This document shows positions 1-64,000 of a stretch of 64,000 nt of DNA, in pieces. A model generated the notes under the pieces. The model searched no databases. It had not been told where the DNA came from and was given only the letters and a program-made list of their open reading frames with translations. The DNA lies in the NCBI GenBank assembly GCA_001725415.1, contig MEGH01000010.1:1-64000 (forward strand), given 5' to 3'. Numbering within the stretch: the first letter of the stretch is position 1; the number at the start of each line of letters is the position of its first letter. The stretch comes from Pseudonocardia sp. SCN 73-27 (lineage in GTDB: Bacteria > Actinomycetota > Actinomycetes > Mycobacteriales > Pseudonocardiaceae). Made by a program: the position numbers and the translations under genes.

Positions 1-135
1 GCCGTCCACACCGGCCCGCTCGGCTCGCGCGCTCCTGCCTCCGGCCCGCGCGCGGCCGGCGGACCGGCTATCCGGCCCACCCCACGGAGAAACGCCAGAA
101 CTCAACCCGCAGAAGCGGCGAACAGCTGGTCGACG

Positions 136-1107
136 TCAGCGCGCCTCTGCACCTGCTCGGGCGACGCGGGCCAGCTCCGCGACAACCACGTCGGTGAAGC
201 CGCCTGCCCCGCCATGTCCAGCGTCGTCGATCACGTGCAGCTCACTCGTCGGCCAGCCCTGATGAAGCCGCCACGCCACGTCGAGGGGGCTGCTGACGTC
301 GTAGCGTCCATGAATGAGAGAGCCCAGGATCCCATCAAGGGCGGATACATCACGCAGGAGTTGCCCTTCGGGCAGGAAGGCGCTGTGGCGCCAGTAGTGC
401 GTGACCAGGCGCGCGATCAGGTAACGGATCTCGGGGTCCTGGAACCGGGGGTCGGGGCTGTAGCCGGGAGCGAGGGACACGTGGACGTCCTCCCATGCGC
501 ACCACTCGCGGGCGGCGTGCTCGCGCACCGCCGGGTCAGCATCGGCGAGCATCTCGGCATAGGCGTCGACAATCCGCTCGCCACGAAGATGCGGGAGAAC
601 AGCATCGGCGAACCGTGACCATTGCTCAGGGAAGACGCGCCCCATGTCCTCGGTGATCCAGCGGACCTCGCGCTCGGTGGTGTTGGTGACCGCCGCGAGG
701 ACCAGACCAGACACCCGCTGTGGGTGGGTCTGGGCGTAGGCCAGCGCCAACGTGCTGCCCCAGGAGACTCCGAGGACGACCCACGAGCTGATGCCGTGCA
801 GCTCGCGAAGCTGCTCGATGTCGGCGAGCTGGTGCTGTGTCGTGTTGGTCCGGGCGAGGTCGACGTCCGGATCGGCTGCCGACGGGCGGCTACGGCCGCA
901 ACCACGCTGGTCGAAGAGCACGACGCGGAATCGCTCCGGATCGAAGTAGCGCCTCGCTCGGGGAGCTGCTCCGCTGCCGGGGCCGCCGTGGAGGTAGAGA
1001 GCGGGCTGCCCGTCCGGGTTCCCACAGCACTCCCAGTAGATCGACTGACCATCCGAAGTCATCAGGACTCCGGAGTCGTAAGGCTCACTCGGGGGGAACA
1101 GGGGCAC
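136..1107 (-). CDS. proline iminopeptidase-like alpha/beta hydrolase
   Basis: A cytoplasmic alpha/beta-hydrolase of about 323 residues that resembles prolyl aminopeptidases (peptidase family S33), which remove N-terminal proline from peptides. The oxyanion-hole motif HGGPGSG is at residues 40-46, the nucleophile Ser115 sits in GVSWGS, the acid is probably the Asp of HGRYD and the base the His of DDAGHGG near the C-terminus. The GTG start at 1107 is chosen because GAGGAG lies 5 nt upstream; a longer reading from 1155 has no such site. The gene reads less GC-rich than most of the window and lies on the element side of the tRNA-Tyr remnant, so it may be acquired. Substrate preference cannot be read from the sequence. 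Confidence 0.85.
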   Translation of the reverse strand: MPLFPPSEPYDSGVLMTSDGQSIYWECCGNPDGQPALYLHGGPGSGAAPRARRYFDPERFRVVLFDQRGCGRSRPSAADPDVDLARTNTTQHQLADIEQLRELHGISSWVVLGVSWGSTLALAYAQTHPQRVSGLVLAAVTNTTEREVRWITEDMGRVFPEQWSRFADAVLPHLRGERIVDAYAEMLADADPAVREHAAREWCAWEDVHVSLAPGYSPDPRFQDPEIRYLIARLVTHYWRHSAFLPEGQLLRDVSALDGILGSLIHGRYDVSSPLDVAWRLHQGWPTSELHVIDDAGHGGAGGFTDVVVAELARVARAGAEAR

Positions 1108-1252
1108 AGAAGCTCCTCGGGCACCGGGGCGGACCCTGGGACCGTAGCCAGGCACAGATCGACAGCACGGGCTCCGCCCGAACCCGGCACCGCTCCGAGA
1201 TCAGTCGAGTGCGGCGGGGTACTGACCTCCTCACGGCGCGCCGAGACGGCTA

Positions 1253-1314
1253 CCGGCCCGCCGGCCGGGGCACAAGGCGGGACAGCGTGCCTTGCACCCC
1301 GACCGGCGGGCCGG
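1253..1314. repeat. long imperfect inverted repeat (hairpin)
   Basis: Two 25-nt arms (1253-1277 and 1290-1314) pair at 22 of 25 positions around a 12-nt loop. It lies in the non-coding stretch upstream of the iminopeptidase-like gene and before the tRNA-Tyr remnant. There is no T-run, so it could be a terminator, a mobile repeat or a recombination site; the sequence does not decide. Confidence 0.6.
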
Positions 1315-1452
1315 AAGGGTGGAACCCGCGCCGCGAGGAGATCAGCACCAGGACCCAGCGTGTGAGGGCGAAGGACGGCCGCGCGGACTATGCACGGACG
1401 CAACGCGGGGGCGCGGGGCATCGTCGCAGGTCAGAGCCCGGATGCCAGTGTT

Positions 1453-1502
1453 CTGTAAATCCGTCGGCTTAGCCTACGAAGGTTCGAATCCTTCACCTGC
1501 CA
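1453..1502 (+). pseudogene. 3' half of a tRNA-Tyr gene (candidate att remnant)
   Basis: From the anticodon loop onward this matches a tyrosine tRNA: loop CTGTAAA with anticodon GTA at 1455-1457, a variable arm with GGC/GCC pairing, a perfect T-arm (GAAGG, TTCGAAT, CCTTC at 1478-1494) and the 3' acceptor strand ACCTGCC plus A at 1495-1502. The sequence upstream does not form the expected D-arm or anticodon stem; a 7-nt stretch at 1425-1431 could pair with 6 of 7 acceptor bases but the spacing is too short. A half-tRNA beginning at the anticodon loop is the usual footprint of an integrative element whose attP carries the tRNA 3' end; SLP1 of Streptomyces uses tRNA-Tyr. The complete tRNA is not in the window. 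A degraded tRNA is the alternative. Confidence 0.7.
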
Positions 1503-1511
1503 CACCCTGTG

Positions 1512-1555
1512 AGAACGGCCCCTGAACTGCGGAAACGTGGTTCAGGGGCCGTTCT
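1512..1555 (+). terminator. strong hairpin terminator after the tRNA-Tyr remnant
   Basis: A perfect 16-bp stem (1512-1527 with 1540-1555) around a 12-nt loop starts 10 nt after the tRNA 3' end and is followed by TTG. It is probably the original terminator of the tRNA-Tyr gene, which supports the bases to the right being the ancestral flank. Confidence 0.75.
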
Positions 1556-1951
1556 TGCGTTGTCCGGCCGTGTGCGGCTGCGCGGCAGTGCCTGGCACGG
1601 TGTCCGCCGCTCGGCCGGGTTCGGTGTCGACCCTCAGGGCGCTGTCGGCGGTACTCCGGTGTCGAGCCGGGTCGACGTCGCTGCCGCGTCGGCCGCGACG
1701 CAGCGCAAGGGCTCATCCGGTTCAGGTGATGCCGCGAGGCGAACGCCGCGGACGATGGCAGGTCGGCCACCGCCGGGCAGGGGGGCGCGATCGACACCCT
1801 GTGTTGCTCGATCCGGGGCAGGCGGGTGTCTTCGGCCGCGTTCGTGGGCGGCCGGCAGATGGTGCGGAGGCCACACCGGGTGCTCCGGTGACGCGTGACC
1901 CGGGCGGCTCCGGGTCGATGGCCCGGGAGCGCACAGAACGAGGAGGCCGCT
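1556..1951. other. no recognisable gene
   Basis: About 400 bases between the tRNA terminator and the transporter start. All six frames give only low-complexity Arg/Pro/Ala-rich readings without a credible start. The last 10 nt carry the ribosome binding site of the downstream gene. Nothing else was recognised. Confidence 0.6.
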
Positions 1952-2875
1952 GTGCCGAGCAATGACCTACTTGTCGTCATCAATTCGCTCGGTCTGCTGT
2001 TCGCGATCCTGAACTCGTTCACTCTCGGTCTGCGGTTCCGGGTGGGGCGGACGCTGGAACACTTCTTTCAGAACTGGCGACTTGCCGTACGCGCTCTGCT
2101 CGTCAATTTCGTGGTTCTTCCAGCCCTCGTCATCGGGTTCGCCGCGATCGTGCCCGTGGATGCCGACATCAAGATCGGATTCTGCATCGTCGCGCTGGCG
2201 GCAGGTGCGCCGTTCGCGCCCGCGATCACCCGTCTGGCCAAGGGCGACGTCGCCACGTCCGAGTCGCTGTTCCTGGTCATGGTGGTCGTCACGGTCGTCC
2301 TCGTGCCCTTCGTGCTGCCGCTCGCCGTGGCCGCCGTCGTGCCCGGCGTCGCACACCCTGGGATCTGGACCGTCGCCTGGCCGTTGCTCGCGTTCGTGAT
2401 CGCACCCCTGCTGATCGGCTGCCTGATGCGCCTCCGGTACGACGAGGCGGTGTCGGGCTGGGCGCGGCCCCTGCTCATCGTTCAACTCGCCGGCCTGGTC
2501 CTGTACGTCAACCTCTTCATCTTCGCGTTCACGAACCTTTTCGTCGCCGTGTGGTGGGGGGCCTACGTCGCTGCGATCGTCGTCCCGGCCCTCGGTATCG
2601 CACTCGGCAGCCTCATCAGCCGCAGGAATGCACCGATCAGGCGCGCGACGATGATCACGACCGCGCAGCGCAGCATCACCGGCGCCATTGTCGTGACGAT
2701 CTTCGACTACACCCAGCCACTGGCGAATGTGTCGGTGACGGTCATCAACACGGTCGGAATCGTCATCCTGCTGATTCTCGCTCTCGAATGGAGGAGAGCT
2801 CGATCCCGCGAGCATTCCGTTCCGGGTCCGGCCGGCGCGACGCCGGCTCGTGAAACGGCCTCGCGCGCACCGTAG
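1952..2875 (+). CDS. bile acid:sodium symporter (BASS) family transporter
   Basis: A polytopic membrane protein of about 307 residues with roughly nine or ten hydrophobic segments. The opening (NSLGLLFAILNSFTLGLRF) and the central motif with APFAPAITRLAKGD fit the BASS/ACR3 superfamily, which moves organic anions or oxyanions using the sodium or proton gradient. The GTG start at 1952 is preferred because AGGAGG ends 5 nt upstream. The charged tail after the last helix (about residue 275) is typical. Substrate is unknown. It is the first intact gene right of the tRNA-Tyr remnant and nearly abuts the convergent SGNH esterase (12 nt gap). Confidence 0.8.
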   Translation: MPSNDLLVVINSLGLLFAILNSFTLGLRFRVGRTLEHFFQNWRLAVRALLVNFVVLPALVIGFAAIVPVDADIKIGFCIVALAAGAPFAPAITRLAKGDVATSESLFLVMVVVTVVLVPFVLPLAVAAVVPGVAHPGIWTVAWPLLAFVIAPLLIGCLMRLRYDEAVSGWARPLLIVQLAGLVLYVNLFIFAFTNLFVAVWWGAYVAAIVVPALGIALGSLISRRNAPIRRATMITTAQRSITGAIVVTIFDYTQPLANVSVTVINTVGIVILLILALEWRRARSREHSVPGPAGATPARETASRAP

Positions 2876-2887
2876 GGAGGAAGCGCG

Positions 2888-3484
2888 TCAGGTGCCGATC
2901 CAGCCGAGCCACGTGGGCAGGACGAGCGCGGCGAGGTGGTCGTGGCCCGCGGCGCCGGGGTGGGCGCCGTCGCCGTCGCGGACCTCGGTGGTCCAGACGT
3001 CGTCGTCGGCAAGGTCGTGGACGACCTCGACGAAGGGCGCGCCGGCCGCGGCGCAGACGTCGCGGAACCGCGCGCTCAGCGCGACGACGCGGCGGTTCAC
3101 CGGGCCGTCGGCGATGGGCGGCGGACCGACCACGAGCGTCGGGAGGCCGGCGTCGGTGAGGAGGCGCTGCAGGTTCGCGACGCTCTCGTCAGGATCGACC
3201 CGCAGGGCGCCGTCCTCGACGATGCTGTCGTTGACGCCGAACGAGACGACCAGGCGCTCGTCGGACGCGGGCGCTCGGCGGGCCGCGACCTCCCGCTCCC
3301 AGCGTTGCAGGACCTCGCGGCTGGTGTCGCGGCGGACGCCGAGGTTGTAGGCGGTGGTCGGGATGCCGCGTCGGCCGGCGGCGGAGACGAGCCGGCCGAA
3401 CCAGCCGCGGCAGTCGGGGTCGCCGACTCCGGCGACGAACGAGTCCCCGAGGGCGATGACGCGGAGGTCCCGGGCGGTGCTCAT
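2888..3484 (-). CDS. SGNH/GDSL-family hydrolase
   Basis: A 198-residue esterase-like protein with the SGNH blocks in order: GDSF near residue 13 (catalytic Ser), a glycine in the 'LGV' region, VND in block III (SFGVNDS, oxyanion Asn), and DGAHP near the C-terminus (catalytic Asp and His). There is no signal peptide, so it probably acts in the cytoplasm on small esters. ATG at 3484 is chosen because the 27 codons upstream are Arg/Pro-rich and unlike the family. Function is a family-level call only. Confidence 0.85.
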   Translation of the reverse strand: MSTARDLRVIALGDSFVAGVGDPDCRGWFGRLVSAAGRRGIPTTAYNLGVRRDTSREVLQRWEREVAARRAPASDERLVVSFGVNDSIVEDGALRVDPDESVANLQRLLTDAGLPTLVVGPPPIADGPVNRRVVALSARFRDVCAAAGAPFVEVVHDLADDDVWTTEVRDGDGAHPGAAGHDHLAALVLPTWLGWIGT

Positions 3485-3610
3485 GGGCCGAGCGTCGCAC
3501 GGACGCCGAGGTCGCGGCCGGCGTCGCGACGTGCTCGTCGAGGTGCATCGGCTGTCGGGTTTCACGGCCCGTCTCGACCGGGGGGCGGCGGGCGTGGCGG
3601 CCCTCGACGG

Positions 3611-4291
3611 TCAGCCCAGTACCGGCATTGCGGCGGCGAGGGCCTTCCCGGCCTTCGACGGATCCAGGCGGCCGGCGCCGATCAGGACGCGTTCGGCGTC
3701 GCTAAGGTCCTGCGGGAACGCCGCTCCCGCGAGAGCTTCGACCGTCGCGCACCCCAGGCGCAGGCACTCGGCCGTCGGAGAGCCGACGGTGACGTCGCGG
3801 CTCAGGTCGAGGTGGTGCACGGCGAGCTCGACGGCCCAGGTCGCGAGGAAGTCGCCGCTCGCGAGGACCCGGCCCTGGAAGGCGACGGGATCGTCCGGCA
3901 TCCGGTCGACGGCGGTCCCCACCGCGTCGGCGGCCATCCGCAGGTGTCCGACCGCGCCGCTCGGCCGCCGGTAGGCCGACGCGGTGCGGCGGGTCCACAG
4001 GATGCCGTCGACAGGGTCGGCGCCGTCGTCGGTGGACGGGACGTCCGTGCGCCAGTAGGAGGCGGCGTCGGTGTCGGGGGCGGAGGAGCTCGGGGTGACG
4101 ACGCCGCCCAGCATCTCCTGCAGCCCGGTCCGGACGTGCACGACGAGGTCGACCGCGGCCCAGCCGTGGCAGCGGCTCGCCGTGAGCGGGTCGCTGTCGC
4201 TCGCGGATCCTGCCGCGGCGACGAAGGCGTCGGGCTGACCGAGGAACCCGGTCAGCCCGGTCGGGTGGTCGACGTGCAACGAGGCGGGCAC
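3611..4291 (-). CDS. maleylpyruvate isomerase / mycothiol-dependent enzyme family protein
   Basis: A 226-residue protein with the DinB-like MDMPI N-terminal domain found throughout mycothiol-producing actinobacteria. Likely metal ligands are visible: the His of RCHGW (about residue 42), HV in the following helix, and the HHLDL motif near residue 165. Members include mycothiol-dependent maleylpyruvate isomerase and many proteins of unknown substrate. It follows the broken VOC gene on the same strand with about 37 nt between them. Its exact start is uncertain. Confidence 0.75.
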   Translation of the reverse strand: MPASLHVDHPTGLTGFLGQPDAFVAAAGSASDSDPLTASRCHGWAAVDLVVHVRTGLQEMLGGVVTPSSSAPDTDAASYWRTDVPSTDDGADPVDGILWTRRTASAYRRPSGAVGHLRMAADAVGTAVDRMPDDPVAFQGRVLASGDFLATWAVELAVHHLDLSRDVTVGSPTAECLRLGCATVEALAGAAFPQDLSDAERVLIGAGRLDPSKAGKALAAAMPVLG

Positions 4292-4328
4292 GCACCGATG
4301 CCAGGAGCGGCGCGGCTTCTCAGTGGCG

Positions 4329-4761
4329 TCAGAGTTGCAGGGAGGCCTCGATCTCGGTGAGGGTGGCCTGGGAGGCCGGGTCGAGTTCGTGGGTGCGGAG
4401 CTCGGCGGCGACCTCGGCCGCCCGGGCGGTGTCGCCGGTCCGGGCCAGGAGCTCGACGAGGTGGAGCAGCGCGGCGACCCGTCGGGCCAGGGGCGTCGGG
4501 GTGGCGGGCGACGCCGGCGGCGAACGCGTCGAACAGTGCACCGGTGTCGGGGACGACGACGAGCACGTTACCGAGCGAGCCGGCGGGGTCGTGGGCGTCG
4601 AGACCGAAGAAGTGCAGGTCGAGAGCGCCCCGTCGGAGGGCGGCGTAGGGGTTGGGTCTGGCCTGGCGGTAGGTGACCTCGAAGTCGAGCGCCTCGTAGA
4701 AGGGGATGACGTCGTCGAGGGATCGGCACGGCAGGATCGGGACGATCTTCTCGGTGGTCAC
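4329..4761 (-). pseudogene. VOC (glyoxalase/bleomycin-resistance) gene with internal deletion and frameshift
   Basis: The N-terminal 80 residues are a clean VOC domain (KIVPILPCRSLDDVIPFY ... LDLHFFGLDAHDP ... VVVPDTGALFDAFAAG). The reading then jumps directly to a VARHPDAP segment that in full-length relatives belongs to a C-terminal helical tail, so roughly 90 codons carrying the second half of the fold seem to be missing. Near 4491-4496 the frame is lost; the rest of the tail (LLHLVELLARTGDTARAAEVAAEL) continues in another frame to a stop at 4329. The deletion cannot be a sequencing error, though the 1- or 2-nt shift could be. The product is presumably non-functional. Confidence 0.7.
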
Positions 4762-4814
4762 CCGAAAACCCTAGGGGCGATACGTCCGATTCGACACGGA
4801 CGAGTTTCGGGGTC

Positions 4815-5031
4815 GGGGCACGGCGGACGATCTCGGCGATACGGGCCTCGGTGGCGTCGTCGAATCCGGTCAGGACCCAGGCGGCCTGCATGAGCTGGTG
4901 CGGTGAGCCTCCTCGACCTCGTGGTGGGCCTTCTCGGTGAGGCCGAGGGAGAAGGTGTCGTCGTCGAGCCGGAAGAAGACGATGACGGGCGGTTTGCCGC
5001 CGATCGCGTAGCCGGGAGCGCCGTAGTACAT
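4815..5031 (-). pseudogene. frame-disrupted coding remnant, family uncertain (DUF1801-like?)
   Basis: Two protein-like stretches lie in different frames. The first, from ATG 5031, reads MYYGAPGYAIGGKPPVIVFF and continues with SLGLTEKAHHEVEE. The second, after a shift near 4900, reads QAAWVLTGFDDATEARIAEI. Together they resemble the C-terminal part of small DUF1801/YdhG-type proteins, but this is from memory and weak. No start or full domain survives. It lies between the VOC pseudogene and the hydrolase tail, so the whole interval is decayed coding sequence. Confidence 0.4.
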
Positions 5032-5041
5032 GAGCTGTGGG

Positions 5042-5140
5042 CGCAGCGGCGATCACGTCGAGCGGCTGCCGTCGTCGCACCAGCCCATGGTGTGGGTGCC
5101 GGACCGGCTGGCGGAGGTGCTCGGCGCGATCGAGATCTGA
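5042..5140 (+). pseudogene. 3' remnant of an alpha/beta-hydrolase gene
   Basis: This frame ends in GDHVERLPSSHQPMVWVPDR followed by LAEVLGAIEI and a stop. A Ser-His-x-Pro-Met motif about 20 residues before the C-terminus is the usual position of the catalytic histidine in EstC-like alpha/beta-hydrolases. Nothing of the rest of the gene is found upstream, where the opposite strand holds another remnant. Confidence 0.45.
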
Positions 5141-5222
5141 GACCGGCCTTCACCGCAGGTAACGGATCGGGAGCGTCCTGCGACCCCATCCGCGGCGACC
5201 CGTGGTGAAGGAGAACCTGCAG

Positions 5223-6437
5223 GTGGAAAGCGTCGACGTCGGCAGCGCGCTGGACAGCCTTCTTGCCATCGCGGTGGTCGCGGCGCTGGCGCCGCTGCTG
5301 CTGGGCCTGGTGCCGAGGCTGCGGATCCCGCAGGTCGTGTTGCTGCTGGCCGGGGGGATCGTGATCGGTCCGCAGGTGCTGGGGTTGGCGACCCCGCAGT
5401 CGGTGGAGGCGCTCGCCGACCTGGGGCTGGGCTTCGTGTTCCTGCTGGCGGGCTACGAGATCGATCAGCGGCTCTACCGTGAGGACACGGGGCGCCGGGC
5501 GGTGGTGGCGTGGTTCGTGGCGTTGGCGTTGGCGTTGGGGGTCACGGGGATCCTGGCGGCGACGGGGTACGTGCACGCGTTCGTGGCCGTCGCGCTGGCG
5601 TTGACGACGACGGCGCTGGGCACGCTCGTCCCGATCCTGCGCGAGAACGGGATGCTGCGGGGCCGTCTCGGCGGGCACCTGCTGGCGACGGGTGCGATGG
5701 GTGAGCTGCTGCCGATCCTCGCGATCGCGGTGTTCCTGGGTATCACGAGCCGGTTCGTGGCGCTGCTGTCGTTGGCGGCGGTACTGGTGCTGGCGGTGCT
5801 GCTGAGCCTTGCGGCGCGGACGATGCGGCCGGGCGGGCGGATGGCCGGCGTGCTGCGGGACCACCAGCACGAGACGAGCCAGATCACGTTGCGGCTCACG
5901 GTGTTGTTGCTGGTGCTGCTGCTGGCGGTGACGGAGCGGTTCCATCTCGACGCGGTGCTGGGCGCGTTCGTGGCCGGGATGGTGTTGCGGCGCTGGGCGG
6001 GTGCGAGTGCGCCGGCGTTGGAGGAGAAGCTCGACGTCGCCGGGCACGGGTTCCTGATCCCGATCTTCTTCGTGTACTCGGGGATGAGGATCGACCTGCA
6101 CGCGATCGCGTCGGCTCCGTTGCGGCTGTTGGTGTTCTTCGGGTTGATGCTGGTGGTGCGGGGTGCGCCGGCGTTGCTGATCTATCTCGGTGTGCTGTCG
6201 GCGCGCGAGCGGGTGCAGACCATGCTGGTCTCGGCGACGGCGTTGCCGCTGGTGGTGGCGTTGACCGAGATCGGGTTGCGCAACGGGACGATGCTGCCGG
6301 AGAACGCGGCGGCGCTCGTCGGGGCCGGGGTGTTGACGGTGCTGGTGTTCCCGACGCTCGCGGTGGTTCTGAACCGGCCCGCGAAGACCGATGCCACTGC
6401 ACCGGAGGGCGCGCCGCCGCGGCACCCCGCGACCTGA
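5223..6437 (+). CDS. CPA2-family cation:proton antiporter
   Basis: An integral membrane protein of about 404 residues with 12-13 hydrophobic segments, of the monovalent cation:proton antiporter 2 (KefB/Na-H exchanger) family. Recognisable family signatures are LLLAGGIVIGPQVLGL in the second helix, LGFVFLLAGYEID around residues 80-95, and FLIPIFFVYSGMRID in the C-terminal half. It ends shortly after the last helix, so no TrkA-N/RCK domain is attached. GTG at 5223 is preferred, with AAGGAG 9 nt upstream; GTG codons at 5202 and 5205 are alternatives. It would exchange K+ or Na+ for H+. The downstream furA start is 52 nt away but has its own operator. Confidence 0.85.
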   Translation: MESVDVGSALDSLLAIAVVAALAPLLLGLVPRLRIPQVVLLLAGGIVIGPQVLGLATPQSVEALADLGLGFVFLLAGYEIDQRLYREDTGRRAVVAWFVALALALGVTGILAATGYVHAFVAVALALTTTALGTLVPILRENGMLRGRLGGHLLATGAMGELLPILAIAVFLGITSRFVALLSLAAVLVLAVLLSLAARTMRPGGRMAGVLRDHQHETSQITLRLTVLLLVLLLAVTERFHLDAVLGAFVAGMVLRRWAGASAPALEEKLDVAGHGFLIPIFFVYSGMRIDLHAIASAPLRLLVFFGLMLVVRGAPALLIYLGVLSARERVQTMLVSATALPLVVALTEIGLRNGTMLPENAAALVGAGVLTVLVFPTLAVVLNRPAKTDATAPEGAPPRHPAT

Positions 6438-6445
6438 CCAGTCAA

Positions 6446-6462
6446 TCTTGATTCATTCAAGA
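6446..6462. promoter_or_regulatory. candidate FurA operator
   Basis: A perfect inverted repeat, TCTTGA and TCAAGA with a 5-nt AT-rich spacer, lies 28 nt upstream of the furA ATG in an otherwise GC-rich sequence. FurA autoregulates furA-katG in mycobacteria and streptomycetes from AT-rich dyads in this position. Confidence 0.65.
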
Positions 6463-6489
6463 GAATCGGCCAGACTGCGGGGCGTGTCG

Positions 6490-9160
<2,671 letters not shown>

Positions 9161-9177
9161 CCCCTCGCGGGTCCGGC

Positions 9178-9204
9178 GGCCCTTCCCGCGCCGCGGGGAG
9201 GGCC
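9178..9204. terminator. hairpin terminator between katG and the convergent MOSC gene
   Basis: A 10-bp stem with one G-T pair (9178-9187 with 9195-9204) and a 7-nt loop, placed between two convergent stop codons; it can serve both directions. Confidence 0.6.
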
Positions 9205-9205
9205 G

Positions 9206-9852
9206 TCACGCGTGGACGCCGGCCCGCTGCTCGGCGTGGGCGCGGACGTCGGACTGCAGGTCGTGCACGGCCGGCAGCGTCGGCAACAGCTCCCGCCGGG
9301 CGGTGAAGGCGCGGAACGTGGTGCCGACGGTGATGCCGTGCGCCGGCCTGTCGACGACGGTGACGACGTCGCCCGCCTGCACCGGGCCCGGCTCCAGCAC
9401 CCGCAGGTAGGTACCGGGGCGGCCCTCCACGGTGAACCGCGTGATCCAGCCCCGGCGCTCCAGCCACACCGCGAAGGTGTTGCAGGGCAACCGTGGCGTC
9501 GTCACCTCGAGCAGCAGACGGGCTCCGACGCGCCAACGTTCCCCGACCACGGCGCCGGTGATGTCGACGCCCGACGTCGTCAGGTTCTCCCCGAACACCC
9601 CGGCCTCGATCGGGCCGAGCTCCGGACCCCAGAGAGGGCGAGGTCCTCGCGCGCGTAGGCGTAGACGGCCTGCCCGGGTCCGCCGTGGAAGCGGGCGTCG
9701 CAGATGTCGTCACCGGCGAGCCCGCTGCGGGCCGGGCCCGGTACCTCGACCGCGACGGGACCGACGACGGGCCGCTTGTCGATGCCCGTGAGGCCCGACC
9801 TCGGCGAGATCGACCGCGCCACACCCACGTTCACCGACTCCACGGTTGACAC
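9206..9852 (-). pseudogene. MOSC-domain gene with a frameshift
   Basis: MOSC domains act in molybdenum-cofactor sulfur chemistry and in YiiM/YuaD-type detoxification of N-hydroxylated compounds. The first part (VSTVESVNVGVAR ... GDDICDARFHGGPGQAVYAYAREDLA) and the second (GVFGENLTTSGVDITGAVVG ... PCNTFAVWLERRGW, with the conserved Cys) are both well conserved but in different frames. The break is near 9636, where one missing base would restore WGPELGPIEAGVFGEN. Start GTG 9852 fits the family N-terminus. Because everything else is intact this may be a recent mutation or a sequencing error. Confidence 0.75.
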
Positions 9853-9922
9853 GCCACGACGGTATGTCACCCGCCCATGCGGGTACCGACTCCCGTGGGT
9901 GGCCGGGCTCATCGGTGCAGGC

Positions 9923-10540
9923 TCAACGTCGGGGGCGGTGTTCCTCCACGGCCCGCGCCCCGGCCTCGTCGCCGTCGGCGCGCAGTCCGGTGATCACGCC
10001 GTCGACGTCGGCGGCCGGCCGGTTCTGGCTCAGCTTGAGCTTGGCGTCGACGCGCTCGATCCGCAGCTCGATGCCGACGATCGCCCGCAGCTGCCCCGCG
10101 ACGAACCTCTCCGGGGCGTCGTCGACCGACCAGGCGGGGGCGCGGCCCGCCTCGTGCAGGTCGGTGAGCCTTCGGACGACGTCGTCGACCCACGCCGGGT
10201 CGTCGTGCACCGTGACCGTGCCGTGGACGTGCGCGGTGACGTAGTTCCACGTCGGGACGACCCGGCCGTGCTCTGCCTTCGACGCGTACCAGCCCGGGCT
10301 GATGTAGGAGTCGGGCCCGCGGACGATCACCAGGCCGGGCTGCCCGTCGGCCCGCGTCCAGTGGTCGTTGTTGCGGGCGACGTGGCCGAGCAGGGCGCCA
10401 CGCTCGGGGTCGTGCACCCACGGCAGCAGCGTCGCCTCCAGCCCGGCGGGACCGGCCGTGACCAGCTCGGCCGCGCCCGGCCGGTCGAGCAGGGCGCGGA
10501 CGTCGGCGTCGACGGGGGCGAAGTGCGTCGGGACGTACAC
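9923..10540 (-). CDS. PaiB-like FMN-binding negative regulator family protein
   Basis: A 205-residue protein of the PaiB/FMN-binding split-barrel family: VYVPTHF at the start, ATLLPWV, GHVARNNDHW, YISPGWY, and VPTWNYVTAHVHG are all family hallmarks. Bacillus PaiB was described as a repressor of sporulation and degradative enzymes; most actinobacterial homologues are uncharacterised flavin-binding proteins. GTG 10540 gives the normal family length. It lies 17 nt downstream of the GyrI-like gene on the same strand and is probably cotranscribed. Confidence 0.85.
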   Translation of the reverse strand: MYVPTHFAPVDADVRALLDRPGAAELVTAGPAGLEATLLPWVHDPERGALLGHVARNNDHWTRADGQPGLVIVRGPDSYISPGWYASKAEHGRVVPTWNYVTAHVHGTVTVHDDPAWVDDVVRRLTDLHEAGRAPAWSVDDAPERFVAGQLRAIVGIELRIERVDAKLKLSQNRPAADVDGVITGLRADGDEAGARAVEEHRPRR

Positions 10541-10557
10541 GACCCCAGTATCGGCGT

Positions 10558-11052
10558 TCAGTCCGTCACCTTGAACGCGAGCTCGGTGACCCACGCCCCG
10601 ATCGGGACCTCCGCGGGGTGGGTGTGGAACAGCTCGAGCCGGCAGCCCCAGCGCCCGTCCGCGGCCCGGTCGAGACGTAGGCCCTGCTCGTCGGCCCAGG
10701 CCTGGAGCTCCGTGGTGGCCTGGACCAGCTCGTCGGGATGGCCGCGGTGGGTCAGTCCGGCGTAGCGGCCCGCGGGCAGCACAGCGGCGTCGACGCTCTC
10801 GTCGCCCTCGACGGGGTCGGCGACCGGGACACCGCCCTCGACCAGCAACGTACCGTCCATGTCGGTGGTCAGGTAGCGCAGGAACGGTGCACCCGCAGGC
10901 GCGATGCCCCGGCCCGCGAGCCACCCGAACAGCTCGGGGATGCGATCGGCGATCTCCCCGATCGTGGTCATGGTGACCTGGCGGGTGGTGAAGACGTACG
11001 GCTGCGCCGGCCGCTCCGCGACGTGCGGAGCCTCGGTGTAGGTGATGCCCAT
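10558..11052 (-). CDS. GyrI-like effector-binding domain protein
   Basis: A 164-residue stand-alone GyrI-like/AraC effector-binding domain (SOUL-like fold) that binds small hydrophobic ligands or, in GyrI (SbmC), inhibits gyrase. Family features include the central GTLLVEGGVPV, a PAGRYAGLTHRGHPDEL strand-helix and the C-terminal ELFHTHPAEVPIGAWVTEL. No DNA-binding domain is attached. ATG 11052 is the natural start. It shares the minus strand with the signalling operon upstream (29 nt from the small membrane gene) and could be its last-but-one member. Confidence 0.8.
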   Translation of the reverse strand: MGITYTEAPHVAERPAQPYVFTTRQVTMTTIGEIADRIPELFGWLAGRGIAPAGAPFLRYLTTDMDGTLLVEGGVPVADPVEGDESVDAAVLPAGRYAGLTHRGHPDELVQATTELQAWADEQGLRLDRAADGRWGCRLELFHTHPAEVPIGAWVTELAFKVTD

Positions 11053-11081
11053 GCACAGACGACCGCCGCGGCGGCCGGAAG

Positions 11082-11321
11082 TCATCGGTCGGCGTCGCGG
11101 CGCCCCGACGACCGCAGCAGCAGGACCGCCGCCCCGAGCAGCACGATCCCGCCCAGCACGACCAGAACGACCAGCACGACCAGAACGACCGGCCCGGCGG
11201 GGCCGACGAGCCGGTCGCGCAGCCCGCCCACCGACGGCACGTGGTACCAGAGCACGCCGCCCACGGCGGCCGCCGCGACGACGTGCGGGTCGGGCGTCGC
11301 GTTGGCGTCGCCCTTGGTCAC
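11082..11321 (-). CDS. small single-pass membrane protein (hypothetical)
   Basis: A 79-residue protein starting 8 nt after the patatin stop. A soluble N-terminal half of about 40 residues precedes one long hydrophobic helix built on a near-repetitive VLVVLVVLVVL run and ends in Arg/Asp-rich cytoplasmic residues. The helix is encoded by tandem repeats near 11158-11191. No family was recognised. Its tight position suggests a membrane anchor or partner for the phospholipase, but that is inference, and it may not be translated. Confidence 0.5.
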   Translation of the reverse strand: MTKGDANATPDPHVVAAAAVGGVLWYHVPSVGGLRDRLVGPAGPVVLVVLVVLVVLGGIVLLGAAVLLLRSSGRRDADR

Positions 11322-11329
11322 GAACGGCG

Positions 11330-13195
11330 CTACACGTCCCCGTCGAGGGAGAGCGACGGGAGCAGGTCGCGGGTGTAGCGGTAGGCGGGATCGACGAGGG
11401 CCGGGCCGGCCTTGAAGTCGAGCAGACCCCCGGCCCCGAGCGGCGGGCGCAGCAGGGTGACCCCGGCGCCGTCGGCGAGCCGGGCCCGGTCGCCCCGGGA
11501 GCTGGCGAGCATCAGCCCGCGGACCAGCACGTCGGGAAGCGCCGGGGCGTGCAGGGGTGTACGACGCCGCACCCGCGAGCCCAGTACCCGCCAGCCCGAC
11601 AACGTCTCGCCGAAACCCGCGGTCGGGCCCGGGTCCTCCTCGGGCGCGAGGTCGACGGCCAGGATCCGGCCACCCCGCAGCATCGCGGACATGACGTCGA
11701 CGGGCACGTTGTTGAGCACCCCGCCGTCGACGAGCAGGTCACCCTCGTGCGGCACCGGCGGGTATACGCCGGGCAGCGAGATCGACGCGCGGATCGCGCG
11801 CCAGGCCGGGCCGCGGTCGTGCACCACCTCGCGGGCGTGGCCGAGCGATGCGGAGACGCAGAAGAACGGCAGCCACAGGTCCTCGATGTCCCAGCCGAAG
11901 ACGGGCACGTCGCGCAGCAGCCGGGTGACCTTGCGCGCCGACGAGTACGACACCAGCGGCAGCGTCGCGGGCACCATCGAGCCCTGCCGCACCATGGCCT
12001 GGACCGACGTCTCGAGCCGGGCCGCGTGGTCGAGGCCGCCCGCGCGCAGCCCGGCCATGATCGCCCCGATGCTGGTGCCGGCGACGGCGTCGACCTCGAC
12101 CCCCGCGTCGTCGAACGCGTGCATGACGCCGAGGTGCGCGAACCCGCGCATCCCGCCGCCGCCGAGCACCAGCCCGCGGGCGGTGCCGGCGACGTGGCGC
12201 GCCAGCCGGGCGAGGTCGGCGGCGCGGCCCTCGCGCAGGTGGTGGTGCAGGTCGACGTCGCGGCCGGCGAGCCACCGGGAGGTGCCGACGGGCTTCTCGG
12301 TTCCGGACGGATGCAGCAGCACGAGGTCGGCGCTGCGCCCCGGCCGCGCGGGCCCGGGTGCGGGGTCGGCTCCGGAGCGGGCGACGAGCAGCACCCGGTC
12401 GGCCTGCCGGACACAGCGCCGGGTCCAGGCGGTGTCGTCGGGATCGGCGACGTAGACGACGAACCGGTGCTGCTGTTCGGCCTGCTGGAGCCGGGCGACG
12501 ACCGCGCCGTTGCGGGGATCGGCGGTGTCGACGTCGGCGGCCCCGCCACCGACGGTGTCGCGGGACAGAACCGCGACCGTCCCGTGTGCGGTGAGCGCCC
12601 GGACGAGCGCGGGGACGAAGTCGCCGGGCACCGGGGCGCGGCCGGCGGGCAGCACGGCGACGGTGTTCGCCGCCTGTGGCACGGGGACGACCTCGACCGG
12701 GCGCGCCGAGAGCCGGACCAGCTGGCGGCAGAGTCCGAGCAGCGCGGCGGGGTGGCGGTGCGCGAACGTCTCGAACGCGGCGGCGGACAACGTGAGCAGC
12801 ATCGAGTCGCGGACCGCCCGGGCGCCGGCGCCCGCGGTCGCCCCGCCGAGCAGCGCGGCGGCGTCGACGACCTGGCCCGGCGCCCGCGGCGAGACGGACC
12901 CGTCGGCCCCCACGACCTCGACGCGCCCATGTCCCACCAGCAGCAGGGTGTCGCCCACGGCGATCGGCTCCCCGGCGCCGACGTGCACCGGCTCCAGGTG
13001 CGGCAGCAGCCCGCGCAGGGCGTCGCGGTCCAACCCGCCGAACACCTCCGTCCCCGACAGGAAGTCCAGCGCCGCACCGGCATCGGGGCTGTCGGGGTCG
13101 CTGAAGCTTTCGACGAGGAACAGCATCGTGCGCCGTCGCCGCCCACGACCACGCCCGGCGACGATGGCGTCGCGGTCGAAGAATTCCTCGGACAT
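11330..13195 (-). CDS. cNMP-fold / patatin-like phospholipase (NTE-like)
   Basis: A 621-residue protein of neuropathy-target-esterase type. Residues 40-165 form a cyclic-nucleotide-binding-like beta-roll, 175-335 a Rossmann-like middle region, and 340-600 a patatin domain with the oxyanion loop GGGGMRG (345-351), nucleophile S375 in GTSIGA and D490 in DGGVLNN, the catalytic dyad. It would hydrolyse phospholipid or lysophospholipid acyl esters at the membrane face. The phosphate-binding cassette of the cNMP domain lacks the usual FGE and Arg, so cAMP binding is doubtful. ATG 13195 lies 2 nt after the ATPase stop, showing tight coupling to the kinase/receiver/ATPase genes upstream. Confidence 0.85.
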   Translation of the reverse strand: MSEEFFDRDAIVAGRGRGRRRRTMLFLVESFSDPDSPDAGAALDFLSGTEVFGGLDRDALRGLLPHLEPVHVGAGEPIAVGDTLLLVGHGRVEVVGADGSVSPRAPGQVVDAAALLGGATAGAGARAVRDSMLLTLSAAAFETFAHRHPAALLGLCRQLVRLSARPVEVVPVPQAANTVAVLPAGRAPVPGDFVPALVRALTAHGTVAVLSRDTVGGGAADVDTADPRNGAVVARLQQAEQQHRFVVYVADPDDTAWTRRCVRQADRVLLVARSGADPAPGPARPGRSADLVLLHPSGTEKPVGTSRWLAGRDVDLHHHLREGRAADLARLARHVAGTARGLVLGGGGMRGFAHLGVMHAFDDAGVEVDAVAGTSIGAIMAGLRAGGLDHAARLETSVQAMVRQGSMVPATLPLVSYSSARKVTRLLRDVPVFGWDIEDLWLPFFCVSASLGHAREVVHDRGPAWRAIRASISLPGVYPPVPHEGDLLVDGGVLNNVPVDVMSAMLRGGRILAVDLAPEEDPGPTAGFGETLSGWRVLGSRVRRRTPLHAPALPDVLVRGLMLASSRGDRARLADGAGVTLLRPPLGAGGLLDFKAGPALVDPAYRYTRDLLPSLSLDGDV

Positions 13196-13197
13196 CG

Positions 13198-13950
13198 CTA
13201 CGCCATCAGGTCGGCGGCCAGCGCCCGGTACCGATCGGTGACCGGATGGTCCGGGTTGTCGACGACGAACACGCCCGCGCTCGACAGCGCCATCAGCTCG
13301 TCGGAGTGGGGCACGACCGTCGCGACCCGGCATTCGTAGGCCTTCTCGACGCGCTCGCGGACCTCGTCCTCGTCGAACACCGCGGGCGACTTGTTGACGA
13401 CGAGCACCATCGTCGGCACCGCGAGCTTGCGCGCCACCGTGACCGTGACCTGCGTGCCCTCGTAGTCCTGGTGGTCGGGGCGCAGCACGATCGCGAGTGC
13501 GTCCGACATCGCGATGGCCAGCAACGTCTCCTCGTTGAGGCCCGGGTGGGTGTCGAGCAGCAGGACGTCGAGGTCGAGAGCGTCGATCAGCTCGCGGAAC
13601 CCGTCGCCCAGACGGCCGACGTCGTAGCCGTCGTGCATGACACGCGCGATGTCCTGCGGCGCGACACTCGACGGCACCAGCCAGATCCGGCCCCCACCGG
13701 TCAGCGCCGGTGGGGTGACCTCGTAGGCCGCCTCCGGCATCGTGCACCGCCCCCACAGGTAGCTGTTGAGGCTGTGCCCGACCCGGTCCTGGTCGAGCCC
13801 GAACAGCACGTGGATGCCCGGCGACAGGATGTCGGTGTCGACGACGCCGACCCGCCGGCCCTGCGCCGCCAGCAGCGCCGCCACGTTGGCCGAGGTGTTG
13901 GACTTCCCCGTGCCGCCCCGGAAGGAGTGGATGGAGACGATTCGGCTCAC
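13198..13950 (-). CDS. MinD/ParA-type P-loop ATPase
   Basis: A 250-residue SIMIBI ATPase. The deviant Walker A is FRGGTGKSN (residues 10-18); the signature lysine of KGGTGKT is replaced by Arg. Walker A-prime is VVDTDILSPG and Walker B is VLLLDTHPGLNEE. Such ATPases dimerise with ATP on membrane or nucleoid and act as positional or on/off switches. There is no partner ParB or MinC/MinE gene, so it is not a chromosome- or septum-positioning locus. It overlaps the receiver gene upstream by 4 nt and is followed after 2 nt by the patatin gene, which suggests it links phosphosignalling to the phospholipase (inference). Confidence 0.85.
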   Translation of the reverse strand: MSRIVSIHSFRGGTGKSNTSANVAALLAAQGRRVGVVDTDILSPGIHVLFGLDQDRVGHSLNSYLWGRCTMPEAAYEVTPPALTGGGRIWLVPSSVAPQDIARVMHDGYDVGRLGDGFRELIDALDLDVLLLDTHPGLNEETLLAIAMSDALAIVLRPDHQDYEGTQVTVTVARKLAVPTMVLVVNKSPAVFDEDEVRERVEKAYECRVATVVPHSDELMALSSAGVFVVDNPDHPVTDRYRALAADLMA

Positions 13951-14669
13951 GGACTCTCCGTCCCGGCGCCGCCGCCGCGCAGGCTCGCAGCCTTGCGCTG
14001 CAGGTCGGCGAAGTAGTCGGTCTCGGTGATCTCGGCGACGCGCCGCGCCGCCCGGGCCTGGTCGATCTCGATGCGCAGCGCCCCCACCTGCTGTTCGAGG
14101 CGCTGCTCGCGGGCACGGACCTCGCGCGCCATCGTCTGGAAGGTCCGCGCCAGCCCGCCGAGGGCGTCGTCGCGGGCGGCGACCCCGTCGAGCGTCGACG
14201 GCGTGAACGTTCCCGCCTCCACCTCACCGGCGGCGCGCAGGACCTGCCCGACCTGCTCCAGGTAGTCCTGCTCGACGTCGCGCAGCCACTTGCGTGACAG
14301 GCCCGCCCCGATCCGCGCCCGCAGCAGCACGGGATCGAACGGCTTGGGCAGGAAGTCCTCCGCGCCCAGCTCGATGCACCGCACCGCCTCGGCGGTCTCG
14401 TCGGCACCGGAGACGACGATGACCGGGACGTGGCGCAGCCGCGCGTCGGCCCGCATCCGGGCCAGCACCTCGTGCCCGTCGAGGCGGGGCATCAGCAGGT
14501 CGAGCAGTACGAGGTCGATCCCGGGGGAGGCGAGCCGGTCGAGCGCCTCGACGCCGTCGCCGGCCGTCTCGACATTCAGCCCCTCACGCTCCAGCCCGCG
14601 TCGCAGGAGCAGCCGGTTGGTGGGGTCGTCGTCGACGACGAGGACGGTCCCGGTGCGCTGGTCGCTCAC
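13947..14669 (-). CDS. response regulator, receiver plus coiled-coil, no DNA-binding domain
   Basis: A 240-residue protein. Residues 8-125 are a receiver domain with acidic DDD at 13-15, phospho-acceptor D57 in LLDLLMP and K in LPKPFDP. The rest has no HTH or enzyme domain; it holds a helical region ([20 protein letters not shown], roughly residues 170-230) predicted to be coiled coil. Output is therefore probably by protein-protein contact, most likely with the adjacent ATPase. Start and stop overlap neighbours by 4 nt on both sides. Confidence 0.88.
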
Positions 14670-17647
14670 GCGCCGGCCACCTCCTTCTCAGGGCCGGGGA
14701 GCGCGGCGCGGAGCTCGGCCCGCAGCGGTGCCAGCGCGTCGGCGATCGCAGTGACGGCGCCGGGGTCGAGGTCACCGGCGGCGGCCCGTTCCTCCACCGC
14801 GGCGCAGCGCTGCGACAACGCGGTGGCGCCGAACAGCGTGGCGTTGGACTTGAGGGTGTGCGCGGCGCGGCGGACCCGCGGCGCGTCGGCGGCGGCGAGG
14901 CCCTCGCGCAGGTCGGCCTCGAGCACCGGAGCGTTGGTGGCGAACTCGCCCACCAGCTCGGCGGCGACGTCGGCACCGTACGAGGAGACGAGCTCTCCGA
15001 GATCGGCCTGCTGTCGTGTCCCGACGGGCGGGGCCGGGCTGCGGTCCAGCGCCGCGGCCAGGTCGGCGATCCGGACCGGCTTGGTCAGGTAGTCGTCCAT
15101 CCCCGCGGCCAGACACTCCTCGCGGGCGCCCGCCATCGCGTTGGCGGTCAACGCGACCAGCCACGGCCGTGACTCCGGCGGCCGGGCGGCGGTGATGCGG
15201 CGCGCGGTCTCCAGGCCGTCGAGCTCCGGCATCTGCACGTCGAGCAGGACGACGTCGTACTCCCGTTCCTCCAACGCCGCCAGCACCTCCAGACCGGTCG
15301 CGGCGGTGTCGGCACGGTGGCCGAGGCGTTCGAGCAGCAGCAACCCGACCCGCCGGCCGACGGGGTTGTCGTCGGCGAGCAGGAGGCGGAGCTCGTGGGA
15401 CGCCCGTCGTTCGACAGGGACGTCGGCAGGTCCGGCGTCCCTCGCGCTCGTGTCGAGCAACCCGACCAGCGTCTCCGCCAGCGGACCGCGGCGGACGGGC
15501 TTGGTCAGCCACGCGTCGATCGGCGCGGCCGGGTCACGGTCGGCGCCCAGCGACGACAGGCACACCGTCGGCACCCGGTCGATCCCGGCGAGCGCGGTGG
15601 CGAACGCAGCGCCGTCGAGACCCGGCATCAGCAGATCGGTGACGACGACGTCGAACCGCGCCCCCTCCCGGACCCAGCCCAGTGCCTCCTCGGCCGTCGC
15701 GGCAGCGCGGGCCGTCATGCCCCAGGACGCGCAGTGCGCCACCAGGATCCGGCGGTTCGTGGCGTTGTCGTCGACGACCAGCGCCGACCGCCCCCGCAAC
15801 GACTCCACCGGCCCGTCCGACGCCGTCCCCGGCCGCTCGGCCGGCGCACCGACCAGGGTCACCGTGAACGTCGACCCCCGGCCCGGCTCGCTCACGACGA
15901 CGACCGTGCCACCCATCAGCTCCGCCAGCCGCCTGCTGATCACCAGCCCCAGCCCGGTGCCGCCGTGGCGGCGCGTCGCCGACCCGTCGACCTGGCTGAA
16001 CGAGCGGAACAGCAACGCCATCTGCTCGGGAGCAAGGCCGATCCCGGTGTCGGCGACGTCGATGCGCAGCGCCCACACGTCGCCGTCCCGGTGCGCCGAC
16101 AGGGTCACGACGACCTCGCCGGACTCGGTGAACTTCACCGCGTTGCCCACGAGGTTGACCAGGATCTGGCGCAGCCGCCCGGGATCACCCAGGACCGCCT
16201 CCGGGGCGTCGCCGTCGACCGCCGCCACCAGCTCCAAGCCCTTCGCCGCGGCCCGGGGCGCCAGCAGCCCGAGGGTGTCCTCGATGCATTCGCGCGGGTC
16301 GAACGGCTTCCGGACCAGCTCCAGCTTCCCGGCCTCGATCTTGGAGAAGTCGAGCACGTCGTTGATGACGGTGAGCAGCCCGTCGGCGCTCTGCGCGATC
16401 ACGCCGGTGTAGTCGCGCTGCTCGTCGGACAGCGGTGTCGCCGACAGCAGCTCGGTCATCCCGATGACGGCGTTCATCGGGGTGCGAATCTCGTGGCTCA
16501 TGTTGGCCAGGAACGCGCTCTTGGCCTCGTTGGCCTCGTCGGCGGCGGCCCGCGCGGCCTGCGCCTCCTCGAACAACCGGGCCGCGGTGATCGCGCCGGC
16601 CAGTTGCCCCGCCACGGTCTCGGCCAGCGCCAGCTCCGCGGCCGAGAACCGGCGGTCGCGCTCCCCGGTGTCGAGCAGCACCACGCCGATCACCTCGTCG
16701 CGGGCCAGCAGCGGGGCCGCGACGAGCCCACCGCTGAACCGGCCCCGCCCGACCAGGCGACGCAGCAGCCCGTCGGGCGAGCCCGAGGGCGTCCAGACCG
16801 CGCGACGCTGTGCGAGCGCACGCCCGATGGGGCCGTTGTCGTCGCGCCCGAGCTGGGCCCCCGATGTGAAACCGCTGCCGTGCGCGGCCTGCACCCGCAG
16901 CGCGCCGTCGGTCCCGTCGACGAGCGCGACCGCGACGGCGGGGACGCGGAACAGGTCGGCGGTGTCGTCGGCCGCGCGGTCGAGCACCGTGCGCAACGTC
17001 GGCGCCGACGCCACCGTCCGCGTCACCCGACCCAGCACCGCCAGCTGACGACGGTCCTGCGTGAGGCTCTGCGCGATCGCCCCCGCGACCGACGCGATGA
17101 TCAGCCCGATGCCCATCCGGTAGGTGATCGACACGACGAGGAACGGGTGCCCGTAGACGATGGTGCCGACCGCCTCGCGGATCGTGTAGACGACCGTCAG
17201 CGCTCCGATCGTCCACATCGCCCCGCGGAGCTGGAAGCGGATCGCCGCCTCCATCGGCAGCACGTACAGCACCGCCCAGATCGCCGTCTCGGTGTCGAAC
17301 GTGTACACCGCGACCAGGCCGACGAACACGACCGCATTGAGCAGCAACGCCAGCACACTGATCCGGCGCGCCCGCCGCAGCGTCGTCATCGACGGGATCG
17401 CCCGCCAGAACGCGACGTTGCCCGCGGCGAGCAGGAATGTCAACGCGAGGGCCGCCTCCAGCAACCCCGGCGGGTACGGCAGGTAGTAGGTGAGCACCTG
17501 GACCAGCGCGAACGCCACCCCGCCCCACCGGATCCGGACCATGATCCGTTCGGCGCGGACCAGCCGGGCGAGCTCGGCGGTCTCGGCGGTCTCGAACTCG
17601 CCGGCGCCGATGGACGCCACCACGTCCGATCGTCGCCGCGCCGTCAT
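14666..17647 (-). CDS. hybrid sensor histidine kinase (7TM-like, GAF, HisKA, HATPase, REC, REC, Hpt)
   Basis: A 993-residue phosphorelay protein. Residues 35-195 hold six or seven hydrophobic segments, 200-355 a GAF domain, 375-440 HisKA with H385 in [10 protein letters not shown], 485-600 HATPase_c with N502 and glycine-rich boxes ([19 protein letters not shown]), 620-735 receiver 1 with D671, 752-870 receiver 2 with D803, and about 890-985 an Hpt domain with H930 in AAHTLKSN. All phosphotransfer residues are present, so a His-Asp-His-Asp relay to the stand-alone receiver encoded next is plausible. The ligand sensed by the membrane or GAF region is unknown. It is the first gene of a minus-strand operon reaching to about 11.1 kb. 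Confidence 0.92.
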
Positions 17648-17708
17648 GACGATGATGAAAGCAGCCGGTGGGAGGCCACGTCATCCCGGTGTCGTCGAAC
17701 GGCTTCCG

Positions 17709-18755
17709 TCACTCGGGCGGAGGTCGACGGCGCATCCGGCCCCGGAGAACCGGCCGTGTGCTCGAGTCGGCTGCGTGCTCGTGGACGAACCGGGGCACCA
17801 GCCGGATGTAGGCCACCATTCCGAGCACCTCGACGAGCGTCTGCGTGACGACGACCGCCGCCGCGGTGGGAGAGAGCGCCAGGGCGAGGGGGAGCACGAC
17901 GAGCGAGTTGCGGGTCGCGCCGCTGAACACGACGGCCCGCCGGCCCGGGACGTCGAGCCGCAGCAACCGGGCCACGGCGAGCCCGAGCAGCGGCATGACC
18001 ATCAGGAACGCGACGAAGACCGGCACGACGAGCAGCACCGTCGGATCGCCGCCCAGCGTCGGCACCTGCGACACGACGACGACCAGCAGCGTCCCCACCA
18101 TCAACGGGACCATCAGGGCCGTCGCGCCCGTGGTGACGACCTCACCCGCCCGCGCCCGCCCCGCCCACGCCTGCACCAGCCACGCCAGGACCAACGGCAC
18201 CACGATCAGCACCAGGAACGCCTCGGCCAACGGGCCGAGCGCGTCGCCGCGGATGTCCGGGCCGCCCAGCAGCGGCATGTAGACCGGCAGCAGGAGCATC
18301 TGGGCGATCAGCAGAAGCGGGGTCGCGGCCAGCAGCCGGTCGGCCGCGGCGTCGGCGAGCCGGCTGAACACCACGACGTAGTCGACGCAGGGCGCCAGCA
18401 GCACGAGCAGCACCCCGGCCCGGATCGCGTCACCGGCCGGCAGGAACGCCGCCAGCCCCGCGACCACCAGCGGGACGACGACGAAGTTCACCACCAGCAC
18501 CGCGCCCAGGAACCGGCCGGCCCGCAGCGACCCCGCCAGCTCCCGCGCCGGAACCTGCAGGAACGTCACGAACAGCAGGGCGCCCAGCACCGGGTTCACC
18601 GCCGTCGACAAGCCCGGTCCGGCAGCCGGGGCGAGCAACCCGACCACGGCGCCCACCACGATCGCGCCCACGTACAGCGGGACCTGCCGCCGCTCCAGCG
18701 CCTCCGCCGCGCCCGTCAGGCGGGGCAGGGGAGGGGGCACTCCGGGGTCGTGCAC
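17709..18755 (-). CDS. ACR3-like arsenite efflux / BASS-superfamily transporter
   Basis: An integral membrane protein of up to 348 residues with about ten helices. APCVDYVVVFSRLADAAADR matches the conserved Cys-containing helix of ACR3 arsenite permeases, and GATRNSLVVLPLALAL the helix that follows the central loop. It probably extrudes arsenite or a similar species. The true start is uncertain: ATG 18755 and GTG 18740 both lie inside the end of the MerR gene, implying translational coupling. The MerR regulator with a Cys-rich tail just upstream supports a metal(loid) role. Confidence 0.8.
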   Translation of the reverse strand: MHDPGVPPPLPRLTGAAEALERRQVPLYVGAIVVGAVVGLLAPAAGPGLSTAVNPVLGALLFVTFLQVPARELAGSLRAGRFLGAVLVVNFVVVPLVVAGLAAFLPAGDAIRAGVLLVLLAPCVDYVVVFSRLADAAADRLLAATPLLLIAQMLLLPVYMPLLGGPDIRGDALGPLAEAFLVLIVVPLVLAWLVQAWAGRARAGEVVTTGATALMVPLMVGTLLVVVVSQVPTLGGDPTVLLVVPVFVAFLMVMPLLGLAVARLLRLDVPGRRAVVFSGATRNSLVVLPLALALSPTAAAVVVTQTLVEVLGMVAYIRLVPRFVHEHAADSSTRPVLRGRMRRRPPPE

Positions 18756-19093
18756 TCCACCAGGCTCTCGCAGCGGGCCTCGGCGACGGCGCGCAGGTCG
18801 TCACGCACCGCGGTCAGCGCCGCAATGCGCTCCTCCACCTCGGCGATCTTGTGGCGGACCCGTACCTGCAGGTCGGGGGCACCGCGCAGCAGCGCGACGA
18901 CCTCGTCGAGCCTGAACCCCAACCGTTGCGCCGCCTTGATCGTGCGCAACAGCCCGACCGTCGACGCCGGGTACTCCCGGTGCCCGCCCAGGCTGCGCGC
19001 AGGCTCGGGCAGGACGCCGCACCGCTCGTAGTAGCGCAGGGTCTCGACGCTCACGCCCGCCCGCGCGGCCACCTCCCCGGAGCGCAGCGTCAT
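18716..19093 (-). CDS. MerR-family regulator with Cys-rich C-terminus
   Basis: A 125-residue MerR protein: winged helix MTLRSGEVAARAGVSVETLR, a YYERCGVLPEPARS turn, the dimerisation helix, and a tail containing CESLVECTTPECPLPC that offers four thiol ligands. This suggests sensing of a thiophilic metal or metalloid. It overlaps the upstream small gene by 4 nt (ATGA) and its end overlaps the ACR3-like gene, so all three are probably coupled. No classic 19-20 bp MerR spacer promoter was identified here. Confidence 0.85.
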   Translation of the reverse strand: MTLRSGEVAARAGVSVETLRYYERCGVLPEPARSLGGHREYPASTVGLLRTIKAAQRLGFRLDEVVALLRGAPDLQVRVRHKIAEVEERIAALTAVRDDLRAVAEARCESLVECTTPECPLPCPA

Positions 19094-19383
19094 CGGCTCA
19101 GCCTGTCGAGGACGTCGGTGTGCTGTGACGGCACCTCGATGCCGAGCAGGGTCTCGCCGGCCGACACCCTCACGTCGAAGGCGAAGAAGGAGCAGCAGTC
19201 CGACTCGCGCGCCGACAGGCGCCGCGCCACGTCGGCGTCGACTGCGGGCAGCCGGACCAGCAACCGGGTCGGCCCCGTGCGCCGCAGCGGCGTGACCGCG
19301 CGGGCGAACAGCGCGTCGAACTCGGCCTCCCGCAACGGCCGCTGCGCGGTCGGCAAACTGCACGAATCCGGTGCCCAGCCCAT
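19090..19383 (-). CDS. conserved small protein with vicinal cysteines, MerR-associated
   Basis: A 97-residue protein of a kind often found next to actinobacterial MerR regulators. It has a Cys near the start (DSCSLPTAQRPLREAEFDAL) and the motif ESDCCSFFAFDV at residues 61-72, giving adjacent thiols. It may bind or deliver the metal(loid) sensed by MerR; no enzymatic motif is visible. ATG 19383 has AGGGAGG upstream. The gap to the preceding VOC gene is only 27 nt. Confidence 0.7.
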   Translation of the reverse strand: MGWAPDSCSLPTAQRPLREAEFDALFARAVTPLRRTGPTRLLVRLPAVDADVARRLSARESDCCSFFAFDVRVSAGETLLGIEVPSQHTDVLDRLSR

Positions 19384-19410
19384 CGGGTGACCTCCCTGTC
19401 GTCGCTCTCC

Positions 19411-19872
19411 TCATGACGGTAGGCCCGGACCCGGGTACGGGATGCAACTCCGCGCCCGTGACGGATGTCGTTCGCGCGACGCGACCGTCGGCATCGACAA
19501 TGCCGACATGCCGAGGGGGCAGCCGATCTCCCAGTGGTGCCCGTACGGGTCCTCGATCCGCCCGAGCCGCCAGCCGTGGCTGTCGCCGACGGGTGTGTGC
19601 AGGGTCGCGCCCGCCGCGACCGCTCGTGCGACGACGACGTCGGGGTCGTCGACGACGAGCAGCAGCCGCGTCGTCGCCCCGCCGACCGTGCGCGGGCTCG
19701 CGATCCCGTGCGGCGGCGACTCGTCGTGCACCCAGAACCGGGCGTCGCCGACGGCGAGCTGGGCGACGATCGACTCGTCACCGACCTGGAACTCCACCCG
19801 CGCCCCGAACGCAGCCGTGTAGAACTCGAGCGCCGCCGGCCCGCCGCGGACGCCGAGCTCGGGGACGATCAT
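19411..19872 (-). CDS. VOC-family protein (PhnB/glyoxalase-like)
   Basis: A 153-residue vicinal-oxygen-chelate fold protein with paired beta-alpha-beta-beta-beta modules (GPAALEFYTAAFGARVEFQ at the start, then WRLGRIEDPYGHHWEIGCPL near the end). The glutamate and histidines of the second module could bind metal. The start ATG 19872 overlaps the stop of the preceding VOC gene by one base (TGATG). Substrate unknown. Confidence 0.8.
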   Translation of the reverse strand: MIVPELGVRGGPAALEFYTAAFGARVEFQVGDESIVAQLAVGDARFWVHDESPPHGIASPRTVGGATTRLLLVVDDPDVVVARAVAAGATLHTPVGDSHGWRLGRIEDPYGHHWEIGCPLGMSALSMPTVASRERHPSRARSCIPYPGPGLPS

Positions 19873-20240
19873 CACCAGCCGCCCTGCTCGAAGATGCCGA
19901 CGACGTTGCCCGCGGGATCGCGCAGCCGCGCGTAGAGCTCGGGCGTCTCGCCCCCCGGCGGCTCGTCGACGGCCCCGCCCGCGGCGACGGCGGACTCCAG
20001 CGTCGCGGCGACGTCGCGGACCAGCACGTTGACGAGGATCCCCGGCGGCCCGGCGGGAGGCTGCCCGGCCACGAAGTGTCCCGAGACCTCGGAACAGCCG
20101 TCGTCGAACGCGGTCCGGCCGTCGTCCTTGCGGCGCACGTCCCAGCCGAACACCGCGGCGTAGAACGCGGCGGCGCGCTCGACGTCGTCGACCGTGATCA
20201 GCAGGTACGCGAGCTTGCCCGCGGCGAGTGTGGGTGGCAC
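19872..20240 (-). CDS. VOC-family protein
   Basis: A 122-residue glyoxalase-fold protein (LAYLLITVDDVERAAAFYAA at the start; RLRDPAGNVVGIFEQ at the end). It is the first gene of the minus-strand group 20240-17709 and diverges from the TetR gene across a 35-nt gap holding a palindrome, so it is the probable target of that repressor. Substrate unknown. Confidence 0.82.
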   Translation of the reverse strand: MPPTLAAGKLAYLLITVDDVERAAAFYAAVFGWDVRRKDDGRTAFDDGCSEVSGHFVAGQPPAGPPGILVNVLVRDVAATLESAVAAGGAVDEPPGGETPELYARLRDPAGNVVGIFEQGGW

Positions 20241-20260
20241 GGTCGGCCCCTCTCATCGGA

Positions 20261-20275
20261 TATGGTCACACCATA
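20261..20275. promoter_or_regulatory. palindromic TetR operator over divergent promoter
   Basis: TATGGT and ACCATA arms, 3 nt apart, end exactly one base before the GTG of the TetR gene. TATGGT also fits a -10 hexamer for the VOC operon on the minus strand. An autoregulatory operator is the simplest reading. Confidence 0.65.
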
Positions 20276-20902
20276 GTGAATTCACCGGAGACGAGCAGGC
20301 CCTATCGCTCGACGGTCCGGCGGGAGCAGGCCCGCCGCACCCGGGCGTCCGTGCTCGCCGCCGCCCGCGAGGAGTTCCTGGCCAGGGGCTATGCCGCGAC
20401 GACCGTGCGGGCCGTCGCGCGGCGGGCCGACGTCTCCGTGCCGACGGTCGAGCAGCTCTTCGGCACCAAGCGCGCCCTGCTGGCAGCGGTCGTCGACGTC
20501 ACGACCGCGGGCGACGACGAGCCGGTCGCGATGCTCGACCGCCCCGCCGCCCGCGCCGCGGCGGGCCACGACGATCTCGCGACGTTCCTCGCCGCCGTCA
20601 CCGACCTGGTCGCGACGGTCGCGGCCCGGGTGTCGGGGGTGCACGCCGTCGTCGACGCCGCGGCGGCCGGCGACCCTGCGATCGCCGAGCTGGCCCGCGA
20701 GATCGACCGGCGCCGGCGGGTGGTCGCGGCGTGGCTCGTCGACGGGGTGGCTGCGCGGGGTGCGCTGAGGGCGACCCGGGACGAGGCCGTCGACACCGCG
20801 GCGGTGCTGCTCGACCCCGTGGTCCACCGCCGGCTGGCCCACTCCGAGACGCCGTATGCAGCCTGGCTCGCCGACGCGCTCACCCGGCTGCTCGTCGAAT
20901 AG
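20276..20902 (+). CDS. TetR-family regulator
   Basis: A 208-residue TetR protein. The N-terminal HTH is clear (ASVLAAAREEFLARGYAATT, then VAVARRADVSVPTVEQLFGT-like recognition helix); the ligand domain is not assignable. GTG 20276 directly follows the palindrome, so the mRNA is probably leaderless or nearly so. It is divergent from the two VOC genes and may repress them and itself. Confidence 0.88.
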   Translation: MNSPETSRPYRSTVRREQARRTRASVLAAAREEFLARGYAATTVRAVARRADVSVPTVEQLFGTKRALLAAVVDVTTAGDDEPVAMLDRPAARAAAGHDDLATFLAAVTDLVATVAARVSGVHAVVDAAAAGDPAIAELAREIDRRRRVVAAWLVDGVAARGALRATRDEAVDTAAVLLDPVVHRRLAHSETPYAAWLADALTRLLVE

Positions 20903-20912
20903 GTTCCCGGGC

Positions 20913-21241
20913 GTGGACGGGTTCGAGCTCGTCCAGGTCGACGTCGCCCGGTTGTGCGCGCCGCTCGACGACCCCGCCTTCTGCAACCTCTCCGTCTGGC
21001 AGGACTACCCGTCGTTGCACGCCTTCGGCCACCGCGGCGAGTACGGCCGGTTCGTGCGGGCGCGGGCGCGTTGGGTCGTCGCGACGCGGCAGCCGTCGAC
21101 CGCGCTGTGGTGGGTACGCGCGGGCACCCGGCCGAGCATCGGCGACGCGCTGCGTCGCCCGCGGCACCTGCGCGACCACGCCCGGAACCGCGCGCGTTCG
21201 GCGTCCGCCGCCGGTTCACCCCGGACGGCCGCCGGGAGTGA
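20913..21241 (+). pseudogene. DUF3291-family gene with internal deletion and frameshift
   Basis: The start (VDGFELVQVDVARLCAPLDD) is typical of DUF3291 proteins, which then normally have about 45 residues before the NLSVW motif. Here PAFCNLSVW follows at once, so that segment is lost in frame. The later ALWWVRAGTRPSIGDAL is normal, but near 21180 one base is missing; the correct ending PEPRAFGVRRRFTPDGRRE with stop at 21241 is in another frame. It converges on the PrmC-like gene with a 26-nt overlap. Confidence 0.65.
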
Positions 21242-22013
21242 ACGTGCCTCGCACGGCGGTCCCGCCGATCTCGTCGTCGGCCTCGACGGTTGCGACGAAC
21301 CCGTTGTGCACGAACCACTCCCGCAACGCCGGGGCCTGCTTCGTGCTCGTCTCCACCAGGAGCACGCCGCCCGGGACAAGCCACTCCGGCGCCCCGGCGA
21401 CGACCCGGCGGGCGACGTCGAGACCGTCGGCGCCGCCGTCGAGCGCGACCATCGGCTCGTGCAGCCGGGCCTCGGGCGGCATCGTCGCGACGGCGTCGGT
21501 CGGGACGTAGGGCGCGTTGGCGACGACGACGTCGACCCGCCCCCGCAGGTCGGCCGGGAGCGCGGCGTAGAGGTCACCCAGGTGGACGCACGGCAGGTTG
21601 CGCTGCGCACACGCGACGGCGGCCGGGTCGACGTCGGCGGCGTGCACCTCCGCCGCCCTCGACTGGGCCATTACCGCCATCCCGACAGCCCCTGCGCCAC
21701 AACACATGTCGACGACGATCCCGCCCGCGCGGGTCGCCGCGACCGCCAGCCCGGCGAGGAACCCCGTCCGCTGCCGGGGCACGAACACCCCCGGCTCGAC
21801 GACGACCCGCAGCCCACGGAACTCCGCCCATCCGACGATCTGCTCCAGCGGATCGCCCGCGACCCGGCGCGCGACCATCGTCGCGAGCGCCCCCGCCGAC
21901 TCCGCTTCGCCGAGCAGCAGTGCCGCCTCGTCCTCGGCGAACACGCACCCGGCGGCGCGCAACGTGGCCACGGTGCGGTCGCGCAGCACAGGATCGGTGA
22001 GCAGCTCGGACAC
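21216..22013 (-). CDS. putative protein N5-glutamine methyltransferase (HemK/PrmC-like)
   Basis: A 265-residue SAM-dependent methyltransferase. The helical N-terminal domain resembles PrmC; the Rossmann domain has IVVDMCCGAGAVGMAV (SAM-binding) and VVANAPYVPTDA where canonical PrmC has NPPY. The A-for-P change is common in a paralogous actinobacterial subgroup that is separate from the prfA-linked PrmC, so the true substrate may not be release factors. GTG 22013 is the likely start. Confidence 0.78.
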   Translation of the reverse strand: MSELLTDPVLRDRTVATLRAAGCVFAEDEAALLLGEAESAGALATMVARRVAGDPLEQIVGWAEFRGLRVVVEPGVFVPRQRTGFLAGLAVAATRAGGIVVDMCCGAGAVGMAVMAQSRAAEVHAADVDPAAVACAQRNLPCVHLGDLYAALPADLRGRVDVVVANAPYVPTDAVATMPPEARLHEPMVALDGGADGLDVARRVVAGAPEWLVPGGVLLVETSTKQAPALREWFVHNGFVATVEADDEIGGTAVRGTFTPGGRPG

Positions 22014-22193
22014 GGGCCGAGTGTCGCGCCCGTCGGCCCGGGTCCCCGCACCGGGCGTGTCGTCAGTGCGCCGCGGCCGCTCCGACGACACGGTCGCGGG
22101 CGGCATCAACGTCGAACGTGTCGTGGGAGCGTCGACGAAGCGCTGATCACACGCCCGCCGACGAGGGCCCGGCCAGCAGGGGACAATCCGACC

Positions 22194-22646
22194 GTGAGCA
22201 CGCTGACCGGCGCCATCGCCCTGCCCGACGGCACCCTCGTGCGCGGCCGGGGCCGCAGGGAGGTGGTGCCGGACGGGCCGGAGCCGGAGTTCGGCCTCTA
22301 CCTCGGATCGCCCGAGCGCCGGGGGCTCTCCCGCAAGCCCGTGTGGCTGCCGACCTGGCCCGCGGAGTGGCTCGACTGGCCCGACTTCCGCACCCCGCGC
22401 GACGACGCCCACGCAGCGGCGCGGATCGTCGCCGGCTACGAACGCGCGCGAGCGGGGGAGCGGGTGGAGGTCGCGTGCCGGGGCGGCACCGGGCGCACCG
22501 GGACCGTGGTGGCCTGCATGGCGATCCTCGCCGGGCACCCCGCCGACGACGCCCTCACCTGGGTGCGGGCCCACTACCGGCCGCGCGCGGTCGAGACGCC
22601 CGCTCAGAAGCGGTGGATCCTGAAGTTCCCGACGCTCGTCGGCTGA
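22194..22646 (+). CDS. protein-tyrosine/dual-specificity phosphatase-like protein
   Basis: A 150-residue protein with the P-loop phosphatase signature C-x5-R (CRGGTGRTG, about residues 98-106). The Trp-rich segment LPTWPAEWLDWPDFRTPRDD could carry the general acid Asp. There is no signal peptide. It probably dephosphorylates phosphoproteins or small phosphoesters; target unknown. GTG 22194 has AGGGGA upstream. Confidence 0.8.
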   Translation: MSTLTGAIALPDGTLVRGRGRREVVPDGPEPEFGLYLGSPERRGLSRKPVWLPTWPAEWLDWPDFRTPRDDAHAAARIVAGYERARAGERVEVACRGGTGRTGTVVACMAILAGHPADDALTWVRAHYRPRAVETPAQKRWILKFPTLVG

Positions 22647-22655
22647 GCACGCAGG

Positions 22656-23024
22656 TCAGAGAGGCTGCTCGTCGGCCTCGCTCAGCCCGGCGGCGGCCAG
22701 GGCGACGTCGAGCCCGTCGTCGTGGCGGACGATCCGGCTGATCCGCCCGTCGCGCGCGGTGAACTCGGTGGCGACGCTGCGGGTGTTGTCGTCGTCGATC
22801 CAGCGCGCGTCCTGCAGCGCGACGCCGACGTCGCCGCGGGCGAACCAGCGCACCGTCGACAGCGTGATGCCCGAGCCGGCCACCCACTGCCGCAACACGT
22901 CGACACCGTGGGCGGCCCCGCGGGGACCGCCCACCTCCACGTCGTCGGTGACCAGCGCGGCGGCCGCGTCGACGTCCACCGCGTTGACCGCACCCTCGAA
23001 GGCGCGCAGGAGGTCGGGGGTCAT
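22656..23024 (-). CDS. SnoaL-like / NTF2-fold protein
   Basis: A 122-residue alpha+beta cone-fold protein (LLRAFEGAVNAVDVDAAAAL at the start, GRISRIVRHDD near the end). Such proteins are polyketide cyclases, dehydratases or ligand-binding domains; the active site cannot be assigned. Confidence 0.7.
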   Translation of the reverse strand: MTPDLLRAFEGAVNAVDVDAAAALVTDDVEVGGPRGAAHGVDVLRQWVAGSGITLSTVRWFARGDVGVALQDARWIDDDNTRSVATEFTARDGRISRIVRHDDGLDVALAAAGLSEADEQPL

Positions 23025-23062
23025 GCCCCGATCCTGCCGCGCCCGCGGCGGTCCGGCAGCCC

Positions 23063-23497
23063 CTATTCGGCTCCGGTGACGGCGACGAGCCCGGCGGCCT
23101 GGATGCCGGCGACGGCGGCGGCCTCGTCGTTGAGCGACGCGTCGCCGGTGACGCCGACGGCGCCGAGGAGGTTCCCGTCGGCGTCACGGACGAACACGCC
23201 GCCGGGGACCGACAGGATCCGCCCGCCCGCGAGGGTGGCGACGGAGGTGAAGAACTCGGGGGAGTCGGCGGCGCGGGCGGCGATGGCGCGGTTAGTCATG
23301 CCCAGCGCGAGCACGCCGTAGGCCTTGGCGACGGCGAGGTCCGGCCGCAGGTTGCCCGAGTTGTCCTGGCGCGCCAGCGCGACGAGCGCGCCGCCCGGGT
23401 CGAGGACCGCGACGGTGAGCGGGTTGAACCCCTGCTCGCTGCCGTGGGCGAGGGCGGCGGTGACGACGGTCTGGGCCTGCTCGAGGGAGATGCTCAC
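23063..23497 (-). CDS. GlcG/HbpS-family haem-binding-like protein
   Basis: A 144-residue protein of the GlcG/HbpS fold (SLEQAQTVVTAAL, TVAVLDPGGALVALAR, RILSVPGGVFVRDADGNLLG, GAVGVTGD). HbpS of Streptomyces is an extracellular haem-degrading sensor, but no signal peptide is present here, so a cytoplasmic role is more likely. GTG 23497 is taken as start; a longer reading from 23515 is possible. Function unassigned. Confidence 0.78.
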   Translation of the reverse strand: MSISLEQAQTVVTAALAHGSEQGFNPLTVAVLDPGGALVALARQDNSGNLRPDLAVAKAYGVLALGMTNRAIAARAADSPEFFTSVATLAGGRILSVPGGVFVRDADGNLLGAVGVTGDASLNDEAAAVAGIQAAGLVAVTGAE

Positions 23498-23548
23498 GCG
23501 GGGAGCCTGCCACATCGTGGAAGTGTGATTCCGCGTTCTCGCAACAGG

Positions 23549-23791
23549 TCACATCCCGTACTCGCGCACGACCTCCGCGACCCGGACCCGGTACGCGACG
23601 TACCACTGCGCGCGGCCGCGGCGCTGCGCCTCGACGTGCTCCGCGACCCGTTTCCACGCGCGCGCCGACTCCTCGTCGCGCCAGTACGAGACGGTGATGC
23701 CGACGCCGTCGCGCACCGACTCGACACCCAGATGTCCGGGCTGCCGGGCGGCTCGGGGGTGCGGGCGATCAGGTCGGCCTCCTCTGCTCAC
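23549..23791 (-). CDS. antibiotic biosynthesis monooxygenase (ABM) domain protein, N-terminally short
   Basis: An 80-residue protein whose last 55 residues are typical of small ABM proteins (HLGVESVRDGVGITVSYWRD, then RVAEHVEAQRRGRAQWYVAY and VVREYGM). The first strand and helix normal for the family (about 20-25 residues) are replaced by an Arg/Pro-rich stretch, so the fold may be incomplete. The GTG start overlaps the stop of the flavoprotein gene by 4 nt (GTGA), which argues that it is still translated. It may be in decay. Confidence 0.55.
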   Translation of the reverse strand: MSRGGRPDRPHPRAARQPGHLGVESVRDGVGITVSYWRDEESARAWKRVAEHVEAQRRGRAQWYVAYRVRVAEVVREYGM

Positions 23792-24732
23792 GACCTGGTC
23801 AGGGAACCCACCGCAGCGCGCGCCTCCTCTGCCGCGAGGTCGGCGTTGACCATCGCGCCCGCCTTCGCCCCCGCGGCCGCCGACGCCCCGACCTGCGCGT
23901 ACGGGTCGGTCAGGTTGCCCGCGGCCCAGACGCCGGGGACGGCCGTGACACCCATGGCGTCGGCGGCGACAGCGGTGCCCATGTCGTTGGGCAGGTCGTG
24001 GGTCTGCAACCCGAGGTCGGCGAGCAGGTCGGGACGGGCGACAGGCCGCGACCCGACGACGATCGCCTCCGCCGCGACGACCTCACCGGACGCCAGCGCC
24101 AGCCCGGTGACGGCGTCGTCCTCGACGACGACCCGCGCCACCTCGCCCTCGACGACCCGGACACCGATCGCGGCCATCTCCTCGGCCTGCTCGTCGCCGA
24201 GCGGGGGCTGCTGGTGCAGGACGATCGTGACGTCGTCGGACAGCTGGTGGAACAGCAGCCCCTGGTGGACGGCCATCGGACCGGTCGCGAGCACGACGAT
24301 CTTCTTGTCGCGCACCTCCCAGCCGTGGCAGTACGGACAGTGCAGGACGTCGCGGCCCCAGCGGCCGGCAAGCCCGTCGACGGCGGGGAGCTGGTCGACG
24401 ACGCCGGTGGCCAGCACGATCCGTCGCGCGTGGACGGTGGTGGCGTCGTCGAGGGTGAGGGCGAAACCGGCGTCGTCGCGGACGGCGGCCCGGGCGCGAG
24501 CGGGGCGCACGACGGCGCCGTACTGCTCGACCTCCGCGCGGCCCTTGCGCAGCAGCTCGCCGGGCGGGGTGCCCTCGTGGCCGAGCAGGCCGTGCACGCC
24601 GGCGGCGGGGGCGTTGCGGGGCTCGCCCGCGTCGAGGACCAGCACCGAGCGCCGGGACCGGCCCAGCATCAGCGCGGCGGAGAGGCCGGCGGCACCGCCA
24701 CCGACGACGACGACGTCGAAGTTCTGTGTCAT
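23788..24732 (-). CDS. thioredoxin-reductase-like FAD/NAD(P)-dependent oxidoreductase
   Basis: A 314-residue flavoprotein with GGGAAGLSAALMLGRS (FAD, residues 11-26), the redox motif CPYCHGWE and a second GxGxxA-like nucleotide region. The CPYCHG(Y/W)E form marks the subgroup that includes gliotoxin- and holomycin-type disulfide reductases and many stand-alone enzymes; a dedicated thioredoxin is not nearby. Start ATG 24732. It diverges from an XRE-cupin regulator 64 nt away, a common pairing, and is probably controlled by it. Confidence 0.85.
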   Translation of the reverse strand: MTQNFDVVVVGGGAAGLSAALMLGRSRRSVLVLDAGEPRNAPAAGVHGLLGHEGTPPGELLRKGRAEVEQYGAVVRPARARAAVRDDAGFALTLDDATTVHARRIVLATGVVDQLPAVDGLAGRWGRDVLHCPYCHGWEVRDKKIVVLATGPMAVHQGLLFHQLSDDVTIVLHQQPPLGDEQAEEMAAIGVRVVEGEVARVVVEDDAVTGLALASGEVVAAEAIVVGSRPVARPDLLADLGLQTHDLPNDMGTAVAADAMGVTAVPGVWAAGNLTDPYAQVGASAAAGAKAGAMVNADLAAEEARAAVGSLTRS

Positions 24733-24796
24733 GCCGTCAACGGTGCACCCGGACCGTGCCATTGCGCCAACCTCGTTGCCGTAGTAGCAAGGATTC

Positions 24797-25378
24797 ATGA
24801 CGACCGATCCGACGGCCCTCCTCGCACGGGTCGGACCCCGGCTGGCGGAGCTGCGCCGCGAACGCGACCTCACCCTCGCCGCGCTCTCCCGCTCCACCGG
24901 CATCTCCACGAGCACCCTGTCGCGGTTGGAGTCCGGGCAGCGCAAGGCGACGCTCGAACTGTTGCTGCCCATCGCCCGCGCCCACGGCGTGGGCCTCGAC
25001 GACCTCGTCGGCGCAGAACCGTCGGTCCCCGACCCGCGGGTGCGCGGCCTGCAGCCGATCCGGATGGGCGAGGCCGCCGCCCACCCGCTCACCCGCGGCC
25101 CCGTGCAGCCGCGGCCCTACCGGCTCGTCTACCCGCCCGGCCTCGAATGCGGCGAGCTGCGCACCCACGAGGGCTACGAGTGGGTCTACGTCATCAGCGG
25201 ACGGCTCACGCTCCTGTTGGGCGACAAGGAGATCGTGCTCGGCTCCGGCGAGGCCGCGGAGTTCGACTGCCACGTCCCGCACGGCTTCGCCACCGGTGAC
25301 CAGCCCGTCGAGGCGCTCAGCCTGTTCGGCAGGCAGGGTGAGCGCATCCACCTGCGGGCGAGCGGCCGCCGGGCCTAG
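24797..25378 (+). CDS. XRE-family regulator with C-terminal cupin domain
   Basis: A 193-residue regulator: an XRE helix-turn-helix (LRRERDLTLAALSRSTGIST ... LSRLESGQRKATLELLLPIA, residues 15-65) and a double-stranded beta-helix cupin (residues 105-185, with HEGYEWVYVISGRLTLLLGD and FDCHVPHGF). The cupin presumably binds a small effector. It is divergent from the thioredoxin-reductase-like gene and likely its regulator. Its last 4 nt overlap the convergent downstream gene. Confidence 0.9.
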   Translation: MTTDPTALLARVGPRLAELRRERDLTLAALSRSTGISTSTLSRLESGQRKATLELLLPIARAHGVGLDDLVGAEPSVPDPRVRGLQPIRMGEAAAHPLTRGPVQPRPYRLVYPPGLECGELRTHEGYEWVYVISGRLTLLLGDKEIVLGSGEAAEFDCHVPHGFATGDQPVEALSLFGRQGERIHLRASGRRA

Positions 25379-25920
25379 ATGTGACGCCGGCGCCCACGCG
25401 GCCGCCGGGCCGGGACCGGCCACGTCACGGTCAGCTCCTCGCCCTCGGCGAGGTCGGCCCAGCGGGACTCCATGTCGCGCAACGCCTCCGCCGCCTCCAG
25501 TACCCGTGCGGGATCGACGTCGGCGCGCTGCTCGGGCCGCAGGTGCGTCGTCGCCGCGGCCCGGACCTGCTCCGCGGACGTCAGCCGTTGCTCCACAACG
25601 TGCTCGACCAGGTTCGCCAGCAGCTCGGCCGCCTGCAGTCCACCGCGGCGCTCGCGCAGCAGCACCGCCGACTTCTCCCCGCCGTGCGGCGGCCGCCTGC
25701 CCTCGAGGTGGGTCATGCTGCGGAACACCGCGCCCGCCGCGACCGACCCCCAGAAGCCGCACTGCTCCCCGATCGCCCGTTCGACGACGAGATGCACCAG
25801 GTCGTGCGGCAGCCCCGGCCCCGCGACGCCGCCGTCGACACTCCAGCGCACGCCGTCGGCCCGGCGCACCACGCTGTGGGTGCGCCGTCCCCGCGGCAGC
25901 TTGGTGAATGCGACGTCCAC
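25375..25920 (-). CDS. conserved hypothetical protein
   Basis: A 181-residue soluble protein not recognised beyond being of the kind seen in actinobacteria. Visible features are an N-terminal basic strand region (VAFTKLPRGRRTHSVVRRAD), an LPHDLVHLVVE helix with paired His/Asp, and a basic C-terminal tail (ARRPRGRRRHI). There is no signal peptide or membrane segment. It overlaps the convergent XRE gene by 4 nt. Confidence 0.65.
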   Translation of the reverse strand: MDVAFTKLPRGRRTHSVVRRADGVRWSVDGGVAGPGLPHDLVHLVVERAIGEQCGFWGSVAAGAVFRSMTHLEGRRPPHGGEKSAVLLRERRGGLQAAELLANLVEHVVEQRLTSAEQVRAAATTHLRPEQRADVDPARVLEAAEALRDMESRWADLAEGEELTVTWPVPARRPRGRRRHI

Positions 25921-25996
25921 CCGATCATCATCACAGCGCCGTCGACCGGATTTCCCGGACGCTGCCGGCCGCGTCGGGCCTGCCGGGCTCGGCGTG

Positions 25997-26890
25997 TCAG
26001 CCGCTCGCCGGACCGACCGCGGCGATGAACCGCACCGCGCGATCGAACGCGTCGATCGCCGCGTCGGTGTTCGCCTCCGCGGACCCGCCCGCGGCCGCCG
26101 ACCGCGCCGCGACCCCCGGCGCCTGCGCCCCCTGCAGGTGCAGCCCGACGAACGCGTGCCCCGCGCCCGGACGGACCAGCGTCGTCACGCGCGGGGAGCG
26201 GGCGGCGATCGCGTCGGCGAAGGCGCAGGACGGCCACAGCCGGTCGGCGTCCCCGCAGATCGTCAGGACCGGCCCGGCGATCGCGGCGTCGTCGATCGTC
26301 GCGCCGGGCGCCTGCGGGTCGTCCTGATGGGCGACCGAGGCGTAGGCGACGTCGCGCCCGCCGAGCGTCCAGGCCGCGATGTCCGGCGAGACGCTGCTCG
26401 CGTGCACCACGGAGCTGGGGGAGTCGGCGACCACCCCGGCCACCAGCTCAGGAAAGTCGACGGCCAGCAGCTGCGCCACCTCGCTGCCCCGGGAGACGCC
26501 CCAGACGACGATCCGGTGCGGGTCGCCCCCCGGCTGCGCGGCCAACGTCCGCAGCGCCCCGGCGAAGTACTCCAGCGGGATGCGGCTGAGGGTGGGCGGG
26601 AGGTCGGGCAGCCCGAAGTAGGCCACCGCGAGCGACGGGAAGCCGTTGCGCGCCAAAGCTGCGGCCAGCGGGTCGACCGTCAGCCCACCTTCGGCCCCGC
26701 CGACGACGAGCACCGCCGGCCGGGCTGCGCCGCCACCGTCCGACGGCAGGTGCAGCTCGCCGTGGAATCCCGTGCCGGCCACGGTCTCGTGGACCGCGAA
26801 GGGGTCGACGGGCTGCGTCACCGGTGCCGACGCGCACCCTGCGAGCGTGAGCGCCGCGACGAGCAGCCCGGCCGCCAGTCGTCGTCGCAC
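25997..26890 (-). CDS. lipoprotein, BAAT/acyl-CoA thioesterase-like alpha/beta hydrolase
   Basis: A 297-residue protein with a lipoprotein signal peptide (MRRRLAAGLLVAALTLAGCA, lipobox LAGC) and an alpha/beta-hydrolase domain of the BAAT C-terminal/dienelactone type: nucleophile Ser in WGVSRGSE near residue 155, Asp in CGDADRLWPS, His in GAGHAF. It would sit on the outer face of the cytoplasmic membrane and cleave an ester or thioester; substrate unknown. Confidence 0.82.
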   Translation of the reverse strand: MRRRLAAGLLVAALTLAGCASAPVTQPVDPFAVHETVAGTGFHGELHLPSDGGGAARPAVLVVGGAEGGLTVDPLAAALARNGFPSLAVAYFGLPDLPPTLSRIPLEYFAGALRTLAAQPGGDPHRIVVWGVSRGSEVAQLLAVDFPELVAGVVADSPSSVVHASSVSPDIAAWTLGGRDVAYASVAHQDDPQAPGATIDDAAIAGPVLTICGDADRLWPSCAFADAIAARSPRVTTLVRPGAGHAFVGLHLQGAQAPGVAARSAAAGGSAEANTDAAIDAFDRAVRFIAAVGPASG

Positions 26891-26958
26891 GCACCGGTTC
26901 TACCCCGCGGCCCTGTGCCACCCGTGTGAGCCGCCACGGGCCCTTGTGCGCGGAGCGC

Positions 26959-27453
26959 TCATGCGTCGACGGCGCGCGGACGGAGTCGGGCGCCCGGGCC
27001 GGGGCGGGCGACGGTGCCGCGGCGTGGATCGACGTCGTGCCCCGAGGCGCAGCGCAGGGCCACGTGCACCGGCGCCCCGCAGTCGCGGTGCTCGACGACC
27101 ACGGGTGGGCCGTCGTCGTCGGCGAGATGGGCGTCGCCCCATGCCATGAGGGCGAGGACGACGGGCAGCAGGTCGCGGCCCGCGGCGGACAGCCGGTACT
27201 CGTGACGAACCCGTCGCCCGGGTTCGCGGTAGGGCTCGCGCTCGACGAGCCCGGCGTCGACGAGTCCGGCGAGCCGCCGGGACAGGACGGTGCGGGCGAC
27301 GCCGAGGTGGGCGGCGAGGTCGTCGAAGCGGCGCAGGCCGTTGAACAGGTCACGCAGCAGCACGAGCGTCCAGGCGTCCCCGACGATCGCGGCCGTCCGC
27401 GCGACGGAACAGTTGCCCGTGTCGAGGTCGGCCCATCTCGTCGTCCCGTCCAT
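26959..27453 (-). CDS. HxlR-family regulator
   Basis: A 164-residue winged-helix regulator: NCSVARTAAIVGDAWTLVLL with the redox-capable Cys characteristic of HxlR proteins, then RRFDDLAAHLGVARTVLSRR, and a C-terminal extension with two more cysteines (HRDCGAPV, RCASGH). It diverges from the thioesterase gene over an inverted repeat and is probably autoregulated. ATG 27453 is used; GTG 27459 is two codons earlier. Confidence 0.87.
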   Translation of the reverse strand: MDGTTRWADLDTGNCSVARTAAIVGDAWTLVLLRDLFNGLRRFDDLAAHLGVARTVLSRRLAGLVDAGLVEREPYREPGRRVRHEYRLSAAGRDLLPVVLALMAWGDAHLADDDGPPVVVEHRDCGAPVHVALRCASGHDVDPRRGTVARPGPGARLRPRAVDA

Positions 27454-27465
27454 CGTCACAGCCTA

Positions 27466-27490
27466 GCTGGGTTGCTCAGCGATACCCAGC
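27466..27490. promoter_or_regulatory. candidate HxlR operator
   Basis: Seven-base arms GCTGGGT and ACCCAGC separated by 11 nt, placed in the 54-nt gap between the divergent HxlR and thioesterase genes. Confidence 0.55.
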
Positions 27491-27507
27491 GCTTCTAGAG
27501 TCGCGGC

Positions 27508-28023
27508 ATGTCCGCTCAGCCCGACGGTCCCGTCCGGTCCCGCACCTACGAGTGGGGCGACCCGAGCGTCAGCGCCGCCGCGGCTCGCGTCGACGACGGC
27601 CTCACGTTCCTGCGCCGCATCGCGGCCGGCGAGCTCCCGGCGCCACCGATCGTCGACACCCTCGGGATCACGCTGGTCTCCGTCGAGGTGGGGCGCGTCG
27701 AGTTCGGCCTCGAGCCCGCGGAGTTCCACTACAACCCGATCGGCTCGGTCCACGGCGGTGTGTACGCGACGCTGCTCGACTCCGCCGCCGCGTGCGCCGT
27801 CCAGTCGCGGCTGCCCGCGGGCGCGTACTACACGAGCCTGGACCTCACGGTGAAGTTCCTGCGCCCCATCACCGACACGACGGGCGCGGTGCGCTGCGTC
27901 GGCGAGGTCCTGCAGCTGGGTGGGCGGACGGCGCTCGCGCAGTCGCAGCTGCTCGACGGCGACGACCGCCTCCTCGCCCACGCGACCAGCAGCTGCATGA
28001 TCTTCCGCCCGGCCGCGGCCTGA
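27508..28023 (+). CDS. PaaI-family hotdog thioesterase
   Basis: A 171-residue hotdog-fold protein with the PaaI signature FHYNPIGSVHGGVYATLLDS, where the Asn/His-Gly-Gly and the helix Asp/Ser form the acyl-thioester active site, and YTSLDLTVKFLRPI as the long strand. It hydrolyses acyl- or aryl-CoA thioesters in the cytoplasm. It is divergent from the HxlR gene and likely under its control. Confidence 0.87.
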   Translation: MSAQPDGPVRSRTYEWGDPSVSAAAARVDDGLTFLRRIAAGELPAPPIVDTLGITLVSVEVGRVEFGLEPAEFHYNPIGSVHGGVYATLLDSAAACAVQSRLPAGAYYTSLDLTVKFLRPITDTTGAVRCVGEVLQLGGRTALAQSQLLDGDDRLLAHATSSCMIFRPAAA

Positions 28024-28035
28024 CCCTCGAACCGG

Positions 28036-28085
28036 GCGCAACCTCACGGTCGTGATCCGGCGCCGGGACGACCGTGAGGTTGCGC
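28036..28085. repeat. perfect 18-bp hairpin, GCGCAACCTC repeat family
   Basis: Arms 28036-28053 and 28068-28085 pair perfectly around a 14-nt loop that itself contains a CCGGCGCCGG palindrome. The outer GCGCAACCTC/GAGGTTGCGC is shared with three copies at 49.7-50.6 kb. It follows the thioesterase stop by 12 nt and could also terminate transcription. Confidence 0.75.
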
Positions 28086-28259
28086 GCGGATCCGGCACGG
28101 CGGCCGTCACCACGGGGCAAGCTCATCCGTCCGGCGGCACGACAGGGCCGGGTCGGCGCCTAGCGTCGGGGTGGTCGGGCTCACAGGCGAGCAGCTGGGT
28201 CGAGGCCGGCACGGACCGGTCCGGCGCGGGGCGGGGCCGGGCGATCCCGGGGAGCGACC

Positions 28260-29159
28260 ATGGCCCGACGAGACATCGAGTTCGACGCCGAGGGCGTCAC
28301 GCTGCGCGGCTGGTTCTACGACGGCGAGGGGGCGTCGGGGCCGGCGCCGACGATCGTGATGGCCCACGGCTTCTCCGCGGTGAAGGAGATGTACCTCGAC
28401 TCCTTCGCCGAGGCCTTCGCCGCCGCCGGGCTGAACGCGCTGGTGTTCGACAACCGCAACTTCGGGGCGTCGGACGGTGAGCCGCGCCAGGAGATCGACC
28501 CCTGGGAGCAGGTGCGCGACTACCGCCACGCCATCACGTACGCGACGACGCTCGACGAGGTCGACCCGACGCGGATCGGCATCTGGGGCAGCAGCTACTC
28601 GGGCGGACACGTGCTGGTGGTCGGGGCGATCGACCGCCGGGTGAAGGCGGTCGTCGCGCAGGTGCCGCTGATCAGCGGCTCGGCGAACATCGGCGAGCTG
28701 GTGCGTGCCGACTTCCGCGCCGGCTTCCGCGAGATGTTCGACGCGGACCGGGCCGCGCGCTTCGCCGGGGACCCGCCCGCGATGGTGCCGGTCGTCGACG
28801 AGGACCCGCTGGCCCCGTCGGCGCTGCCGACGCCGGACTCGTGGACGTGGTTCACCGAGACGGGCAAGGACCGGGCGCCGTCGTGGCGCAACGAGGTGAC
28901 GTTGCGGACCGTCGAGATGCTGGGCGAGTACGAGCCGGGCACCTACATCGGCCGGATCAGCCCGACGCCGGTGATGCTGGTCGTGGCCCGGCAGGACCAC
29001 CTCACGCCGGCGCATCTCGCGATCAACGCGTTCGAGGACGCGCGCGAGCCGAAGCGCTTGGTGATCCTGCCGGGCGGGCACTTCGACGCGTACGTCGACG
29101 GGTTCGACGGCGCCTCCGCCCCGGCGCGCGACTGGTTCGTCGAACACCTGGGCGGCTGA
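28260..29159 (+). CDS. alpha/beta hydrolase (dienelactone/polyketide-transferase-like)
   Basis: A 299-residue hydrolase: HGFSAVKEMYLDSFAEAFAA for the oxyanion region, nucleophile Ser in IWGSSYSGGHVL near residue 118, Asp in ARQDHLTP, His in PGGHFDAY. A 50-residue helical lid lies between strands 6 and 7. Relatives are annotated as peptidases or polyketide transferases without firm substrates. It ends at a hairpin shared with the convergent gene. Confidence 0.82.
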   Translation: MARRDIEFDAEGVTLRGWFYDGEGASGPAPTIVMAHGFSAVKEMYLDSFAEAFAAAGLNALVFDNRNFGASDGEPRQEIDPWEQVRDYRHAITYATTLDEVDPTRIGIWGSSYSGGHVLVVGAIDRRVKAVVAQVPLISGSANIGELVRADFRAGFREMFDADRAARFAGDPPAMVPVVDEDPLAPSALPTPDSWTWFTETGKDRAPSWRNEVTLRTVEMLGEYEPGTYIGRISPTPVMLVVARQDHLTPAHLAINAFEDAREPKRLVILPGGHFDAYVDGFDGASAPARDWFVEHLGG

Positions 29160-29184
29160 CGGCCCGCCGCGCCCGGGTCAGCCG
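29153..29184. terminator. bidirectional hairpin terminator
   Basis: Eight-base arms CGGCTGAC and GTCAGCCG (29153-29160, 29177-29184) with a 16-nt loop span the stop codons of two convergent genes. Confidence 0.55.
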
Positions 29185-29627
29185 ATGCCCACCTCGCGGC
29201 ATCGCGGCCCGGGCGCGGGGTGCACGGTCTGCAGGCCGCAGAGTCCGTCGCCGTCACCGGAGCCGGTGGGGGCCTGGCACGTCCAGACGTGGTGGCCGCG
29301 GCACGGGCAGGGGATCCAGCCGACGAGGACCCGGCGGGGGCCGAAGGTGTGGCCGTCGGGGCAGCGGACGGGGCCGATGGGCTGCCAGCGGCCGTCGCCG
29401 CGCTTCACCAGGGTGCCGATGCGCTCGGCGCGTTCGAGATCGATGCGCTGCCACCAGACGGCGAGGTAGGCGGAGTGGCGGTCGCCGGGCTCGTCGCCGG
29501 TGCCGTCCCACGGGTGGGCCTCGTCGACCCAGGTCCGTGCCTCGTGGTGGATGTCGGCGACGAGGTCGGGGCCGCCGAAGTCGTGTGCGTCGCGTAGCAG
29601 TTCGTCGTGGAGAGCGCAGATCACCAC
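29178..29627 (-). CDS. hypothetical protein with Cys-rich C-terminal half
   Basis: A 149-residue protein that was not recognised. The N-terminal half is acidic and His/Trp-rich (HHEARTWVDEAHPWDG, HSAYLAVWWQRIDLERAERI). The C-terminal 60 residues carry paired cysteines and histidines (RCPDGHTF, PCPCRGHHVWTC, LCGLQTV, RCREVG) that look like a zinc-ribbon. It has no transmembrane segment. Upstream, 29.69-29.79 kb, are DnaA-box-like repeats. Confidence 0.6.
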   Translation of the reverse strand: MVICALHDELLRDAHDFGGPDLVADIHHEARTWVDEAHPWDGTGDEPGDRHSAYLAVWWQRIDLERAERIGTLVKRGDGRWQPIGPVRCPDGHTFGPRRVLVGWIPCPCRGHHVWTCQAPTGSGDGDGLCGLQTVHPAPGPRCREVGIG

Positions 29628-29696
29628 CCACCCTGGCCCTGGTGCCGTGGAGGGGTCAACGCGGCTATCGGGGTGGTTCGCGCTGCGCTGTGTCCC

Positions 29697-29793
29697 GATC
29701 CACAGGATGTGACCAACCTGTGGATCAGCAGGCGACGTGTGGGTGAATTACAGGGATGTCACCTACGGTGATCGATCCACCACCTGTGGACAA
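29697..29793. promoter_or_regulatory. cluster of DnaA-box-like motifs with an inverted repeat
   Basis: GATCCACAGG (29697-29706) and CCTGTGGATC (29717-29726) form a perfect 10-bp dyad with a 10-nt spacer, and TGTGGACAA (29785-29793) is the exact complement of the actinobacterial DnaA box TTGTCCACA. The interval between the patatin and Cys-rich genes holds no coding sequence and is AT-richer than its surroundings. No replication gene is nearby, so it is not called an origin. Confidence 0.45.
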
Positions 29794-29859
29794 CTCATGA
29801 TCGACGTGAGCAGGTCACTGCTGTGAGTGAGACGCGGCTCGGTCACCCGCGGTGACGGA

Positions 29860-30843
29860 TCACGACACCGAGACGGCCTGCAGCGCCGCGACGACCGCCT
29901 CCCTGCCGAGCACGACGGCGTCCTCGATGCGCGGGACGTCGACGGTGAGCCCACGGACGCCGGCCGACCGGGCGGGGGTGATCGCCATCAGGTGGGCGTC
30001 GCCGCGGTCGGGATGGGCGGCGTCGGAGAGCAGGTCGAGGCTGTCGGCGTGGCGGCGCACGTCCTGGGTCATCGCGCCGAGGCCGGGGACGACGACGTCT
30101 ATCCCCCGCGCCCACAGCGGTGGACGCGTCCCGGGGTCGGAGCGGCGCAGCTCGGGGACGGTGCGGGTGAGCAGGGCGAGAACGTGGGTGGCGCCGTCGC
30201 GCAGCGCGCGGGCGACGGGCATGGGGTCGCTGACCGAGCCGTCGAGGAACCGGCGGTCGCCGACGAGCACGGGCGGCCCGGCGAGCCACGGGATCGACGC
30301 GGTGGCCCGCATGACGCGCTTCCAGGTGTCGCGGTCGGGCAGCCGCTCGAGGACGTGCGGGGTCATGTCGGCGGCGTCGGTGACGACGACCCGCAGCGGG
30401 ATCGGGCTGTCGCGCAGCGCGTCCCAGTTCGTCGGCTTGACGTGGACGAGGATGTGGTCGATCAGATGGTCCAGCGACACCATCGGTTTGCGTGTGCCGA
30501 GCCGGCGGGGGTCGATGAACTCCTTGCAGGCCATGTCGTCGGGGAAGATCCGGGACGCGTCGTAGCCGTGGCCCAGCACCAGCGCGGTGCCGACGAACGC
30601 GCCCGCCGACACCCCGTAGACGACGTCGAAGGCGTCCGAGAGCCCGGCGGTCTCCAGGGCGTGCACCATCCCGCCTGCGTAGGCGCCGCGCATCCCGCCG
30701 CCGCCGACCACGAGCGCGATCCGGTGCTCGTCGCTGCGCGCGAGGGGCTTGCTGCCCTCGGCGCGCCGGCGCAGCAGCGCGCGCACGACCTCGGCGTCGC
30801 CCGACAGCTCCGCGTGGGCGGAGGGGAGCGGCGCGGACGGCAT
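29860..30843 (-). CDS. patatin-like phospholipase (RssA/YlbK type)
   Basis: A 327-residue patatin: oxyanion loop GGGGMRGAYAGG (47-58), nucleophile S79 in YGVSAG, and D201 in FLDGSVSD. This is the short cytoplasmic patatin type that acts on phospholipid or lysophospholipid acyl chains. It is unlike the fused cNMP-patatin at 11.3 kb and stands alone. No signal peptide. Confidence 0.85.
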   Translation of the reverse strand: MPSAPLPSAHAELSGDAEVVRALLRRRAEGSKPLARSDEHRIALVVGGGGMRGAYAGGMVHALETAGLSDAFDVVYGVSAGAFVGTALVLGHGYDASRIFPDDMACKEFIDPRRLGTRKPMVSLDHLIDHILVHVKPTNWDALRDSPIPLRVVVTDAADMTPHVLERLPDRDTWKRVMRATASIPWLAGPPVLVGDRRFLDGSVSDPMPVARALRDGATHVLALLTRTVPELRRSDPGTRPPLWARGIDVVVPGLGAMTQDVRRHADSLDLLSDAAHPDRGDAHLMAITPARSAGVRGLTVDVPRIEDAVVLGREAVVAALQAVSVS

Positions 30844-30926
30844 TCCCCGATTGTGACGCGGCCGCGGCGCGGACCGGCGCCGAACCGGCCGACGTCACGT
30901 CGCGGCGGCGACGGCATGCTGACGCC

Positions 30927-31253
30927 ATGGTGGTGGCGTGGTTGTGGCTGCTCGGCGCGATCGCGACGGAGATCGTCGCCACGACGAGCCTCAAGCTGTC
31001 GGAGGGTTTCACGAAGCTCGTGCCGTCGATCGTGGTGGTCGTCGGGTACGTGGCGGCGTTCGCCCTGCTGTCCCAGGCCCTGAAGCAGTTCGAGGTGGGG
31101 ACGGCGTACGCGCTGTGGTCGGGGATCGGGACGGCGGCCGTCGTGCTGGTCGGGGTGGCGTTGCTGGGGGAGGGGATCAGCCTGGCGAAGGTCGGCGGGG
31201 TGGTGCTGATCATCGGGGGCGTGGTGCTGCTGAACCTGTCGGGAGCGCACTGA
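30927..31253 (+). CDS. small multidrug resistance (SMR) efflux protein
   Basis: A 108-residue, four-helix EmrE-type pump. The essential membrane glutamate is E15 in LLGAIATEIVATTSLK; YALWSGIGTA carries the conserved Trp of helix 3 and GEGISLAKVGGVVLIIGGVV forms helix 4. It exports cationic drugs or guanidinium-type compounds by proton exchange as a dimer. Single gene, so probably a homodimer. Confidence 0.92.
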   Translation: MVVAWLWLLGAIATEIVATTSLKLSEGFTKLVPSIVVVVGYVAAFALLSQALKQFEVGTAYALWSGIGTAAVVLVGVALLGEGISLAKVGGVVLIIGGVVLLNLSGAH

Positions 31254-31322
31254 CCCCGGCCCGGGAATCCGTACGGGCAGAAGGAGACCCGCCCGTGATC
31301 ACGCGCCGGTAGGGTCGCCGCC

Positions 31323-32552
31323 GTGGGTGTGCTCGATGTGGACGTGGACCCGGAAGAGGTCGGTTTCGACGCCGGCCGGCTCGCGCGCATCGACGCGCAC
31401 TTCCGCCGTTATGTCGACGACGGGCGGCTGCCCGGCTGGTCGATCGCCGTCGCCCGTCGCGGCCGGGTGGCGCACGTGGCGCACTACGGCAACCGCGACG
31501 TCGAGGCGGGCCTGCCGGTCGAGCCGGACACGGTGTGGCGCATCTTCTCGATGACCAAGCCGATCACGTCGGTGGCCGCGCTGATGCTCTACGAGGAGGG
31601 CCTGCTCGGCCTCACCGACCCGGTGTCGCGCTACATCCCGTCGTTCGCCGAGCAACGGGTGTACCGGTCGGGGTCGGCGCTCGCCCCGGCCACCGACCCG
31701 GTCACCGAGCCGATGCGGGTGTGGCATCTGCTCACGCACACGTCGGGCCTGACCTACGGCTTCCACCACTCGCACCCGGTCGACGAGATGTACCGGCTGC
31801 GCGGCCACGAGCTCACCACCCCGGCGGGGGTGGACCTGGCCGCGGCGTGCGACCAGTTCGCGTCGCTGCCGCTGCTGTTCCAGCCGGGCACCGAGTGGAA
31901 CTACGGCGTGTCGACCGACGTGCTGGGCCGGGTCGTGGAGGTCGCGTCGGGCATGTCGCTCGACCGCTTCTTCGCCGAGCGGATCCTGGGCCCGCTCGGG
32001 ATGACCGACACCGCGTTCCAGGTCGCCGACAGCGCCACCGACCGGCTGGCCACGCTCTACGCCGCCCGGCCGGGCGGCGGGCTCCTCGTCAGCCCGCTGG
32101 GTGAGCTGATCACCAAGCCGCCGACGTTGCTGGCCGGCGGCGCGGGCCTGGCCTCGACGCTGCACGACTACCACCGCTTCGCCCAGATGCTCGCAGGCGG
32201 CGGCGCGCTCGACGGCGTCCGCCTGCTCGGCAACCGCACGCTGGCCTTCGCCACCCGCAACCACCTGCCCGGCGGCGCCGACCTGGAGACGATCGGGCGG
32301 CCGATCTTCGCGGAGTCGACGTACGCGGGCGTCGGTTTCGGGCTGGGCTTCTCCGTCGTCATCGACCCGACGGTGGGCGAGCAGCTCACCAGCGTCGGCG
32401 AGTACGCGTGGGGCGGGCTGGCCAGCACAGCGTTCTACGTCGACCCGGTCGAGGACGTCACAGCGGTGCTGATGACACAGCTGATGCCGTCGAACACCTA
32501 CCCGCTGCGTCCGCAGCTGCGGGCGCTCGTGATGCAGGCCCTGGTCGACTGA
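31323..32552 (+). CDS. serine hydrolase of the beta-lactamase / EstB family
   Basis: A 409-residue class-C-beta-lactamase-fold enzyme. The SxxK motif is S76-M-T-K79 in RIFSMTKPITS; a YGVS motif replaces YxN near residue 196; the third motif region is near WGGLAS. Family members are esterases or D-aminopeptidases as often as lactamases, and there is no signal peptide, which argues against a periplasmic beta-lactamase. GTG start 31323. It may be cotranscribed with the holin-like gene 19 nt downstream. Confidence 0.87.
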   Translation: MGVLDVDVDPEEVGFDAGRLARIDAHFRRYVDDGRLPGWSIAVARRGRVAHVAHYGNRDVEAGLPVEPDTVWRIFSMTKPITSVAALMLYEEGLLGLTDPVSRYIPSFAEQRVYRSGSALAPATDPVTEPMRVWHLLTHTSGLTYGFHHSHPVDEMYRLRGHELTTPAGVDLAAACDQFASLPLLFQPGTEWNYGVSTDVLGRVVEVASGMSLDRFFAERILGPLGMTDTAFQVADSATDRLATLYAARPGGGLLVSPLGELITKPPTLLAGGAGLASTLHDYHRFAQMLAGGGALDGVRLLGNRTLAFATRNHLPGGADLETIGRPIFAESTYAGVGFGLGFSVVIDPTVGEQLTSVGEYAWGGLASTAFYVDPVEDVTAVLMTQLMPSNTYPLRPQLRALVMQALVD

Positions 32553-32571
32553 GCCGGACGGAAGGAACCCC

Positions 32572-32982
32572 ATGAACAACGCCCTGGCCATGACGATCCG
32601 GGTGATCGTCGTCGCGGTCGCCCTGTGGGTGGCGACGCTGATCATCGGCGGCATCCGCGTCGGCACCGAGGTCAACCCGAACTCGACGACGGCGTCGACG
32701 ATCGGCACGCTGCTCGTCGTCGCGATCATCTTCGGCATCGTGAACGCGGTGCTCAAGCCGATCATCAAGGTGATCGGCTGCCCGCTCTACATCCTGACGC
32801 TGGGCCTGATCAGCCTGGTCGTGAACGCGCTGCTGCTGTGGCTGGTCGGCTGGATCGCCGGCAAGGTCGCCCTGCCGTTCGCCGTCGACGGCTTCTGGGC
32901 GGCGTTCTGGGGCGCGATCATCGTCGCCATCGTGTCGTTCCTCCTGCACGTGCTGATCCCGGACAAGCTCGACCAGCGATGA
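32572..32982 (+). CDS. four-TM 'phage holin superfamily IV' membrane protein
   Basis: A 136-residue protein with four transmembrane helices (starting IRVIVVAVALWVATLIIGGI and ending AFWGAIIVAIVSFLLHVLIP) and the family motif IVNAVLKPIIKVIGCPLYIL. Despite the name, these are widespread chromosomal membrane proteins of unknown role in actinobacteria; no phage genes are near. It precedes a strong palindrome that terminates it. Confidence 0.85.
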   Translation: MNNALAMTIRVIVVAVALWVATLIIGGIRVGTEVNPNSTTASTIGTLLVVAIIFGIVNAVLKPIIKVIGCPLYILTLGLISLVVNALLLWLVGWIAGKVALPFAVDGFWAAFWGAIIVAIVSFLLHVLIPDKLDQR

Positions 32983-33079
32983 CGCTGCGCGCCGAGGCCC
33001 GGGCCTGCGGGTCCTCCGGTCGAGAGCCCGGCCGACCCGGCCCTCCGACGGGACTCGGCGCTTCCGCAGATCAGCGGTC

Positions 33080-33119
33080 GTGAGTGGCAATGGTCGCCAT
33101 AGCGACCATTGCCACTCAC
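33080..33119. repeat. perfect 18-bp hairpin between convergent genes
   Basis: Arms 33080-33097 and 33102-33119 are perfectly complementary with a 4-nt loop. Its base composition is markedly less GC-rich than the surroundings. It can act as a bidirectional terminator for the holin-like gene and tenA, and looks like a dispersed actinobacterial palindrome. Confidence 0.75.
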
Positions 33120-33124
33120 AGGGT

Positions 33125-33793
33125 TCAGACGGGCCAGGTCTCGCGGCGCCAGGCACCGTCCCAGAACATCCACTCGTAGCGCGACGTCGTGTGGAAGTGC
33201 CGGCGCATGCGCTCGATCTCGGCCGGACCCGCGGTCTCGCCGATCCGGTCGGTGACGGCGAGGACGGCGTCGACGACCGTCTGGAAGTCCTCGTCGCCGT
33301 ACATGGCGATCCAGCGCGCGTACAGCGGATCGGGGGAGCTGCGCTCGAACAGCTCGGCGCCGACCTTCGCGTAGATCCAGTAGCAGGGCAGCACGGTGGC
33401 GACGGCCTCGGCGTACGACCCGCCGTGCACGACGGCGAGCAGGTAGCTCAGGTAGGCCTGGGTGGCCGGGGCGATCGGCTCCTTCGCGGCGGCCTCGGGA
33501 GTGGTGCCGAGCGCGTCGACGAGCGCGGCGTGCATGCCCTGCTCGGCGGCGACGGCGCTGGTGGCGCTCGTCGCGAACATGACGGTCTCGTCGTCGGTGG
33601 GGGCCTTGGCGGCGCACGCGGCGAGCGCCTTGGAGTAGCCGCGGAGGTAGTGGGAGTCCTGCACGATGTAGTGCCGGAACGACTCGTGCGGCAGCGACCC
33701 GTCGGTCAGGCCGGTCACGAAGGGGTGCGCGAGGACCTTGGCGTAGATGTCCTCGACGTCGGACCACAGCTGTTCGGTGAGGCTCACTCCCAA
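33125..33793 (-). CDS. tenA: TenA/thiaminase II family protein
   Basis: A 222-residue helical protein of the TenA family, which hydrolyses thiamine breakdown products to salvage the HMP pyrimidine. The nucleophilic Cys is in VLPCYWIYAKVG, and FRHYIVQDSHYLRGYSKAL and MYGDEDFQTVVDAV carry the conserved Tyr, Asp and Glu. No other thiamine gene is adjacent, and no TPP riboswitch was seen upstream of 33793. Confidence 0.88.
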   Translation of the reverse strand: MGVSLTEQLWSDVEDIYAKVLAHPFVTGLTDGSLPHESFRHYIVQDSHYLRGYSKALAACAAKAPTDDETVMFATSATSAVAAEQGMHAALVDALGTTPEAAAKEPIAPATQAYLSYLLAVVHGGSYAEAVATVLPCYWIYAKVGAELFERSSPDPLYARWIAMYGDEDFQTVVDAVLAVTDRIGETAGPAEIERMRRHFHTTSRYEWMFWDGAWRRETWPV

Positions 33794-33984
33794 GAATCTA
33801 GGTGATCATCTGCGCAGGTCGTGGCGGTGTAAACGCGTTCCGTGCGCACAGTGTGAGATACTCGTCACTCCATGGGGTCGGTCATGTCACGGCGTGGCGG
33901 GGGTAGGCGACCATGGCCTGAGAGGGTGCGTTTCAGTGTCGAGGCGCTCGTCCGTACGTGTCACGTCGACGGCGAGGAGAGCGA

Positions 33985-34200
33985 GTGAGCCCGATGGACC
34001 ACCACGAGAAGATGCGGCTGCGTGCCGCAGCCTTCCGCGCGACCCGGCTCTACCCGGGTCCGGTCGGTGAGATGATCTCCAAGGAGCTTCTCACCTGGGA
34101 GGAGTTCGGCTACCGGCTCGGCGGTACCCAGCTGATCATGCGGCTGGTCGACCACGTGCTGAAGACGCCGCTGGCCACCCCCGGCGAGGCCGCGGCCTAG
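33985..34200 (+). CDS. small conserved hypothetical protein
   Basis: A 71-residue protein (SPMDHHEKMRLRAAAFRATR, then VGEMISKELLTWEEFGYRLG). GTG 33985 is the start because GAGGAG lies 5 nt upstream. It is basic, mostly helical, with no cysteine or membrane segment. The family is not recognised; such single small genes are common in Pseudonocardiaceae. Confidence 0.65.
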   Translation: MSPMDHHEKMRLRAAAFRATRLYPGPVGEMISKELLTWEEFGYRLGGTQLIMRLVDHVLKTPLATPGEAAA

Positions 34201-34225
34201 TTCTGCCCTCGGCCACCGCACCTCG

Positions 34226-34255
34226 CCGACCGGACAGCTCCGGCCGTCCGGTCGG
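34226..34255. terminator. hairpin terminator
   Basis: Perfect 10-bp arms CCGACCGGAC and GTCCGGTCGG (34226-34235, 34246-34255) with a 10-nt loop, 25 nt after the small gene and facing the convergent membrane-protein gene. Confidence 0.7.
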
Positions 34256-34337
34256 GTAGGCCCGTCCGGGGCGCCGTCCGAAGTGCGCGGACGGCCGAAG
34301 GGCAGGGCCGGACGTCAGTGGCGACTACCGAGCGTGG

Positions 34338-34691
34338 CTACGGTGTCCCGAGCGTCATGCCCGCGTTCGCGGAGTCGCCGGCCGGCGCGGCGTTGTCGGT
34401 CGTGGCCCCGATGGCCGTCGACACGACGACGACCGCCGCGAACGAGACCACGGTCCCGAGCCGGCCGACGACGTCCACGATGGTCCCGACACGGCTCCGG
34501 ACCCGGGCGGCCCCGACCGCCCGGGTTTCCACGACGCCGCTCCCCAGTGACGTCGCGGCCGACGGAGCCGGCCGGGTCCGCGCGTCCGCGAGGATGCGGG
34601 CCGGCGGAACGATTCGCTGGGTGGGCACGTCCATGAACGAGCCCGGCGCAGGCACCGGGCGAGCCGGGGGCTGGGCGACCGGCGTCGTCAT
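34338..34691 (-). CDS. small membrane-anchored hypothetical protein
   Basis: A 117-residue protein with a Pro/Ala-rich soluble N-terminus (TTPVAQPPARPVPAPGSF), an Arg-rich middle, one hydrophobic helix (VVSFAAVVVVSTAIGA) near residues 85-100 and a short extracellular tail. ATG 34691 has AGAGGTGG upstream. The 178-nt leader to the ligase gene contains several short GC hairpins. No family recognised. Confidence 0.6.
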   Translation of the reverse strand: MTTPVAQPPARPVPAPGSFMDVPTQRIVPPARILADARTRPAPSAATSLGSGVVETRAVGAARVRSRVGTIVDVVGRLGTVVSFAAVVVVSTAIGATTDNAAPAGDSANAGMTLGTP

Positions 34692-34869
34692 GGCGGACCA
34701 CCTCTCTGGGGGAGCGCGGCCACCGAAGGCGGCCACCTGTGCGGGTCCCTGGGACTCCCCGGGTGTCCGTACGTGGAGCATGTCGCCGGCGCGAGCGCGA
34801 CCGTTAGCGCTGATCACACTATCGGGGTCTTTGGTCCCGGAACGGATCGACCCGCCACCCGTGTGGGTG

Positions 34870-36543
34870 TCAACCGGCGACGAGCCGCTCCCGGAGCGCC
34901 CGTTTGAGCACCTTGCCCGCCGCCGAGACCGGGATCTCGTCGACGAGCACGATCTCGCGCAGCCGCTTGTAGGGCGTGACCTGCGCATTCACCCGCTCGA
35001 CGAGCTCCTGCGCGCCGCCGTCGTCGAGACCGGGCGCGACGACGAACGCCACCGGCAGCTCGCCGACGTCGGCCTGCGGGCGTCCGACGACCGCCGCCCC
35101 GGTCACTCCGGGTTGCGCGTGCAGCAGCTCCTCGAGCTCCCGGGGGTACACGTTGTAGCCCTTGTAGATGAGCATGTCCTTCTGCCGGTCGACGATGCGC
35201 AGGTAGCCGTCGTCGTCGAGGACACCGACGTCGCCGGTGTGCAGCCAGCCCCCGGCCAGTGTCGCCGCGGTCTCGTCGGGCCGGTTGCGGTAGCCGCGCA
35301 TGACCTGCGGCCCGCGGATGCACACCTCACCCTCCGTGCCGTCGGGCAGCTCGTCGCCGTCGGGGCCGAGGATCGCGATCTCGGTGTCGGGCACCGGTGG
35401 GCCCACCGTCCCCGGCTTGCGGACGGCCGAGCGTGCCGACGGCCCGATCGTCGCGCCCATCGTCACCTCGGTGAGCCCGTAGCCCTCCGCGATGACGACG
35501 TCGTCGCCGAGCCGGGCGCGCAGCCCGCCGATCAGCTCGACCGGCAGCGGCGCGGCGCCGGAGCTGAGCCCGCGGACGGAGGTGAGGTCGCGCGTCGCAA
35601 GGTCGGGATGGCGCAGCAGCGCCGCGTAGAGGGGTGGGGCGCCGGAGAGTGTCGTGGCCCGGAACCGTTCGACGTCGGCCAGGTAGGCGGCGGGTTCGAA
35701 GCGTTCGTGCAGGACCATCGTCGTCCCCGACAGGATCGGGACGTTCAGCCCGCCGATGGTGCCCATCGCGTGGAACCACGGCGCCAGACAGATGGACACC
35801 CCCGTGCCGAGGCGCGTCGGGTGCTCCTCGGGCGGGCTGGTCTGCTCGATCCACAGCCCGCCCTCGTCGTCGACGCGGCTGACCGCGCCGGCGCCACCGC
35901 ACGCGTACTGCAGGACGTTGGCGACGACGTTGCGGTGCGTCAGCTGCACCGCCTTCGACCGGCCCGTCGTGCCGCCGGTGTAGGCGAGGTGCGCGAGGTC
36001 GGCGGCCGGCACGACGCCGGGGTCGAACGGGTCGGTCGCGGCGGCGGCGTGGAAGTCCTCGAAGTCGAGCGTGCCGTCGGGCAGCGGCGGGCGGTGGGCC
36101 GGGTCGACGCCCTGGTCCCGGTCGGTGACCAGTACCAGCTCCACCGACGTCCGGTCCCGCACCCCGAGCAGCGCGGGCGCGACCGGTGCCCACGTCACCG
36201 CCGCCCGGGCGCCGGAGTCGGCGAGCTGGGCGGCGAGGTCCTCGGGCGGCAGCAGCGGGTTGGCCGGGGTGAACGTCGCGCCCGCCAGCAGGGTCCCGTA
36301 GTAGGCGATGGCGTACTGCGGGCAGTTGGGCAGGTTGATCGCGACGGCGTCGCCCCGGCCGATCCCGGTGGCCCGAAGCGCCTGCGCGAATGCGCACGCC
36401 CGCGCATACAGATCGGCGTAGGAGAGCTCCCGGCCCTGGTAGTGGACGACGATGCGGTCGCGGAAGCGCCGCGCCGAGCCGGCGAGAACCGCGCCCACCG
36501 CGACGTCCGGGTACTCCAGCGTCACCTGCGACCGGGCCGTCAC
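34870..36543 (-). CDS. long-chain/aromatic acyl-CoA ligase (AMP-binding enzyme)
   Basis: A 557-residue ANL-superfamily ligase. Adenylation motifs are YTGGTTGRSKAVQLTHRN (P-loop), EGYGLTE, the TGD of LHTGDVGVLDDDGY, DRQKDMLIYKGYNVYP (hinge) and the C-terminal catalytic Lys in VSAAGKVLKRALRE. It activates a carboxylic acid to its CoA thioester. GTG 36543 overlaps the P450 stop by 4 nt, so the two enzymes are translationally coupled and probably act on the same lipid or steroid-type substrate. Confidence 0.9.
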   Translation of the reverse strand: MTARSQVTLEYPDVAVGAVLAGSARRFRDRIVVHYQGRELSYADLYARACAFAQALRATGIGRGDAVAINLPNCPQYAIAYYGTLLAGATFTPANPLLPPEDLAAQLADSGARAAVTWAPVAPALLGVRDRTSVELVLVTDRDQGVDPAHRPPLPDGTLDFEDFHAAAATDPFDPGVVPAADLAHLAYTGGTTGRSKAVQLTHRNVVANVLQYACGGAGAVSRVDDEGGLWIEQTSPPEEHPTRLGTGVSICLAPWFHAMGTIGGLNVPILSGTTMVLHERFEPAAYLADVERFRATTLSGAPPLYAALLRHPDLATRDLTSVRGLSSGAAPLPVELIGGLRARLGDDVVIAEGYGLTEVTMGATIGPSARSAVRKPGTVGPPVPDTEIAILGPDGDELPDGTEGEVCIRGPQVMRGYRNRPDETAATLAGGWLHTGDVGVLDDDGYLRIVDRQKDMLIYKGYNVYPRELEELLHAQPGVTGAAVVGRPQADVGELPVAFVVAPGLDDGGAQELVERVNAQVTPYKRLREIVLVDEIPVSAAGKVLKRALRERLVAG

Positions 36544-37802
36544 CGCGCGCCCCCCGGGGTGAAGGCCACCGGCAGGTGCTTGACGCCGTTGATGAACATC
36601 GAGCGCAGCCGGTGCGGGGGCGCCGTCGCGTGGATGTCGGGCACCCGCGTCAGCAGCTCCCGGAACATCACCGACATCTCGCGACGGGCCAGGTGCGCAC
36701 CGAGGCAGAAGTGCGGGCCGGGACCGCCGAACCCCACGTGGTGGTTCGGCGACCGGAGAACGTCGAACCGGTCGGGGTCGGGGAAGTACGCCGGATCGCG
36801 GTTCGCGGCCCAGTAGAACAGCGCGAGCTTGTCGCCCTCGCGCAGCGGCGTCCCGCCCAGCTCCGTGTCCTGGGTGCAGGTGCGCCGCATGAAGATCACC
36901 GGCGACGCGACGCGCACGATCTCGTCGACCGCGGTCGGGGTGACGCCGTCGATGTCGGCCAGCCAGATCGCCCGCTGGTCGGGGTGCTCGGTGAGCAGCT
37001 GCAGTCCCCACGAGATGGCGTTGCGGGTGGTCTCGTTGCCGGCGACGACGAGCAGGATGAAGAAGCTCGCGAGCTCGTCGGGGGTGAGCCGCTCGCCGTC
37101 GATCTCGGCGTTGACCAGCGCGGACGTGACGTCATCGGTCGGGTTCTTCGCGCGTTCCTCGCCGAGCTCGCGCATCAGCTGGGCCAGCCCGCCCGCGGCG
37201 GTGAGGATCGCGGTGACGGTGTCGGTGCCCTCGGGCACGTACTCCGGGTCGCCCGCGCCGAGCACGACGTTGGAGGCGTCGAACACGAAGTCGTACTGGC
37301 TCGCGGGCACGCCCATCAGGTCGCACACGATCTTCATCGGCAGCCGGGCCGCGATCTCGGTGACGGCGTCGCACTCCCCGCGGTCGATGACGTCGTCGAC
37401 GATCTTCGTGGCGGTCGTGGCGACCTCGTCGGTGAGCTGGGCGAGCCGGCGCGGGGTGAAGCCGCGGGACACGATGCGGCGCATCCGGGCGTGCCGCGGG
37501 TCGTCCATCCCGATCATCGAGCCGAAGAACTCGACGAACTCCGGTGGGATGTCGGGGATCGACGTCGAGCCCTTGCCGGAGCAGAAGACGTGCGGGTGCC
37601 GGCTGGCCTCGTGAACGTCGTCGAGGCGGGTGACGGCGTAGAAGCCGCCGTCGGGGTCGCGCCATGGCGACTCCGGTTCCGGGTGGTAGGAGATGGGGTC
37701 GCGTTCGCGCAGGGCCGCGAAGCCCGCGGCCCGCTCGGCGATCGGCGCGGCCCAGAACCCGTCGAGGTCCGACAGGTCGTACCCGGTGACATCCGGCGTC
37801 AT
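36540..37802 (-). CDS. cytochrome P450
   Basis: A 420-residue bacterial P450: I-helix oxygen-binding AGNETTRNAISWGL, the ExxR motif in DEIVRVASP-preceding helix region, and haem ligand Cys in FGGPGPHFCLGAHLARRE. Its I-helix and length are like the CYP124/125/142-type sterol or fatty-acid hydroxylases, though subfamily cannot be fixed by eye. It is coupled to an acyl-CoA ligase, which suggests hydroxylation or oxidation to a carboxylate followed by CoA activation. A 24-bp palindrome lies 17 nt upstream of its start. Confidence 0.9.
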   Translation of the reverse strand: MTPDVTGYDLSDLDGFWAAPIAERAAGFAALRERDPISYHPEPESPWRDPDGGFYAVTRLDDVHEASRHPHVFCSGKGSTSIPDIPPEFVEFFGSMIGMDDPRHARMRRIVSRGFTPRRLAQLTDEVATTATKIVDDVIDRGECDAVTEIAARLPMKIVCDLMGVPASQYDFVFDASNVVLGAGDPEYVPEGTDTVTAILTAAGGLAQLMRELGEERAKNPTDDVTSALVNAEIDGERLTPDELASFFILLVVAGNETTRNAISWGLQLLTEHPDQRAIWLADIDGVTPTAVDEIVRVASPVIFMRRTCTQDTELGGTPLREGDKLALFYWAANRDPAYFPDPDRFDVLRSPNHHVGFGGPGPHFCLGAHLARREMSVMFRELLTRVPDIHATAPPHRLRSMFINGVKHLPVAFTPGGAR

Positions 37803-37819
37803 CGCCGTACCCCCCGTAC

Positions 37820-37843
37820 TGGTGTGAGCAGTCGCTCACACCA
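37820..37843. promoter_or_regulatory. 24-bp palindrome upstream of the P450 operon
   Basis: Ten-base arms TGGTGTGAGC and GCTCACACCA with a 4-nt centre. Read toward the P450 gene, its upstream edge belongs to ACTATGGTGTGA, a 12-mer also present in the VOC promoter at 20.3 kb. A TetR-type operator overlapping a -10 region is likely. Confidence 0.65.
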
Positions 37844-37872
37844 TAGTTACCCGCGGGTACGCGCGGGAGGTC

Positions 37873-40869
37873 TCACGACCCGGTCGTGTCGAGCAGCCCC
37901 CGCGACCAGGCCAGCGACACCGCCTCGGTGCGGCTCGCGGCGCCCAGCTTGGCCATCACCCGCGACAGGTGGACGCTGACGGTCTTCTCGCTGATGAACA
38001 ACTCGGCGCCGACCTGCTTGTTGGTGCGCCCGCCCGCGACCAGCTCCAGGACGGCGTGCTCGCGCGGGGTGAGGACGTGGGGCACCGGCTCCCGGCCGCC
38101 CTCGAGGGCGACCCCGCCGCGGTCGGCCAGCTCGCGCACCGCCGCGGCGAGCGGCCCGGCGCCCAGCTCGGTGGCGGTGGCGAGGGCGCAGCGCAGCTCG
38201 TCGGCGGCCTCGGCGCGGACGTCGGCGGTCGCGTCGACCGCCAGCAGCGCCTCGGCCCGTCGACGACGCGCCAGCGCCTGCCGGTACCCGTCGCCGTAAC
38301 CGAACGCCACCACGACCTCGGCCCACCGCTCCGGGGCATCGGCGTCGCCACGGGCGCGGGCCAGCTCCGCCTTGATCCGTGCCAGCCACGCCAGGCCCTC
38401 GACGCCCAGGTGTGCGCCCCGCGGCGTGCCCTTCTCGGCCGCCTCGCGGCCGGCGGCGGCGAGCTCCTCGGCGCCCTTCACCGCATCGGCACGGGCGAGC
38501 GCGCCCGTGGCCGCGAGATCGGCGTACGCGGCGACCCCGATGGCGCACAACATGATCGCGGCCAGATGGTGCGGGTCCCACGCCAGCAGCCCCTCGCGCG
38601 CCGCCGCGATGCGCTCCAGCGCCTGCTGCGGCTCCCCGCGCCACAGTGCCGACTCCGCGCCCGCCTGCCCGATCAGCAGGAGCACCTGGTCGTCGGTGGG
38701 ACGGCCCGCGAGCAGGTCGGCGATCCGGCGTTCCGCCGCGTCGAACCGGCCCCGGCCCACCGCGGTGAGCAGCGCCGCCGCGGCCACCCGCGTGGCCACC
38801 GTCTGCGACACCGCGGCCGCACCCATCCGGGCGGAGCGTTCCGCGTCGTCCCAGTCACCCCGCATGTGCGCGGCCAGCACGTGCGCCACCCGCAGCTCGA
38901 GCCCGTAGCCGCTCCACGTCGTCCCGGTGGCGGCGGCCCGCTCCTCGCCCGCGGCGAACTCGGCGACCGCCTCGCCGAGGCGGCCCGCGTCGAGCAACGA
39001 GATGCCGGTGTTGAAGAACGTCCGCAGCTCGACGCCGAGGTTCCCCGACGTCCGTGCCAGCTCCTTGGCCTCGGCGAGCCGGCTGCGTGCGGCCACGTCG
39101 CGGCCCAGCGCCTCCTCGCACACCGACAGCGTCACGAGTGCGTCGGCCTGCGCGGCGACCGCGTCGTCGGGACTCTCCAGGCCACGGTCGACGACCTCAC
39201 GGGCCACCTGCAGCGCCGCGTACGCCCTGCTCCCGGCCTCGGCGATGTCGTCGAGCCGCACCGCCGACCGGGCCGCGACGGCGTGTGCCCACGCCAGGTC
39301 GCCCGACAGCGGCGCATCGGCGTACACGGCCAGCGCCTCGGCCACGACCCGGCGCGGCTCCTCACCCTCACCCATCTCCAGCAGCCGCAACGCGTACCGC
39401 ACCCGCAGGTCGGCCGACTGCAGCGGATCGGCCTCGCGGTCGGCCAGCTCCACGGCCCGCCCGGCCAGCGCCACCCCGCGGTCGGGGTCGCCGGTGGCCG
39501 CGGCGGCCCAGGCCGCCCACCGCGTGATCGTGATCTCGGTGACGCCCGTGACCGTCTCGGCGTCGGGGACCGCGGGCCACAGGCTCAGCGCGCGCTCGGC
39601 GTGCAGCAGCACCTCTGCCGGGCCGCCGCGGCGGTCGGCCTCGTCGGCCGCGCGCACCGAGGCCGACAACGCCAACGGCAGGTCGTGGGCCGCGAGTGCG
39701 TGATGGGCGAGCTCGGCGACGGCCCCGGATTCCTCGCGGTCGCCCGGGCCGTGGGGCGAGAGCAGCGCCGCGAACGCCGCGTGCAGCCGGCTGCGTTCCC
39801 CGGGCAGCAGGTCCTGGTAGACGGCCTCGTGCAGCAGGGCGTGCCGGAAGACGTAGGTGTCGGACGCGGTGACCGACCGGCCGCCCGGCTCCGGCACGAG
39901 GATGTGGTGGGCGACGGCGGAGCGCAGGGCCGTCTCCAGAGCGTCGACATCCATGTCGAGCACGGCGGCCAGCCGGTCGTGCCGGACCCGGCGCCCCGCC
40001 ACCGACGCCGCCCGCAGCACCCGCCGCGCATCAGGGGTGAGCCGGTCGAGCCGGGCCAGCAGCACCTCGGCCAGCCCGTCGGGCACCCCCTCGTCGGAGG
40101 CGGAGACGAGCTCCTCGGCGAAGAAGGCGTTGCCCTCGCTGCGCCGCGCGATCCGGGCGATCGACCGGTCGTCCAGCGCGCCGTCGGCGAGCTCCCGCAC
40201 GAGCGCCTCGGCGTCGGCCACCGCGAGCGCCCCGAGGTCGACACGGGCGACCGCGGGCAGCCGCACCAGCTCGGCGAGCAACGGGCGCAACGGGTGCCGA
40301 CGGTGCAGGTCGTCGCCGCGATAGCTGGCCAGCACCAGCAGCCGCTGCGTGCCCAGCCGGGACGCCAGGAACACCAGCAGGTCACGGCTCGACGTGTCGG
40401 CCCAGTGCACGTCCTCCAGCACCAGCAGCACCGGCTCGTCGGCCGAGCGCAGCTCCAGCACCGACAGCACCGCGTCGAACACCCGCAGCTGCCCCAGGTC
40501 GCGCTCGCCCGCGCTGATCTCCTCCCGCGGCCGCGACCCCGGCAGCAGCCGGTGCAGCGTCGGGTGCGCGTCGACCAGATCGGGCCGGTCGGCCGCAAGC
40601 CCGCGCAGCGCCTCGGTGAACGGCAGGTACGGCAGCGTGGCCTCGCCCGTGTCGAGGCAGCGCCCGGTGAGCACGGCGAACCCTTCCGCCTGCGCCCGCG
40701 CCACGGTCTCGGCGATCAGCCGCGTCTTCCCGACGCCGGCCTCGCCCGCCAGCAGGACGGCACCGGCCGACCCGGCGGCGGCCGCGTCGAGCGCGGCGGA
40801 CAGCGCGCGCAGCTCCTCGCGGCGGCCGACCAGCGGGATCCCGACGCCCAGCCGCGGCACGTCGCTCAT
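37873..40869 (-). CDS. LAL-type LuxR-family regulator (AAA/STAND ATPase plus LuxR HTH)
   Basis: A 998-residue regulator. Residues 10-290 are a STAND/AAA ATPase with Walker A GEAGVGKT (42-49) and Walker B LLVLEDVHWAD; a long helical-repeat middle follows; the last 70 residues are a LuxR HTH (LTPREHAVLELVAGGRTNKQ and VSVHLSRVMAKLG). Such regulators respond to small effectors and activate nearby catabolic or secondary-metabolism genes. ATG 40869 overlaps the stop of a small gene. It is convergent with nothing and is on the same strand as the P450 operon, 70 nt upstream of its palindrome. Confidence 0.92.
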   Translation of the reverse strand: MSDVPRLGVGIPLVGRREELRALSAALDAAAAGSAGAVLLAGEAGVGKTRLIAETVARAQAEGFAVLTGRCLDTGEATLPYLPFTEALRGLAADRPDLVDAHPTLHRLLPGSRPREEISAGERDLGQLRVFDAVLSVLELRSADEPVLLVLEDVHWADTSSRDLLVFLASRLGTQRLLVLASYRGDDLHRRHPLRPLLAELVRLPAVARVDLGALAVADAEALVRELADGALDDRSIARIARRSEGNAFFAEELVSASDEGVPDGLAEVLLARLDRLTPDARRVLRAASVAGRRVRHDRLAAVLDMDVDALETALRSAVAHHILVPEPGGRSVTASDTYVFRHALLHEAVYQDLLPGERSRLHAAFAALLSPHGPGDREESGAVAELAHHALAAHDLPLALSASVRAADEADRRGGPAEVLLHAERALSLWPAVPDAETVTGVTEITITRWAAWAAAATGDPDRGVALAGRAVELADREADPLQSADLRVRYALRLLEMGEGEEPRRVVAEALAVYADAPLSGDLAWAHAVAARSAVRLDDIAEAGSRAYAALQVAREVVDRGLESPDDAVAAQADALVTLSVCEEALGRDVAARSRLAEAKELARTSGNLGVELRTFFNTGISLLDAGRLGEAVAEFAAGEERAAATGTTWSGYGLELRVAHVLAAHMRGDWDDAERSARMGAAAVSQTVATRVAAAALLTAVGRGRFDAAERRIADLLAGRPTDDQVLLLIGQAGAESALWRGEPQQALERIAAAREGLLAWDPHHLAAIMLCAIGVAAYADLAATGALARADAVKGAEELAAAGREAAEKGTPRGAHLGVEGLAWLARIKAELARARGDADAPERWAEVVVAFGYGDGYRQALARRRRAEALLAVDATADVRAEAADELRCALATATELGAGPLAAAVRELADRGGVALEGGREPVPHVLTPREHAVLELVAGGRTNKQVGAELFISEKTVSVHLSRVMAKLGAASRTEAVSLAWSRGLLDTTGS

Positions 40870-41084
40870 GCTCGCACGGGACTCCGACGTTTCTCGCCCG
40901 AGTTCGCCACCGGCCGAGCCCCCGTGTCCGCGACGGGTGGAACGGGGTCGCGCACGGCCGCCTCCCTGCGGCGTCTGCGGCGCGCGGCCCGCGCCAGGCG
41001 GGCCAGCCGGAACTCCTCGGCGTCGGCGAGGAGCCGGTCGCGGTGGACGAACATCTCGGCGTCGAACTGATGGCTGACGAACAT
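40866..41084 (-). CDS. small basic protein coupled to the LAL regulator
   Basis: A 72-residue protein (MFVSHQFDAEMFVHRDRLLA then DAEEFRLARLARAARRRRRR). Its N-terminus is conserved in small actinobacterial proteins of unknown role. Its TGA overlaps the LAL start as ATGA, so it may set translation of the regulator. ATG 41084 is preferred over 41120 because the extra residues look unlike protein. Confidence 0.6.
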   Translation of the reverse strand: MFVSHQFDAEMFVHRDRLLADAEEFRLARLARAARRRRRREAAVRDPVPPVADTGARPVANSGEKRRSPVRA

Positions 41085-41174
41085 GACTCCACGGTCGTGC
41101 TGAGGCCCCCGGCCCGGCATCGGACATTCACGCCGTCCCGGTCCCCGTGGCCCCTCGGGGTCGGGGTAAGGGCC

Positions 41175-41345
41175 TTACGCCGGAGGCGGGAGCAGCCCGC
41201 GGCGGTAGGCGGCGACGAGGCGGCGCGGCACGAGATGCCGCTTCCCCTCCAGGACGACGGGCACCAGGTCGGGCGCGTTCGCCTTCCACTGCGCGCGGCG
41301 GCTGCGGGTGTTGGCGCGCGACATCCGTCGCTTGGGGACGGCCAT
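41175..41345 (-). CDS. rpmF: 50S ribosomal protein bL32, cysteine-free form
   Basis: A 56-residue bL32: [20 protein letters not shown] at the start is diagnostic. No cysteine is present, so it cannot bind zinc. It follows the CobW-like gene with a TGATG overlap and is thus in the unit read leftward from the Zur-box-like site. It would substitute for a zinc-binding paralogue under zinc limitation. Confidence 0.9.
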
Positions 41346-42643
41346 CAGTCGTGTCCTCCTCGGTCGTGCCGGTGTTCGGCCGGGGTGCGGGTGGGGCCGT
41401 CGGTGGGTTCGCAGGGGTCGGCGTGCCACCATCCGAAGGGATCGGACAGCTCCGCCCAGGCGGCGGGGCCGGCGGCCACCTCGTCGTCGGTGAGCAGGGC
41501 GGCGTGCAGGGCGGCGTCGATCGTCTCGGGACGCGTGCCGTCGGACAGCACGACGACGTCCTGGCAGCGGTCGCCGAACCGGTCGTCCCAGCCGGCGGCG
41601 GCGAGCGCGACACGCTGCGGGTCGGCGGCCTCCCACACGTCGGGGCCGGTGCCGGCGAGCCAGGTGCCGGCGTGCCCGATCTGCAGGCCACCGCCCGCCG
41701 ACTCCAGCCACAGCACGTCGGCGGGCCGGGTCGCGAGCCACACCCGCCCGCGGGTGCGGACGACGCCGTCGAGCAGCACGTCGATGGCCTGGTGCAGGCG
41801 CTCGGGATGGAACGGGCGGCGGGCGGAGAAGACGTGCAGCGCGAGGCCGCAGTCCTCGTCGAGCGGGGGCGTGCCGCGCAGCAGGGGTGCGTGGACGTCC
41901 TCGACGCGGCCGCGACGGGCGTCGGTGGGCAGGTGGCGCAGGCCGAGCAGCTCGGGGTCGGTGGTGACGGCGGCGAGCGTGGCCCGGCGCGCGGCCGGGG
42001 TGAGCCGGGCGAGCGCTGCATGGGTGCGGGCGAGCGTCCAGCCCGAGGCGGTGCCACCGAGGACGAGCAGGTCGGCGAACTCCGCCTGACCGGTGACGAC
42101 CTGGGCGACGGTGCGTTCGTCGTCGGGCAGCCGGGCGACGTCGCGGTCGTCGAGCTCGGCGTCGCCGGTCGCGTCGTCGAGCCAGCTCGCGGAGTCGACG
42201 GCGGTGACCACTCCGCGCAGGTCGAGGACGTCGGTGACGACGGTGCGACCGCCGCCGGGGGCGTCGGTGAGGACGTGGGCGAGGGCCCAGCAGACCTGCT
42301 CGGGTTCGAGGACGGGGTCGAGGTGCAGCACGACACGGGTCGCGGTGCGGGCCTGGCGCAGCAGCTCGGGGAGCAGGTCCTCGCGCAGCGTGCAGGAGAC
42401 GCAGCCGTGGGCGAGCCGGACGTCGGTGGTGGTGTCGGTCCGGGTCGCCGGCGTGTCGGCGGTGCCGATCGTGGTGGTGCGGACGCGGCGGCGGACGAGG
42501 CCGTCGGCGACGTCGCGCAGGTCGTGGCCGACGACGACGGTGCCGGGCGCGGCGAGCAGCAGCCGGGCGACGCGTTCGGTGATCTCGCGGGGGAGTCCGG
42601 CGAGCACGAGCAGCTCGGTCGGCGGGGGCGGGTCGGGTGGCAC
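41345..42643 (-). CDS. CobW/COG0523-like protein lacking a canonical P-loop
   Basis: A 432-residue protein with the CobW-type Cys motif GCVSC (C81, C84), the long central domain and the C-terminal CobW_C region ([20 protein letters not shown] ... [20 protein letters not shown]). The usual GxxGxGKT at residues 12-22 is replaced by [15 protein letters not shown], so GTP binding is doubtful. Related proteins in zinc-regulated ribosomal loci are metallochaperones or, in mycobacteria, ribosome-hibernation partners. GTG 42643 has AGGAGGA 5 nt upstream. It diverges from rpmG across the Zur box. Confidence 0.82.
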
Positions 42644-42681
42644 GGCGTTCCTCCTCGTGGTGACGTCCGGTGTACTGTAGA

Positions 42682-42699
42682 TGAAAATGATTCTCGTTA
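42682..42699. promoter_or_regulatory. Zur-box-like operator
   Basis: TGAAAATGATTCTCGTTA is AT-rich and matches the actinobacterial Zur-box pattern (TGAAAATGATTTTCA) with a degenerate right half. It lies between the divergent CobW-like and rpmG genes and could shut both off in zinc-replete cells. Confidence 0.8.
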
Positions 42700-42711
42700 T
42701 TAGGAGGGTGC

Positions 42712-42876
42712 ATGGCGAGGACAGAACTGCGGCCGATCGTGCGGCTGCGATCCACCGCCGGCACGGGCACGACGTACGTGACCCGCAAGAACCGGCGCAA
42801 CGACCCCGACCGCATGGTGCTGCGCAAGTACGACCCGAAGGTCCGCGCGCACGTCGAGTTCCGCGAGGAGCGCTGA
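42712..42876 (+). CDS. rpmG: 50S ribosomal protein bL33, zinc-free (C-) form
   Basis: A 54-residue bL33 ([20 protein letters not shown], then [20 protein letters not shown]). None of the four zinc cysteines is present, unlike the bL33 at 43845. AGGAGGG ends 3 nt before the ATG. It opens the rightward unit rpmG-rpmB-rpsN under the Zur box. Confidence 0.92.
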
Positions 42877-42918
42877 TGCCCGCCCCCGCCCGCCGCCCGC
42901 GCCCACGGGGGTGAGGAC

Positions 42919-43155
42919 GTGTCCCGTCGCTGCGACCTGACCGGGCGCGAACCCGGCTTCGGCCGCTCGGTCTCGCACTCCCACGTCCGCACGAGCCGCC
43001 GCTTCGACCCCAACGTCCAGCGCAGGCGGTACTGGCTGGCCCCGGAGGGCCGGCACGTGCGGCTGCGCCTGTCCGCCGACGCCATCCGCACCGTCGACCG
43101 CATCGGCATCGAGGCGGCCGTCGCCCGCATCCGCGCCCGGGGAGGGAAGGTCTGA
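42919..43155 (+). CDS. rpmB: 50S ribosomal protein bL28, zinc-free form
   Basis: A 78-residue bL28: [20 protein letters not shown], then [20 protein letters not shown]. Only one Cys remains where zinc forms have CxxC, so it is a C- paralogue. GTG start 42919; its stop overlaps the rpsN ATG (TGATG). Confidence 0.92.
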
Positions 43156-43460
43156 TGGCGAGCACCGCCAAGATCGCCGCCAACGAACGACGCAAGCGGA
43201 TCGTCGCCCGCCACGCCGAGCGCCGCGCCGAGCTCACGCGGATCCTCGTCGCCCCCGGCTCCACGCCGGATCAGCGCGACGCCGCCCGTCGCGAGCTCTC
43301 CCGCCAGCCCCGCGACGCGAGCGCCACCCGTGTCCGCAACCGCGACGCCGTCGACGGACGCCCCCGCGGGCACCTCCGCGCGTTCGGTGTCTCCCGCGTC
43401 CGGCTGCGAGAGTTGGCCCACAACGGGTACCTGCCCGGCGTGCGCAAGTCGTCCTGGTGA
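43155..43460 (+). CDS. rpsN: 30S ribosomal protein uS14, long zinc-free form
   Basis: A 101-residue uS14 of the long type ([20 protein letters not shown], ending [20 protein letters not shown]). The short actinobacterial uS14 has four zinc cysteines; this one has none. It ends the unit and is followed by an inverted repeat. bS18 and bL31 paralogues are not present here. Confidence 0.93.
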
Positions 43461-43465
43461 CGGGT

Positions 43466-43504
43466 ACGCGTCCCGGGCGTCGCGCGACCCCGTCCGGGAC
43501 GCGT
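43466..43504 (+). terminator. hairpin terminator after rpsN
   Basis: Arms ACGCGTCCCGG (43466-43476) and CCGGGACGCGT (43494-43504), 11 bp perfect, with a 17-nt loop, directly after the rpsN stop. Confidence 0.6.
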
Positions 43505-43616
43505 TCCCGCAGGTCGGACGATGCGGACACCCCGCGTGCGACGCGTGCCGACGGGGGTGTGTAGAGTTCTCCGGGTCAGCCGGGGACGCAGTACCCACCA
43601 CCCGGAAGACCGTGCC

Positions 43617-43689
43617 GCCCCTTTAGCTCAGTCGGCAGAGCGTCTCCATGGTAAGGAGAAGGTCTACGGTTCGATTCCGTAAAGGGGCT
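43617..43689 (+). tRNA. tRNA-Thr (GGT)
   Basis: A 73-nt cloverleaf: acceptor GCCCCTT/AAGGGGC, D-arm TAGCTCAGTCGGCAGAGC, anticodon stem TCTCC/GGAGA with anticodon GGT at 43650-43652, and T-arm with TTCGATT. CCA is not encoded. Confidence 0.95.
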
Positions 43690-43727
43690 CGAGCAGAACC
43701 CGGTGCCGCGTAGCATCGGTCCTGCGC

Positions 43728-43803
43728 AGCGGTGTAGCTCAGTCGGTAGAGCAAGCGGCTCATAATCGCTGTGTCGCCGGTTCAAGTCCGGCCACCGCTA
43801 CCA
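43728..43803 (+). tRNA. tRNA-Met (CAT), elongator
   Basis: A 76-nt cloverleaf including encoded CCA: acceptor AGCGGTG/CACCGCT, anticodon CAT at 43761-43763, T-arm GCCGG TTCAAGT CCGGC. The paired first base (A1-T72) argues for the elongator rather than the initiator tRNA. Confidence 0.95.
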
Positions 43804-43844
43804 CACCGTCGATCACAGAGAAGCGCAAGCAGGAGGCACCCGCG

Positions 43845-44012
43845 ATGGGTAAGGCCACGGACGTTCGGCCGAAGATCACGCTGGCGTGCGAGCAGTGCAA
43901 GCACCGGAACTACATCACGAAGAAGAACCGTCGGAACGATCCCGACCGTCTCGCGATGAACAAGTTCTGCCCGAACTGCGGCACGCACCGGGAGCACCGC
44001 GAGACCCGCTGA
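43845..44012 (+). CDS. rpmG: 50S ribosomal protein bL33, zinc-ribbon (C+) form
   Basis: A 55-residue bL33 with two CxxC pairs, C15-x-x-C18 (LACEQCKH) and C42-x-x-C45 (FCPNCG), as in the housekeeping form. AGGAGG lies upstream. It heads the rpmG-hadA-hadB group, the conserved suborder arrangement next to tRNA-Thr and tRNA-Met. A zinc-free paralogue is 1.1 kb upstream. Confidence 0.95.
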
Positions 44013-44014
44013 GC

Positions 44015-44458
44015 GTGCCCGACGAGAGCTGGGTCGGCCGGTCACTCGATCCGTCCGACCCGTACCAGGTCAGCCGCGTGAAGATCCGCGAGTTCGCCAC
44101 CGCCATCGGTGAGGACTCGCGGATTTGTCATGAGGTGGACGCGGCACGCGCCGCGGGTCACCCCGATGTCGTCGCGCCCCCGACCTTCGCCGCCACGATC
44201 ACCATGCCGCTGATCGAGGCCTTCCTGCGCGAGCCGGCCTTCGGCTGGGACTACTCCCGCATGGTCCACGGCGACCAGTCGATCACCCTGCACCGGCCGA
44301 TCCGTGCAGGTGACGAGCTGGTCACCGTCATCCACGTCGACGACCTCTCCACGCGCGCGGGCAGCCACATGCTCACGCTGCGCTGCGAGCTCACCGACGC
44401 CGACGGTGCCGACGTCGCCAGCACGAAGGCAATGCTCGTGACGCAGGCCGCCCCGTGA
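44015..44458 (+). CDS. hadA: FAS-II (3R)-hydroxyacyl-ACP dehydratase subunit HadA-like
   Basis: A 147-residue MaoC-like hotdog protein (SLDPSDPYQVSRVKIREFAT, then PTFAATITMPLIEAFL and HGDQSITLHRPIRAGDELVT). It lacks the hydratase-2 Asp/His and serves as the substrate-binding partner of HadB in fatty-acid elongation. GTG 44015 begins 2 nt after the rpmG stop. The placement rpmG-hadA-hadB matches mycobacteria and relatives; no hadC follows. Confidence 0.9.
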   Translation: MPDESWVGRSLDPSDPYQVSRVKIREFATAIGEDSRICHEVDAARAAGHPDVVAPPTFAATITMPLIEAFLREPAFGWDYSRMVHGDQSITLHRPIRAGDELVTVIHVDDLSTRAGSHMLTLRCELTDADGADVASTKAMLVTQAAP

Positions 44459-44895
44459 GCCCGGTGACCGACTTCTCCGCCGTCGCCGAGGGCGACGAAC
44501 TGCCGCCGCTCACGCTGCGGGTCACCCGGGCCGACCTGGTCCGCTACGCGGGCGCCTCCGGCGACTTCAACCCCATCCACTGGAACGATCGCACGGCCGA
44601 CGCCGTCGGCCTCCCCGGCGTCATCGCCCACGGGATGCTGACGATGGCGCTCGCCGGCCGGTTCGTCACCGGCTGGGTGGGCGACCCCGCGGCCGTCCGC
44701 TCCTACGGCGTCCGGTTCACCCGGCCCGTGGTCGTCCCCGACGACGACGAGGGCGCCACCCTCGAGCTCTCCGGCAAGGTCAAGGCCCTCACCGAGGCCG
44801 ACGGCGTCCGGATCGCGAGGATCGACATCGTCGCGAAGTTCGACGGCCGCACCGTGCTGGGCCGCGCCGCCGCCGAGATCGCCCTTCCGGGCTGA
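44455..44895 (+). CDS. hadB: FAS-II (3R)-hydroxyacyl-ACP dehydratase subunit HadB-like
   Basis: A 146-residue MaoC hotdog protein carrying the hydratase-2 motif with D37 and H42 (YAGASGDFNPIHWND). It forms the catalytic half of the heterodimer with HadA. GTG 44455 overlaps the hadA stop (GTGA), so both are made stoichiometrically. Confidence 0.92.
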   Translation: MSPVTDFSAVAEGDELPPLTLRVTRADLVRYAGASGDFNPIHWNDRTADAVGLPGVIAHGMLTMALAGRFVTGWVGDPAAVRSYGVRFTRPVVVPDDDEGATLELSGKVKALTEADGVRIARIDIVAKFDGRTVLGRAAAEIALPG

Positions 44896-45002
44896 CCACG
44901 GCCGGTCGGCTTGCCCCACCCGCCCGGTGGGTCGATGCTGCGCACGTCACACCGGATCTCCGTCGTGGGGCTCCGGCGCCATCGTCGCAGAGGAGCAGAA
45001 CG

Positions 45003-45212
45003 TTGAAGTTCGCCAAGCTCGTCGACAAGGCCTGGGAGGACAAGACGGCCGCGGAGATCCTCGCCGCGCCGCCGTCGGCACTGGAAGGCCTCACCCCGAA
45101 GCACGACGAGCAGCTCGCCGCCTTCGGCATCAAGACCATCCAGGACCTGGCCGACTGGAAGTACGCGAAGCGCGCCGCCGCACTGGCCGCGCTGGCCGGC
45201 ACGGACAAGTAG
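45003..45212 (+). CDS. small helix-hairpin-helix-like protein
   Basis: A 69-residue protein (MKFAKLVDKAWEDKTAAEIL, then LAAFGIKTIQDLADWKYAKR). TTG 45003 is the start because AGGAG lies 7 nt upstream and no ATG or GTG is available. The second half resembles the DNA-binding helix-hairpin-helix seen in small nucleoid or repair proteins, but the role is unknown. It ends at a strong hairpin. Confidence 0.7.
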   Translation: MKFAKLVDKAWEDKTAAEILAAPPSALEGLTPKHDEQLAAFGIKTIQDLADWKYAKRAAALAALAGTDK

Positions 45213-45227
45213 CTCCACGTACGACGA

Positions 45228-45257
45228 GGGGGCGGGCGCCGATCGGTGCCCGCCCCC
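45228..45257. terminator. bidirectional GC-rich hairpin terminator
   Basis: Arms GGGGGCGGGC (45228-45237) and GCCCGCCCCC (45248-45257) around a 10-nt CCGATCGG-containing loop, between convergent stop codons. Confidence 0.75.
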
Positions 45258-45275
45258 GTCCCGTCCGTCGCCGTG

Positions 45276-46505
45276 CTACTTCGCCTCGGCCAGCAGCTCG
45301 CCCATGCGGGTCACGCCCGTGCGCAGGTCGTCGTCGCCCAGGGCGTAGGAGAGCCGGAAGAAGCCGGGCGTGCCGAACGCCTCGCCGGGCACGACCGCGA
45401 CCTCGGCGTGCTCCAGGATCGCCGCGGCCAGGTCGACGCTCGTGTGCGCGACCGTTCCGCGGATCTCCTTGCCCAGCAGCTCACCCACGGCCGGGTAGGC
45501 GTAGAAGGCGCCGCGCGGCGTCGGGCACTGCACACCCGGGATCGACGAGAGCAGCTCGACGATCAGCCGGCGCCGCCGGTCGAACGCCTCACGCATCTCG
45601 GCGACCGCCTCCAGCGAGCCCGAGACGGCCTCCAGCGCGGCGCGCTGCGACACGTTCGCGACGTTGGACGTCAGGTGCGACTGCAGGTTCCCCGCCGCCT
45701 TGATCACGTCGGCCGGGCCGATCATCCAGCCGACCCGCCAGCCCGTCATCGCGTACGTCTTCGCGACGCCGTTCAGCACGATCGTGCGGTCGGCGATCCC
45801 GGGCACCACGACCGGCACCGACGCGGCCTCCGCGCCGTCGTAGACGAGGTGCTCGTAGATCTCGTCGGTGATGACCCAGACGTCGTTCTCCGCGGCCCAG
45901 CGGCCCACGGCCTCGGTGAGCTCGCGGGAGGCGACCGACCCCGTCGGGTTCGACGGCGAGCACCACAGCAGTGCCTTCGTCCGCGGCGTGCGAGCGGCCT
46001 CCAGCTGTTCGACCGACGGCAGGTAGTCGGCCTCCGGGCCGGTCACGACCTCGACCGGCACGCCGCCCGCGAGGCTGATCGCCTCCGGGTAGGTGGTCCA
46101 GTACGGCGCGGGGAGGATGACCTCGTCGCCCGGGTCGACGATCGTGGCGAACGCCTGGTAGACGGCCTGCTTGCCGCCGTTGGTGACCAGCACCTGGCTC
46201 GCGGCGACCTCGAAGCCGCTGTCGCGCTTCGTCTTCACGGCGATCGCCTCGCGCAGCTCGGGCAGCCCTGCGGCGGGGGTGTAGCGGTGGTTCTTCGGGT
46301 CGGCGCACGCGGCCTGCGCGGCGGCGACGATCGCCGGCGGCGTCGGGAAGTCGGGCTCGCCCGCCCCGAAGCCGATGACGGGCCGCCCCGCCGCCTTGAG
46401 CGCCTTCGCCTTCGCGTCGACGGCCAGCGTGGCCGACTCGGCGATCCCCCCGATCCGGGCGGAGATGCGGTTCCGTGACGTCGACGTGGTCGAAGCGGTG
46501 GCCAT
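45276..46505 (-). CDS. aspC: PLP-dependent aspartate-type aminotransferase
   Basis: A 409-residue class I aminotransferase: [30 protein letters not shown] (substrate loop), the PLP lysine in [17 protein letters not shown], and the C-terminal FFRLSYAL arginine that binds the alpha-carboxylate. It transfers the amino group between aspartate or another amino acid and 2-oxoglutarate. ATG 46505 is the likely start. It is next to tRNA-Trp in several relatives. Confidence 0.9.
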
Positions 46506-46760
46506 ACGGCCATGTTCCTCCACGGTTCCGGGGCTCCCGCCAGCGGGTTTCCGGCCCTGCTCAGGGCCTCCGCGGGGGTGGGAGGTGTGCGGTTTCGAGC
46601 CGCTGCAGGGGGTGCCGTACACTCGTTGAGCCGGGTACGTCGTGCCGGTGGTGCGTGTGCGGAGATCGCGCGGGAGATCGTTCCCGGGGATCACCGGACC
46701 CCCCGCCGTGGCGACATTCGCCCGCCCCGAGCCGGTTCACAGCCGGTAGGGGCAGGCTAT

Positions 46761-46836
<76 letters not shown>

Positions 46837-46920
46837 TCGCGACATGCACGGAGACACCAGTACGAACGGTTGTGACAGGGCCGGGCGGCACGCGCCCGGC
46901 GCGGGCGGAGGACAGCGGGC

Positions 46921-47259
46921 GTGAGCGAGGAGCAGGACCGGTCCGGGCGGGAACGCCCGAGCACCGCGGCCGACCGTCGTGGTCGGCGGGCCGCGGCGGC
47001 ATCCGGTGCGTCCGCCGCGGGCAAGGGCCGCGCCACACCCGTCCGCGACAACCGACCCACCAAGGTGTCGGTTCCGAACCGGCTCGCCCGGTTCCTCCGC
47101 GAGGTCGTCGCCGAGCTGCGCAAGGTCATCTGGCCGACGCGCAAGCAGATGGTCACCTACACCATCGTCGTCCTCGTGTTCGTGTCGTTCATGGTCGCGC
47201 TCGTGGCCGGGTTCGACTTCGTGTTCGGCCAGGCGGTGGGAGCGGTCTTCGGACCGTGA
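46921..47259 (+). CDS. secE: preprotein translocase subunit SecE
   Basis: A 112-residue SecE with a long basic N-terminal extension and the single-span core [20 protein letters not shown] followed by [20 protein letters not shown]. It clamps SecY in the membrane translocon. GTG 46921 start; nusG begins 77 nt later. Confidence 0.95.
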
Positions 47260-47335
47260 CGAGCGTGGCCGACCACCCCGGCCGGCGGATCACCCGGACG
47301 CCGCCGACCACGCAGACGAAGGAAGCGAGACGTAC

Positions 47336-48274
47336 GTGACCTCCCCAGACGGCAGCCACGGAGCAGCCGACACCGACCTCACCGCAGACGAGATCGCGGC
47401 GAACGAGGCGGTGATCGACGCCGTGTCCGGTGACGACGACGTCGAGGACGAGTCGGCGTCCGTCCAGGAGGTCGACGCCGAGCTGGCGCACGACGAGGAC
47501 TCCACCGACGACGCAGCGGAGTCCGACGAGGCCGTCGCCGACGACGCGGAGGTGGGCGACGAGGTCGACGCCGAGGCGGTCGAGGCCGAGGTCGACGACG
47601 AGCTCGATGCCGACGCCGAGGGCGACGACGCGGAGGCCGCCGTCGCCGAGGTCGACGAGGACGCCGACCCGGCCGAGGAGCTGCGCGAGGCACTGCGTCG
47701 CGCCCCCGGCGACTGGTACGTCGTGCACTCCTACGCCGGCTACGAGAACAAGGTGAAGTCGAACCTCGAGACCCGGGTGCAGACCCTGGACGTCGAGGAC
47801 TTCATCTACCAGGTCGAGGTGCCCACCGAAGAGGTCACCGAGATCAAGAACGGCCAGCGCAAGCAGGTGCAGCGCAAGGTGCTGCCCGGCTACATCCTGG
47901 TGCGCATGGAGCTCAACGACCAGTCGTGGGGCGCCGTGCGCAACACCCCGGGTGTCACCGGCTTCGTCGGCGCCACGTCGCGGCCCTCACCGCTGACCAT
48001 CGACGACGTGCTCAAGTTCCTGCTGCCCAAGACCGAGCCCGCGAAGAAGGACGCCGCCAAGTCCGGTGGCGCCGCCGCGACGCCCGGCAAGGCAGCGGTC
48101 GAGGTCGACTTCGAGGTCGGCGAGTCGGTCACCGTCATGGACGGCCCGTTCGCGACGCTGCCCGCGACGATCAACGAGGTCAACGTCGACGCCCAGAAGC
48201 TCAAGGTGCTCGTCTCGATCTTCGGTCGCGAGACGCCCGTCGAGCTGGGCTTCAGCCAGGTCTCCAAGATCTGA
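47336..48274 (+). CDS. nusG: transcription antitermination/elongation factor NusG with long acidic extension
   Basis: A 312-residue NusG. Residues 126-245 are the NGN domain ([20 protein letters not shown]) and the last 55 residues the KOW domain ([20 protein letters not shown]). The first 116 residues contain no lysine or arginine and are almost entirely Asp, Glu, Ala, Val and Ser, an intrinsically disordered tail longer than in most NusG proteins. It binds RNA polymerase and ribosomal S10. GTG 47336 with AAGGAAG upstream. Confidence 0.95.
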
Positions 48275-48357
48275 GGCAGGCCGGCACCCACTGAACTCGC
48301 GCCCCGGCAGGCAGGTCCGCGGCGCACCCCGAGCAGGGATCGAAGAGGAAAACAGAA

Positions 48358-48792
48358 ATGCCTCCCAAGAAGCGGAAGCTCTCCGCGATCATCAAGTTGC
48401 AGATCAAGGCCGGCGGAGCCACGCCGGCGCCGCCGGTCGGCCCCGCGCTGGGTCAGCACGGCGTCAACATCATGGAGTTCTGCAAGGCGTACAACGCCGC
48501 GACCGAGTCGCAGCGTGGGGACGTCGTGCCCGTCGAGATCTCGGTGTACGAGGACCGCTCGTTCACCTTCGAGCTCAAGACGCCTCCCGCCGCCAAGCTG
48601 CTGCTCAAGGCCGCGGGCGTCGAGAAGGGCTCCGGCGAGCCGCACACCAAGAAGGTCGCCTCGGTGACCATGGCGCAGGTCCGCGACATCGCGCAGGTCA
48701 AGATGCGCGACCTCAACGCCAACGACATCGACGCCGCCGCGAAGATCATCGCCGGCACCGCGCGTTCGATGGGCATCACGGTCAACGGCTGA
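48358..48792 (+). CDS. rplK: 50S ribosomal protein uL11
   Basis: A 144-residue uL11: [35 protein letters not shown] and the C-terminal RNA-binding helix [17 protein letters not shown]. It forms the GTPase-associated centre with 23S rRNA. GAGG upstream of the ATG. Confidence 0.98.
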
Positions 48793-48865
48793 CAAGCCAC
48801 ACCCCGCAGTTGTGGGAGAGCCTGCGCGGCTCGCACCACGATCTGACCAGGACTGAAGGACAGAG

Positions 48866-49588
48866 ATGAAGCGCAGCAAGAACTACCGCAAGGCCGCAGA
48901 GCTGATCGAGCGCGACCGGCTCTACACCCCGCTCGAGGCCGCAGGCCTGGCCAAGCAGACCTCCGCCGAGTCCAAGCAGGACCCGACGGTCGAGGTCGCC
49001 ATGCGCCTGGGCGTCGACCCCCGCAAGGCCGACCAGATGGTCCGCGGGACCGTGAACCTGCCGCACGGTACCGGTAAGACCGCCCGGGTCATCGTCTTCG
49101 CCTCCGGCGACAAGGCCGCCGAGGCCGAGGCCGCCGGCGCCGACGTCGTGGGCGCCGAGGACCTGATCGAGCGCATCCAGGGTGGCTGGCTGGAGTTCGA
49201 CGCGGCCATCGCCGCGCCGGACCAGATGGCCAAGGTCGGTCGCATCGCCCGCATCCTCGGCCCGCGTGGCCTGATGCCCAACCCGAAGACCGGCACCGTC
49301 ACCCCGGACGTCGCCAAGGCCGTCAGCGACATCAAGGGCGGCAAGATCAACTTCCGGGTCGACAAGCAGGCCAACCTGCACCTGGTCATCGGCAAGGCGT
49401 CGTTCGACGCCGAGAAGCTGGTGGAGAACTACGGCGCCGTGCTGGACGAGATCCTGCGCGCCAAGCCGTCGGCCGCCAAGGGCCGGTACATCAAGAAGAT
49501 CACCGTCTCCACCACCTCGGGCCCCGGCATCCAGGTCGACCCGAACCGCACGCGCAACCTTCTCGTCGACGAGGCGCCCAGCGCCTGA
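48866..49588 (+). CDS. rplA: 50S ribosomal protein uL1
   Basis: A 240-residue uL1 ([54 protein letters not shown]). L1 is the stalk protein and a translational repressor of the rplK-rplA message. A GC-rich terminator follows 17 nt after the stop. Confidence 0.98.
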
Positions 49589-49605
49589 CGCGAGACCTGC
49601 TCGAC

Positions 49606-49640
49606 CGACGCCCCCGCCGCCTCCCGCGGCGGGGGCGTCG
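49606..49640 (+). terminator. terminator of the secE-nusG-rplKA unit
   Basis: A 15-bp perfect stem (49606-49620 with 49626-49640) and 5-nt loop just after rplA, without a pronounced T-run as usual in high-GC actinobacteria. Confidence 0.85.
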
Positions 49641-49669
49641 TCGTGTTCCCGGGGTTGCCGAAGCGCCGG

Positions 49670-49719
49670 GCGCAACCTCACTGTCGTATTTCGCCGCTCC
49701 GGCAGCAGCGAGGTTGCGC
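49670..49719. repeat. GCGCAACCTC-family hairpin, copy
   Basis: GCGCAACCTC (49670-49679) and GAGGTTGCGC (49710-49719) pair perfectly; the right arm carries the AGCAGCGAGGTTGCGC core shared with copies at 50.55 and 50.62 kb. Confidence 0.7.
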
Positions 49720-49743
49720 GCCGGCTCGAAGCGTCGGAAGAAG

Positions 49744-49773
49744 TTGACGTGTCGGGTTTTTCCGACGTAAGTT
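49744..49773 (+). promoter_or_regulatory. promoter of the ArsR gene
   Basis: TTGACG (49744-49749) and TAAGTT (49768-49773) with an 18-nt spacer; a GTCGG/CCGAC dyad lies in between and the GTG start is 7 nt after the -10, so the transcript would be leaderless and likely autoregulated. Confidence 0.6.
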
Positions 49774-49779
49774 GGGCAC

Positions 49780-50103
49780 GTGCCCGACGACGTCTTCGAC
49801 GCACTCGCCAACCCCGTCCGCCGACGGCTCATCGAATTGTTGGCCCAGGGGCCGCGCACGGCGGGTGACCTCGCGGCGCAGTTCTCGCTGAGCCGCCCCG
49901 CCGTGGCCGAACACCTGCAGGTGCTGCGCCGCACCGGCCTCGTCCGCGACGAGCAGGTCGGCCGGCAGCGCAACTACCACCTGACCGGCGAGCCGCTCGC
50001 CGAGGTCGAGGCCTGGCTGCACCCGCTCGAACGCTTCTGGCGGGCTCGCCTGCGTGTCCTGGCGGACGTCGTCGAGAACCCCGAACCCGAGGAGAACTCG
50101 TGA
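49780..50103 (+). CDS. ArsR-family regulator
   Basis: A 107-residue winged helix (DVFDALANPVRRRLIELLAQ, then LAAQFSLSRPAVAEHLQVLR). It has no cysteines, so metal sensing is unlikely; such ArsR proteins paired with SRPBCC genes are common and of unknown effector. Its stop overlaps the next start (GTGA). Confidence 0.88.
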   Translation: MPDDVFDALANPVRRRLIELLAQGPRTAGDLAAQFSLSRPAVAEHLQVLRRTGLVRDEQVGRQRNYHLTGEPLAEVEAWLHPLERFWRARLRVLADVVENPEPEENS

Positions 50104-50507
50104 GCGAGATTGCCACGATCACCGTCGACCAGTACGTCGCCGCCTCGCCCGAGCGGGTGTGGCGCGCGCTGACCGACCCCGAGACCCACGCCCGCTGGTG
50201 GGCACCCGGCGACATCGCCGGCGTCGTCGGCCACCGGTTCCACCTGGAGATGCCGGGCTTCGGGTCGATCCCCTGCGAGGTACTGGAGGCGCAGCCGCAC
50301 GAGCGGTTCGTCTACACCTTCAACGGCGACTGGACGCTCACCTGGACCCTGGTCGCCGAGGGCACCGGCACCCGCCTGCTGCTGGAGCACTCCGGGTTCG
50401 ACCTCGACGACACGCGCGCCCGCGCCGCCTTCGAGCGGATGGGGCCCGGCTGGCGCGACGTGGTGGTCCCGCGGCTGGCAGCCCTCGTCGAACAGGCCGC
50501 GGCCTGA
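50100..50507 (+). CDS. SRPBCC (AHSA1-like) domain protein
   Basis: A 135-residue START/AHSA1-like protein (ATITVDQYVAASPERVWRAL, then TDPETHARWWAPGD and TRLLLEHSGFD). The cavity binds a small hydrophobic ligand. It is translationally coupled to ArsR, a typical regulator-effector-binding pair. Confidence 0.87.
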   Translation: MSEIATITVDQYVAASPERVWRALTDPETHARWWAPGDIAGVVGHRFHLEMPGFGSIPCEVLEAQPHERFVYTFNGDWTLTWTLVAEGTGTRLLLEHSGFDLDDTRARAAFERMGPGWRDVVVPRLAALVEQAAA

Positions 50508-50516
50508 CTCCGCGCC

Positions 50517-50569
50517 GCGCGCAACTACCCGGTCGGTTCTGGCCGCGCCAGAGCAGCGAGGTTGCGCGC
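50517..50569. repeat. GCGCAAC-family hairpin, copy
   Basis: GCGCGCAAC (50517-50525) pairs with GTTGCGCGC (50561-50569); the right side holds the AGCAGCGAGGTTGCGC core (50552-50567). Confidence 0.65.
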
Positions 50570-50576
50570 CACCATT

Positions 50577-50633
50577 CGCGCGCAACCGCATGGTTGTGCC
50601 GACCCCCGAAACGCAGCAGCGAGGTTGCGCGCG
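50577..50633. repeat. GCGCAAC-family hairpin, copy
   Basis: An 11-bp stem, CGCGCGCAACC (50577-50587) with GGTTGCGCGCG (50623-50633), again with the AGCAGCGAGGTTGCGC core (50615-50630). With the preceding copy it fills the whole gap between the SRPBCC gene and the convergent racemase. Confidence 0.65.
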
Positions 50634-50640
50634 GCGGTTG

Positions 50641-51729
50641 TCAGGCCCAGTCGATGAGGACGGCGGCGGCGTCGACGGTCTCGGCGCCGGTCGCGCCCGC
50701 GGCCCCCGGGGTGCGAGAGAACCTCGGGGCGGCCGCCGCTTGGGGGACGCCGTTCTGCTCGACGATCGTGTCCCGCGCCGTGACGTGCGGGTGCGCGGCG
50801 GCCTCGGCGAACGACAGCACCGGGGTCACGCAGGCGTCGGTGGGGGCGAAGACGTCGGCCCACTCGTCGCGGGTCCGGGAGGCGAACACCCCGGCGATCC
50901 GGGCCCGGACCACCGGCCAGCCGTTGCGGTCGAGCTGGTGCGGCAGGTCCTCCCCATCGAGCTGGAGGCCCTTCAGCAGCGCCGCGTAGAACTGCGGCTC
51001 GATTGCCCCGACGGCGACGTGCCGGCCGTCGGAACAGGTGTAGGTGTCGTAGAACGGGGCGTGCCCGTCGAGCAGGTTGGCGTCGGGCTCGTCGGTCCAC
51101 AGCTTCTGCGCGAGCAGCGACCACACCATCTGCACGAGGATGCTGGCGCCGTCGATCATGGCGGCGTCGACGACCTGGCCCTCGCCGGAGCTCTTCGCCT
51201 CCCACAGCGCGGCGAGGACGCCGACGAGCAGCAGCATCGAGCCGCCGCCGAAGTCGCCGACGAGGTTGAGCGGCGGCACGGGCCGTTCGCCCTCGCGGCC
51301 GATGGCGTGCAGCGCCCCGGTGAGGGAGATGTAGTTGATGTCGTGGCCCGCCCGGTCGGCGAGCGGGCCCTCCTGCCCCCAGCCGGTGACGCGGCCGTAG
51401 ACGAGGCGGGGGTTGCGCCGCAGGCAGTCGTCGGGGCCGACGCCGAGGCGTTCGGTCACGCCGGGCCGGTAGCCCTCGATGAGCAGGTCGGCGCGTTCGA
51501 CGAGGCCGAGCACGGTCTCGCGGCCGGCGGGGTCCTTGAGGTCGGCGACGACGCGGCGACGGCCGCGCTGCACGACGTCGGCGGAGCTGTCGCCGAGCTG
51601 CAGGCCACCGGGGCGGTCGATGCGGACGACGTCGGCGCCCAGGTCGGCCAGGATCATCGCCGCGTGCGGTCCCGGCCCGATCCCGGCCAGCTCGACGACT
51701 CTCAGTCCTGCCAGCGGCCCCTTGCCCAC
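50641..51729 (-). CDS. mcr: alpha-methylacyl-CoA racemase (CoA-transferase family III)
   Basis: A 362-residue family III CoA-transferase of the MCR/AMACR subgroup. The acid/base pair H129 (GHDINY) and D159 (VGDFGGG) matches the His126/Asp156 spacing of Mycobacterium MCR. It interconverts (2R)- and (2S)-methylacyl-CoA in the breakdown of branched fatty acids and sterol side chains. This fits the SCP2, NDMA-ADH and mce genes downstream. Confidence 0.87.
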
Positions 51730-51790
51730 ACCGACTCCTTCGTCCGCACCGACGTCCTTGCGCCGACCCTAGATCAGGGACGGTCGCGCC

Positions 51791-51838
51791 TCATGCGACG
51801 GCGGTCTCATGCGACGGCGGTCTCACGCGACGGCGATG
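51791..51838. repeat. three tandem 16-bp repeats at a gene end
   Basis: Two identical units TCATGCGACGGCGGTC and a third with three changes lie head-to-tail; the third contains the stop codon and last codons of the MocR gene. It looks like duplicated 3' coding sequence. Confidence 0.8.
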
Positions 51839-53298
51839 GGATCCTGGTCACCGGTGACGACAGCGCCGTCGAGGCCGTACCAGGCCTGGGCGAGGTCGTC
51901 GAGGGCAGCGTCCATGCGGTCACGGCGCAGGGTGAACGGCAGCCGCAGGTTGCGTTCGAACGCGCCGTCGATGCCGAACCGGGGCCCGGCGGCGAGGAGT
52001 ACGCCGTGGCGGCGGGCGGCCGAGGTGAGCCTGCTCGACACCGGGGCGCCGAGGTCGAGCCACAGGCTGAGGCCGCCGCCGGGGCGGGCCGAGGTCCAGG
52101 TGGGGAACAGCTCGGCGAGCCGGCCACGCAGGTGGTCGCGGGCGGCGAGCAGCTCGGTCCGGCGGGCGTCGGCGACGGTGGCGATGTCGTCGATCAGCCG
52201 GGCGGCGAGGAGGTGGTCGAGGACGGCGCCGCCGAGGTCGATGGCCGGCCGGACCGACGCCAGCCTGCGGATGGTCGCCGCCGGGCCCCGGATCCAGCCG
52301 ACGCGCAGACCGCCCCAGAAGATCTTGGACGCCGAGCCGACCGTGATGACCAGCGACGACTCCGCGGCCCCGCCGAAGGTGGCGAACGGTGCCGGCTGCG
52401 GCACCGACAGGGGGAGCTCGCTGAGCGTCTCGTCGATGACGAGGGTCGTGCCGGTGCGCCGGGCCAGCGCGACGAGCGCCTCCCGGTCGTCGGGCGGCAT
52501 CAGGTGGCCGGTGGGGTTCTGGAAGTCCGGGATCAGGTAGGCGAGCCGGGGCGCGGCGTCGCGGACCCCGGCGGTGACCTGGTCGAGGTCCCAGCCGTCG
52601 GCGGTGAAGGGCACGGGCACGGGCCGGCCGCCGCGGACACGGATCGCGTCGAGCGCGTTGGGGTAGGTCGGGTGCTCGACCAGGACCCGGTCGCCCGGGG
52701 TGACGAGCGCGTTGAGGACGAGCGCGATCGCGTTCTGCGCGCCGGACGTCACGAGGATCTGGTCGGGCGTGGTGGGCAGGCCGCGCTGGGTGTAGCGGCG
52801 GGCGATGGCGGCGCGCAGCACGGGGAGGCCGGTGACGTCGTAGCCGTGGTTGCTCAGGTGGGCGTCGAGGTCGCCGACGGCGGCCGCGGCGGCGGCCCGC
52901 ACCGCGTCGAGCGGCGCCGGGAGCGCGGCGAAGGCCAGGTCGTGGACGGTGTCGTCGTGGACCGGCGTGAACGCCCCCAGCGGTGGGGTTTGTTCGCCTG
53001 CCCGGGCGTCGGGCAGCCGGGTCCAGCTGCCGGAGCCGCGCCGGCTGTGCAGGAACCCGTTCTCGCGCAACGACTCGTACGCGGTGGCGACGGTCGTGCG
53101 GCTCACCTCGAGGGCGCCGGCGAGTTCGCGTTCGGCGGGGACGCGGGTACCGAGGGGGAGTCGGCCGTCGAGGACGAGGAGCCGGATCTGGTCGGTCAGC
53201 GCGGACGCCAGGGCGCGGCCCTCGGGCGGACGCCACGCGCCGAGGATGCGCGCGAACGTCTGGGCGCCGATGCGCCGTTCCAGGTCGTCATGGGGCAT
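51823..53298 (-). CDS. MocR-type GntR/aminotransferase regulator
   Basis: A 491-residue fusion. Residues 20-95 are a GntR winged helix (ASALTDQIRLLVLDGRLPLG, VSRTTVATAYESLRENGFL); residues 110-480 are a class-I aminotransferase domain with the PLP lysine in VGSASKIFWGGLRVGW and the YPN/NPTG motifs. MocR regulators use PLP or its adducts as effector and usually control the adjacent divergent gene, here a small membrane protein. Confidence 0.9.
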   Translation of the reverse strand: MPHDDLERRIGAQTFARILGAWRPPEGRALASALTDQIRLLVLDGRLPLGTRVPAERELAGALEVSRTTVATAYESLRENGFLHSRRGSGSWTRLPDARAGEQTPPLGAFTPVHDDTVHDLAFAALPAPLDAVRAAAAAAVGDLDAHLSNHGYDVTGLPVLRAAIARRYTQRGLPTTPDQILVTSGAQNAIALVLNALVTPGDRVLVEHPTYPNALDAIRVRGGRPVPVPFTADGWDLDQVTAGVRDAAPRLAYLIPDFQNPTGHLMPPDDREALVALARRTGTTLVIDETLSELPLSVPQPAPFATFGGAAESSLVITVGSASKIFWGGLRVGWIRGPAATIRRLASVRPAIDLGGAVLDHLLAARLIDDIATVADARRTELLAARDHLRGRLAELFPTWTSARPGGGLSLWLDLGAPVSSRLTSAARRHGVLLAAGPRFGIDGAFERNLRLPFTLRRDRMDAALDDLAQAWYGLDGAVVTGDQDPIAVA

Positions 53299-53317
53299 GA
53301 CGGGCCACTCTCTCCGA

Positions 53318-53342
53318 ATTGGCTATGCCGGACCAGGCCAAT
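53318..53342. promoter_or_regulatory. candidate MocR operator
   Basis: ATTGGC (53318-53323) and GCCAAT (53337-53342), 13 nt apart, lie in the 62-nt gap between the divergent MocR and small membrane genes. Confidence 0.5.
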
Positions 53343-53360
53343 CGTAGACACGATAGAGGC

Positions 53361-53618
53361 ATGACACCACTATTGGTTCTCGTTCTGGTCCTCACCGCCC
53401 TCGCCGCAGCGGCCACCCGCTACGGCGCCGACAGCCGCGAACGCACCGGCGACGACGCCTTCGAGCGGCCACCGCGCCGGCACACGCTCATCGGTGACCT
53501 GGCGGCGCTGGGCTCACGGCTGGCCCGGGCCGCCGCCCGCCCACAGCACACCACCGACACGCGCGCCGCTCAGGGAGTCCACTCCCAGTACCCGCGCGCG
53601 AAGACCTCCACCGCGTGA
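53361..53618 (+). CDS. small membrane-anchored hypothetical protein
   Basis: An 85-residue protein with one N-terminal helix (TPLLVLVLVLTALAAAATRY) and a basic tail rich in Arg and His. It is divergent from the MocR gene and could be its target, but no family was recognised. Its 3' end overlaps the convergent gene by 49 nt. Confidence 0.55.
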   Translation: MTPLLVLVLVLTALAAAATRYGADSRERTGDDAFERPPRRHTLIGDLAALGSRLARAAARPQHTTDTRAAQGVHSQYPRAKTSTA

Positions 53619-53833
53619 CCGCCACGGTCGCGACGCTCGGCGGTGTAGTGGTAGCGACCCGGCTGCCACCTGTCGTGCATCGCGACCGCGGCGAGGTGGT
53701 CGAGCGCCCACTGCTCCCACACCAGCGGCACCTCCGGCAACGGCTCGGGGGCGTCGCACTCGATGTCGGTGAACGGGTGCATGTGGCCGCGTAACGGCGT
53801 CCACATCTGCACGTCGAGCCACACCACGTCCAT
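53570..53833 (-). CDS. hypothetical protein
   Basis: An 87-residue protein rich in Trp, His and acidic residues (DVVWLDVQMWTPLRGHMHPF, then WEQWALDHLAAVAMHDRWQP). It has no recognisable domain, signal peptide or membrane segment. The composition is protein-like, unlike the shadow readings around it. Confidence 0.55.
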   Translation of the reverse strand: MDVVWLDVQMWTPLRGHMHPFTDIECDAPEPLPEVPLVWEQWALDHLAAVAMHDRWQPGRYHYTAERRDRGGHAVEVFARGYWEWTP

Positions 53834-53905
53834 GATCGCCTCCGCCGGGAGTATCGGCGGGGACGACGCCCATGACCTGCGGAGTCACCCGAACAGGCGT
53901 CCCTC

Positions 53906-54316
53906 TCAGGCGTCGAGCAGGTCCGCGCGCCCGGCCTCCTCGAGGCTCTGCCGGTACGGCCCGAACAGGCCCTTGGCCAGCGGCAGCACCGTCAACAGCT
54001 TCGCGACGGGCCCCTTCGCCCGCACCTGTCCCTTCGCCAGAGCCACCGGCAGCACGACCTTGCCCAACCAGAACCTGTTCCCGGTGTCGGCCGACATGAA
54101 CAGCTCGACGTTCGGCGTCGGCCCCTGGCCCGCACCGGTGTGCAGCTCGGCGTTCGGCATGTCGACGGTGATCACCGCATCCGGGTCGGTGTAGGTCACC
54201 CGCAGCACGACGCCCGACGGCTTCAGCTTGGCCACCAGGTCCGGGTTCTCCATCCCGATGCGGAACACCCCGCCCAGGAACCGGTAGACCTCGTCCTCGT
54301 TCGCGAACGCCGCCAC
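53906..54316 (-). CDS. SCP2 sterol-binding domain protein
   Basis: A 136-residue SCP2-fold protein (EDEVYRFLGGVFRIGMENPD, VVLRVTYTDPDAVITVDMPN, VELFMSADTGNRFWLGKV). Such proteins carry sterols, fatty acyl chains or isoprenoids. GTG 54316 has GGAGGAG 7 nt upstream. It fits the lipid-handling genes that follow. Confidence 0.82.
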   Translation of the reverse strand: MAAFANEDEVYRFLGGVFRIGMENPDLVAKLKPSGVVLRVTYTDPDAVITVDMPNAELHTGAGQGPTPNVELFMSADTGNRFWLGKVVLPVALAKGQVRAKGPVAKLLTVLPLAKGLFGPYRQSLEEAGRADLLDA

Positions 54317-54411
54317 GGCGCGACTCCTCCCGTCGACTGCCGGGCAGTCTGTCCGACGCCGGGCCCCGCGCACGACTCCCTGATCGGGCCACGGTTGGCC
54401 CGGCTGGGCCG

Positions 54412-55068
54412 TCAGCGGGGTTCGTCCAGCAGACCCGCCCGCCCCGCCAGCGCCGCCGCCTCGATTCGGTTCGCCGCACCCAGCTTGTGCAGCAACGACG
54501 CGATCATCCGCTTGGCCGTCCGCTCGCTCACCAGCAGCGGTCGCGCGATCTCGCTGGTCTCGCACCCGCGGGCGAGCATCGTCCACAGCTCGACGTCGCG
54601 CTCGGTGAGCCTCTCCAGCAGCCCGTCCGCCGTGCGGTCGGCGGCGACGAGCAGCGCGTCGAGCAGCTCGGCGCGCACCACCCGCACCCCCGCCACCAAC
54701 GCCAGCAGCGGCGCCACCAGCACCTGCGGATCGGCCGACTTCCCGAGATAGCCGTCGGCACCCGCGCGCAGCGCCGCGGCCGCCAGCTCCAGGTCCTCGG
54801 TACCCGACAACGCCAGCACCCGCGTCGCCGGATACGCCGCCTTCACCCGGCGGATCGTCTCCACCCCGCCCAGCGGCGGCAGCGCGAGATCCACGATCGC
54901 GATGTCGGCCGCGTGCTTGCCGACCAGCGCGACGGCCTCCTCACCCGCCGTCGTCGACCCCGCCACGACGAACGCGTCACCCGCGCGCGACTCCAGCAGC
55001 AACGCCAGGCCCTCCGCGAAGAGGGCATGGTCGTCGACGATGACGACGACGTGCCGACCGTCCTGCAC
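54412..55068 (-). CDS. NarL/FixJ-type response regulator
   Basis: A 218-residue response regulator: receiver with D60 in IAIVDLALPPLGG and K in GYLGKSADP, then a LuxR-type HTH (LTERDVELWTMLARG, VSERTAKRMIASLLHKLGAA). It is divergent from the histidine kinase gene with only 22 nt between the starts. Confidence 0.92.
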   Translation of the reverse strand: MQDGRHVVVIVDDHALFAEGLALLLESRAGDAFVVAGSTTAGEEAVALVGKHAADIAIVDLALPPLGGVETIRRVKAAYPATRVLALSGTEDLELAAAALRAGADGYLGKSADPQVLVAPLLALVAGVRVVRAELLDALLVAADRTADGLLERLTERDVELWTMLARGCETSEIARPLLVSERTAKRMIASLLHKLGAANRIEAAALAGRAGLLDEPR

Positions 55069-55090
55069 GGCGTGACCCTACTGTCGGCGC

Positions 55091-56332
55091 GTGCATCCGC
55101 GGCAGGACAGCCCACACGACAGAGCCACCGACGAACAGTGGACGACGTCCGTCCTGCGCCTGCTCGTCGTCGCCGCTGTCGCGCTCGCGCTGGTCATCGG
55201 GCCCCAGCTGGCACGCGGGATGCTCACCGCCGCATGGGTCCTCGTCGCCGCGACCACCGGCTACGCCGTCGCGCAGACCGTCGCCACCTGGCGCGGCCGC
55301 CCTCTGCTCCCGCCCTGGCTGGTGACGGTCGTCGACGGGCTCCTCGTCGTCGTCGGCTGCGCGTGGACCGGTGGTGCCGACAGCATCATGGTCGCCGCGC
55401 TGCCCCTGGTCGCGATCGCCGCCGCCGTGCGGGGAGGGGCCGTCGCCGGCCGGGTCGGCGCCCTGCTGCTGGGGCTGGCCTACACGGTCGCCGCCGTCGT
55501 CGGATCCGATGCCGACGTGCCCCTGGGCGAGCGGTTCCTCGCCGGTGCCTGGTGGACCGGTTTCCTCGTCTCGTTCGTCGTCCTGGTCGGGGTGCTCGTG
55601 CGGCTCCTGGAACGGCAGGCCCGCGACGCCGAGGCCGAACGCGCCGTGCGGGCCCGGCTCGTCGAGACCCAGCGCGCCCGCGTCGACGGCGTCCGCGTCG
55701 TCCTCCACGAGTTCCGCACGCCGGTCGCGTCGCTGTCCGCGCTGGCCGCCGACCTCGCGGCCGGGCGTCTCGACGGCCCCGCCCGCGACCGCGCCCTCAC
55801 CCTGCTCGCCGACCACGCCACCCACCTCGACGACATGCTCGACGGCCTCGCCGACCTGGCGCTGACCGACGGCAGCCCGCTCGGCCGGGTCCGTGACCGT
55901 GCCGTCCCGCTCGCCGAGCTGGCCGCTGCCGTCCTCGACGCGGCCGGTGTCGACCCCGCGCGCCGGGTCGCGACCGTCCGTCCGCCGGACGCCGCCGTCC
56001 GCGCCGACCCCCAACGGCTGCGTCGGCTCCTCACCAACCTGGTCGAGAACGCCGCCCGGCACGGCGCCGACGCCCCCGTCGAGCTGGTCCTCGCGCACGC
56101 CGGCGGCCGCCTGACCGCCGAGGTCCGCGACCGCGGTCCGGGACTTCCCGCAGGTCAGGAGGGCATCGTCACGGCCAAGGGTGTCGCGCTGGGGGAGCGG
56201 CGGGGCACCGCAGGGCTGGGACTGTGGATCGTCGAAGCGCTGGTGACGTCGATGGACGGGGAGCTGACCCTGCTGCCCCGCGACGGCGGCGGCCTCGTCG
56301 CCCGCCTGAGCCTCCCGCTCCCCCCGGCCTGA
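55091..56332 (+). CDS. sensor histidine kinase
   Basis: A 413-residue kinase with an N-terminal block of five or six membrane helices (residues 20-170), HisKA with H206 in VVLHEFRTPVASL, and a HATPase domain (NLVENAARHGADAP, RDRGPGLPAGQEG, GTAGLGLWIVEAL). Its dimerisation domain is the classic HisKA, whereas its neighbour is a LuxR-type regulator that more often pairs with HisKA_3 kinases. GTG 55091. Confidence 0.88.
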   Translation: MHPRQDSPHDRATDEQWTTSVLRLLVVAAVALALVIGPQLARGMLTAAWVLVAATTGYAVAQTVATWRGRPLLPPWLVTVVDGLLVVVGCAWTGGADSIMVAALPLVAIAAAVRGGAVAGRVGALLLGLAYTVAAVVGSDADVPLGERFLAGAWWTGFLVSFVVLVGVLVRLLERQARDAEAERAVRARLVETQRARVDGVRVVLHEFRTPVASLSALAADLAAGRLDGPARDRALTLLADHATHLDDMLDGLADLALTDGSPLGRVRDRAVPLAELAAAVLDAAGVDPARRVATVRPPDAAVRADPQRLRRLLTNLVENAARHGADAPVELVLAHAGGRLTAEVRDRGPGLPAGQEGIVTAKGVALGERRGTAGLGLWIVEALVTSMDGELTLLPRDGGGLVARLSLPLPPA

Positions 56333-56454
56333 GCCGGGCCGCCGGTTCTTGCAGGGGCCGGGAGGTCACGCGAACGGGTGGTGGCACCCGCGGGACAGCG
56401 CAGGCGCGGGTGAACCGGTGTGCAAGCGACGTGATGGGGGTCATGCTTCCCGCC

Positions 56455-57561
56455 ATGCGGACGACGGCAGCGGTGCTGTGGGAGGTCGGGGGGAAGTGGG
56501 AGGTCGGCGAGGTCGACCTCGATCCGCCGGGCCCGGGTGAGGTGCTCGTCGAGCTGACGGCGAGCGGCCTGTGTCATTCCGACGAGCACCTGGTGACGGG
56601 CCAGCTGCCGGTGGGGCTGCCGATCGTCGGCGGCCACGAGGGTGCGGGGCGGATCGCCGCGCTGGGCGAGGGCGTCACCGAGGTGGCGGTCGGCGATCCC
56701 GTCGTGCTGGCGTTCCTGCCGTCGTGCGGGCGCTGCACATGGTGCGTCCGCGGCATCACCAACCTGTGCGACGACGGCGCCGGCGCCACGCTGGGCCCGC
56801 AGCTCGACGGCACGTACCGCTTCCACTCGGGCGCCGAGGACATCGGTCAGATGTGCCTGCTGGGGACGTTCTCGAAGCACACCGTCGTCCCTGTGAAGTC
56901 GGTCGTGCCCATCGACGAGGGCTTCCCGCTGCACCTCGCGGCGCTGGTCGGCTGCGGTGTGACGACGGGCTACGGCTCGGCGACGAAGACTGCCGATCTG
57001 CGCGCGGGCGACACCGCGGTGGTGATCGGCGTCGGCGGGGTAGGGGCCAACGCGATCCAGGGTGCCCGGATCGCGGGGTGCCGTCACGTCGTCGCGGTGG
57101 ACCCGGTGGAGTTCAAGCGGGAGCAGGCGACGGTGTTCGGCGCGACCCACACCGCGCCCGACCTGAACGCGGCGTGGGAGCTGGTGTCGGAGCTGACCCG
57201 AGGCCGGCTGGCCGACGCGGCGATCATCACGACGGGTGTCGCCGAGGGCGAGATGGTGCAGCCGGCGCTGGAGCTCGTCGGGAAGCGGGGGCGGGTCGTC
57301 GTGACGGCGCTGGCGCCGCACGAACAGGAGACGGCGACGATGTCGCTGCTCGACCTCACGGTCTACGAGAAGCAGGTCAAGGGCGCGATGTTCGGCAGCG
57401 CGAACAGTCAGCACGACATCCCACGGCTGCTGGAGCTGCACAACACCGGCCAGTTGAAGCTCGCGGAGCTGATCACGGCCGAGTACGCGCTGGAGGACGT
57501 CAACCGCGGCTACGACGACATGCGCGCGGGCCGCAACATCCGCGGCCTGATCCGTTACTGA
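56455..57561 (+). CDS. NDMA-dependent (zinc, NAD-bound) alcohol dehydrogenase
   Basis: A 368-residue medium-chain dehydrogenase of the NDMA-dependent type. Catalytic zinc ligands are in GLCHSDEH and GHEGAGRI; the structural zinc is bound by CGRCTWCVRGITNLC; the Rossmann motif is VIGVGGVGANAIQGA. These actinobacterial enzymes hold NAD(H) tightly and pass electrons to another acceptor. It is the first gene of a same-strand run ending in the mce operon. ATG 56455. Confidence 0.9.
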   Translation: MRTTAAVLWEVGGKWEVGEVDLDPPGPGEVLVELTASGLCHSDEHLVTGQLPVGLPIVGGHEGAGRIAALGEGVTEVAVGDPVVLAFLPSCGRCTWCVRGITNLCDDGAGATLGPQLDGTYRFHSGAEDIGQMCLLGTFSKHTVVPVKSVVPIDEGFPLHLAALVGCGVTTGYGSATKTADLRAGDTAVVIGVGGVGANAIQGARIAGCRHVVAVDPVEFKREQATVFGATHTAPDLNAAWELVSELTRGRLADAAIITTGVAEGEMVQPALELVGKRGRVVVTALAPHEQETATMSLLDLTVYEKQVKGAMFGSANSQHDIPRLLELHNTGQLKLAELITAEYALEDVNRGYDDMRAGRNIRGLIRY

Positions 57562-57577
57562 TTCGGGGGAGAGCGCA

Positions 57578-58552
57578 ATGACGCGCAGCATCGAGCACGG
57601 CAAGCGCAACGGCTTCGCGAGCCTCGGCCGCGGAGGGCTCAACCGGGACTCCTTCCCGATGCGGCTGTTCGCCAAGGGCAACGCCAAGCAGTGGAACCCG
57701 GCCGACATCGACTTCTCCCAGGACGCCCGCGACATCGCTGCGATGACCGACGACGAGCGCTGGTGGACCTTCGCCCTGGCCGCGCAGTTCATGGCGGGGG
57801 AGGAGTCGGTGACGCAGGATCTGCAGCCGTTCGTCGCCGCGATGGCCGCGGAGGGCCGGTTGGCGGACGAGATGTACCTGACGCAGTTCGTCTTCGAGGA
57901 GGCCAAGCACACGGACGCGTTCCGGCGCTGGTTCGACGCCGTCGGGATGACCGACGACCTCCACTCCTACATCGAGTTCAACGAGCACTACATGGAGATC
58001 TTCACGAAGGCGCTGCCGGCGAGCCTGTACGCGCTGGCCGACGACCCGTCGCCGCGCAACCAGGTGCGGGCGTCGGTGACCTACAACCACATCGTCGAGG
58101 GCACGCTCGCGCTCACGGGGTACTTCACGTGGGCGAAGATCTGCACGAGCCGCGGCATCCTGCCGGGGATGCAGCAGGTCATCAAGCACATCGGTGACGA
58201 CGAGCGGCGCCACATGGCGTGGGGGACGTTCACCTGCCGTCGCCACGTCGCCGCCGACGACGCGATGTACGACGTGGTCGACGAGCGGATGCAGGAGCTG
58301 ATCGTGCCGTCGATGGGCGTGGTCACGGGCACGTTCGACAAGGTCGAGCAGGACGGCGGGCAGGTGCCTTTCGGCGTCGACATGAACGAGCTCGCCGAGT
58401 ACGCGATGGACAAGCTGGGCCGCCGCCTCGGGGCGATCGAGTCGGCGCGGGGGGCGGATCTCGCGGTGATCGACGTCGACGCCTCGCCGGAGGCACTGGA
58501 GGAGCGGTTCCATGTGGAGGACTCCCGTGAACTTGCTGCGGCAGCGCCATGA
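57578..58552 (+). CDS. R2-like ligand-binding oxidase (R2lox)
   Basis: A 324-residue ferritin-fold Mn/Fe oxidase. Metal ligands align with Rv0233: E75, E108, H111, E174, E209, H212. The Val-Tyr ether cross-link residues are also present, V78 and Y169, and E75-Y169 spacing (94) equals that of Rv0233. R2lox binds a long-chain fatty-acid-like ligand and activates O2. It is not a ribonucleotide reductase subunit. It lies 16 nt after the alcohol dehydrogenase and overlaps MpaB. Confidence 0.93.
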   Translation: MTRSIEHGKRNGFASLGRGGLNRDSFPMRLFAKGNAKQWNPADIDFSQDARDIAAMTDDERWWTFALAAQFMAGEESVTQDLQPFVAAMAAEGRLADEMYLTQFVFEEAKHTDAFRRWFDAVGMTDDLHSYIEFNEHYMEIFTKALPASLYALADDPSPRNQVRASVTYNHIVEGTLALTGYFTWAKICTSRGILPGMQQVIKHIGDDERRHMAWGTFTCRRHVAADDAMYDVVDERMQELIVPSMGVVTGTFDKVEQDGGQVPFGVDMNELAEYAMDKLGRRLGAIESARGADLAVIDVDASPEALEERFHVEDSRELAAAAP

Positions 58553-59486
58553 GCGGCGCGACGCGCTCGCCCGGCTCGACCCCGGCAAGGACTTCCACGA
58601 GATCTACCGGCAGTTGTCGCTGTACGAGTTCCCGTGGGACATCAACCAGGCACTGAGCTTCGCGCTGTTCCGGACGTACGCGGTGCCGTCGATCGGGAGG
58701 CTCCTGCACACGACGGGGGAGTTCACCAGTCGCGTGCAGAAGCGCTACGACGACACCGGCCTGCTGCTGGAGGCGGTGCTGGAGCACGGCCTGTCCTCCC
58801 AGGAGGGCCGCACGGCCGTCCGTCGGATCAACGGGATGCACCGGTCCTACGACATCTCCGACGACGACATGCGCTACGTGCTGTCGACGTTCGTGGTGAC
58901 GCCGATCCGCTGGCTCGACTCCTACGGCTGGCGGCGGTTGACCGAGGCCGAGAAGGTGGCGTCGGCCAACTACTACCGCGAGCTGGGCCGCCACATGAAC
59001 ATCCCGGACATCCCGGCGACGTGGCAGGACTTCGAGACGCTGCTCGACGAGTACGAGGCCGCGCACTTCGCCTACGACCCGGGGTCGCGGGCAGTGGCCG
59101 ACGCGACGCTGGCCCTGTTGGCGACGTTCCCGCCGAACCATCTGGCGCCGCGTCCGGCGGTGGACGCGTTCGCGCGGTCCCTGATGGACGCGCCGCTGCG
59201 CCGGGCGCTTGCCTACCCGTCGCCGCCGAAGGTCGTGGAAGTGTTGTCGCGCAGGGCTCTCCGCGCGAGAGGGTGGTTCGTCCGGTTCATGCCGGTGCGG
59301 ACGGAGCCCAGCATGTTCCGCGACCTGCCGGGGGTGCGCAGCTACCCGACGGGATTCACGGTCGAGGGACTCGGGACGTTCCCGAAGGGGTGTCCGGTGA
59401 CTCAGGGCAGTGACGGTTCCGGCACCCGGCCGCAACACGCCCTCCGTTCGGACCAACTTGGCGACGGGACCACAACTCGTCAGTAA
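58527..59486 (+). CDS. MpaB-like oxygenase (DUF2236 family)
   Basis: A 319-residue helical oxygenase of the MpaB/latex-clearing type (RLDPGKDFHEIYRQLSLYEF, ITSF-like core with HRSYDISDDDMRYVLSTFVV, and WLDSYGWRRLTEAEK). Family members are haem b enzymes using a conserved histidine and arginine. GTG 58527 is preferred over ATG 58512 because GGAGG lies 6 nt upstream; it overlaps the R2lox gene by 26 nt, so they are coupled. Confidence 0.85.
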   Translation: MNLLRQRHERRDALARLDPGKDFHEIYRQLSLYEFPWDINQALSFALFRTYAVPSIGRLLHTTGEFTSRVQKRYDDTGLLLEAVLEHGLSSQEGRTAVRRINGMHRSYDISDDDMRYVLSTFVVTPIRWLDSYGWRRLTEAEKVASANYYRELGRHMNIPDIPATWQDFETLLDEYEAAHFAYDPGSRAVADATLALLATFPPNHLAPRPAVDAFARSLMDAPLRRALAYPSPPKVVEVLSRRALRARGWFVRFMPVRTEPSMFRDLPGVRSYPTGFTVEGLGTFPKGCPVTQGSDGSGTRPQHALRSDQLGDGTTTRQ

Positions 59487-59589
59487 CCCACCTCGACCAG
59501 CCTCGTTGACCGGTTGTCGGTAGCCGACTGCGCGCTCCCCAGCACCCGCGGCGGTCTACCGCATTCATGGTCGAATGGAGGCGCGTCGC

Positions 59590-60630
59590 GTGCCGGGTGT
59601 CGAGGTGAAGGTCGACGGGCTGTCGAAGTCCTTCGGGCGCGCGAACATCTGGTCGGACGTGTCGCTCACGCTGCCTCCGGGCGAGGTGAGCGTGCTGCTG
59701 GGCCCGTCGGGCACCGGCAAGTCGGTGTTCCTGAAGACCCTGATCGGGCTGCTCAAGCCGGAGAAGGGCTCGATCGTCATCCACGACACCGACCTGGTGC
59801 ACTGCTCGGAGACGCGGCTGTACGAGCTGCGCAAGCTGTTCGGGGTGCTGTTCCAGGACGGCGCCCTGTTCGGCTCGATGAACCTGTACGACAACATCGC
59901 GTTCCCGCTGCGGGAGCACACGAAGTTCGCCGAGTCGAAGATCTCCGACATCGTCGCCGAGAAGATGGAGATGGTCGGCCTCACCGGCGACGAGAAGAAG
60001 CTGCCCGGTGAGATCTCCGGCGGGATGCGCAAGCGGGCCGGGCTGGCCCGGGCGCTGGTGCTCGACCCGGAGATCATCCTGTTCGACGAGCCCGACTCGG
60101 GCCTCGACCCGGTCCGCACGGCCTACCTGAACCAGCTGATCATCGACCTGAACGCGCAGACCGACGCGACGTTCCTGATCGTCACGCACGACATCAACAC
60201 CGCGCAGACCGTCCCGGACAACATCGGGATGCTCTACCGCAAGCACCTGGCGATGTTCGGGCCGCGGGAGGTCCTGCTCACCAGCGAGGAGCCCGTCGTA
60301 TCCCAGTTCCTGAACGGGCGGCGGCAGGGCCCGATCGGGATGAGCGAGGAGAAGGACACCGCGCAGGCCGAGCGGGAGATGGCCGAGGCGGGCGACCTCG
60401 ACGGGCTGCCGCCGCTCAAGCCGCAGCTGGAACCGTCGGCGGGGCTGCCGCAGCGGCGCGCCGTCGGGAGGCGCCGGGAGCGTGTCGAGTCGATGATGCA
60501 CACGCTGCCGTACGCCGCCCAGGAGGCGATCCGGGAGTCCTACGAGCAGCCGACGCAGTGGATGCCGGCCGTCGACCAGCCCACCGCGCAAATCCCTGTG
60601 GTGGACGAGGGGCGGCACCGCTCGTCATGA
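59590..60630 (+). CDS. mkl: Mce-associated ABC transporter ATPase (MceG/Mkl/MlaF-like)
   Basis: A 346-residue ATPase: Walker A GPSGTGKS, Q-loop VLFQDGALF, signature ISGGMRKRAG, Walker B IILFDEPDSGLDP, H-loop VTHD. A C-terminal extension of about 100 residues after the ATPase core is typical of the Mce energising subunit. It powers lipid or sterol import by the YrbE permeases. GTG 59590 with GGAGG upstream; ATG 59575 is an alternative. It overlaps the next gene by 4 nt. Confidence 0.9.
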   Translation: MPGVEVKVDGLSKSFGRANIWSDVSLTLPPGEVSVLLGPSGTGKSVFLKTLIGLLKPEKGSIVIHDTDLVHCSETRLYELRKLFGVLFQDGALFGSMNLYDNIAFPLREHTKFAESKISDIVAEKMEMVGLTGDEKKLPGEISGGMRKRAGLARALVLDPEIILFDEPDSGLDPVRTAYLNQLIIDLNAQTDATFLIVTHDINTAQTVPDNIGMLYRKHLAMFGPREVLLTSEEPVVSQFLNGRRQGPIGMSEEKDTAQAEREMAEAGDLDGLPPLKPQLEPSAGLPQRRAVGRRRERVESMMHTLPYAAQEAIRESYEQPTQWMPAVDQPTAQIPVVDEGRHRSS

Positions 60631-61406
60631 CCTCCCCGACGCTCGTCACCCGGGCCCTGACCCCGGTCGGCAACCTGTTCGCGCTCGGCGCCTCCGTGGT
60701 GCGGATGACGTTCAGACGGCCGTTCCAGCTCGGCGAGTTCATCGAGCAGACCTGGTTCGTCACCAAGGTCTCGGCGCTGCCGACGGCACTGTTCACGATC
60801 CCGTTCGGCGCGACGATCGCGCTGCTGCTGGCCGAGCTGACCCGCCAGTTCGGGGCGCAGAGCCAGACGGGCGCGGGCAGCGTGCTGGCGATCGTTCAGC
60901 AGGCCGCGCCGATCGTCACCGCGCTGCTGATCTCCGGCGCCGGCGGCAGCGCCGTGTGTGCCGACCTCGGGGCCCGCACCATCCGCGAGGAGATCGCCGC
61001 GATGGAGGTACTGGGCATCTCGCCGATCCAGCGGCTCGTCGTGCCGCGGGTCCTCGCGATGACGGTGACGGCCGTGGTGCTCAACGGGCTGGCGACGGTC
61101 GTGGGCGTCGGCGGCGGCTACTTCTTCAACGTCGTGATCCAGGGCGGGACGCCGGGCGCCTACGTCGCGAGCTTCTCCGCGATCGCGCAGGTGTCCGACA
61201 TCGTGGTGTCGGAGATCAAGGCGGCCCTGTTCGGCTTCACGGCCGGCGTTGTCGCCGCGTACCGCGGGCTCAACCCACCGCCGGGCGCGAAGGGCGTGGG
61301 CGACGCCGTGAACCAGGCCGTCGTCATCTCGTTCGTGCTGGTCTTCCTGATCAACCTCGTGCTCACGGCCCTGTATCTGCAGATCGTCCCGCCGAAGGGC
61401 GTCTGA
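60627..61406 (+). CDS. MlaE/YrbE-family ABC permease A
   Basis: A 259-residue permease with about five helices and the MlaE signature GSAVCADLGARTIREEIAAM. First of the two YrbE subunits that form the membrane channel of the Mce importer. ATGA overlap with the ATPase, TGATG overlap with permease B. Confidence 0.9.
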   Translation: MTSPTLVTRALTPVGNLFALGASVVRMTFRRPFQLGEFIEQTWFVTKVSALPTALFTIPFGATIALLLAELTRQFGAQSQTGAGSVLAIVQQAAPIVTALLISGAGGSAVCADLGARTIREEIAAMEVLGISPIQRLVVPRVLAMTVTAVVLNGLATVVGVGGGYFFNVVIQGGTPGAYVASFSAIAQVSDIVVSEIKAALFGFTAGVVAAYRGLNPPPGAKGVGDAVNQAVVISFVLVFLINLVLTALYLQIVPPKGV

Positions 61407-62248
61407 TGGCCACCTCGATCGGCACCCGGGCCCGGCGCGCGATGCGCGGCCCGCTCGACCAGCTCGAGGAGCTGGGCGACCAGCTGTCGCTGTATGCGCG
61501 GGCGATCGCGTGGATCCCGCGCACGCTGCGCCGGTACCGCAAGGAGATCGCCCGGCTGCTGGCCGAGGTGAGCTTCGGGTCGGGCGCACTGATCGTCATC
61601 CTCGGCACGGCGGGCGTGATGGCGGCGCTGTCGCTGTTCGTCGGCTCGCTCGTCGGCCTGCAGGGCTTCCGTGCGCTCGACTCGCTCGGCGTCGAGGCCC
61701 TGACCGGCTTCATCACGGCGTACTTCAACACTCGCGACATCGCGCCCCTGGTCGCGGCGGCGGCACTGACGGCGACGCTCGGCGCCGGGTTCACCGCGCA
61801 GCTGGGCGCGATGCGGATCTCCGAGGAGGTCGACGCGCTCGAGGTCATGGCGGTGCCGAGCGTGCCGTTCCTGGTCACGACGCGGGTGATCGCGGGGATC
61901 GTCGCTGTCATCCCGATGTACACGATCGGTCTGCTGGCCAGCTTCGTCGCCTCACGGCTCAACGTCACGGTGATCAACGGGCTGCCGGGCGGCACGTACG
62001 ACCACTACTTCGACCTGTTCCTCCCGGTCAGCGACGTGCTGTTCTCCTATCTCAAGGTCATCGTGTTCGCCACGGTGATCATCCTGATCCACTGCCACTA
62101 CGGCTACCGCGCCAAGGGCGGCCCGGCCGGTGTCGGTGTGGCGGTGGGCCGGGCGGTGCGGCTGTCGATCGTGTCGACGGCGATCCTCGACTTCTTCCTG
62201 ACGCTGGTGATCTACGGGACGTCGACGTCGGTGCAGGTGGCCGGATGA
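61406..62248 (+). CDS. MlaE/YrbE-family ABC permease B
   Basis: A 280-residue permease (VSFGSGALIVILGTAGVMAA, LGAMRISEEVDALEVMAVPS). The second channel subunit, with a longer N-terminal amphipathic region than A. Coupled on both sides. Confidence 0.9.
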   Translation: MATSIGTRARRAMRGPLDQLEELGDQLSLYARAIAWIPRTLRRYRKEIARLLAEVSFGSGALIVILGTAGVMAALSLFVGSLVGLQGFRALDSLGVEALTGFITAYFNTRDIAPLVAAAALTATLGAGFTAQLGAMRISEEVDALEVMAVPSVPFLVTTRVIAGIVAVIPMYTIGLLASFVASRLNVTVINGLPGGTYDHYFDLFLPVSDVLFSYLKVIVFATVIILIHCHYGYRAKGGPAGVGVAVGRAVRLSIVSTAILDFFLTLVIYGTSTSVQVAG

Positions 62249-63618
62249 GGTCGACGCGCAAGGTGCTGCAGGGCGTCGCATTCGTCGCGGTGATGGTCCT
62301 GCTGGTCGGGCTCGCCGTCGCGAAGTACGCGGGGTCGTTCCGGTCGGGCGTGCCGGTGACGCTGCAGGTCGACAAGGCGGGCACGCAGCTGGCGACGCGG
62401 GCCGACGTGAAGGTCCGCGGGATGGTCGTCGGCCAGGTCGACGACATCTCCACCAGCGGCGGCGTCGTCACCGTCAGCATGAGCCTCGACCCCGACAAGA
62501 TCGCCGCGGTCCCGGCGGGGGTGTCGGCGCGGCTGCTGCCCAAGACGTTGTTCGGCGAGAAGTACGTGTCCCTGGTGCCGCCCACGGCGTCGACGGGCAG
62601 GCACCTGCAGGCGGGCGACGTCATCCCCGAGGACCGAAGCCAGACGGCGCGGGAGCTCGAACGGGTCCTCGACGGGCTGCTGCCGCTGCTGCGCGACGTC
62701 GAGCCGCAGAAGCTGGCCACGACGCTGGGCGCGCTGTCGCAGTCGCTGTCGGGCCGCGGCGAGGAGCTGGGCCGGACGTTGGTGCAGCTGAACACGCTGG
62801 TGAAAGGCCTGAACCCGAGCCTGCCCGACCTGACCGCCGACATCACCCAGCTCGCCGACTACGCCGACAACCTCAACGGCGCCGCTCCCGACCTGCTCGA
62901 CGCCCTCGAGGACCTGACGACGACGAGCCGGACGCTGGTCGACGAGAGCGCGAACCTGCAGGCGTTCGCGTCGTCGGTCACCGGGGCCTCCGACGACCTG
63001 ACGGGCTTCCTGCGGGCCAACGGCGACAACATCGTCGCGCTGTCGGCGTCGAGCCGGCCCACGCTGGAGTCGCTGGCCCGCTACGCCCCCGAGTTCCCGT
63101 GCTTCTTCCAGCAGATGGCCGGGCTGATCCCGTTCGCCGACAACGCGTTCGGCGAGGGCTCCGCCCACCCGGGCATCCACATCACGCTGGAGATCACCAA
63201 CAACAAGGGCAAGTACAGCCCCGGCGAGGAGCCCCGCTACCTCGACGACCGCGGCCCGCGCTGCTACCCGATCACCTACCCGGGCGCGCAGTCCCCGCCC
63301 GACGGGCCGTTCCGCGACGGGTCGAAGCCCTCACCGCCCGCGGTGGGCAACCCCGTCGGCAACCCGGAGGCGTTCGGCGTCAACACCTTCGGCACCTACG
63401 ACGGCCGCCAGTCGTGGAACGGGGTCCGCGGCGGGACGGTGAACAACGAGCCGGCGTCGTGGCGGACCGGGATGGGGCTGGCCAACTCGCCTGCCGACCG
63501 GCAGATGGTCTCCGAGGTCGTGGCCGTGCAGCAGGGCGTCCCGCCCGGGCAGGTCCCGGCGTGGAGCAGCATGCTCGTCGGACCGCTGTACCGCGGCAGC
63601 GAGGTGACGCTGACGTGA
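62245..63618 (+). CDS. mceA: MCE-family protein MceA
   Basis: A 457-residue Mce subunit: an N-terminal membrane anchor (residues 8-27), an MCE/MlaD domain (VTLQVDKAGTQLATRADVKV, RGMVVGQVDDISTSGG, LLPKTLFGEKYVSLVPP) and a long helical domain that forms the tube. Two conserved cysteines lie in the C-terminal part (EFPCFFQQ, PRCYPIT). It forms one of the six Mce chains carrying lipid from the envelope to the permease. Confidence 0.92.
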   Translation: MRSTRKVLQGVAFVAVMVLLVGLAVAKYAGSFRSGVPVTLQVDKAGTQLATRADVKVRGMVVGQVDDISTSGGVVTVSMSLDPDKIAAVPAGVSARLLPKTLFGEKYVSLVPPTASTGRHLQAGDVIPEDRSQTARELERVLDGLLPLLRDVEPQKLATTLGALSQSLSGRGEELGRTLVQLNTLVKGLNPSLPDLTADITQLADYADNLNGAAPDLLDALEDLTTTSRTLVDESANLQAFASSVTGASDDLTGFLRANGDNIVALSASSRPTLESLARYAPEFPCFFQQMAGLIPFADNAFGEGSAHPGIHITLEITNNKGKYSPGEEPRYLDDRGPRCYPITYPGAQSPPDGPFRDGSKPSPPAVGNPVGNPEAFGVNTFGTYDGRQSWNGVRGGTVNNEPASWRTGMGLANSPADRQMVSEVVAVQQGVPPGQVPAWSSMLVGPLYRGSEVTLT

Positions 63619-64000
63619 GCCGTGTCCCCGTCGCACCGCTGGTCAAGTTCCTGGTGTTCGCCGTCGTCACCGCCCTGGCCACCACGGTCCTCGCGTTGAC
63701 GATCGCCAACTCCCAGGGCGGGGAGCGCACCGCCTACAGCGCCCGCTTCACCGACGCGTCGGGCCTGCTCGCGGGCGACGACGTGCGGATCGCGGGCGTC
63801 GTGGTCGGCACGGTCGACTCGGTGGAGATCGTCGACCGACGGTTCGCCCAGGTCGAGTTCAGCGTCGACTCCGCGCAGCGGCTGCCCGGCTCGGTCACCG
63901 CGGCCGTCCTCTACAAGAACCTGATCGGGCAGCGCTTTCTCGCGCTCGCCCAGGGCGAGGGCGGCAACCCGGTGCCGCTGCCGCCGGGCGGGGAGATCCC
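63615..64000 (+). CDS. mceB: MCE-family protein MceB (partial, runs off the window)
   Basis: The first 128 codons of the next Mce chain: GTG 63615 overlaps the mceA stop, an anchor helix (FLVFAVVTALATTVLALTIA) and an MCE domain (FTDASGLLAGDDVRIAGVVV, VLYKNLIGQRFLAL). The rest, with mceC-F expected, lies outside. Confidence 0.92.
   Translation, partial: MSRVPVAPLVKFLVFAVVTALATTVLALTIANSQGGERTAYSARFTDASGLLAGDDVRIAGVVVGTVDSVEIVDRRFAQVEFSVDSAQRLPGSVTAAVLYKNLIGQRFLALAQGEGGNPVPLPPGGEI

Follow-up and report, generated by a model that had tools for sequence, protein, structure and literature searches.

How might a phosphorelay whose final response regulator carries no DNA-binding domain act on a phospholipase encoded two genes downstream? 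This question is raised by a locus of Pseudonocardia sp. SCN 73-27, which lies in the window analysed here, a stretch of 64,000 nucleotides (contig MEGH01000010.1). On the reverse (-) strand, which bears all features of this locus, the gene of a 993-aa hybrid histidine kinase (14666..17647; an alternative later start at 17623 is possible) is followed by those of a 240-aa response regulator (13947..14669), a 250-aa MinD-like ATPase (13198..13950) and a 621-aa patatin of the bacterial NTE type (11330..13195), and then by a 79-aa membrane ORF (11082..11321), with successive spacings of -4, -4, +2 and +8 nt. The initial annotation read these genes as one operon in which a phosphorelay controls a phospholipase through an ATPase switch, and the tight packing of the first four was borne out by two 4-nt overlaps and the 2-nt gap between ATPase and patatin. 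The membrane ORF, which had been included, has no homologue among the 2546 ORFs of 13 operon loci (best E 1.7) and overlaps the next gene, encoding a GyrI-like domain protein; therefore, it is not counted as part of the operon.

Of 62 Pseudonocardia genomes searched, 10 (the window counted among them) share the order kinase, receiver-tail, ATPase and patatin; these ten are all the genomes with the full-length patatin, and four of the loci hold an extra gene of 61-72 aa between the kinase and receiver-tail genes. The operon is also present in the record of P. dioxanivorans CB1190 (locus L031). Among the best 80 of 257 loci and the genomes drawn, the arrangement is confined to Pseudonocardia. 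The neighbourhood search thus upholds the earlier suspicion that these pairings are conserved, and no account of such a system was found in the open-licence literature. One alternative is that the functions are separate and merely co-transcribed, a phosphorelay-ATPase pair sharing its operon with a lipase by chance. That the patatin occurs in the operon in one clade only, among the loci examined, would agree with this; however, the order is maintained across two subclades in the ten genomes, and the patatin has the same place as, and a similar N-terminal element to, a permease-like protein of the outgroups (see below), so that we regard chance association as improbable.

The kinase and receiver have, by sequence check, the residues of a complete phosphorelay, and the adjacency of their genes suggests that this Hpt would pass its phosphate to this receiver. 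Behind hydrophobic N-terminal segments, the kinase has Pfam matches to GAF, HisKA, HATPase_c, two Response_reg stretches and Hpt, in agreement with its first description, and the phosphotransfer residues are all present as claimed: H385 (HisKA), D671 and D803 (both REC), H930 (Hpt) and D57 of the receiver. The absence of a DNA-binding domain from the receiver protein also held, Response_reg being its sole Pfam match, and its C-terminus is a conserved coiled-coil tail of ~65 residues (~residues 167-231; 13977..14171). Two-component phosphorelays whose response regulator has no DNA-binding domain are known, and the present one likewise combines a hybrid kinase with Hpt and such a receiver; here, however, the role of output falls to a coiled-coil tail associated with a dedicated family of MinD-like ATPases.

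This tail is common to sensor proteins encoded near the same ATPase family. It has a single match in its own genome (E 3.7e-27) and no convincing match in the PDB (best E 0.23), and the tail search gave 64 ORFs scoring at least 64 bits. Forty tail proteins, chosen from 73, carry varied input domains: HAMP in 20, cNMP in 8, REC in 7, GAF in 7, and more rarely dCache_1 (6) and FHA (2). In a draw of 201 Chloroflexota genomes, tail and ATPase occur together in 25, the ATPase only in 1, the tail only in 2 and neither in 173 (Fisher p 1.7e-28, a value that ignores kinship); the corresponding counts for a draw of 396 Actinomycetota genomes are 8, 1, 2 and 385 (p 2.9e-14, likewise ignoring kinship). 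A search of 25 Pseudonocardia genomes found both in 6 and neither in 19. No called tail gene is present in 31 of 93 ATPase neighbourhoods, of which some lie on short contigs and one (L150) has a tail gene missed by the gene caller. Mirror-tree correlation was set aside as support for contact between tail and ATPase, as it is inseparable from shared ancestry: across 29 loci with two ATPases, neighbouring tail and ATPase correlate at 0.90, little above the 0.81-0.85 obtained with the other ATPase, and the signal is therefore mostly shared ancestry. As judged from these sequence comparisons, the conserved core is the ATPase family together with the receiver's coiled-coil tail, the patatin being the replaceable component.

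The ATPase belongs to the ParA/MinD superfamily, with a deviant Walker P-loop and Pfam matches to ParA (E 6e-18), AAA_31 and CbiA, and it matches the archaeal MinD structure 1hyq at E 1e-16. MinD has a signature Lys at the P-loop position that is occupied here by Arg (SFRGGTGKSN). The signature lysine of the superfamily is thus absent from this P-loop, and the Arg-type Walker A noted at first sight proves to be a family trait, with Arg in 113 of 126 members (>300 bits), His in 1 and the pattern unmatched in 12. The curated MinD cut-offs are missed, at 48 bits against 213 for TIGR01968 and 90 against 202 for TIGR01969. A role in anti-phage defence was rejected, PADLOC giving partial matches only, the strongest of which covers 45 ATPase residues around the P-loop (E 1e-9). 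The ATPase shares superfamily and deviant P-loop with those of MinD-MinE, ParA-ParB, PomZ-PomX and McdA-McdB, and as in these pairs a neighbouring protein has a basic N-terminal element. In contrast to them, Arg replaces the signature Lys, the widely conserved companion is a sensor tail, and the tagged proteins are lipase or permease-like rather than DNA, Min or carboxysome cargo. In TadZ/CpaE, a receiver-like domain is linked to a MinD-like ATPase within one fused pilus-assembly protein, whereas the Pseudonocardia set is an operon with an exchangeable effector.

The effector of the window has the full domain order of bacterial NTE-type patatins, consisting of a cNMP-fold domain (~residues 45-153; 12737..13063), NTE_Ploop (PF24179; residues 177-324; 12224..12667) and the Patatin catalytic domain (residues 342-501; 11693..12172), with intact oxyanion loop (GGGGMRG), GxSxG motif (GTSIG, S375) and DGG motif (VDGG, D490). 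The catalytic dyad recognised earlier is therefore present, and the catalytic residues are kept in 10/10 operon patatins. The cNMP match, at 26.5 bits, falls under the Pfam cut-off of 27.5, and the phosphate-binding cassette lacks its Glu and its Arg in 10/10 operon patatins but retains both in 9/9 compared non-operon relatives. Hence the description as a cNMP-fold/patatin phospholipase stands in domain order and catalytic residues but not in ligand residues, and the operon phospholipase has probably ceased to respond to cyclic nucleotides. That it might instead be a cyclic-nucleotide-regulated NTE-type esterase which the ATPase merely modulates, as the still recognisable cNMP fold and NTE_Ploop could suggest, is very improbable in view of this cassette loss. 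The operon copy differs from bacterial NTE-type patatins further in its basic N-terminal element and its place in an ATPase operon. That NTE_Ploop might be a MinD-like domain pairing with the ATPase is speculative, as comparing the profiles gave no significant match (probability 0.3%).

The N-terminal element (residues 5-29; 13109..13183) links the patatin to a different effector. In the nearest outgroups, Rubrobacter and Thermoleophilia, the gene after the ATPase encodes a permease-like protein, and its N-terminus has in common with the window patatin a basic element of ~25 residues, Arg-rich and then hydrophobic. When the patatin's first 45 aa were scored against the N-terminal 60 aa of each of 1366 called genes, the 11 rows next below the patatin orthologues (8 distinct genes; scores 62-40) comprised permease-type genes, one such gene in fragment form and a 195-aa protein related to the permease-type N-terminus, each at most three genes from an ATPase of the same family; other genes begin at score 36, and the permeases L140 and L142, at 31 and 34, fall within this background. 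The second patatin subclade shows this likeness only weakly: out of 5000 shuffles, 19-91 attain the Rubrobacter scores in the case of L048, L101 and L147, and 3-8 in that of L149. With a permease-only profile the best patatin is found at E 0.04 and the window patatin at 1.3, next to an unrelated ORF at 1.6; with a patatin-only profile a Rubrobacter copy comes first at E 0.038, an unrelated ORF following at 0.055. An iterative N-terminal profile was discarded as evidence, being circular because the patatin was among its seeds; in the control on non-operon patatins it failed to find 4 of the 10 genuine operon copies, and therefore the control was repeated with a pattern. The pattern occurs in 10/10 operon patatin loci, where by sequence the ATPase has a neighbour with a basic N-terminal peptide, and once, as a dissimilar chance-like match, in 26 non-operon loci. 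In one genome (G005), a stop codon stands immediately ahead of the element.

In the ATPase tree (132 rows), the patatin-type sequences form one clade (support 100/99), joined by the Rubrobacter permease-type (100/92) and then by the Thermoleophilia permease-type (100/97). Therefore, a single exchange of effector at one place of the operon is the simplest account, and the patatin appears to be a replacement specific to this lineage.

From the observed anatomy and conservation of the operon and the co-occurrence of its tail and ATPase, we lean towards a modular pathway running from sensor to tail to ATPase to tagged effector, all of whose interactions we infer. The GAF and membrane part of the kinase would sense a signal, and His-Asp-His-Asp transfer would carry it to D57 of the receiver, where phosphorylation may alter the state of the coiled-coil tail and thereby set the nucleotide or dimer state of the ATPase. 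The ATP-bound dimer could then dock on the patatin's Arg-rich N-terminus, as it would on a ParA/MinD activating partner, and turn on, release or recruit the phospholipase to the membrane. Elsewhere, proteins with HAMP/Cache, GAF, cNMP or FHA inputs end in the same tail, and an amino-acid-permease-like membrane protein would take the effector's role in some relatives. The route from phosphorelay through ATPase to phospholipase, in place of transcription, proposed by the initial annotation is thus favoured by the order in ten genomes, the tail-ATPase co-occurrence and the common N-terminal element, but its emphasis has shifted, as tail and ATPase are the conserved unit and the patatin is exchangeable.

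Two other readings bear on the docking step. According to PMC7993993 and PMC10241942, ParA/MinD partner proteins act through positively charged N-termini, by which cargo is linked to the ATPases; this favours the docking proposed above as well as a first alternative. In the latter, the ATPase could place the patatin and not switch it on or off, much as ParA/MinD ATPases position cargo, the N-terminus being the cargo link and the phosphorelay timing placement; a lipase and a polytopic membrane protein would each have a reason for membrane placement. However, no positioning surface was identified, and most of the family members, at 249-265 aa, are barely long enough to add a C-terminal membrane helix to the core; we consider such positioning a serious but somewhat unlikely contender. 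Still less likely, the tail alone might activate or inhibit the ATPase, and the effector element might serve another purpose, e.g., membrane binding. Its composition and the far broader reach of the tail-ATPase co-occurrence fit this, but a polytopic permease has no need of a membrane tag, and the near restriction of the pattern to operon patatins argues against it.

Beyond the preferred pathway, and with less than even confidence, we suggest that the tail and the Arg-signature ATPase might constitute an undescribed class of signal output, in which varied sensors share a tail and a nucleotide switch docks on a transferable N-terminal tag of unrelated effectors (a phospholipase, an amino-acid-type permease); the Pseudonocardia NTE-type lipase would have been captured by gaining the tag and losing cyclic-nucleotide control. 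If so, a MinD-type ATPase would give two-component and other sensors a further, transcription-free route to a lipid enzyme or transporter. Simple binding tests could settle the predictions that follow from the tail module and tag, which would also make other sensor-effector pairs of Chloroflexota and Actinomycetota readable from sequence. The operon would, moreover, provide a case of effector replacement at a fixed place.

Among known systems, the rssA-rssB pair is similar in that a patatin-like phospholipase gene (the NCBIfam name of the rssA product is patatin-like phospholipase RssA) shares an operon with a response regulator gene. RssB is a response regulator without a DNA-binding output, and the pair is not known to include an ATPase of this kind, a hybrid kinase or the tail. 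In Escherichia coli, the two genes lie in one operon and RssB functions in RpoS degradation, according to PMC3469383. The window itself encodes a further patatin outside the operon, at 29860-30843.

The four genes described in the initial annotation as a phosphorelay operon lie on the minus strand in the order hybrid kinase (993 aa, 14666-17647), receiver protein (240 aa, 13947-14669), MinD-like ATPase (250 aa, 13198-13950) and patatin (621 aa, 11330-13195), and their tight packing was borne out, with spacings of -4, -4 and +2 nt. Pfam assigned GAF, HisKA, HATPase_c, two receiver stretches and Hpt to the kinase and ParA/AAA_31 to the third protein, as had been described, and all the relay residues were found, namely H385, D671, D803 and H930 in the kinase and D57 in the receiver protein. 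In the latter the receiver is the sole Pfam domain, and the C-terminal ~65 residues, here called the tail, indeed include a coiled coil. The 79-aa ORF after the patatin, which had been added as a small membrane protein, was removed from the operon, as a homologue is absent from 13 operon loci of relatives; it overlaps the following gene, which encodes a GyrI-like domain protein. Additionally, the window has another patatin-like gene, which stands alone at 29860-30843 on the minus strand and encodes 327 aa.

The ATPase, queried against a species-level genome collection, gave 257 relatives, and the best 80, with 58-92% identity, are by title mostly from Chloroflexota, plus Pseudonocardia, Rubrobacter and Thermoleophilia; neighbours were counted in these best 80 of 257 loci, 20 further loci (less 6 from genomes already represented) and the window. 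At E below 1e-25, the ATPase family was present in 2 of 200 genomes around a Contendobacter MAG and in 1 of 199 around a Bacillota MAG, each centre included. The full-length operon-type patatin occurs in 10 of 62 Pseudonocardia genomes (E 3.2e-180 or better, next match 1.1e-45), and all 10 hold the predicted gene order of kinase, receiver with tail, ATPase and patatin, with a 61-72 aa gene between kinase and receiver in four of them (loci L048, L101, L146 and L149). Ahead of the kinase, a domain scan of locus L145 found a LuxR-type AAA_16 regulator (2297-5038), and L144 and L146-L149 have there an 893-913 aa gene of similar length; in the window an SBF-like transporter and a MerR gene occupy this place.

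The tail recurs in 64 ORFs of the collected loci, at 64 bits or more, and runs from a HAMP-like stretch through a coiled coil to the terminal motif EI..TD/E-Y/F-F..L..KA...R, with one Glu and one Arg invariant across 27 aligned copies. Pfam assigns no family to the tail of the window receiver protein, and a PDB search with the tail returned no convincing match. Among 40 tail proteins that we chose from 73 for scanning, HAMP (20), cNMP (8), receiver (7), GAF (7) and dCache_1 (6) domains were found, and more rarely FHA, PrsW and cyclase domains (2 each).

Tail and ATPase co-occur across genomes. In 201 Chloroflexota genomes, drawn around a genome already known to hold both, 25 have both, 1 the ATPase alone, 2 the tail alone, of which one is marginal (E 2e-4), and 173 have neither (Fisher p 1.7e-28, uncorrected for kinship). 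In 396 Actinomycetota, the window genome with its single tail match included, the counts are 8 both, 1 ATPase alone (a weaker match, 203 bits), 2 tail alone, of which one is marginal (E 4e-4), and 385 without either (Fisher p 2.9e-14, likewise uncorrected), and 25 Pseudonocardia genomes queried with both gave 6 with both and 19 with neither. At the 93 loci with a called ATPase (2 further loci are without a called one), the tail gene adjoins it in 44, is two genes away in 12 and farther in 6, and 31 have no called tail gene; the tail gene of L150 was missed by gene calling and detected by a separate tail search.

The effector gene of the operon appears to be exchanged between lineages. In Rubrobacter, Thermoleophilia and one Chloroflexota locus (L046), the gene after the ATPase encodes a polytopic protein, which matches amino-acid permease families above the Pfam cut-off in L037, L046, L140 and L150, falls below it in Rubrobacter L134 and has no match in L135. 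All these permease-type proteins are homologous (39-73% identity across at least 314 residues, 171- and 195-aa pieces left out), and in L137, L140, L142 and L150 the ATPase and permease genes come ahead of the relay genes. The patatin-type ATPases form one clade (100/99) in a tree of 132 sequences, which is joined by Rubrobacter (100/92) and then Thermoleophilia (100/97), and all three lie inside the Chloroflexota diversity when the drawing is midpoint-rooted. The simplest reading is that the patatin took the operon place of the permease in one replacement. In L135, the permease-type gene by the ATPase (2405-5070) is split into two overlapping frames of 171 and 733 aa, perhaps by an assembly frameshift, and is followed by another copy of 645 aa. 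In the permease-type operon of L140, the kinases are followed by a gene (1136-2794) that joins a receiver to a pyridine-nucleotide-disulphide oxidoreductase, a hint of redox input, and receiver genes of similar length stand at this place in L137 and L142.

The window patatin matches NTE_Ploop and Patatin in Pfam, and the operon patatins keep the catalytic motifs GGGxRG, GxSxG and DGG; the cNMP fold also ascribed to it is sub-threshold. The Glu and Arg of the phosphate-binding cassette, present in all 9 non-operon NTE relatives that were compared, are missing at the aligned positions in 10 of 10 operon patatins, and because of this absence the operon lipase seems to have been freed from cyclic nucleotides.

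The Rubrobacter permease-type protein begins with LLDRESVLAGGVPARRANTVLFLIE, which was compared with the patatin's first residues, a short basic element. When residues 1-45 of the window patatin were scored against residues 1-60 of each of 1366 called genes, the patatin orthologues were followed by 11 rows with scores of 62-40, which represent 8 distinct genes (some genomes occur twice), the next gene scoring 36. Besides permease-type genes, these 8 include a fragment of such a gene and a 195-aa protein related to the permease N-terminus, and all lie at most three genes from an ATPase of the window's family; the permease-type genes of L142 (34) and L140 (31) lie within the background. Of 5000 shuffles of the window element, 0 scored as high as the Rubrobacter proteins, but for elements of the second patatin subclade 3-91 of 5000 shuffles did. 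Profiles of a single effector type put the other type first, but at E about 0.04 and with unrelated ORFs near behind. All 10 operon patatin loci contain the element pattern, and 26 non-operon patatin loci gave one match, to a dissimilar stretch; in one operon patatin (genome G005, L144) a stop codon stands immediately ahead of the element at the gene start. The shared element is judged likely to be real, though not proven.

In two publications (PMC7993993, PMC10241942), partners of ParA/MinD proteins are described as activating the ATPase via short positively charged N-terminal extensions on varied domains, a description that the patatin and permease elements fit by sequence. From this fit we propose a relay-to-lipase pathway, in which the signal would pass from the kinase to D57 of the receiver, from D57 to the tail and from the tail to the state of the ATPase, which would then govern docking on the effector's tag, the N-terminal element, and so alter the lipase. 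The ATPase might either switch or place the effector, both roles being compatible with the sequence. Among the best 25 of 26 matches of the ATPase to curated NCBIfam models none was above cut-off, and no account of the system was found in the open-licence literature searched; the individual parts are of known kinds, and no earlier description appears to exist of their combination, of the tail or of the tagged effectors.

In several Chloroflexota loci a second ATPase paralogue lies close to the main ATPase (L039 8149-8973, L045 6950-7708, L052 11919-12692); some of these paralogues have altered P-loops (SARAGIGKST, SFHSGTGTSN), and they are possible heterodimer partners. A recurrent Chloroflexota block (L069 2850-7800, similar at loci such as L060 and L065) comprises genes for a PrsW-like protease, a cNMP-tail protein, the ATPase, a cysteine-containing protein of 70 aa and a protein resembling a winged helix, with a cyclase-domain gene nearby. 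Two neighbour clusters, with 32 and 23 members, hold genes of 110-130 aa that look like winged helices; the two representatives scanned (L105 4322-4696, L108 2346-2681) have no Pfam match, and a similar stretch seems to be present at the end of the L046 permease-type protein.
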